Below are positions 1 through 32,332 of a DNA stretch of 32,332 nt, in pieces; the first letter of the stretch is position 1, and each line of letters begins with the position of its first letter. Where the stretch lies: assembly GCA_945877905.1 (NCBI GenBank), contig CAMDUT010000009.1, positions 1-32,332 of the forward strand, given 5' to 3'. The notes under the pieces were generated by a model. It ran no database searches, was not told the origin of the DNA, and saw only the letters and a list, made by a program, of their open reading frames with translations. This DNA is from Phycisphaera mikurensis NBRC 102666. Lineage in GTDB: Bacteria; Planctomycetota; Phycisphaerae; Phycisphaerales; SM1A02. The translations under genes were made by a program, and so were the position numbers.

Positions 1-2814
<2,814 letters not shown>

Positions 2815-2843
2815 CGCGATCGACGCATCCCGCGACACCTCCC

Positions 2844-2871
2844 GCGCCGGGAGCCTTCGGGCTCCCGGCGC
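2844..2871 (+). terminator. Strong hairpin after the secretin gene
   Basis: A perfect 12-bp GC-rich stem (2844-2855 with 2860-2871) closes a TTCG tetraloop. It begins 29 bases after the secretin stop codon. Only a weak T-rich tail (CTTCGTTTG) follows, so it is either a terminator with a poor U-tract or a 3'-end-stabilising hairpin. It separates the secretin gene from the STAS-kinase pair. Confidence 0.7.
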
Positions 2872-2902
2872 TTCGTTTGGGGCCTTCGGGCGCGGGGGCC
2901 AC

Positions 2903-2908
2903 TACACT
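2903..2908 (+). promoter_or_regulatory. Candidate -10 element (TACACT) of the STAS gene
   Basis: TACACT matches the TANNNT -10 pattern and ends 7 bases before the ATG at 2916. That would place the transcription start at or next to the start codon. No SD sequence and no convincing -35 element are visible, which is consistent with a leaderless mRNA. Confidence 0.4.
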
Positions 2909-2915
2909 GCGGGCA

Positions 2916-3281
2916 ATGAGCGCCCAGGGCCCCATCCGGATCTCGACCGAACCCGAGTGCACGCGCGTCGAGTTCACCGAGAAGCACGTCATCGACGAGG
3001 TGGTCATCCGGCAGATCGGCAACGAGCTGACCAAGCTCGTCGACGCGTCGCCGCGGCCCCGGCTGGTGGTGAGCTTCACCGGCGTCGAGCACCTTTCCTC
3101 CGCCGCGCTCGGCACGCTCCTGACGGTGATGAACCGGGTCCGGGCGAAGGACGGCCAGCTCCGGCTCTGCGACATCGCGCCGCAGATCCTCCAGATCTTC
3201 GAGATCACCAAGCTCAACAAGGTCCTCCGGATCGAGAAGGACCTGGCCGCGGCCAAGGCAAGCCTCGGCGGGGCCGCGTGA
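2916..3281 (+). CDS. STAS-domain anti-sigma factor antagonist
   Basis: This 121-residue single-domain protein has the STAS fold pattern of SpoIIAA/RsbV-type antagonists. A beta-strand (RLVVSFTGVEHLSSAALGTL) carries the Ser-Ser pair at 61-62, where S61 matches the phospho-acceptor serine of the family's D-S-S-G-L motif. In partner switching, the unphosphorylated antagonist binds a kinase/anti-sigma factor and frees its target; the kinase inactivates the antagonist by phosphorylating this serine. The start at 2916 was chosen over an in-frame ATG at 2877 because the STAS fold starts just after it and a TACACT box lies directly upstream. The RsbW-like kinase gene follows with an 8-base gap, so the two are probably co-transcribed. 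The sigma factor or other output is not in the window. Confidence 0.88.
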   Translation: MSAQGPIRISTEPECTRVEFTEKHVIDEVVIRQIGNELTKLVDASPRPRLVVSFTGVEHLSSAALGTLLTVMNRVRAKDGQLRLCDIAPQILQIFEITKLNKVLRIEKDLAAAKASLGGAA

Positions 3282-3289
3282 AGGCCGCG

Positions 3290-3742
3290 ATGGCTCACCC
3301 TGGCCCAACGCCGAGTCACCGTGCCCCGTTCGAGCGCACCTGGGTGCTGCGCGAGCAGCGCGATTCGATCGAGACGCTCCAGGCCGACGTGGGGCGCGCG
3401 CTGCACGAGTTCGGCTATGGCGAGGCATGCACGTTCGCCGTGCGGCTGGCCCTGGAGGAGGCGCTCGTCAACGGGTTCCGCCACGGCAACAAGGGCGACG
3501 CGTCCAAGAGCGTGACCGTGCGCTGCCACGTGGATGCCGGCCTCATGCAGCTCGAGGTCCAGGACGAGGGCGAGGGATTCAATCCCGAGACCGTCCCCGA
3601 CCCGACGGCCGAGGAGAACATCGAGATCCCCTCGGGCCGCGGCATCATGCTGATGCGCGCGTACATGACCTCGGTGGAGTACGTGCCGCCGGGCAACTGC
3701 CTGCGGATCACCTACCGCCGTGAAGAGGGCCCGCGCGCCTAG
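3290..3742 (+). CDS. RsbW-like ATP-binding protein (anti-sigma factor serine kinase)
   Basis: A 150-residue GHKL (HATPase_c) protein of the RsbW/SpoIIAB type. The N-box is ALEEALVNGFRHGNKGD (E57, N61, H65), the G1 box is DEGEGF (D92-F97), and the G2 region is SGRGIMLMRAYM (115-126). These residues bind Mg-ATP, so the protein is predicted to phosphorylate the STAS protein encoded just upstream and perhaps to sequester a sigma factor. The ATG at 3290 has a GAAGG site 5-6 bases upstream. An in-frame GTG at 3278, overlapping the STAS stop as GTGA, is a possible alternative start and would add 4 residues. The TAG stop (3740-3742) shares the palindrome CTAG with the stop of the convergent SWIM gene. 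Confidence 0.87.
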   Translation: MAHPGPTPSHRAPFERTWVLREQRDSIETLQADVGRALHEFGYGEACTFAVRLALEEALVNGFRHGNKGDASKSVTVRCHVDAGLMQLEVQDEGEGFNPETVPDPTAEENIEIPSGRGIMLMRAYMTSVEYVPPGNCLRITYRREEGPRA

Positions 3743-4623
3743 GCCTGCCCGCCCTCGCGCGGCGCGCGCGCGCGGATGCTGTCGTAGATGCTCGCCATCA
3801 GGCCCACCATGGGGAACTTCCCCCCCATGGGGCTCGGTCCCATGCGCCGCAGCAGCGCGTGCGGCACGTGGTCGGGCGCGGGCATGGCGAGCGCCTCGTC
3901 GAGCGGCGCCCCCGGGCGCCAGAAGTCCGACGCGCAGAGCTCCAGCGGCTGGAGGCCCGAGTCGGACTCGTCCTCCGTCGCGGCCGCATGGGCCTGCGAG
4001 ACGCCCGAGGTCTGAAGCGTCCGCTGCTCCTGCAGCTTCTCGAGGAGCCGCTCGCCCTCGAGCCCGCGCAGCTGGAAGAGCACCACGGGGTCGACCTCGA
4101 TGCGCTCGGCCACCAGGGCCGCGGCGGCCGCCACGTGCTTGCATGGCTGCGGCAGCCCGCAGTCGCACTGCGTGTGGACGCCGTCGCCCTCGCCGGGCAC
4201 CAGGCGGCGGCCGATCGCACGGAAGCAGTCCTCGATCGACTCGGGCACCTCTCCGGTGAGGAGGCGCGCCGCGAACACGGCCTCGGACGCCATGCGCTCG
4301 ATCACCTTGTCCCACTCCTCGCGCGAGAGCGGGCGCGCCGCGATCCGCACCTGGTACGGCTTGACGCCGCGCCCCTGGACGGACGCCTCGACCGCGCCCG
4401 GGGTCACGACGTAGTTCGCGACCTGGCCGGCGAGCGCGTACTCCATGCCCAGCACCTTGGCGTCGGGGCGGATGCCCTCCTCGCACGCGGCGACGAACGC
4501 GGCCGCGTGCCACGGCAGGTCGTCGAGCCCGAGCTTGCGCCGGAACTTGATGCCGTGGCGCACGCGCCTTGGCTGCTCGAGCTTTCGCTGCGGCGGGCGG
4601 ATCTCGAACCCCTCGGCGCTCAT
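3739..4623 (-). CDS. SWIM zinc-finger protein (YwqB-like)
   Basis: A 294-residue protein with a SWIM zinc finger, C-x-C-x5-C-x-H (C153, C155, C161, H163, in QCDCGLPQPCKH). SWIM domains bind DNA or protein and often occur beside SNF2 ATPases. The gene overlaps the upstream SNF2 gene by ATGA (ATG 4623-4621, TGA 4622-4620), which suggests translational coupling and a shared complex. The same pairing occurs in Bacillus subtilis as ywqA-ywqB. The C-terminal 110 residues are not recognised; they are acidic or Gln/Ala-rich and end in a charged tail. No enzymatic motif was seen. A role in DNA repair or chromatin-like remodelling with the helicase is inferred from context only. Confidence 0.85.
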   Translation of the reverse strand: MSAEGFEIRPPQRKLEQPRRVRHGIKFRRKLGLDDLPWHAAAFVAACEEGIRPDAKVLGMEYALAGQVANYVVTPGAVEASVQGRGVKPYQVRIAARPLSREEWDKVIERMASEAVFAARLLTGEVPESIEDCFRAIGRRLVPGEGDGVHTQCDCGLPQPCKHVAAAAALVAERIEVDPVVLFQLRGLEGERLLEKLQEQRTLQTSGVSQAHAAATEDESDSGLQPLELCASDFWRPGAPLDEALAMPAPDHVPHALLRRMGPSPMGGKFPMVGLMASIYDSIRARAPREGGQA

Positions 4624-7600
4624 GCCGTGTCCTCCACCGACGCGCCGCGGAGCGACAGCAGGTCGCGCAGCTGCGCGGTGTTGAGCTCGGTGAGCCACTG
4701 CTCGCCGCTGCCGATGATCTGGCTCGCGAGCTCGGTCTTCTGCTCGATCATCTGGTCGATGCGCTCCTCGAGCGTGCCGACGGTGATCATCTTGTGCACG
4801 TTCACGGTGCGGAGCTGCCCGATGCGGAACGCGCGGTCGGTGGCCTGGTTCTCGACCGCCGGGTTCCACCATCGGTCGTAGTGGAACACGTGGTTGGCCG
4901 CGGTCAGGTTGAGGCCCACGCCGCCGGCCTTGAGGCTGAGGACGAAGATCGGCGCCGCGGGGTCCTCGCTCTGGAAGCGCTGCACCAGCTGCTCGCGCTT
5001 GGCCTGCGGCGTGCCGCCGTGCAGGAAGAGCGCCTCGCGGTCGAGGTCCTGGCGGATCATCTGCACCAGCAGGTGGCCCATCTGCCGGTACTGCGTGAAG
5101 ATCAGCGCGCGGTCGCCGGACGCGACCACCTCCTCGAGCATCTCCATCATGCGGATGCTCTTGCCGCTGCGCGCGCTCAGCCGCTCGGCGCGCACCACGC
5201 CCGCAGGCACGGTGATGCGTCGCTCGGCGGGCGGCTCGCCCGGGGCGCCCTCGGAGCCCTCGTCCTCCTCGGGCGCGGCCTGCGGCATGCCCTCGCGCAG
5301 GAAGTGCGCGGGGTGGTTGCAGATCTGCTTCAGCTTCACCAGCGCGCTCAGCACCAGCCCGCGGCGGCGGATGCCCTCGGCCTGGTCGACGCGCTTGAGC
5401 ATGTCGTTCACCACCTGCTCGTAGAGCGAGGCCTGCTCGGGCGTGAGCGGGATCTGCTGGCGCGTCTCGACCAGCGGCGGGAGGTCGGTGATGACCTTCG
5501 GGTCGGTCTTCAGGCGTCGCAGGATGAACGGCCGCACCAGCTGGCGCAGGCGCTCGGCCTGGCGCTTGTCGCGGTGCCGCTCGACGGGAAGCGCGAAGCG
5601 CTTGCGGAAGTCGTTCTGCGTGCCGAGGTAGCCGGGGCAGCAGAACTCCATGATCGACCAGAGCTCCGTCAGGCGGTTCTCCACCGGCGTGCCCGTGAGC
5701 GCGACGCGGAACTTCGTGCGCAGGGCGCGGATCGCGGCGGTCTGCTTCGTCGGCGGGTTCTTGATGTGCTGCGCCTCGTCGAGCACCACGCGGCGCCACT
5801 CGACCTGGTTCAGCGCGTCCTTGTCGCGCGTGACCAAGGCGTAGGTGGTGACCACCACGTCCGCGCGCTGCGCCAGGTGCAGGAAGCGGTCGCCCTGCGG
5901 CCGCTCGAGGCCGTGGTGCACGTGCACCACCAGCTCGGGCGCGAACCGGGTGAGCTCGCGGTGCCAGTTGCCGAGCACGCTCATCGGCGCCACGAGCAGC
6001 GTCGGGCCCACGCGCTCGCCCTCGGGCGCGGTCTGGCGCTCGTGCTGCAGCAGGCCGATGAGCTGGATCGTCTTGCCGAGGCCCATGTCGTCGGCCAGGC
6101 ACGCGCCCATTCCGTAGCGCTCGAGGAACGCGAGCCAGCTGACGCCGGCGCGCTGGTACGGCCGCAGCGATCCCTGGAACCGCTCGGGCTGCTCGACCAG
6201 CTGCATGGTCTCGGTGCTGTCCGCGGGACCGAACACCTCCGCGACCCAGCCCTTCGTGTCGAGGCCGACCACCGGCAGTGCGCCGTCGGCGGCGTCCGAG
6301 TGCGCCAGCCGCAGCGCCTCGACCAGCGTGGCCTGGCCGCCGGCGTTCGCCTTCAGGAACTTCACGCCGCGCTCGAGGTCCTCGGGCCGGATCTCCACCC
6401 ACCGGCCGTTGATGCGGACGAGCGGCATGCCCTTCTTCGCGAGCGCCTGGAACGCCTCGAGCGTGAGCGGCGTGTCGCCGAGCGCGATCTGCCAGCTGTA
6501 GTTGACGAGGCTGTGCAGCCCGATGCCGCCGCCGCGGCCGTCGCCCGCCGGCGCCTCCTCGCTGTCGATCATCAGGCGCGCGCCCACGCGGCTGGCGGTC
6601 TGCCCCCACCAGTCGGGCACCAGCACCTCGAAGCCCGCCTCCTGCAGCACGGGGCGCATGTCGCGGAGGAACTCGTACGCCTCCTTGGTCGAGAGGTCCA
6701 GCCCGGTGGGTGCGCCGTCGTCGAGCGCGTCCTCGATCTTCGGGCACAGTCGGCTCGCGCGGCCGAGCTCCTGGAGCAGCAGGTCGCACAGCTGCTGGGT
6801 CTCCTGCGTCGAGCGTCCCTTGCCGGCGCGGCCGCCCGCGGCGCGGGTCCAGAGCGTCTCGGCGTCGACGACGATCGGCGGGCTGTCCGACGAGACCAGC
6901 GAGAACGAGAGCCGCCACGGGTGGTCGTCCTCGTGGCCGTCCTGCGAGGGCAGGAGCTCCGGCGGCGGCTCGAGGAGCTGGAGCAGGAGCCGCATCTGGC
7001 GGCCCTCGCCGACGTCCTCGAGGTTCGCGATCCACTGGCGCGCCGTGCGCACGATGCTCGACTCGACCGCCGCGGGCTGGTGCACCGCGTGCTCGCGCCC
7101 CAGGAGCCCCGCGAGCCATGCGACGTGCGGGTCCTTCTCCGGATCGCGCCCGTCGATCGCCTCGGCGTAGCTCTCGGCCTCGAGGATGTCGCGCACGGTG
7201 GCGTCGACGAACGCACCCATCGACTGCTCGACCACGGCGCCGGCCGCGCCCGCGCCTTCGGCCGCGCGGACGATCGCCGGGGTGCCGCGCACGATCGACG
7301 TGAGGCGCGCGTGGTTCGGCGCGTCGTGGAGCCACGGCCGCCATGCGGCGAACATGGCGCCGGAGCGCTCCTGCACCACGGTGGGGATCACGCGCTGGTC
7401 GGCGATCAGGTGCTCGGCGAAGCGGCCGACGGCCTGCCACCATCGTGCATCGTGGCCCCACGCCATGCCTTTGCCGCACGCCTCGGGATCGAGGGTGCGC
7501 GTGAGGGCGAACGCGGTGCGCGCGTCGAGCACGATCGCGGGCACGTCGACGGGGACCAGCGCCTCCTCGGGCTCGGCGTCGAAGCCCGCGGCCTCGTCCT

Positions 7601-7901
7601 GCGCGGCGAGGCGGTCGCTCGGCATGGGGAGTTGCCCGGACGGGCGCTCGACCACCGGCATGAGGATCGAGAGCGTGCCGTCGCGCACCGCGTCGTCGCC
7701 GGCGATCCTCTCGTCGCCGCCGGACGCGTCGCGCGCCGCCTCGAGCGCAGGCCGAAGCGCCGCGCGAAGCGACGCCGCATCGGCGGCGTACGGATGCGTG
7801 CCGGCCGACGCGCCCGAGGCCTGCGCCTGCGGGAAGCGTCCCGCGTCCTCTCCCCAGACATGGAGCGAGCCGTGGGACCAGTTGGCGTGGAGGACGATCA
7901 T
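4620..7901 (-). CDS. SNF2-family DEAD/DEAH-box helicase (YwqA/HelZ-like)
   Basis: A 1093-residue SNF2 ATPase. The N-terminal half (about 1-560) resembles the bacterial SNF2-associated region. The motor follows in order: motif I ADDMGLGKT (about 601-609), TTYALV (Ia/Ib area), motif II DEAQH (about 705), motif III ALTGTPVENRL, then helicase lobe 2 with ALIFTQYRQMG, SLKAGGVGLNLTAANHV and motif VI ATDRAFRIGQ. All catalytic motifs look intact. Members translocate on double-stranded DNA and remodel protein-DNA complexes; mycobacterial HelZ and Bacillus YwqA are of this type. The start at 7901 (MIVLHANWSHGSLHVWGED) fits the usual N-terminus of the family. The gene lies 36 bases downstream of a tRNA-Lys on the same strand and is coupled to the SWIM gene, so tRNA-SNF2-SWIM could form one unit. 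The exact physiological role is unknown. Confidence 0.93.
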   Translation of the reverse strand: MIVLHANWSHGSLHVWGEDAGRFPQAQASGASAGTHPYAADAASLRAALRPALEAARDASGGDERIAGDDAVRDGTLSILMPVVERPSGQLPMPSDRLAAQDEAAGFDAEPEEALVPVDVPAIVLDARTAFALTRTLDPEACGKGMAWGHDARWWQAVGRFAEHLIADQRVIPTVVQERSGAMFAAWRPWLHDAPNHARLTSIVRGTPAIVRAAEGAGAAGAVVEQSMGAFVDATVRDILEAESYAEAIDGRDPEKDPHVAWLAGLLGREHAVHQPAAVESSIVRTARQWIANLEDVGEGRQMRLLLQLLEPPPELLPSQDGHEDDHPWRLSFSLVSSDSPPIVVDAETLWTRAAGGRAGKGRSTQETQQLCDLLLQELGRASRLCPKIEDALDDGAPTGLDLSTKEAYEFLRDMRPVLQEAGFEVLVPDWWGQTASRVGARLMIDSEEAPAGDGRGGGIGLHSLVNYSWQIALGDTPLTLEAFQALAKKGMPLVRINGRWVEIRPEDLERGVKFLKANAGGQATLVEALRLAHSDAADGALPVVGLDTKGWVAEVFGPADSTETMQLVEQPERFQGSLRPYQRAGVSWLAFLERYGMGACLADDMGLGKTIQLIGLLQHERQTAPEGERVGPTLLVAPMSVLGNWHRELTRFAPELVVHVHHGLERPQGDRFLHLAQRADVVVTTYALVTRDKDALNQVEWRRVVLDEAQHIKNPPTKQTAAIRALRTKFRVALTGTPVENRLTELWSIMEFCCPGYLGTQNDFRKRFALPVERHRDKRQAERLRQLVRPFILRRLKTDPKVITDLPPLVETRQQIPLTPEQASLYEQVVNDMLKRVDQAEGIRRRGLVLSALVKLKQICNHPAHFLREGMPQAAPEEDEGSEGAPGEPPAERRITVPAGVVRAERLSARSGKSIRMMEMLEEVVASGDRALIFTQYRQMGHLLVQMIRQDLDREALFLHGGTPQAKREQLVQRFQSEDPAAPIFVLSLKAGGVGLNLTAANHVFHYDRWWNPAVENQATDRAFRIGQLRTVNVHKMITVGTLEERIDQMIEQKTELASQIIGSGEQWLTELNTAQLRDLLSLRGASVEDTA

Positions 7902-7937
7902 CCGTGAACTGCGTGGGGTGGACCGGTCGGGTCGAAG

Positions 7938-8010
7938 TGATTGCGCTGGGATTCGAACCCAGGACCTAGCGGTTAAAAGCCGCTTGCTCTACCAGCTGAG
8001 CTACGCAATC
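7938..8010 (-). tRNA. tRNA-Lys (anticodon TTT)
   Basis: Read on the minus strand, the sequence folds as a complete cloverleaf: 7-bp acceptor stem GATTGCG/CGCAATC, D-arm GCTC-AGCTGGTA-GAGC, anticodon stem AGCGG/CCGCT enclosing the loop CTTTTAA (anticodon TTT), 5-nt variable loop AGGTC, and T-arm CTGGG-TTCGAAT-CCCAG. The discriminator base is A (7938) and CCA is not encoded. The TTT anticodon reads AAA and AAG lysine codons. Confidence 0.97.
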
Positions 8011-8351
8011 GTCGGCGGTCGAGGCGGGTGCGCGGCGGGTCGGAACGGAAGGGGAGCGATTGTAGGGAGAAGCGGTTTATGGCGCATCAGCCTTCCGGAG
8101 TGACTAATAACTTTACGCCTTGATGGATCCGATGAGCCCTCCGGAGATCCGGGACCTCCCGTTCAACCGATGCACCGATCCCGTGCGTACTACTTCTTGG
8201 ACAGAAGGTTCCCGGAATCGGATGCTTCCGGTGCGTTCGTCTTCAGGACAACCCGGCCCGTCTCCGATAAGGGTGGCGGGCATCCGTTTCCGAGAACTCC
8301 GCGCCACGGCGCGACACGACCGACACGACTGCGCAAGGGAGGCCAACGGCC
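8011..8351 (+). other. Intergenic region between tRNA-Lys and xerC
   Basis: About 340 bases with lower G+C than the flanks and no open frame that looks like a protein. It holds the TACAAT box for the tRNA at its left end, an AT-rich patch (8104-8116), a 9-bp tandem direct repeat CGACACGAC (8312-8329), and a clear SD sequence AAGGGAGG (8335-8342) 9 bases before the xerC ATG. No attachment-site-like duplication of the tRNA 3' end was seen. Confidence 0.5.
8059..8064 (-). promoter_or_regulatory. Candidate -10 (TACAAT) for the tRNA-Lys transcript
   Basis: On the minus strand TACAAT lies 48 bases upstream of the mature tRNA 5' end. It is a 5/6 match to the TATAAT consensus. The -35 region at the expected spacing is poor. 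Confidence 0.4.
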
Positions 8352-9344
8352 ATGAACGACACCGCGACACTCGCACTCATCCAGCAGTTCCTCACCTACC
8401 TGACCGATGAGCGCCACTTCAGCCCCTACACGGGCCGGTGCTACGGGCTGGACCTGCGCCAGTTCGTCGAGTTCATCGAGGCCAAGGCCGGCATCAAGGT
8501 CGACCTCGACCGTGAGCGCAAGGCCTTCGACGCCCGCTCCATGGGCGCGGACACGGTCACCGGTCGCATCCTCAAGTGCGACGTCGACCTGATCCGCGAG
8601 TTCCTGGGCAAGTTGGGCGAGCAGAAGTACTCGGCCGCCACCATGGCGCGCAAGATCGCCACGCTGCGCAGCTTCCACAAGTGGATGGAGCGCAAGGGCC
8701 TCGCGTCCTCGAACCCGATGGTGCTGATCCGGACCCCCAAGCAGGCCAAGCGGCTGCCCAAGGCGATCTCGGTCGAGCAGATCGAGCGGCTCCTCTCGGC
8801 CCCCGACGACTCTGACGTCCTCGGCGCACGCGACCGCGCCATCCTCGAGACGCTGTATTCGACGGGCATCCGCGTGTCGGAGGTGGTCGCGATCAACCGC
8901 GGCGACCTGAACGACACCGGCGAGGAGATCATCATTCGCGGCAAGGGCCGGCGCGAGCGGCGCGTCCCGCTCGGAAGCCACGCGCTGAAGGCGCTGCGCC
9001 ACTACCTGTCGATGGTGGACGCCGACTTCCAGTCGCGCGGCAAGCGCACCGGCTCGGACGACCCGCTGTTCGTCAACAAGAACGGCGGGCGCCTGTCGAG
9101 CCGTTCGGTGCGCCGCAAGGTCGCCAAGTACCTCGTCGAGGCCAACCTCGACCCGGACATCTCGCCGCACACCATCCGGCACAGCTTCGCGACGCACCTC
9201 CTCGACAACGGGGCGGACCTCCGCGCGGTGCAGGAACTGCTCGGGCACCAGTCGCTCAGCTCCACGCAGGTCTACACGCACCTCACCAGCGGGCGCCTGC
9301 GCGACGGCTACGACAAGGCGCACCCGCGCGCCGAGGCCAGCTGA
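8352..9344 (+). CDS. xerC: Tyrosine recombinase XerC/XerD
   Basis: A 330-residue tyrosine recombinase with the full catalytic set: R174 (STGIRVSEV), K198 (RGKGRRERRVPL), H273 and R276 (PHTIRHSFATHLL), H299 (LGHQSLSSTQ) and the nucleophile Y308 (QVYTHLT). The N-terminal SAM-like DNA-binding domain carries an insertion of about 30 residues (around 45-70), which makes it longer than the 300-residue E. coli XerC. Xer recombinases resolve chromosome dimers at dif, usually as a XerC/XerD pair; whether this is XerC or XerD cannot be decided here. The ATG at 8352 has a strong SD sequence (AAGGGAGG). The gene stands alone between a tRNA and a terminator. The core-like sequence argues for a housekeeping recombinase and not a phage integrase. 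Confidence 0.9.
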   Translation: MNDTATLALIQQFLTYLTDERHFSPYTGRCYGLDLRQFVEFIEAKAGIKVDLDRERKAFDARSMGADTVTGRILKCDVDLIREFLGKLGEQKYSAATMARKIATLRSFHKWMERKGLASSNPMVLIRTPKQAKRLPKAISVEQIERLLSAPDDSDVLGARDRAILETLYSTGIRVSEVVAINRGDLNDTGEEIIIRGKGRRERRVPLGSHALKALRHYLSMVDADFQSRGKRTGSDDPLFVNKNGGRLSSRSVRRKVAKYLVEANLDPDISPHTIRHSFATHLLDNGADLRAVQELLGHQSLSSTQVYTHLTSGRLRDGYDKAHPRAEAS

Positions 9345-9377
9345 CGGCACATCGGCGCCAACGAACTCACTCGCACG

Positions 9378-9420
9378 ACGCGATGCCCTCCGAAGTGTCG
9401 GCATCGCGTTCGGCGTTTTT
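9378..9420 (+). terminator. Rho-independent terminator after xerC
   Basis: A perfect 10-bp stem ACGCGATGCC/GGCATCGCGT (9378-9387 with 9400-9409) encloses a 12-nt loop. A TTTTT run follows at 9416-9420. It begins 33 bases after the xerC stop. Confidence 0.8.
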
Positions 9421-9926
9421 GGGCCCGGTTCGTGCCACGCGCGTTGCGCCCCAAAAATTGACCCAGGGACGCGGTTCCACGCCTGGACCGCGCCCCTGGA
9501 GTCGAACCGGCACGCGGGAACGCGCCGGGTGGACGCCGGTTTCCGGCCGGCGTCCGTCCCTTTTCTGAACTCAATGCGGGTGAACGGGAAACGTTCACAC
9601 CCGCGCTCCGCCCCAAGTGTGCGGTCGCGCAGCGGACTGCCGCTGACGGGACCGTGGAGGCGTGGTCGAGCCGCGGCCCGGGACGAGGCCGCGAGGATCC
9701 GGATTGTCGCCCTTTGCTCCATACGCGCGGCGGGGCGGGAACGGTGCACCCGCGCACGTGGTCCGCTCAAGATGCCTCCACGGGCCGCGAAAGCAAGGCA
9801 TGCTTCCCGTTTTGCCGCGGATTTGCGGGAACGGCACACGCTCCTGAACAGATTCCTTGCGAGCGAACACGGAAGCCACGGATGGTTCGCGTCCGAGAAG
9901 CGCCCGCGTCGCCGTACCATGCGGCC
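9421..9926 (+). other. Long non-coding region with hairpins upstream of purE
   Basis: About 500 bases without a convincing protein. Visible structure: a 9-bp stem GGACGCCGG/CCGGCGTCC (9531-9555) followed by a short T run (9561-9564); an 11-bp stem with a 2-nt bulge, GCGGGT-GAACG/CGTTC-AC-ACCCGC (9576-9604); and three copies of GCGGGAACG (9514-9522, 9735-9743, 9825-9833). It could hold a purE leader or a small RNA. A match to tmRNA, RNase P RNA or SRP RNA was not seen. The last part (9915-9920, TACCAT) looks like the purE -10 element. Confidence 0.4.
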
Positions 9927-10466
9927 ATGATGGACTCGCCGACGCCCCTTGGCCCGCCTCGCGTGGGCGTCATCATGGGCAGCCAGTCTGACTGGGAAAC
10001 GATGCGCCACGCGTCGGAGCAGCTGTCGGCCATGGGCATCGCCCACGAGTGCCAGGTGGTGAGCGCGCACCGGACCCCCGACTGGTTGTTCGAGTACGCG
10101 GCCGCGGCCGAGGACCGCGGGTTGCGCGCCATCATCGCCGGCGCCGGCGGGGCGGCGCACCTGCCTGGCATGTGCGCCAGCAAGACGCCGGTGCCCGTGC
10201 TCGGCGTGCCCGTGCAGAGCAAGGCGCTCGCGGGGCTCGACAGCCTCCTCTCGATCGTGCAGATGCCCGCGGGCATCCCGGTGGCGACCTTCGCGATCGG
10301 CGAGGCGGGCGCGCGCAACGCCGCGCTGTTCGCGGCCGCGATCCTCGCCGCCGACGACGCGGCCGTCCGCGGGCGGCTGCACGCATTCCGCGCCGGGCAG
10401 ACCGCGAAGGTCATGGCGCACGTCGACCCGTCCCTGCCGAGGCCCTCGGCGCCGAAGCCATGCTGA
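9927..10466 (+). CDS. purE: N5-carboxyaminoimidazole ribonucleotide mutase (PurE, class I)
   Basis: A 179-residue PurE that moves the carboxyl group of N5-CAIR to give 4-carboxy-AIR in purine synthesis, downstream of PurK. Family motifs are intact: GSQSDWETM (18-26, phosphate/ribose binding), SAHRTP with catalytic H48, [10 protein letters not shown], and the class I stretch [20 protein letters not shown], then [13 protein letters not shown]. The ATG at 9927 (MMDSP) is preceded by TACCAT 6 bases upstream and no SD sequence, suggesting a leaderless mRNA; the next ATG at 9930 is equally possible. The open frame continues far upstream but without PurE-like sequence. The stop overlaps the purK start by 7 bases. 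Confidence 0.95.
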
Positions 10467-11560
10467 TCGGCGTCGTCGGCGGCGGTCAGCTCGGGCAAAT
10501 GCTCGGGCTCGCGGGAATCGCGATCGGGCATCGCTTCCGCTTCCTCGACCCGGACCCCGCGTGCCCGGCCTCGGCCGTGGGCGAGGTGGTGGCCGGCGCG
10601 TTCGACGACCCCGACGCGATCGCGCGCTTCGCGCACGGCCTCGACCGCGCCACGTTCGAGTTCGAGAACGTGCCTGCCGCGACGCTCGGCTTGATCGCCG
10701 AGCGCGCGCCGCTGGCGCCGGGCGTCATGAGCCTGCGGACCGCGCAGGACCGCATCCTCGAGAAGGAGTTCTTCCGTGCGCATGGCCTGCGGGTGCAGGC
10801 CTTCGAGGCGGTGGACTCCGAGGCCGGGCTCGCGGCGGCGTGCGGGCGGGTCGGCGTGCCCGGCGTGCTGAAGACGCGCAGCATGGGTTACGACGGCAAG
10901 GGCCAGGCGATCGTGCGAAGTGCGGCGGACGTGCCCGCCGCGTGGGCCGCAGTGGGCCGCGTGCCGTGCATCTACGAGGCGTTCGTGCCGTTCACGTCCG
11001 AGGCGAGCGTCGTCGCGGTGCGCGCGGCGGACGGCGACGTACGCGCGTACCCCTTGTGCGCGAACGAGCACCGGGGCGGCATCCTGCACCGCACGGCGGC
11101 GCCGGCGCCGGGCGTGGACGCGGGCCTCGCGCGCGAGGCCGAGCAGGCCACGTGCCGGGTGCTGGCTGCGCTCGGGCACGTGGGCGTCATGGCGATCGAG
11201 TTCTTCGTGACGCCCGGCGGGCTGGTGGCCAACGAGATGGCGCCGCGGGTCCACAACAGCGGCCACTGGACGATCGAGGGCGCGCTCACCAGCCAGTTCG
11301 AGAACCACGTGCGGGCCGTCGCCGGCGAGCCGCTGGGACCGACCGACGCGCGAGGATTCGCGGGAATGGTGAACCTGGTGGGGCGCATGCCGCCGCGCGA
11401 ACGGCTGCTGAGCGTCCCGGGCGCGCACCTGCACGACTACGGAAAGCCCGCGCGGCCCGGGCGCAAGCTGGGCCACGTGAACGTGTGCGCCCCCGACGTG
11501 CGGGTGCGCGACGCGCAGCTGGCCGTCCTCGAGGCGATCGTGGCCCGCGGCGACGGGTGA
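10460..11560 (+). CDS. purK: 5-(carboxyamino)imidazole ribonucleotide synthase (PurK)
   Basis: A 366-residue ATP-grasp enzyme that uses ATP and bicarbonate to make N5-CAIR from AIR. The N-terminus [17 protein letters not shown] is the PurK nucleotide/AIR-binding loop. The ATP-grasp core includes [14 protein letters not shown] and [14 protein letters not shown], and the C-terminal signature [18 protein letters not shown] plus TSQFENH is diagnostic. The start codon lies inside the end of purE (7-base overlap), so the two consecutive pathway enzymes are translationally coupled. The stop lies inside a 22-bp palindrome that could terminate the operon. Confidence 0.96.
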
Positions 11561-11576
11561 AGCACGTGCTTCACCC
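11555..11576 (+). terminator. Perfect 22-bp palindrome over the purK stop codon
   Basis: GGGTGAAGCAC is followed immediately by its exact reverse complement; beyond it GACG/CGTC pairs again with one bulged C. It includes the purK TGA (11558-11560). No T-run follows on either side, so it may be a hairpin terminator without a U-tract or a dimeric protein-binding site for the downstream nuclease operon. Confidence 0.5.
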
Positions 11577-11600
11577 CGTCCTGCGATGATTCCGGTCGTC

Positions 11601-14399
11601 ATGGGTTGGTCCCGCATCGTCCTTCCGGCCGGCCACTCGCTCACCGGCGCGCTCGCGGAGCTCGTGCTGGCGGAACTGCCGGTGCGCTCCGGGATCGCCG
11701 ACGGCTCGGGCGTGCTGGTCGTCGTGCCGGGCGCGCGCGCGCGGCGCTCGTTCGAGCGGCACGTGTCGGAGCGGGCGCGTGCGCGCGGGGTCGCGGTGAT
11801 CGCGCCGATGGCATTGACCCCGGGCGAGCTCGCCTCGCGCTTCGTGGCGCCGCGCGCGCCGCGCCTCGGCGCGCTCGGCATCCGGGCCTCGTGGCGCGCG
11901 GCGGTGCGCGCGTGCCGCGAGACCGGACCGCTCTTCCCGCACCTCCTGCCCGGCGAGGCGCCGGACGACGCCGCGGTCGAAGCACTGGCGGCGCGCGTCG
12001 CGGCGCTCCACCGGGACGCGGCGAGCGCGTGCATGTCGCTCGCCGAGGTGGGCGAACGCGAGCGTCGGCGCGTGCCCGGCGCCGATCACGCGCGGTGGGA
12101 CGCGCTGGCCGCGCTCGAAGCCGCGCGGTCACGGATCCTCTCGGGCGCGGGCTTCGTCGACCCCGCGACCGAGGCGTGCGACGCGGCGCGCACCGGCGAC
12201 GTGCGCCCGGGCGCGGTCCGCCGGGCCTTCGTCCTCATGGCCGATCCCGACCCGCTGCACCGCGCGCTGCTGCAGGCGCTCGCGTCGAAGGGGGTCGACG
12301 TCGCCGTGACGGTGCATGCGGCGGGCGCGGACATTCCGGCGCCGCTCGACGCGCATGGGTTTCCCGAGCACGAGGCGTGGTCGCGCGTGCGCGTCGACGT
12401 GGGGCAGGAACGCATCGCCCCCGCGGGAACGCCCGCGGACCAGGCCGCGGCCGTGATGGACTGGATCGCGTCGCTCCCGGAGCCGAGGCGCTCGTGCGAC
12501 CTAGGCATCGCGGTGCCCGACGCGCAGGTCGCGGCCGAGGTGGCCACGCTGCTGCCCGCGTGGGGCGTGCGGGTGACGCCGCCGCCCGGCCGCACCGCCG
12601 CAGAATCCTCGGTGGGGTTGCTGGTCGCGGCGATCGCGGACTGGATCGCGTCGCGGTCGTGCGGGGCGCTCAAGCGGCTGGCCGGGCACCCTGACGTGGT
12701 CCGGCACCTCGCCGCGACGGGTGAGCACGATGCGTCCGTGCGGGTGGCGGACTTCGCGGCCTCGAGCGGGGCGCGCGCGGTGCCGAACGACACGGCGCAT
12801 CCCGCGATGGCCTCCGTGGCCGGCGCGGTCGGGGCGATCGACGCGCTGCTCGCGCCGCTGGCGAAGTCCCGCGACGCGCGCGACGCGGGGAGCGCGCTCC
12901 GCACCGTGCTCGACGCGTCGGTGCGTCCGGGTTCGCCCGCCTCGCTCGAGGCGGCGCGTGCGGTCCGTGACGCGATCGACGAGCTCGAGTCGCTCCCGGA
13001 GGCGCTCGCCCGGGGCATCGATGCGGCCGCGGCACTTCGAATGGCGGTCGACCGCATCGCGTCGCATTCGCTTCCCGCCGAGGGGCCGTCCGACGGGATC
13101 GAGCTGCTCGGGTGGCTCGACGCGGGAATCGACGACGCGCCGGACCTGGCCGTCACCGGCATGAACGAGGGCGTCGTGCCCGAGGGATTGGTGGTCGACC
13201 CGTGGCTTCCTGACTCCGCGCGCGAGCCGCTCGGCATGGCGTGCGCCCGGAGGAGGCACGCGCGTGACGCATGGATCATGCACGGGCTGGTCGCGCGCAA
13301 GCGCTCGCTTCGGCTCGTGACCGGGCGCACGGCGTCCGACGGGGAGCCGCTCCGGCCGTCTCGGCTGGTGCTGGGCGTGCGCGGCGAGGCACTCGCCGGT
13401 CGCGTGACCTGGCTCATGGACCCGCACGCGCCGCGCGCCTCCGCGGGCCGGTGGTCCGCGTCCATGCCCGTGCACGGGCGGTTCGGGCCGCGCCTTGAGC
13501 CGGAGGGAAGCGTCCCCCTCACGACCATCAGCGTCACTTCGTTCCGCGACTGGCTGATCAGTCCCACGCTCTTCCGGCTCAAGCGCGACCCGCGCCTGCG
13601 GCTCGACGGCTCGTGGGAGCAGGCCGACGAGATGGACGCGATGGGCTTCGGTTCGTTCGTGCACGCGGCGCTCGAGCGCTGGGGCGTCGACGCCGTGGCG
13701 CGCACGGAGGCCGGCGAGCCGCCCGAGACGCGCGAGCGCGCGATCGAGGACGCGCTGCTCGCGCACTTCGAGGCCGCGCGCGCGGAGCGATTCGTCGACG
13801 ACCTGCGCGGCACGTTCGAGGTGCAGCTTGCCATCGCGCGCGAGCGGATCCGCTCGTTCGCCCGCGCGCAGTCGCGCTGGGCCGGGCAGGGCTGGCGCGT
13901 GCGGCACGTCGAGCTCACGTTCGGCACGCACCCCGGAAGCACGCCCGCGCCGTGCATCGGCACGACGGCGGTTCGGCTGACCGGCCGCATCGACCGCGTC
14001 GACGAGCACCCGGATGCCGGGTTCGCCGCGCTCGACTACAAGACGAGCGCCGAGGCCGCGGACCCGGGTCCGCAGCACCGCACGAGCAGGGGCCGGTGGG
14101 TCGACCTGCAGCTGCCGCTCTATCGCGTCCTGCTGCGCTCGATGGGCATCGACGTCCCCCCGCACCGGCTCGGGTACGTGGCGCTGCCGTCGAACCCCTC
14201 GCTCACCGGCTTCCGCATGGCAAGCGGGTGGGATGACGCGTTCGCCGCCGAGGCCGAGGCCGAGGCGGAACGCATCGCGCGGCGCGTCGAGGCCGGTGAC
14301 TTCTCCGACGACGGCGGCTGGGTCCCCGGCGCGGACGATCCGTTCGCGGCCGCGTGGTGCGTGGGGATGCGCGGGCTCGCGCGGGAGGAGCGTCCATGA
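11601..14399 (+). CDS. PD-(D/E)XK nuclease family protein (AddB-like)
   Basis: A 932-residue protein whose C-terminus has a RecB-type nuclease: GFGSFVHAALERWG (about 683), GRIDRVD (795-801, D798) and LDYKTS (D812, K814), then a QLPLYR helix. The N-terminal two thirds resemble the inactivated helicase part of AddB, including VTGMNEGVVPEG. No Walker A motif and no obvious iron-sulfur cysteine set were found. The next gene, overlapping by ATGA, is an AddA-like helicase-nuclease, so the pair probably forms the AddAB-type enzyme that resects double-strand breaks for RecA recombination. The start at 11601 (MGWSRIVLPAG) was preferred because a GATGAT box lies 10 bases upstream; an in-frame ATG at 11586 would add 5 residues. 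Divergent sequence makes the AddB name less sure than the nuclease call. Confidence 0.82.
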   Translation: MGWSRIVLPAGHSLTGALAELVLAELPVRSGIADGSGVLVVVPGARARRSFERHVSERARARGVAVIAPMALTPGELASRFVAPRAPRLGALGIRASWRAAVRACRETGPLFPHLLPGEAPDDAAVEALAARVAALHRDAASACMSLAEVGERERRRVPGADHARWDALAALEAARSRILSGAGFVDPATEACDAARTGDVRPGAVRRAFVLMADPDPLHRALLQALASKGVDVAVTVHAAGADIPAPLDAHGFPEHEAWSRVRVDVGQERIAPAGTPADQAAAVMDWIASLPEPRRSCDLGIAVPDAQVAAEVATLLPAWGVRVTPPPGRTAAESSVGLLVAAIADWIASRSCGALKRLAGHPDVVRHLAATGEHDASVRVADFAASSGARAVPNDTAHPAMASVAGAVGAIDALLAPLAKSRDARDAGSALRTVLDASVRPGSPASLEAARAVRDAIDELESLPEALARGIDAAAALRMAVDRIASHSLPAEGPSDGIELLGWLDAGIDDAPDLAVTGMNEGVVPEGLVVDPWLPDSAREPLGMACARRRHARDAWIMHGLVARKRSLRLVTGRTASDGEPLRPSRLVLGVRGEALAGRVTWLMDPHAPRASAGRWSASMPVHGRFGPRLEPEGSVPLTTISVTSFRDWLISPTLFRLKRDPRLRLDGSWEQADEMDAMGFGSFVHAALERWGVDAVARTEAGEPPETRERAIEDALLAHFEAARAERFVDDLRGTFEVQLAIARERIRSFARAQSRWAGQGWRVRHVELTFGTHPGSTPAPCIGTTAVRLTGRIDRVDEHPDAGFAALDYKTSAEAADPGPQHRTSRGRWVDLQLPLYRVLLRSMGIDVPPHRLGYVALPSNPSLTGFRMASGWDDAFAAEAEAEAERIARRVEAGDFSDDGGWVPGADDPFAAAWCVGMRGLAREERP

Positions 14400-17300
14400 C
14401 CGCGGATCGTTCGGTGGTGGTCGCGAACGCCGGCAGCGGCAAGACCTACCTCCTGGCGAACCGCATGGTCCGCTGGATGCTCGCGGGGCGCGGGTCCGAG
14501 GGCCCGTCGTCGCCCGAGGAGGTGCTCGCGATCACGTTCACACGCAAGGCCGCGGGCGAGATCGTCGAGCGCGTCCTGCTGCACCTGGCGCAGGGCGCGT
14601 CCAGCGCGGACAAGCGCCGGGAATTCGCGGCCGAAGGGCAGGTCGGCGACTTCGCGGCCGCCGATTATGCGGCGGCGCTCGACCGGTTCGTCGACGCGCT
14701 GCACCGCGTCTCGATCTCGACCATCGACGGGTTCTTCGTGCAGCTCGCGGGCGCGTTCGCGCCCGAGCTCGCGATGCCCGAGGACTGGCGCATCGGCGAC
14801 GAGGACGAGCTCGAAGCGCTGCGCGCCGAGGCCGTGGGCGACGTGATCGCGGCGGATCCCGCGCGCGCCGTCGAGCTCGCGCGCCGCATCGGCGACGGCG
14901 CGCCCAAGCCGCAGGTGCGGTCCGCGATCGACGACGTGCTGGCCGACGCGCTCGACCTCTGGATGCGCGCGGGGCTCCGCGGCGACCCGCGCGCGCCGTG
15001 GGAGCGGGCGACGGGCGGGGGCCGTGCGCTCTTCCCGGGTGCCGCGCGAGCGTCCGTGCGTGAGCTCGAGGAGGCGATCGACGGGCTGGCGACGGCACCC
15101 GTGCCTTCGAAGTACGAGCGGAACTGGAAGGAGGCGGTGGCGCGCGTGCGAGCGCTGGCGGCTGCCGGCGACTGGTTCGCGCTGCTCGACGACCCGTTCC
15201 TGCGCAAGCTGCAGCGCGAGGGTGCCTACCACAGGCAGGAGCCCCCGCCCGGGCTCGAGCGCTGGCTCTCCGTGGTGCGTGCGCATGCGTGTTCCGAGGT
15301 GGAGCGCGCGGTCCGCGAGCGCGCCGCGGCCACCGCCGACCTCGCGGCGCTGGTCAGCGACGCCCTCGACGCGGCGCGGCGCCGCACCGGAACCTACGGC
15401 TTCGGCGACGTCGCCTCGCTGCTCGCGCGCGCGAACGCGCTCGGCGGCGAGGGGCTGCAGCGCATGCACGAGCGGCTCGACCGGTCCGTGCGTGACCTGG
15501 CGTTCGACGAGTTCCAGGACACCTCGCCCGCGCAGTGGGCCGTCGTCCGCCCGATCGTCGACGAGATCGCCGCGGGCGCGGACCGCCGGCTGCTCGTGGT
15601 GGGGGACCCCAAGCAGTCGATCTACGCCTGGCGCGGGGGCACTCCCGCGCTGCTCGCGGCCGTCGAGGAGGAGGAGCGCCTCGACGACGACGTGACGCTC
15701 TCGACGAGCTTCCGCTCGAGCCCGGTGGTGCTCGCGTTCGTCAACGAGCTCTTCGAGCCGCTCCCGCGCCGCGTCGCGGCGGCGCCGCTCGACGAGGCCC
15801 CGGTCGGCGCGGCTGCGGCGCTTCGCGACGCGGGCATTCCCGTCGCGGGCGATCCGGCGCGCTCGCCGCTCTCGCGCGCCCTCGATGCGTGGCCGTTCAC
15901 GCTCCACGCCGCGGCCCCGCGCAACGCGGGGATGCCGGGCGCGGTGCACGCGTACGTGGTCCCGGGCACCGGAGGCGAGGCGCAGGCCGCGGGCATCGCG
16001 GACATCGTCGCGTCGCGCGTGCGCGCGCGCCCGGGCGCCACCGTCGGCGTGCTGGTCTCGACCAACACCGAGGTCGCCGACTGCGTCGCCGCGATCCGCG
16101 CGCTCGGGGTCGACGTGTCGGACGAGGGCCGCTCGCCGCTCTCCGACTCGGCGGCGGCCGTCGCGCTGCTCTCGCTGCTGCGCGTGGCCGAGCACCCGGA
16201 CGACACGCTCGCGCACTTCATCGCGACGCGTGAGCCGGCGTGCGCGCTGCTGGGGCTCGAGCCCATGGAGCGCCACGGAGGCGGCGAGGCGCTCCGACGG
16301 GCCGCGCGGGCCCTCTCCGGCCGCGTGCGAACGTCGCTCCTCGAGCACGGCCTCGCCGGATGGGTCGAGCGCCACGCCGCGTTGCTGCGGCCTGCGTGCT
16401 CGCGCAACGACGCCGAGCGGCTGCGCCAGCTCGCGGCGCTTGCGCACGAGGCGCCGCCGGCGATGGCTGCGTGCCCGGGCGACTTCGTGCGCTCGGTCGA
16501 GTCGCGCCGCTCGCGCACCGGCGAGGAGGCGCGCGTGCGCGTGATGACGGTGCACGCGAGCAAGGGGCTCGAGTTCGACGAGGTGGTGGTGGGCAGCATG
16601 GGGCGCACCATGGGGCGGCTTGCGGCCGGACCCGGGGAATGGGTGGCGCTCTCGCCGGACCCGCTCGCGGGCCCGGAGGCGGTGGCGCCGGTGGCCCCGC
16701 TCCAGTTCTGCGACTTCTCGCCGCTGCTGGCGGCGTTCCGCGCCGAGGCCACGGTGCTGCGGCTGTCCGACGACCTGTCCGCGCTGTACGTGGCCGTGAC
16801 GCGCGCGCGGGAGGCGGTGCACCTCGTCTGCCCGCCGCGCACCAAGGACGACGAGCCGAAGGTGACGCCGGCGTGGATCCTCCGCCGAGCGTTCGACGGG
16901 TTCGAGCAGGCGATGCAGGCGCACGTCTCCGATGCGGCGAAGCCCTCGGAACTCGCGTGGTCCTACGGGACCGCCGACGGGCTCGCTTCCGTCCCGCTGC
17001 CCGCGCGGCCCGTGCCCGTCCCGGCGCCGGCCGAGCGGCCGAGGGTCCCGGCGGTCGAGTACGCGCCCCGGCCCGTGGCGGTGCGGGCGCCGAGCGCGCA
17101 CGACGCGCCGGCCGGCCGCTTCTTCGAGCGCGAGTTCGCCGGTGAATCCGACGGCACGCGCGGCACGCTCGCCCACGCCTGGCTCGAGCGCATCGGGTGG
17201 CTCGACGACGCCGGCATCGAGTCGGTGGACGCCGCCGAGGTGCTCGCCGCGGCCGCGGTGGACGCCGCGCGCCCGATCGACCCGGTGCTCGCCGCGTCGG

Positions 17301-17683
17301 TGCGCGAGGCGGTGGATTTCGCGCTCGCCGGACCCATGGCTGACGTGCTGCGCCGCGCGCGTTGCGGGTCGTGGGGTTGCGACGCGCTCGAGGTGCGCGT
17401 CGAGATGCCCTTCGCGCTGGCGACCGAGGACGGGCTGGTGCGCGGGCGCATGGACCGCGTGGTGCTCGGCTTCCGCGGCGGGCGCGTCGAGCGGGCCGAG
17501 GTCGTCGACTGGAAGACCGGCGCGCGCGGGCTCCGCGGCCCCGAGCTCGAGGAGCGCCTCGCGCCCTATCGCAGGCAGATGGCGGCGTACCGCGCGGCGC
17601 TCGCGGGAATGTTCTCCCTGGCGCCGGAGCGCGTGACCGCGGTGCTCGCGATGGTCGACCGGGGCGAGCTCATCGAGGCGTAG
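14396..17683 (+). CDS. addA: UvrD/Rep-family helicase with C-terminal nuclease (AddA-like)
   Basis: A 1095-residue superfamily 1A helicase fused to a PD-(D/E)XK nuclease. Motifs in order: Walker A NAGSGKT (11-17, K16), Ia AITFTRKAAGEI, motif II DEFQDTS (371-377), III GDPKQSIYAWRGG, IV STSFRSSPVV, V MTVHASKGLEFDEV, VI LYVAVTRAREAV. The nuclease follows with RGTLAHAWLERIGW, RGRMDRV (D1020), DWKTG (D1038, K1040) and YRRQMAAYRAAL. This layout matches AddA. With the AddB-like partner it is expected to unwind and cut DNA ends. The ATG at 14396 overlaps the partner's TGA as ATGA and has an SD sequence (GGGAGGAG, 14383-14390), pointing to coupled translation. A UvrD-only protein is ruled out by the nuclease motifs. 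Confidence 0.9.
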   Translation: MTADRSVVVANAGSGKTYLLANRMVRWMLAGRGSEGPSSPEEVLAITFTRKAAGEIVERVLLHLAQGASSADKRREFAAEGQVGDFAAADYAAALDRFVDALHRVSISTIDGFFVQLAGAFAPELAMPEDWRIGDEDELEALRAEAVGDVIAADPARAVELARRIGDGAPKPQVRSAIDDVLADALDLWMRAGLRGDPRAPWERATGGGRALFPGAARASVRELEEAIDGLATAPVPSKYERNWKEAVARVRALAAAGDWFALLDDPFLRKLQREGAYHRQEPPPGLERWLSVVRAHACSEVERAVRERAAATADLAALVSDALDAARRRTGTYGFGDVASLLARANALGGEGLQRMHERLDRSVRDLAFDEFQDTSPAQWAVVRPIVDEIAAGADRRLLVVGDPKQSIYAWRGGTPALLAAVEEEERLDDDVTLSTSFRSSPVVLAFVNELFEPLPRRVAAAPLDEAPVGAAAALRDAGIPVAGDPARSPLSRALDAWPFTLHAAAPRNAGMPGAVHAYVVPGTGGEAQAAGIADIVASRVRARPGATVGVLVSTNTEVADCVAAIRALGVDVSDEGRSPLSDSAAAVALLSLLRVAEHPDDTLAHFIATREPACALLGLEPMERHGGGEALRRAARALSGRVRTSLLEHGLAGWVERHAALLRPACSRNDAERLRQLAALAHEAPPAMAACPGDFVRSVESRRSRTGEEARVRVMTVHASKGLEFDEVVVGSMGRTMGRLAAGPGEWVALSPDPLAGPEAVAPVAPLQFCDFSPLLAAFRAEATVLRLSDDLSALYVAVTRAREAVHLVCPPRTKDDEPKVTPAWILRRAFDGFEQAMQAHVSDAAKPSELAWSYGTADGLASVPLPARPVPVPAPAERPRVPAVEYAPRPVAVRAPSAHDAPAGRFFEREFAGESDGTRGTLAHAWLERIGWLDDAGIESVDAAEVLAAAAVDAARPIDPVLAASVREAVDFALAGPMADVLRRARCGSWGCDALEVRVEMPFALATEDGLVRGRMDRVVLGFRGGRVERAEVVDWKTGARGLRGPELEERLAPYRRQMAAYRAALAGMFSLAPERVTAVLAMVDRGELIEA

Positions 17684-17728
17684 GCGCGCGGGGCGCGCGC
17701 CTCACGTGCGGCCCGCGCGCGCCGGCCG

Positions 17729-18820
17729 TCAGAAGTTCCAGGTGAGGAACACGCCGAGCAGGGCGTTCGGGTCGACCGTGGCGTCGCGCTGCGCGCCGCC
17801 GGTCGAGTCCTGCAGCTCCAGGTACTCCAGGAACTGGCAACCCACCAGGCCGTCGATGCGCAAGCCCGGCACGATGTCGTACCCGAGCGTCAGGAACGCC
17901 GCCCACGACTGGTCGAGGCCGACGCCGTTGTTGATCGTCGGGTCGGCGTTCGCGGAGAGCCGGAACCGCCGCTGCTGCCAGCCCACGCCCACGGCGAGGT
18001 CGACCTTCGACTTCTCCGGCTCCCACGCCACGTCGATGCCGACGAACGGGCTCGCGGGCGGCCGGCGGATGGTCGAGACCACCCACTCCGGGTCGAACCG
18101 CCAGTGCAGCACGGGGATCGGGATCACGATCGGGTTGTTCTCGATCTGCGTGACGCCCAGCACGCCGATGCCGAGGATCATGTCCTGGTCCGGCGCGTAC
18201 GAGATGCTCGCGATCCCGCCGCCGTAGATGCTGTCGCCCGCGTCCGCATCGGCCTCGCCGGCCAGCGCGAAGATGCCGCCCGCGGTGAACATCCACTCCT
18301 TCGACACCCGCCACGCGCCGCGCAGCTGCAGGCCGAACAGGTTGACGCTGTCCCATGGCTCCGCCGAGCCCAGCGTGCCCGAGCCGCCCCAGTGGTAGAG
18401 GCCGAGCTCGTAGCCCATCGCCACGGTCAGCGTGAATGCGTCGGTCGTCAGCACGCGCGACGAGAAGCTCGCGTAGACCCGGTCGACCGAGAGCGTGCCG
18501 CCGCCCTGGACGTCCGCGCCGAACTGGTGCACGTAGCCGCCGCCGAGCGAGAAGGGCGGCTGCTGCGGCGGACGCCCGCCGCCAGGCTGCATGGGGACGT
18601 CGAGCCCGTCGACCGCGTCGTCGTCGGTGATGCCGCGGTCGAGGATCAGCGGACGGCCGGCGGTCGCCGCGGCCGCGGAGTCCTGCGCAGGCTGCGGCGC
18701 GGGCGTGCCCGCGGCGCCCTTCGAGGCGGCGGGCGCGTTCGCGGTCGGCGGCTTCGGCGCGGCGGGCACCGCCTGCATGGCGAGCGCGCAGGCGAGGGAC
18801 ACGCAGGTCGGCGTCATCAT
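17729..18820 (-). CDS. Outer-membrane beta-barrel protein (DUF6268-like)
   Basis: A 363-residue secreted protein. The N-terminus (MMTPTCVSLACALAMQAVPA) is a signal peptide. A Pro/Ala-rich low-complexity linker (about 22-60) leads to a barrel made of alternating hydrophobic/aromatic strands such as SLGGGYVHQFGAD, TLTVAMGYELGLYHW and KVDLAVGVGWQQRRFRL, and the protein ends in ...GVFLTWNF. A terminal phenylalanine after a beta-strand is the usual outer-membrane insertion signal. The product is probably a porin-like or structural barrel; no substrate can be inferred. The ATG at 18820 has TAGGAT 7 bases upstream (18833-18828) and no SD sequence. The gene is convergent with the addA-like gene and divergent from the clpP cluster. 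Confidence 0.75.
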   Translation of the reverse strand: MMTPTCVSLACALAMQAVPAAPKPPTANAPAASKGAAGTPAPQPAQDSAAAATAGRPLILDRGITDDDAVDGLDVPMQPGGGRPPQQPPFSLGGGYVHQFGADVQGGGTLSVDRVYASFSSRVLTTDAFTLTVAMGYELGLYHWGGSGTLGSAEPWDSVNLFGLQLRGAWRVSKEWMFTAGGIFALAGEADADAGDSIYGGGIASISYAPDQDMILGIGVLGVTQIENNPIVIPIPVLHWRFDPEWVVSTIRRPPASPFVGIDVAWEPEKSKVDLAVGVGWQQRRFRLSANADPTINNGVGLDQSWAAFLTLGYDIVPGLRIDGLVGCQFLEYLELQDSTGGAQRDATVDPNALLGVFLTWNF

Positions 18821-18892
18821 GCGGGGGATCCTAGGGGGATTCGCGCAAGTCGCCCCGCGTTCGCGCCGATGAACCCCGTTCGGGCACAGGGC

Positions 18893-18898
18893 TATGAT
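18893..18898 (+). promoter_or_regulatory. Candidate -10 (TATGAT) of the clpP cluster
   Basis: TATGAT is a 5/6 match to the -10 consensus, 46 bases before the first clpP ATG, leaving a leader of about 40 nt that contains the GAGGA ribosome site (18936-18940). The -35 region is weak. This is one of the few units here with a conventional leader. Confidence 0.45.
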
Positions 18899-18944
18899 CC
18901 GTGCCCCCCGCGCGCACCGCGCGGCACACGCACCCGAGGAACGC

Positions 18945-19640
18945 ATGCACCCGAACCTCCCGATCGGCCAGTACCACAACGGCGTCCACGGCGCCATGAC
19001 CGCCACGACCGGCTCGCTCGCCGCCGCCGGCATCGGCAACGGCGTCCTGCCGCGCGACGTGATGGCCAGCGTGGCCTACCAGCGCACGCGCGAGATGACG
19101 ATCGACGAGCTGCTCCTCGAGAACCGCGTCGTGTTCCTGATCGGCGAGATCAACCACGCCTCGGCCGCGCGCGTGATGATGCAGATGCTCTACCTCGAGA
19201 ACCAGAAGCGCGGGCAGGACATCAACTTCTACATCAACAGCCCGGGCGGCGCGGTCGACGACACGCTGGCCATCTACGACACCATGCAGTTCATCTCGAG
19301 CGAGGTGGCCACCTACTGCATCGGCCGCGCGTACTCGGGCGGCGCCGTGCTGCTGGCCGTCGGCCAGAAGGGCAAGCGCGTCATCCTGCCGCACGCCAAG
19401 GTGATGATCCACCAGCCGCACGGCGGCGTGTACGGCCAGACGTCGGACATCCAGATCCAGGCCGAGATGATCCTCAAGATGAAGCGGCAGCTCAACGAGA
19501 TCCTCGCCAAGCACACGGGCCAGTCGGTGGAGCGCGTCGCGAAGGACGCCGAGCGCGACAAGTACTTCAGCGCCGACGAGGCCAAGGCCTACGGCCTGGT
19601 CGACCTGGTGGCGGAGTTCCCGGAGAAGGGCAAGCGTTGA
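18945..19640 (+). CDS. clpP: ATP-dependent Clp protease proteolytic subunit, copy 1 (divergent)
   Basis: A 231-residue ClpP-family peptidase with the full triad S131 (GRAYSGGAV), H156 (VMIHQPHGG) and D205 (ERDKYFSADEAKAYGLVD). The spacings of 25 and 49 residues equal those of E. coli ClpP. The active-site loop reads A-Y-S-G-G and not the canonical A-A-S-M-G, and the N-terminus has about 45 extra residues before the conserved core. ClpP forms double heptameric rings that degrade proteins fed by ClpX/ClpA. GAGGA precedes the ATG at 18945. It is the first of three clpP genes in a row and differs most from the other two, so it may form a mixed ring or play a specialised role. Confidence 0.92.
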   Translation: MHPNLPIGQYHNGVHGAMTATTGSLAAAGIGNGVLPRDVMASVAYQRTREMTIDELLLENRVVFLIGEINHASAARVMMQMLYLENQKRGQDINFYINSPGGAVDDTLAIYDTMQFISSEVATYCIGRAYSGGAVLLAVGQKGKRVILPHAKVMIHQPHGGVYGQTSDIQIQAEMILKMKRQLNEILAKHTGQSVERVAKDAERDKYFSADEAKAYGLVDLVAEFPEKGKR

Positions 19641-20332
19641 TCGATTCGCGGTCCGCGCACCCGCTCGGCGGCGCCGGGCGGCACGACGACGATGACGACG
19701 ACCACGAGTGGGTCGCCGTCCCGCTGGTCGTGGACAAGCGCGGCAAGAGCGAGGAGCTGGTCGACCTCTACAGCCGGATGCTGCGCGACCGCGTGGTGTT
19801 CGTCGGCGGGCCGGTGGCCCGCGCGATGGCCCAGTCGGTGACCGCGCAGCTGCTGTTCCTGGCGAACGAGGACCCGAAGGCCGAGGTCAGCATGTACGTG
19901 AACAGCCCCGGCGGCTCGATCACGGACGGGCTGGCGATCATCGACACCATGCGCTCGCTGCCGTGCCCGGTGGCGACGTACATCGTCGGGCAGGCCGCGA
20001 GCATGGCGAGCGTCATCGCGTGCTGCGGCGCCAAGGGCCGGCGCTTCGCGCTGCGCCACGCCGAGAACCTCATGCACCAGGGCCGCATCGGCGGCTTCGA
20101 GGGGCAGGCCACCGACCTCGAGATCTTCGCGCGGCAGATGCAGCGCGTCGAGGACGTGTGCAACCGCCTGTACGCCGAGGCCACCGGCCACCCGGAGTCC
20201 AGGATCGCCGAGGACTGCGACCGCGACCTGTGGCTCGACGCGAACGAGATGCTCGCGTACGGGCTCATCGACCGAATCATCGAACGCATGCCCGAGGCGC
20301 CGCACATCGTGCGGACCGGGGCCGAGGACTGA
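19637..20332 (+). CDS. clpP: ATP-dependent Clp protease proteolytic subunit, copy 2
   Basis: A 231-residue ClpP with triad S122 ([13 protein letters not shown]), H147 ([10 protein letters not shown]) and D197 ([19 protein letters not shown]). The proposed start is TTG at 19637, overlapping the previous stop as TTGA and preceded by GGAGAAGGG (19622-19630). No ATG occurs in frame before the conserved core, so an unusual start is likely; a GTG near 19729 is an alternative. The N-terminal extension carries six consecutive aspartates ([12 protein letters not shown]). The residue after the active-site His-Gln is Gly and not the usual Pro, so handle-helix contacts may differ from copy 3. Translational coupling to copy 1 suggests fixed stoichiometry. 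Confidence 0.9.
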
Positions 20333-20342
20333 GGAACGAACC

Positions 20343-20939
20343 ATGACCCTGATCCCGATCGTCATCGAGAAGACCGGCCGCGGCGAGCGCGCCTACGACA
20401 TCTACAGCCGGCTGCTGAACGACCGCATCGTCTTCATGGGCGGCGGCGTCAGCGACGCGATGGCGAACCTGGTCGTCGCGCAGCTCCTGTTCCTGGCGAA
20501 CGAGGACCCCAAGGCCGAGATCAGCATGTACGTCAACAGCCCGGGCGGCAGCGTGAGCGCCGGACTCGGCATCGTCGACACCATGCGCTTCATCCCGTGC
20601 CCGGTGGCCACGTACATCATCGGCCAGGCCGCCAGCATGGGCAGCGTGATCGCCTGCAGCGGCACCAAGGGCCGGCGCTTCGCGCTGCCGCACGCCGAGA
20701 ACCTGATGCACCAGCCGCTCATCGGCGGAGTCATCGAGGGCCAGGCCACCGACCTCGAGATCCACGCCAAGCACATCCTGCGCCTGCGCGACAAGCTGTA
20801 CACGCTCTACAGCGAGAACACCGGGCAGACCAAGGACCGCATCCACGACGACTGCGACCGCGACAAGTGGCTCAACGCGCAGGAGATGCTGGAGTACGGC
20901 CTGATCGACGGCATCCTCGAGCGCCTGCCGGGGAAGTAG
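20343..20939 (+). CDS. clpP: ATP-dependent Clp protease proteolytic subunit, copy 3 (canonical)
   Basis: A 198-residue protein closest to textbook ClpP in length and sequence: [22 protein letters not shown] at the N-terminus, triad S98 (GQAASMGSV), H123 ([10 protein letters not shown]) and D174 ([19 protein letters not shown]). The N-terminal axial-loop sequence that gates the chamber and docks ClpX is conserved. GAGGAA lies 5-6 bases before the ATG at 20343, and the gene follows copy 2 after 10 bases. No clpX or tig gene is adjacent, unlike many bacterial clpP loci. Copies 2 and 3 look like products of duplication, sharing [10 protein letters not shown] and the CDRD motif. Confidence 0.95.
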
Positions 20940-20961
20940 GCCGGGGCGGCAGGGGCGTGGC

Positions 20962-20971
20962 GGGGGGGGGG
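20962..20971 (+). repeat. Homopolymeric run of ten G
   Basis: An uninterrupted G10 tract lies in the non-coding gap between the third clpP and the FGE-sulfatase-domain gene, about 50 bases upstream of a possible -10 (TAGGGT at 21016-21021, preceded by TGC). Such tracts can slip during replication. Being upstream of the promoter, it could alter promoter spacing, but this is speculative. Confidence 0.6.
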
Positions 20972-21080
20972 TGCTCCGGTCGCGATTGCGTGGTGGCTTT
21001 CGTGCACGGATGTGCTAGGGTGCTTTCGGTTCACCCCGGGGGCAGGTTCGCCGTCAGGGGGGGCTTTCGAGGACTCGTCC

Positions 21081-22142
21081 ATGCTGCATTCCGCGTTTGC
21101 TTCCGGTTTCCGTCGTTCGGTCGTCGCGCTTGTCGCGGTCTGCTCCGCCGCATCGCTCGCGCCGGCGGCCCGCGCGCAGGGCTGCACGGGCGACCTGAAC
21201 GAAGATGGCGTCATCGACGGGGCAGACCTCGGGGTGCAGCTCTCCGCATGGGGCCCATGCACGGGGTGTGCCGCGGACATCAATGGTTCGGGCGTGGTGG
21301 ACGGCGCGGACCTCGGGCTGTTGCTCGGGGCGTGGGGCATATGCCCGGGCGTCCCCGATTGGGCGACCGTGGTGCAGTACGCGCCCGACCCCGCCGTGGT
21401 GACCGACCCGTCGCTGCGCGCGGCGATCATCGCCACCGGCCGCCCGTGGCGCGTGCGCGACACGGCGACGCAGATCGAGATGCTCTTGGTGCCGCCGGGG
21501 ACGTTCCAGATGGGCTGCATCATGGGGTCGAACCAGTACGGGTGCTACTCATCGGAGCAGCCCGTCCACCAGGTGACGCTGACGAACGCGTTCTACCTGG
21601 GCCGCTACGAGGTGACGCAGGCGCAGTGGCAGGCGAGGATGGGCTCGAACCCGTCGTGGTTCAACTTCGCCGACACGCCGAACCGCCCGGTCGAGACTGT
21701 CTCGTGGACCACGATCCAAGGCTTCCTCTCTGCGACGGGGCTCCGGCTGCCGACGGAGGCGGAGTGGGAGTGTGCATGCCGCGCCGGCACGCAGACGCCC
21801 TTCTACGACAACTCGACCGACGACAACACGCTGGGTGCGCTGGCGTGGTACTGGCAGAACGCCGGCAGCAAGACGCGCCCCGTCGGCGGCAAGGCCGCGA
21901 ACGCCTTCGGCTTCCACGACATGCTCGGCAACGTGTGGGAGTGGGTGAACGACTGGTACGCCAGTTACTCGGGGAACGCCCAAACGAATCCAGCGGGTCC
22001 GGTAAATGCGTCGGCCCGCGTGCTCCGCGGCGGCGGCTGGAACGTCAACGCCGCGGGCTACGTGCGCTCGTCCTCCCGCACCTACGGCGCGCCCGGCTAC
22101 GCGGTCAACACCATCGGGTTCCGCGTCGCGAGGACCCCCTGA
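21081..22142 (+). CDS. Secreted dockerin-like/FGE-sulfatase (SUMF1) domain protein, probable DGR-type variable protein
   Basis: 353 residues. A signal peptide (about 1-33, cleavage after ARA) is followed by two dockerin-like calcium-binding repeats: GDLNEDGVIDGADLGVQLSA and ADINGSGVVDGADLGLLLGA. Residues about 130-353 form an FGE-sulfatase domain: MLLVPPGTFQMG, VTLTNAFYLGRYEVTQAQW, VETVSWTTIQGFL, LRLPTEAEWECACRAG, FGFHDMLGNVWEWVNDW and RVLRGGGWN to GFRVARTP. The fold is a C-type-lectin-like scaffold. Many such proteins bind ligands and are not enzymes, and several are targets of diversity-generating retroelements. The last 35 residues match the expected variable surface. GAGGA (21069-21073) precedes the ATG at 21081. 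The role is probably cell-surface binding; the ligand is unknown. Confidence 0.88.
   Translation: MLHSAFASGFRRSVVALVAVCSAASLAPAARAQGCTGDLNEDGVIDGADLGVQLSAWGPCTGCAADINGSGVVDGADLGLLLGAWGICPGVPDWATVVQYAPDPAVVTDPSLRAAIIATGRPWRVRDTATQIEMLLVPPGTFQMGCIMGSNQYGCYSSEQPVHQVTLTNAFYLGRYEVTQAQWQARMGSNPSWFNFADTPNRPVETVSWTTIQGFLSATGLRLPTEAEWECACRAGTQTPFYDNSTDDNTLGALAWYWQNAGSKTRPVGGKAANAFGFHDMLGNVWEWVNDWYASYSGNAQTNPAGPVNASARVLRGGGWNVNAAGYVRSSSRTYGAPGYAVNTIGFRVARTP
22038..22139 (+). repeat. Candidate DGR variable region (VR) at the 3' end of the FGE-domain gene
   Basis: The segment from the Trp codon of GGGWN to the end encodes N-V-N-A-A-G-Y-V-R-S-S-S-R-T-Y-G-A-P-G-Y-A-V-N-T before the conserved IGFRVARTP. 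Related DGR templates encode many Asn (AAC) codons at these positions. Here nearly all of those positions are occupied by V, A, G, Y, S or T through codons GTC, GCC, GGC, TAC, TCC and ACC. Each differs from AAC only at the A positions, as adenine-directed mutagenesis predicts. Codons ending in C are common in this genome anyway, so this is suggestive and not proof. No template repeat copy is in the window. Confidence 0.5.
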
Positions 22143-22177
22143 TTTCCTTTTCCCTTCTTCTCTCTTCCCTCTTCTTT
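22143..22177 (+). repeat. 35-nt uninterrupted polypyrimidine tract
   Basis: Directly after the FGE-domain stop codon come 35 consecutive T/C bases, including a near mirror-symmetric part (around 22151-22170). In DNA of about 70% G+C this composition is striking. It sits where a DGR locus would have the sequence between its variable region and the avd gene. It could form a triplex or act as a T-rich terminator. Confidence 0.7.
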
Positions 22178-22199
22178 GCCACCACGGGGCCTCGATTCG

Positions 22200-22451
22200 A
22201 TGCCACTTCCCAAGGTGCCGAACCCGGCGCAGGTGGTGCTTGAGCTTCCCCCGGGGTACGAGGGCAGTGGCGACCCCCGCCCGCGGTCGGCGGAGCCGAC
22301 CGCGGTGATCTTGGCCAGCGACATCCTGCGCTGGCTGATCCCCAAGGTGGGGAAGTTCCCGGGTCCAGGATCGCGGCCGGGGTTGGGGGTGACGGGTGCG
22401 TTCCCCCGGTCGCGGGCCGCTTCGGCGCCCAACGCCCGAGTCCGTTCGTGA
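22200..22451 (+). pseudogene. Degenerate four-helix-bundle (Avd-like) fragment
   Basis: An 83-codon frame begins MPLPKVPNPAQVVLELPPGY and contains SDILRWLIPKVGKFPG (about 43-58). That segment strongly resembles the first helix and loop of the four-helix-bundle proteins (Avd/23S-IVP family) that accompany DGR reverse transcriptases, whose usual pattern is LLxWLLPKxxKFPRxxRxxLG. After KFP the sequence turns into Pro/Gly/Arg/Ala-rich text with no helical bundle and stops at 22451. Full-length members are about 110-130 residues, so helices 2-4 are missing. The call is a truncated remnant lying directly after the candidate VR. A functional short protein cannot be excluded, because the start and first helix look intact. 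Confidence 0.5.
22281..22305 (+). other. Perfect GC hairpin/cruciform downstream of the candidate VR
   Basis: CCGCGGTCGGC (22281-22291) pairs exactly with GCCGACCGCGG (22295-22305) around a GGA loop: an 11-bp stem. It is about 140 bases past the candidate VR and inside the Avd-like fragment. In phage BPP-1 a hairpin/cruciform just downstream of the VR aids retrohoming; an equivalent role here is inference. Confidence 0.55.
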
Positions 22452-22527
22452 CGCCGCCGCGCCCCGGGGACCCGGGCCGCGGTGGCCGTGCAACGCTCCG
22501 GCGCGCCGCGACGGCCGCATCCGGTGA

Positions 22528-22569
22528 CATGAAAAACTGTTTGTAGAGACTCGTATTTCATGGTAGAGT
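22528..22569 (+). promoter_or_regulatory. AT-richer promoter/operator of the DUF4143 ATPase gene
   Basis: TTGTAG (22541-22546) and TAGAGT (22564-22569) are 17 bases apart, fitting -35 and -10 elements. The start codon follows 6 bases after the -10, so the mRNA would be leaderless. An inverted repeat CATGAAA (22528-22534)/TTTCATG (22556-22562) brackets the -35 and could be an operator. TAGAGAC and TAGAGTC form a short direct repeat within it. Confidence 0.5.
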
Positions 22570-22575
22570 CAGATC

Positions 22576-23730
22576 ATGATCGATCGTCCCACCGACCGCT
22601 CGCTGGTGGCGACCGCCCTGCGGCGGAGCCGCGTCGTGGCGCTCCTCGGCCCGAGGCAGAGCGGCAAGACGACGCTCGCGCGGGAGTTCGTGCCCGAGCG
22701 GTCGCCCAACTACTTCGACCTCGAGGACCCCGCGTCCCTCGCGCGGCTCGAGCAGCCGGACACGGCGCTTCGGCCGCTGCGGGGGATCGTCGTGATCGAC
22801 GAGATCCAGCGCCGCCCCGAGTTGTTCCCGCTGCTGCGGGTGCTCGCCGACAGGCGACCGCTTCCCGCGCGCTTCCTGATCCTCGGTAGCACGGGGCCGG
22901 ATCTCCTGCGCCAGTCCTCCGAGTCACTCGCCGGCCGCATCGAGACCGTGAAGCTCGAGGGGCTCCGGCTCCGCGACCTCGGCCCCGCGCACGTGGCGCG
23001 CCACTGGCTCCGCGGCGGGTTCCCGCGGGCCTACGCCGCACGGACCGCGGCGGAGTCCATGTCCTGGCGCCGCGAGTTCATCCAGACATTCCTCGAGCGC
23101 GACATCCCGCAGTTCGGGATCCGCATCCCCGCGCTCACGCTGCGCAGGTTCTGGAACATGATCGCCCACCTGCACGGTCAGGTGTGGAACGGCGCCGAGC
23201 TGGCGCGGTCGATGGCCGTGGCGGAGACCACCGTCCGGCGCTACCTCGACCTGATGAGCGACGTCTTCATGCTCCGTCAGCTGCCGCCGTGGCACGAGAA
23301 CATCGCGAAGCGACAGGTGAAGTCACCGAAGATCTACGTGCGGGACAGCGGGCTGCTCCATGCCCTGATCGGGACGGCGACCGATCGCGAGCTCTCGATG
23401 CACCCGAAGCTGGGCGCATCGTGGGAGGGATATGCCGTCGAGGAGGTTCTGAAGGCGATCCGCCCCGACGACGCATACTTCTGGGCCACCCACCAGGGCG
23501 CCGAGCTTGACCTGCTGCTCTTCGTGCGCGGCCGGCGGATCGGCGTGGAGTGCAAGCGGATGGATGCGCCGACGGTCACCCACTCGATGCGCATCGCGAT
23601 GCACGACCTCCGGCTCGACCGCCTGATCGTCGTGCATCCCGGCGATCGGCGCTATCCGCTCGGCACGGGGATCGATGCGGTGCCGCTTTCGGAGATCGCG
23701 CTGTGGGACGGCGCGGTCCGGCCTCGCTGA
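22576..23730 (+). CDS. AAA_14/DUF4143 family ATPase
   Basis: 384 residues. The N-terminal P-loop ATPase (AAA_14) has Walker A GPRQSGKTT (25-33) and Walker B VVIDEIQRRPE (D75, E76), plus the sensor-like ILGSTGPDLL. The middle, with FLERDIPQFGI and WNGAELARSMAVAETTVRRYL, is a winged-helix-like segment. The C-terminal DUF4143 part has the usual KSPKIYVRDSGLLHALIG and a restriction-endonuclease-like core, GAELDLLLFVRG-IGVECKR (E325, K327). The family is widespread, often mobile or patchily distributed, and its biological function is unproven. The gene is monocistronic and placed next to the DGR-like remnant. Its promoter is AT-richer than its neighbours', which hints at separate acquisition. Confidence 0.9.
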   Translation: MIDRPTDRSLVATALRRSRVVALLGPRQSGKTTLAREFVPERSPNYFDLEDPASLARLEQPDTALRPLRGIVVIDEIQRRPELFPLLRVLADRRPLPARFLILGSTGPDLLRQSSESLAGRIETVKLEGLRLRDLGPAHVARHWLRGGFPRAYAARTAAESMSWRREFIQTFLERDIPQFGIRIPALTLRRFWNMIAHLHGQVWNGAELARSMAVAETTVRRYLDLMSDVFMLRQLPPWHENIAKRQVKSPKIYVRDSGLLHALIGTATDRELSMHPKLGASWEGYAVEEVLKAIRPDDAYFWATHQGAELDLLLFVRGRRIGVECKRMDAPTVTHSMRIAMHDLRLDRLIVVHPGDRRYPLGTGIDAVPLSEIALWDGAVRPR

Positions 23731-23794
23731 GCGTGGTTGCCTGAAACCACTGGTTGTCCCCGGTTCATTGGTCCGTCGCCTGACGTGCAACCCG

Positions 23795-23812
23795 GATTTC
23801 TCCGGAGAAATC
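23795..23812 (+). repeat. Perfect 18-bp palindrome between convergent genes
   Basis: GATTTCTCC is followed immediately by GGAGAAATC. It lies 64 bases after the DUF4143 stop and 30 bases after the stop of the convergent PEP-CTERM-like gene. A second small inverted repeat ATTGG-TG-CCAAT follows, and GTGGTT-N6-AACCAC lies just after the ATPase stop. It may be a bidirectional terminator or a protein site; no T-run is adjacent. Confidence 0.5.
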
Positions 23813-23842
23813 AATTGGTGCCAATGGAACCAGGAGCGGATT

Positions 23843-24355
23843 TCAGCGGCGGCGGCGTGGGCGCAGCGCGAGGAGCAGCGCGATCGCGCCGGGCGCAGGC
23901 ACTGCCTGCGGCACCGCGCCCGAGCCAAACACCCACGCATCCTTGCTGCGGTCGGTGAGCGTTCGGTCGCTGGCGCCGAACATCGCCATCTCCCACTGCC
24001 CGTTCACCTCGGTCCAGTAGTGCCAGTAGTTCTCGATGGGCCAGAGGTCGCCGTTGCCGTGCTCGAAGTCACCGCCGAGTCCGATGCCGGTGACGAACGA
24101 GCCGAACGGATACGCGTCGTACTGCAGCTGCGAGCCCGGGATCGCGGCGATCGCGAGCTGCATGGCCTCGAATCCGTCCATCGGCTCGGTCCACGACAGG
24201 TTGATCACGTACCCGTTGCCGTTCGAGAAATCGACCTGGATGGTCGAGGTGCTCGTGCCCGAACCGACGTCGTAGGTGGCGACGATCCCGGCGATGGCGT
24301 GCGAAGAGGTGAGAACGAGTGCCGCGGCGACCGCGGCCGGCTGCATCCGGTGCAT
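23843..24355 (-). CDS. Small secreted protein with PEP-CTERM-like C-terminus
   Basis: 170 residues. A signal peptide (MHRMQPAAVAAALVLTSSHA) precedes a mature domain rich in aromatic residues, Gly and Ser (GIVATYDVGSGTSTSTIQVD, GNGYVINLSWTEPMDGFEAM), resembling small secreted planctomycete proteins. The C-terminus VPAPGAIALLLALRPRRRR is a short version of the PEP-CTERM/VPAPGA sorting signal: motif, hydrophobic stretch, then Arg cluster. The hydrophobic part is unusually short (about 9 residues). Such proteins are exported, then cleaved by an exosortase. The start at 24355 has AGGAAGGAA a few bases upstream on the minus strand; an earlier in-frame ATG at 24424 would put sequence unlike a signal peptide in front. 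The function of the mature domain is unknown. Confidence 0.75.
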   Translation of the reverse strand: MHRMQPAAVAAALVLTSSHAIAGIVATYDVGSGTSTSTIQVDFSNGNGYVINLSWTEPMDGFEAMQLAIAAIPGSQLQYDAYPFGSFVTGIGLGGDFEHGNGDLWPIENYWHYWTEVNGQWEMAMFGASDRTLTDRSKDAWVFGSGAVPQAVPAPGAIALLLALRPRRRR

Positions 24356-24610
24356 GGTGTTCCTTCCTGAGTTGCGCAGGAGAACGGGTTGTCTCGGATG
24401 CCGGTCGACCCGACTCGCATGCACCCACGCGGGTGCCGCCTACGGTGACGCCTTCGTTGCGGACTTTGACCGCATTCCTCCGGGCATCCGAGCGGCCGCT
24501 TCGTGCGCGGCCGCGGGCACGATAGCGCATGCACGCCCGAAAGCAAGCAACGCGAACGGAAGTCGCGCGCGATTCCCCGTCACTACCATGCGTCGGTCCC
24601 GGAGGACCCC

Positions 24611-25627
<1,017 letters not shown>

Positions 25628-25633
25628 CCGGCC

Positions 25634-26812
25634 ATGCTCGTCGCGCAGGCGCACTCCTTCTCGCAGAAGGCGAGGCTCGCGGTCACCCTCGCGTGGGTGG
25701 CCGGGTACGTGAACGTCGTCGGCTTCGTCGTGTGCGGGCGCGCGGTGTCGCACGTGAGCGGCACGGTCTCGACCCTGGGCAAGGACGTGACCGACGGCGA
25801 CTGGGCGCTGCTCGGCTCGTCGGCGTGGCTCCTGTGGTGGTTCCTGGTGGGCGCGTTCGGCTCGGGCATGGCGATGCACTTCGCGCGCGCGCGGCGGTGG
25901 AAGTCGATCTACGTGCTCCCGATCGCCATCGAGGCCGCGGCGCTGGTCGCGCTCGGGGCCGTCGTCGCGCTCTCGGACGCGCCGCAGGTGGAGGGTGCGC
26001 GCACCATCGCGGGCCCGGCACTGCTCGCGGCCACGGGCATCGCGTGCTTCGCGATGGGCCTCCAGAACGCGACCATCACCCGCATCTCGGGCGGCGTCGT
26101 GCGCACCACGCACGTGACGGGCGTGCTCACCGACCTGGGGCTCGAGCTCTTCGCGCTGATCCCCCGCCGCGGGGCGTCGCGCCCCGCGGGTTCGCAGCCC
26201 GTGGGCGGGCTCTCCGTGGGCGAGCGCGCGGGGCTGCTCGCGAGCATCCTCGCGAGCTTCGGCGTCGGTGCGGGGCTCGGCGGCTGGGCGCTCACGAAGA
26301 CGGTGGACTTCGTCCTGGTGCCGCCGTTCCTGTTCCTCGTCTGGATCATCTGGGTCGACTCGTCGCAGCCGATCGCCGACCTGCAGCACGAGCCGCCCGC
26401 GGACGACGCCGATCCGGGCCTGTGGCCGCCGAACTTGGCCGTGTTCCGCCTGCGTTGCCGGTCCTCGCGGCGTGGCACGCCCCACCGCCTTCCCAACATG
26501 CAGACCTGGCTCGAGGAGCTCGATCCCTGGGTCGACGTCGCCGTGCTCGACCTCGGCGACGCGTCCGACCTCGAGTCGGCGGGCGCCGAGGAACTCTGCA
26601 TCATCGCCGACCGGATGCACCGTTCCGGAAAGGCGCTGGTGGTCGCGGGGGTGGACGAGTCGCGCCACCCGACGCTGCGCGCGGCGGGCCTCCACCGCGT
26701 GATGCCGGTCGACTGCGTGACGCCCGACCTCGAGTCGGCGCTCAAGCCCGCGAGCGAGCGCGCGTGGCGCCTCGCCGTGCGCGCGGCCGCGAAGCCCTCC
26801 GGCGGCCACTGA
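25634..26812 (+). CDS. DUF1275 (YoaK-like) membrane protein fused to a STAS-like domain
   Basis: 392 residues. Residues 1-240 have about six membrane segments and the DUF1275 hallmarks: TLAWVAGYVNVVGFVVCGRAVSHVSGTVS, SAWLLWWFLVGAFGSGM, and GLQNATITRISGGVVRTTHVTGVLTDLG. Residues about 268-372 look like a STAS domain (AVLDLGDASDLESAGAEELC with S315 at the place of the switch serine, then SGKALVVAGVDESRHPTLRAAGL). DUF1275 proteins are uncharacterised membrane proteins, suggested to be transporters. A C-terminal STAS recalls SulP transporters, where it regulates transport. The gene follows moxR by 6 bases and ends 3 bases from the convergent histidine kinase. The DUF1275 call is firm; the STAS call is moderately firm. 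Confidence 0.85.
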   Translation: MLVAQAHSFSQKARLAVTLAWVAGYVNVVGFVVCGRAVSHVSGTVSTLGKDVTDGDWALLGSSAWLLWWFLVGAFGSGMAMHFARARRWKSIYVLPIAIEAAALVALGAVVALSDAPQVEGARTIAGPALLAATGIACFAMGLQNATITRISGGVVRTTHVTGVLTDLGLELFALIPRRGASRPAGSQPVGGLSVGERAGLLASILASFGVGAGLGGWALTKTVDFVLVPPFLFLVWIIWVDSSQPIADLQHEPPADDADPGLWPPNLAVFRLRCRSSRRGTPHRLPNMQTWLEELDPWVDVAVLDLGDASDLESAGAEELCIIADRMHRSGKALVVAGVDESRHPTLRAAGLHRVMPVDCVTPDLESALKPASERAWRLAVRAAAKPSGGH

Positions 26813-26815
26813 CCC

Positions 26816-27895
26816 TCAGCCCGGCGCGTCCCAGGTGACGTCGGGCGCATTCCCCGCGACGGGCCCGCGCGTGCGCTCGGCGTCCGGGTCGCCCCGGTCC
26901 GCGGGAAGCTCGATGCGCATCACCGTCCCGCGCGGCGCGCGGTCGCGGTGCTCGATGCGCCCTCCGTGCCGCTCGACCAGCTTGCGGGCCACGGTGAGCC
27001 CGAGGCCTGTTCCGCGCAGGCCCTTCGTGCTCGCGAACGGCTCGAAGAGCCGCGGGCGGATCTCGCGCGGGATGCCCGGCCCGTCGTCCTCGACCTCCAC
27101 CGCGAAGGTGCCGGCGCCCGGGACCAGCGTGCACCGCACGCGCACCGCGCCGGAGCGCTCCGGCGCCGCCTCCACCGCGTTCGCGAGCAGGTTGAGAACG
27201 CACTGGTGGACGGCGTTCGCGTCGATCGGCGCGGGAGGCAGCCCTTCCTCGCGCTCGAACGCGAGCCGCACGCGGCGTCGCTCCGCGGTGGCGCGCATCA
27301 GCTCGACCGCCTCGCCCACCACGTCCTCGAGCTGCGCCTCGGCGATCTCGAGCGGCCGGTCCTTCGAGAACGCGAGCATGTTCATGACGAGCCACGACAC
27401 GCGGTCGAGGTTGCGCGCCACGATCGGCCACCCCTGGCGCGCCATCTCGACGTCGCCGCGGCGCAGCGCGAGCTCCACCGCGTCGGCGCCGGTTCGCAAG
27501 CCCTGCAGGACGTTCCGGATGCCGTGGCTGATGGTGGCGACGGTCTCGCCGATCGCGCGCAGGCGCTCGGGGTCGGACTCCGCGGGCGGCGGGTCGCCCG
27601 GCCCGCCCGCGTCGGTCACTCGCATGAGCGTCCCGCCGAAGCGGAGCTCGTCGCCGGCGCGGAGCTCCACGCGGCCCTCGGCGCGCTGGCCGTTCACGAA
27701 GCTGCCGTGCGCACTGGCCAGGTCGCGCAGGAACCACCGTCCCTGCGACGGCGTCAGTTCCGCGTGCCGGCGGCTCACCGTGGGGTCGGTCGAGCCGAGG
27801 GCCTCGGTGCTTCGCCCGACCAGCTGCGGCTCGGTGTCGGGCAGCACGTGCCTGGCGCCCGCATCCGGCCCCGCGATCACGTGGAGCGCGAGCAC
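26816..27895 (-). CDS. FHA-domain sensor histidine kinase
   Basis: 359 residues and no membrane segment, so cytoplasmic. The N-terminal FHA domain (1-95) has GRSTEALGSTDPTVSRRHAEL and LASAHGSFVNGQ, the phosphothreonine-binding residues R, S, H and N being kept. The kinase has H-box ATISHGIRNVLQGL (H124), N-box LLANAVEAAPE (N239), G1 DDGPGIP, F-box LFEPFASTKG and G2 RGTGLGLTVARKL. It is expected to autophosphorylate at H124 after FHA recognition of a phosphorylated partner. The start is GTG at 27895, supported by GGAGGAG upstream and by a 1-base gap to the TPR gene's stop, giving tight coupling. No response regulator is adjacent, so it is an orphan kinase. The FHA-kinase arrangement suggests cross-talk with Ser/Thr kinases, as an inference. 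Confidence 0.9.
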   Translation of the reverse strand: MLALHVIAGPDAGARHVLPDTEPQLVGRSTEALGSTDPTVSRRHAELTPSQGRWFLRDLASAHGSFVNGQRAEGRVELRAGDELRFGGTLMRVTDAGGPGDPPPAESDPERLRAIGETVATISHGIRNVLQGLRTGADAVELALRRGDVEMARQGWPIVARNLDRVSWLVMNMLAFSKDRPLEIAEAQLEDVVGEAVELMRATAERRRVRLAFEREEGLPPAPIDANAVHQCVLNLLANAVEAAPERSGAVRVRCTLVPGAGTFAVEVEDDGPGIPREIRPRLFEPFASTKGLRGTGLGLTVARKLVERHGGRIEHRDRAPRGTVMRIELPADRGDPDAERTRGPVAGNAPDVTWDAPG

Positions 27896-27896
27896 G

Positions 27897-29315
27897 TCAC
27901 TCCTCCGAGAGCAGCTTGCGCAGCGCGGCCGCGCGCTCGGGGTCGACGGTCAGCAGCGCCTGTTCCTGGTCGGACGTTCCCTTGCGGTCGCCGAGGCGGA
28001 AGCACGCGAGCCCGAGCACGAACCGTGCCTGCACGTTCGCGCCGTCGAACGCGACGGCCCGGTCGGCGAGCGACTTCGCGTCGGCGAAGCGGCCCTCCTT
28101 GTACGCGGCGGCCGCGAGCCGGGTCTTCGCACCGGCCTGCGCCTGCGGCGTCCCGTTCGCCAGCGCCGTGCGGTACGCCTCCGACGCGCGCGCCTCGTCG
28201 CCCACGCCCTCGAGGCTCCGCCCGCGGTGCGCGTGCGCGGTCGGGTGCGTCGCCTCGAGCGCGATCGCCCGGTCGAACGCGGCCAGCGCGTCCTCGCGGC
28301 GGCCGAGCCGTTCGTACGCGTACCCGAGCGCCGCCGGGACGTCGGCATCGTCGGTGACCAGTCGCGACGCCTCGTCGAGCTGCTGCGCCGCGTCGCCCCA
28401 CTTCTGCTGCGCGAGCAAGGCCACGCCCAGCACGGCCTTCGCGTGGCCGCGCGCCGGGTCGAGCGCCAGCGCGGCGCGTGCGGCCCTCTCGGCGGCGTCC
28501 CGCCGGCCCGCGTTCCACTCGAGCACGGCGATCGCCTCCTCGACGCGCGCGTTGGCCGCACCGGCCTCGCGCGCGGCCGAGAGCGCCGCGAGGGATCCTG
28601 CGGCATCGCCGTCGTCCCGAAGCATGTCCGCGAGCGCGAGCGCCGCGTCGGCCTGCCGCGCGTCCGCCGCCGTCGCCTCGCGGAACGCGGCGAGCGCCGC
28701 CGGGCGGTCGCCTGCGGCGAGCCGCGCGTGCCCGAGCGCATGAAGCGCATGGGAACGCCGTGCCGGATCCGCGGTCGCCGGCAGGTCAAGCGCGCGCCTC
28801 GCGGCCTCGGTCGCCTCGGCGGCGTCGCCCGCAGCGGTCAGCGCGATGGCGAGGTTGGTCCATGCACCGGCGAGCCCGGCCTCGAGCCTGAGCGCCTCGC
28901 GGTACGAATCGATCGCGGCCTTGGTTTCGCCCGCGCGCTGCGCCGCGACCCCCGCCTCGAATGCGGCGACCGCGCGCCGGCGCAGCTCGGCGGCCGCACG
29001 CGCCGCCTCCTCGGCGGCCCGGCGCTCGGCCTCGGCACGCGCCTCGCCCTCGGCACGCGCCTCGCCCTCGGCGTTCGCCTTCGCCTCGGCATCCGCCTTC
29101 GCGCGCGCCTCCGCCTCGGCGCGGGCCCGTGCCTCGGCATCCGCCTTCGCGCGCGCCTCGGCCTCCGCGGCCGTGCGCTCGTCCGCGAGCCGCTGCGCCT
29201 CGGCCTGCCGCTGTGCCTCCTTGGTGCGCTGCACATAGGTCATGAGCGGCCACAGCACGGCCGCGACCAGTCCCAGCACGGCCAGTCCCACGAGGATCGG
29301 AGTCTTCGCGCGCAT
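27897..29315 (-). CDS. Membrane-anchored coiled-coil TPR protein
   Basis: 472 residues. A single N-terminal membrane segment (about 7-26, PILVGLAVLGLVAAVLWPLM) is followed by a long Ala/Glu/Arg/Lys-rich helical stretch (about 30-120) made of near-repeats of EARAKADAEARARAEA, probably a coiled coil. Then come about eight to ten TPR-like units (about 120-470), including AIDSYREALRLEAGLAGAWTNL and ALAAFDRAIALEATHPTAHA. TPRs scaffold protein complexes; the partner is unknown. The anchor places the repeats outside the cytoplasm, but the charges around it are ambiguous. TACCCT lies 6 bases before the ATG at 29315 and suggests its own leaderless promoter; the histidine kinase follows after 1 base. 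Confidence 0.85.
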   Translation of the reverse strand: MRAKTPILVGLAVLGLVAAVLWPLMTYVQRTKEAQRQAEAQRLADERTAAEAEARAKADAEARARAEAEARAKADAEAKANAEGEARAEGEARAEAERRAAEEAARAAAELRRRAVAAFEAGVAAQRAGETKAAIDSYREALRLEAGLAGAWTNLAIALTAAGDAAEATEAARRALDLPATADPARRSHALHALGHARLAAGDRPAALAAFREATAADARQADAALALADMLRDDGDAAGSLAALSAAREAGAANARVEEAIAVLEWNAGRRDAAERAARAALALDPARGHAKAVLGVALLAQQKWGDAAQQLDEASRLVTDDADVPAALGYAYERLGRREDALAAFDRAIALEATHPTAHAHRGRSLEGVGDEARASEAYRTALANGTPQAQAGAKTRLAAAAYKEGRFADAKSLADRAVAFDGANVQARFVLGLACFRLGDRKGTSDQEQALLTVDPERAAALRKLLSEE

Positions 29316-29337
29316 GGGCGCAGGGTACTTGGCGCGC

Positions 29338-30696
29338 TCAGCGCTGGAACCCGTAGATCGCGCCGAGCCCCAGGATCCGCGTGAGCTCGTCGAGCGCGTC
29401 GCGCCCCTCGCGAAGCAACTGCGGGTCCGCCAGGTCCTGCGGCGCCAGTTCCTCGCGGTAGTGGGCCCGCACCCACCGGACCAACGCCTCGTGACGATCG
29501 GGCGACCACAGGCACCCCGGGGTGACGTCGGCCAGCTCGCCCGCCGTGAGCGGGACGCGCAGCCGCAGGCAGGCGGGGCCGCCGCCGTTGCGCATGCTCT
29601 CGCGCACGTCGAGGTAGATCGCGCTCTTCACCGGGCAGCGCGCGTCGGACACCATCGACTCGACAAGGCGCGACACGCCCGGGTGCCGCTCGGCCTCGGT
29701 GGGCAGGATGAGCGCCATGCCTCCCGCGGGCAGCGTCACCACCTGGCTGTTGAAGAGGTACGTGCGCACGGCGTCGGCGACGCTCACCTCCGACTCCGGC
29801 ACCGTCACGACGTGGAGCGCGCCCCCGAGCGCACGTTCGACGTCGTCGATCGCGCGCGCCTGGTCGACGAACGCGTGCTCGTGCACCAGGAGGAACCGGC
29901 CGTTGCCCACCGAGATCACGTCGTTGTGGAACACGCCGCGGTCGATCGCCGCCGGGTGCTGCTGCGCCCACAGGCACCGCGACGGGTCGATGCCGTGGCG
30001 CGCCGCGACCGCCTGGCTCGCCTCGAGCGTCTGCCGTGCCGGGTAGCGCGACGGCCTGCGGCCCGCGCCGCCCGCCTGCGCGCCGAACACGAAGAGGTGG
30101 ACGCCCTCGACCTCGCCGCCCGGCTCGTCGCCCGCCGTGAGGCGCGTGTGGTTCGCGGCGCCCTCGTCGCCGAACGCGCTCGGCGTGCCGTCGTCGAGCG
30201 TCGCGGGAAGCGCGTCGTGCACCGCGAAGCGCGCGGGATCGGCGAACACCGCGCGCAGCGTGCGGGCGGTCTGCGGCGGCTCGATGGCGCGGTGCGGCAT
30301 CGCACGGAGGTTCGCCACCGTGAAGTGGACGCGCCCGTCGCCGGAGTCCGCGCCGGGCGTGACCGTCGCCGCGTTGGCGGTCCACATGCAGCTCGCGCTC
30401 GACGCGCGCGCGAGCAGGTGCGGGGCCTCGCGCGCGGCGTTCGCGACGACCACCTCGTCGGACCCGGCGAAGCCGAGCGCACGCAGCGTCGGCACGTGGG
30501 GGCGTTCCTGCGGGGGCAGCCAGCCCTGCGCGATGCCGAGCCGTGCGAGCGCCGCGGCCTTCGCGAGGCCCTGCAGCGCCGCGTCGCGCGGACGCGACAC
30601 CGCGCCCTGGTTCGACGTGCTCGCGACGTTCCCGCGGGAGAGTCCCGCGTAGTTGTGGGTGGGGCCGACGATGCCGTCGAAGTTCGCCTCGGGCAC
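29338..30696 (-). CDS. astB: N-succinylarginine dihydrolase
   Basis: 452 residues, collinear with E. coli AstB (447). It hydrolyses N2-succinylarginine to N2-succinylornithine, CO2 and ammonia in the arginine succinyltransferase pathway. Diagnostic stretches: NFDGIVGPTHNYAGLSRGN, GDEGAANHTRL (catalytic E178), RPSRYPARQTLEAS, GVFHNDVISV (H257), TYLFNSQVV, ESMRNGGGPACLRLRV (nucleophile C376) and DLADPQLLREGRDALDEL. The triad is intact. The GTG at 30696 is the preferred start because NFDG then lies near the N-terminus, as in E. coli, and TAGGCT is 7 bases upstream; an in-frame ATG at 30723 would add 9 residues. No other ast gene is in the window. It is divergent from holA and heads the minus-strand run with the TPR and kinase genes (22-base gap). 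Confidence 0.95.
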   Translation of the reverse strand: MPEANFDGIVGPTHNYAGLSRGNVASTSNQGAVSRPRDAALQGLAKAAALARLGIAQGWLPPQERPHVPTLRALGFAGSDEVVVANAAREAPHLLARASSASCMWTANAATVTPGADSGDGRVHFTVANLRAMPHRAIEPPQTARTLRAVFADPARFAVHDALPATLDDGTPSAFGDEGAANHTRLTAGDEPGGEVEGVHLFVFGAQAGGAGRRPSRYPARQTLEASQAVAARHGIDPSRCLWAQQHPAAIDRGVFHNDVISVGNGRFLLVHEHAFVDQARAIDDVERALGGALHVVTVPESEVSVADAVRTYLFNSQVVTLPAGGMALILPTEAERHPGVSRLVESMVSDARCPVKSAIYLDVRESMRNGGGPACLRLRVPLTAGELADVTPGCLWSPDRHEALVRWVRAHYREELAPQDLADPQLLREGRDALDELTRILGLGAIYGFQR

Positions 30697-30703
30697 GCCA
30701 CGG

Positions 30704-30728
30704 AGCCTACCTGCGGGCCTCATACAAT
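30704..30728. promoter_or_regulatory. Divergent -10 elements of astB and holA
   Basis: TAGGCT on the minus strand (30709-30704) serves astB and TACAAT on the plus strand (30723-30728) serves holA. Only 41 bases separate the two start codons, so each promoter's -35 region would fall at or inside the other gene's 5' end. Neither gene has an SD sequence. Confidence 0.4.
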
Positions 30729-30737
30729 CCGGGGCCC

Positions 30738-31763
30738 ATGGCCCGTTCGTCCAAGGCCCCCGCCTCCGCCGCGCGCGCGGCGCCCGATGCCTCGATGCGC
30801 ATCGTGGTGCTGACCGGCAAGGACTCGTTCCTGCGCGTCGAGCGCTCGCGCCAGCTGCAGGAGGCGCTCGAGGCGGCGCACGGCGCGGTCGACCGCTTCG
30901 ACCTCGACGGCGCGTCGGCCTCGCTCTCGGCCGTGCTCGACGAGCTGCGCTCGTACGGGCTGATGGCGCAGCACAAGCTGGTGATCGTCGACAACGCCGA
31001 GCAGTTCCTCGGCGCCGAGGACCGCCGGCGCGCGATGGAGCGCTACGCGGAGAAACCGCAGCAGGAGAGCACGCTCCTCATGCGCGCGGGCACGCGCTGG
31101 AACCCCGGGAAGTTCGACAAGCTGGTCGAGGCCGCCGGCGGGGCCGTGATCAAGTGCGACGCGCCGTCGGACCAGGAGGCCAAGGCGTGGTGCTCTGCGC
31201 GTGCCACTCGGCACCACGGGGCCGAGCTCGGGCCGGGCGCGGCGGAACTGCTGGTCGAGAAGATCGGGCCCGACCTCGCACGCCTCGACACCGAGCTCGC
31301 GAAGCTCGCGGCCGCCGCGGGGCAGGGCAAGCCCGTGAGCCGTGCCCTCGTGAGCGAGTTCGTCGGCCTCTCCCGCGAGGAGCAGGCCTGGGAGATCCAG
31401 TCCGTCCTCCTGCGCCACGGCGCGCGCGGGGCCCTCCAGAAGCTGAACGAGCTGGTGCGGGTGTCCGGCGCTCCAGAACAACTGGTCGGTTGGTCGATCT
31501 CGGAAATCATGCGGAAGGTGCACGACGCCGCCCGGCTCCAGGCCCAGGGACTCGACGACTTCGCGGTCGGCAAGCGCCTCCGGCTGTGGGGCGACTCGCA
31601 GGCGCTGGTCACGAAGGCCGCGCGCGCGCTGGGCCCACGCCGGTCCGCGTCGATGCTCGCCGAGTGCGTTCGGACCGACGCCCGAACGAAGTCCGGCTGG
31701 AGTTCTGACACGCTGCGCACGCTCGAGTGCATGGTCGTCTCGGTGGGCGGGAGGATGGCGTGA
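30738..31763 (+). CDS. holA: DNA polymerase III subunit delta
   Basis: 341 residues, the normal length for HolA. The protein opens with MRIVVLTGKDSFLRVERSRQL after a 19-residue basic Ala-rich tail, continues with LVIVDNAEQFLG (Walker B-like position), RYAEKPQQESTLLMRAGTRW, KIGPDLARLDTELAKLAAAAG (the E-KLA signature) and a C-terminal helical collar with WEIQSVLLRHGARGALQKLNEL. Delta opens the sliding clamp in the clamp-loader complex. TACAAT (30723-30728) ends 9 bases before the ATG at 30738 and there is no SD sequence, suggesting a short or absent leader. The stop overlaps the next gene's start as GTGA. Confidence 0.9.
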   Translation: MARSSKAPASAARAAPDASMRIVVLTGKDSFLRVERSRQLQEALEAAHGAVDRFDLDGASASLSAVLDELRSYGLMAQHKLVIVDNAEQFLGAEDRRRAMERYAEKPQQESTLLMRAGTRWNPGKFDKLVEAAGGAVIKCDAPSDQEAKAWCSARATRHHGAELGPGAAELLVEKIGPDLARLDTELAKLAAAAGQGKPVSRALVSEFVGLSREEQAWEIQSVLLRHGARGALQKLNELVRVSGAPEQLVGWSISEIMRKVHDAARLQAQGLDDFAVGKRLRLWGDSQALVTKAARALGPRRSASMLAECVRTDARTKSGWSSDTLRTLECMVVSVGGRMA

Positions 31764-32332
31764 AGCACGCGCCGCTCGTCGTCACGCTTGTCGTCGTCGC
31801 GGGATGCTCCGCGCCCACGCGCACGGCCCCGCCGCCGCTCGTCGACCGTGCTCCGGCAGTGACGCAGGGCCCGGACCCGATCGCGCATGATCGCGCGCGT
31901 GCGGAGTTCGACGCGCTCCCCGCGTCGAAGGTGGCAGGAGCGCAGGTGTCGACCGTCGATCGCCCGTCGGCGATGCCGCTCCTCGAGATGACGCTGCCGC
32001 CGGCCGAGCCCGCGCAGGTCGCGCGCATCGAGGTGGTGGATCCGCCCGTCGCGCAGCCGCCGATGCCGGCGGAGGAAGCGGCGATTCCCATGCCCGACGA
32101 CGTGCTGCGCGCGCTCGACGCGCGCCCGCGCGTGCGTCCGACGCCGGTGGTGGTCGTGGTGCCGGAGCCTGCGCCTGCGCCGGAACCGGCGCCCGCACCG
32201 GAGCCGATGCCCGCGCCCGCAGCGGAGCCGATGCCCGAGCCGATGCCCGAGCCCGCGCCAGAGCCCGAGCCCGCGCCAGAGCCCGAGCCCGCGCCCGAGC
32301 CCGCGCCCGAGCCCGCGCCCGCGCCCGAGCCG
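31760..32332 (+). CDS. Proline-rich lipoprotein, 3'-partial
   Basis: The frame opens with GTG at 31760, overlapping the holA TGA, and has GGGAGGA just upstream; it stays open to the last base (191 codons), so the gene continues beyond the window. The N-terminus MKHAPLVVTLVVVAGCSAP is a lipoprotein signal peptide with lipobox V-A-G-C (Cys16). The rest is low-complexity, with a Pro/Ala/Met-rich stretch and from about residue 131 an imperfect (P-E-P-A/M)n repeat that builds to the window end. Such PE/PA repeats are typical of rigid periplasmic spacers (as in TonB). The C-terminal domain that would tell its function is off the window. Translational coupling to holA probably reflects compact packing and not shared function. 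Confidence 0.75.
   Translation, partial: MKHAPLVVTLVVVAGCSAPTRTAPPPLVDRAPAVTQGPDPIAHDRARAEFDALPASKVAGAQVSTVDRPSAMPLLEMTLPPAEPAQVARIEVVDPPVAQPPMPAEEAAIPMPDDVLRALDARPRVRPTPVVVVVPEPAPAPEPAPAPEPMPAPAAEPMPEPMPEPAPEPEPAPEPEPAPEPAPEPAPAPEP

Follow-up and report, generated by a model that had tools for sequence, protein, structure and literature searches.

Is the gene with a hypervariable 3' end in this planctomycete contig the target of a diversity-generating retroelement (DGR) that has lost its machinery, or is it still rewritten in trans by a reverse transcriptase (RT) encoded elsewhere in the genome? Both possibilities had been raised in an earlier note on this DNA. The window, i.e. the whole stretch of 32,332 nucleotides that was analysed, comes from contig C9 of a Planctomycetota MAG of 2.47 Mb in 201 contigs, which is 97.6% complete; of its named genus mates, a Planctomycetota MAG from Lake Pavin is the nearest. 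The genus comparison comprised 14 genomes, several of them less than 70% complete. An intact DGR of the same genus, L103, is located on contig C183 of a Lake Pavin MAG (G008; JAPLMU010000107.1). We consider it quite likely that the window locus is a relic DGR cassette, from which a single internal deletion removed the machinery and in which the target probably is fixed at its last variant. The features are listed in Table 1.

Table 1. Coordinates of DGR-related features in the window and of conserved post-template tails in related loci
Feature	Position	Strand	Basis
DGR target gene	21081..22142	+	ORF; Pfam matches
Variable region (VR)	22020..22142	+	three own-genome copies; codon-position test; template-adenine test
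Polypyrimidine tract	22143..22180	+	directly 3' of VR stop codon
avd (accessory variability determinant), 5' part	22200..22360	+	codons 1-53/54, in frame; homology
Deletion joint	22360..22361	.	avd 5' part fused to tail; abutting alignments to G008:C183
DGR post-template tail remnant	22361..22492	+	GTCCAGG...GCCGGGGTT to terminal hairpin; covariance-model match
Terminal hairpin of tail	22453..22487	+	RNA fold
Conserved post-template tail	L103:1827-1930		
Conserved post-template tail	L104:3671-3773		
Conserved post-template tail	L105:5284-5406		
Conserved post-template tail	L106:1915-2037		
Conserved post-template tail	L107:2029-2150		
Conserved post-template tail	L108:1773-1872		
Conserved post-template tail	L059:1434-1555		

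The target had been described as a secreted FGE-sulfatase/C-type-lectin-like protein and Pfam matches bear this out. The intact reading frame specifies a signal peptide, two dockerin-type repeats (dockerin match E 0.0073) and an FGE-sulfatase domain of C-type-lectin fold (PF03781, E 9.7e-47). The last ~125 bp were present in two more copies in the own genome, on contigs C98 (82%) and C47 (81%), both of which belong to paralogs of the window target. Differences between the copies were counted by codon position (1st/2nd/3rd) in pairwise tests that are not independent of each other. Upstream of the VR the window gene differed from C98 by 35/29/63 over 306 codons and from C47 by 18/13/26 over 92 codons. 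In the core of adenine-driven variation (22038-22112) the counts were 11/7/0 over 24 codons for C98 and 10-11/9-10/0 over 24-25 codons for C47; the 9 codons that follow the core were 0/0/0 against C98. Over the 33 VR codons of the core and the constant 3' end ATCGGGTTCCGCGTCGCGAGG there was not one third-position difference versus 17-30% upstream. In the control, the non-VR paralog C47b, third positions of this segment had changed at a normal rate (12 of 25 codons). Ordinary selection does not fit, because it would not erase third-position change while raising that at first and second positions. The pattern points to copies of a shared template, with the errors falling on the A's of AAC codons.

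The same conclusion was reached with the template repeat of G008, which is 77% identical to the window VR and served as a stand-in for the template of the own genome. Among the three own VRs 23 of 31 template-A columns were variable, compared to 5 of 82 non-A columns (Fisher p = 8e-13). Four of these five are located at the 5' edge of the VR and the fifth probably is an A in the template of the own genome. Thus the restriction of substitutions to A-positions, surmised in the earlier note, was confirmed, and the 3'-terminal VR of this C-type-lectin/FGE gene, with its differences confined to template adenines, has the character of a DGR target. It is extremely improbable that the three genes are ordinary FGE paralogs with C-terminal ends under diversifying selection, followed in the window by an unrelated small protein. 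The genome does hold other FGE-domain paralogs, and C47b is without a VR signature; against this stand the many first- and second-position changes on template adenines at zero third-position change and the homology of the downstream sequences to an intact DGR (see below), by which this reading was already refuted. The window VR has one codon more than either the G008 template or the VRs on C98 and C47 (22038-22062), and in-frame length changes inside the VR were also seen in G004:C45 and G013:C38.

These data support a past in which all three targets were rewritten from a single common template. We take the absence of third-position differences to mean that one template rewrote all three after the cassettes had diverged; at that time at least two of the three targets would have been served in trans. 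Rewriting thus last took place late in relation to cassette divergence, and ongoing activity would fit too.

The pyrimidine tract reported behind the target was found as described; it is 97% pyrimidine, and nothing like it occurs elsewhere in the window. Related cassettes that were examined have the tract after the VR but not after the template. It also follows the VR in L104, L105, L107 and L108 and spans some 35-50 bases across the cassettes examined. In the DGR of Bordetella phage BPP-1 a hairpin marks the target site, and by analogy the tract may play this role here. No BPP-1-style hairpin was seen directly after the VR in the window, where the tract stands in its place. Contigs often end in or beside the VR and the tract, as do G008:C1 (3165 bp), G008:C183 (3466 bp), G009:C295 and the end of C47. 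Assemblies thus break there, and complete DGRs will be undercounted in surveys of fragmented genomes.

What has been lost behind the tract can be read from the intact unit. On G008:C183 the tract is followed by avd, an RT of 374 residues with a YCDD motif, the template (CTGGAACAACAACACGAACAACGTGCGC...) and a tail of ~190 bases. Further planctomycete units (L104-L108) carry avd, RT and template in the same order, with a recognisable tail in most. These units and L103 resemble the window cassette in the FGE-type target, the tract after the VR, the adenine-rich template and the conserved tail; unlike the window they have kept avd, RT (YCDD) and template. L105 has a second avd-like stretch downstream of its template (5586-5732), possibly a further decayed copy. 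The alignments of the window to G008:C183 abut: 22200-22360 corresponds to positions 71-231 in avd (77% identity), and from 22361 the window continues with positions 1826-1849; in addition, 22463-22490 corresponds to 1901-1928. Missing from the window are positions 232-1825, about 1594 bp that hold the 3' part of avd, the RT and the template repeat. The loss of avd, template and RT proposed in the earlier note therefore holds for RT and template, but for avd only in part, since its first 53-54 codons are still there.

The avd stump was compared to the intact avd on contig C47, which matched NF033474 (E 4.9e-16) and is 80% identical in amino acids to the avd of L103. Over 53 codons the stump differed by 3/1/12 at the three codon positions, resulting in 3 amino-acid differences. 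With so few amino-acid changes the stump appears to have been under purifying selection for long, and the deletion would be comparatively recent. Only by way of the C47 copy did the avd homology of the downstream 83-residue frame come to light. In the profile search suggested for this region (22200-22451) the frame alone had no match in Pfam and NCBIfam, and tblastn found none in phages. The truncated frame with an Avd motif was correctly recognised as far as 22200-22360 is concerned, but we rejected the 83-residue frame as one protein, because beyond about residue 54 it is read-through into former post-template sequence. A full four-helix-bundle avd is encoded on C47 and not at the locus.

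Because the sequence matches of the tail to G008 are short, the tail was tested independently by a covariance model. A search by sequence only returned mostly short chance matches save for G008 and G005, which the covariance model resolved. The alignment of seven intact DGRs (L103-L108 and G018) showed a conserved GTCCAGG...GCCAGGGTT motif and a terminal helix with both-sided changes in 7 of 16 pairs; its covariation score was reached by none of 500 shuffles, nor by slid versions. The model, which was built without the window, matched at 22362-22492 with 41.9 bits and an E-value of 3.9e-7 by a rough calibration. This was the best match over 466 kb and the only one in the own genome. Thus the strong hairpin pointed out in the earlier note is real and constitutes the end of the tail that adjoins the template in intact relatives. 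Rfam had no match for the tail in G008 or in the window. Since the template follows the RT in these DGRs, the tail is placed after the template and probably is the spacer part of the DGR RNA. In BPP-1 a structured spacer RNA beside the template recruits RT and Avd (PMC12875486), and we infer by analogy that the window-type tail is its counterpart. A conserved, covarying tail without an Rfam match is usable for finding decayed DGR units.

Could the RT and template be located elsewhere in the genome? An RVT_1 profile that does detect the DGR RTs of G008, G018, G078 and G041 found no RT in the own genome. Queries with the VR or the template returned the three VR copies only, and no sequence that departs from the VR solely at adenines, as a template would. 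Other machinery was found on C47 only, where the intact avd is followed by an RT cut after ~122 codons and then by another FGE gene. Both genome-wide checks that the earlier note had called for thus came out empty, and its alternative of diversification in trans is not supported in this 201-contig assembly. With RT and template missing from the assembly and avd incomplete at the locus, the locus does not qualify as a functional DGR, but it does as a DGR target relic. Given an assembly without RT and template, a target that is now fixed is the simplest interpretation.

Loss is widespread in the genus. A full RT was present in only one of the 14 genomes (G008), truncated in one and absent from 12, while summed completeness predicts about 11.4 genomes with a full RT if it were universal. 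VR/template-like ends were found in 9 of the 14. These figures bear on the reading that the window gene is a satellite target, which after the loss of its own RT and template continues to be diversified in trans by a complete DGR elsewhere in the genome that assembly or binning has missed. The agreement of the three VRs at every third position, i.e. one template serving all of them after divergence, would fit, as would the retention of both the constant VR end and the tract, and for incomplete DGR loci in another organism action in trans has been reported (PMC10907252). A counterpoint to a frozen target is that DGR units are easily lost in assembly, as the short RT contig of G008 with its break exactly at the tract illustrates. 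On the other hand, the genome is 97.6% complete without RT, template or second tail, an RT, being a unique sequence, should normally be assembled, the RT at the second own locus on C47 is truncated as well, and genomes without a full RT are too many in the genus to be explained by assembly gaps. We judge continued service in trans to be unlikely.

In the relic that we favour, the original order was target with VR, pyrimidine tract, avd, RT, template and tail. Copies of the template with errors at adenines once went into the 3' end of this FGE target, and at least two paralogous targets in the same genome were served as well. A single internal deletion, which reached from avd codon 54 to a point ~86 bases beyond the template, then took out the machinery. 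The target gene was kept intact and probably now is frozen at its last variant; diversification would have stopped, with the retained variant kept by selection.

Avd stumps of various length were also found on G010:C31, G010:C12, G005:C34 and G009:C295. On G010:C31 avd 1-320 is joined to tail position 1874. G010:C12 is orthologous to the window site, flanked as it is by the clpP genes and the downstream gene that also flank the window locus, and G005:C34 adjoins the same downstream gene. Thus three species show decay of the orthologous site, with breakpoints that differ. We considered retrotransposition as the source of the varied 3' truncations and rejected it: survival of the tail in the window and in G010:C31 means that the deletions were internal. 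The same data make it very improbable that target, VR and the start of avd were merely copied to this place as a partial duplicate and that no deletion occurred on site. Several targets do carry VR and tract without avd (C98, G004, G013). Yet in the window the avd fragment leads directly into the tail in the correct order, as on G010:C31 too; this requires internal deletion of a complete unit, and DGR debris is present at the same site in two genus mates. The recurrent gutting with strict retention of the VR target might even be adaptive, either by fixing a variant found by the DGR through loss of RT and template or by leaving RT-free satellites to one rare complete unit; we regard this as a tentative and rather doubtful idea.

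DGR relics have been described before. Treponema denticola isolates without RT and template retain VR targets with differences mostly at template adenines (PMC4891356), i.e. the same adenine signature on targets left over after loss of the core DGR. Different from T. denticola, the window still shows the joint, the avd stump and the post-template tail, and there are separate losses in several species. A cyanobacterial paralog has remnant homology with no RT nearby (PMC7517822). In Thiohalocapsa PB-PSB1 there are incomplete DGR loci in which VRs stand next to an RT or template that is broken or missing; some of these loci undergo diversification in trans or in subpopulations that have intact copies (PMC10907252). 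Its VRs match a template elsewhere, whereas no intact copy was seen in the genome of the window. The BPP-1 DGR shares VR, avd, template and RT, adenine mutagenesis and a structured spacer RNA with the planctomycete units, but its template precedes the RT instead of following it, and the VR of the window is followed by a tract and not by a hairpin. The window cassette therefore is an unusually readable case and not a new kind. What sets it apart is that its joint can be read against an intact neighbour and that losses have occurred separately several times within one genus, two of them at the orthologous site. A simple ordering of events follows from the third-position test: rewriting outlasted gene divergence and the machinery was lost afterwards.

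Finally, the surroundings of the locus were compared. On its upstream side the target adjoins three clpP-like genes in tandem (18894-20939), which are kept at the orthologous site in G010 and G013. An AAA_14/DUF4143 ATPase gene (22576-23730) lies between the DGR relic and the neighbour gene on the minus strand (23843-24424). There is none at that place in G013:C14 and G010:C12, and the ATPase gene probably is a later insertion.
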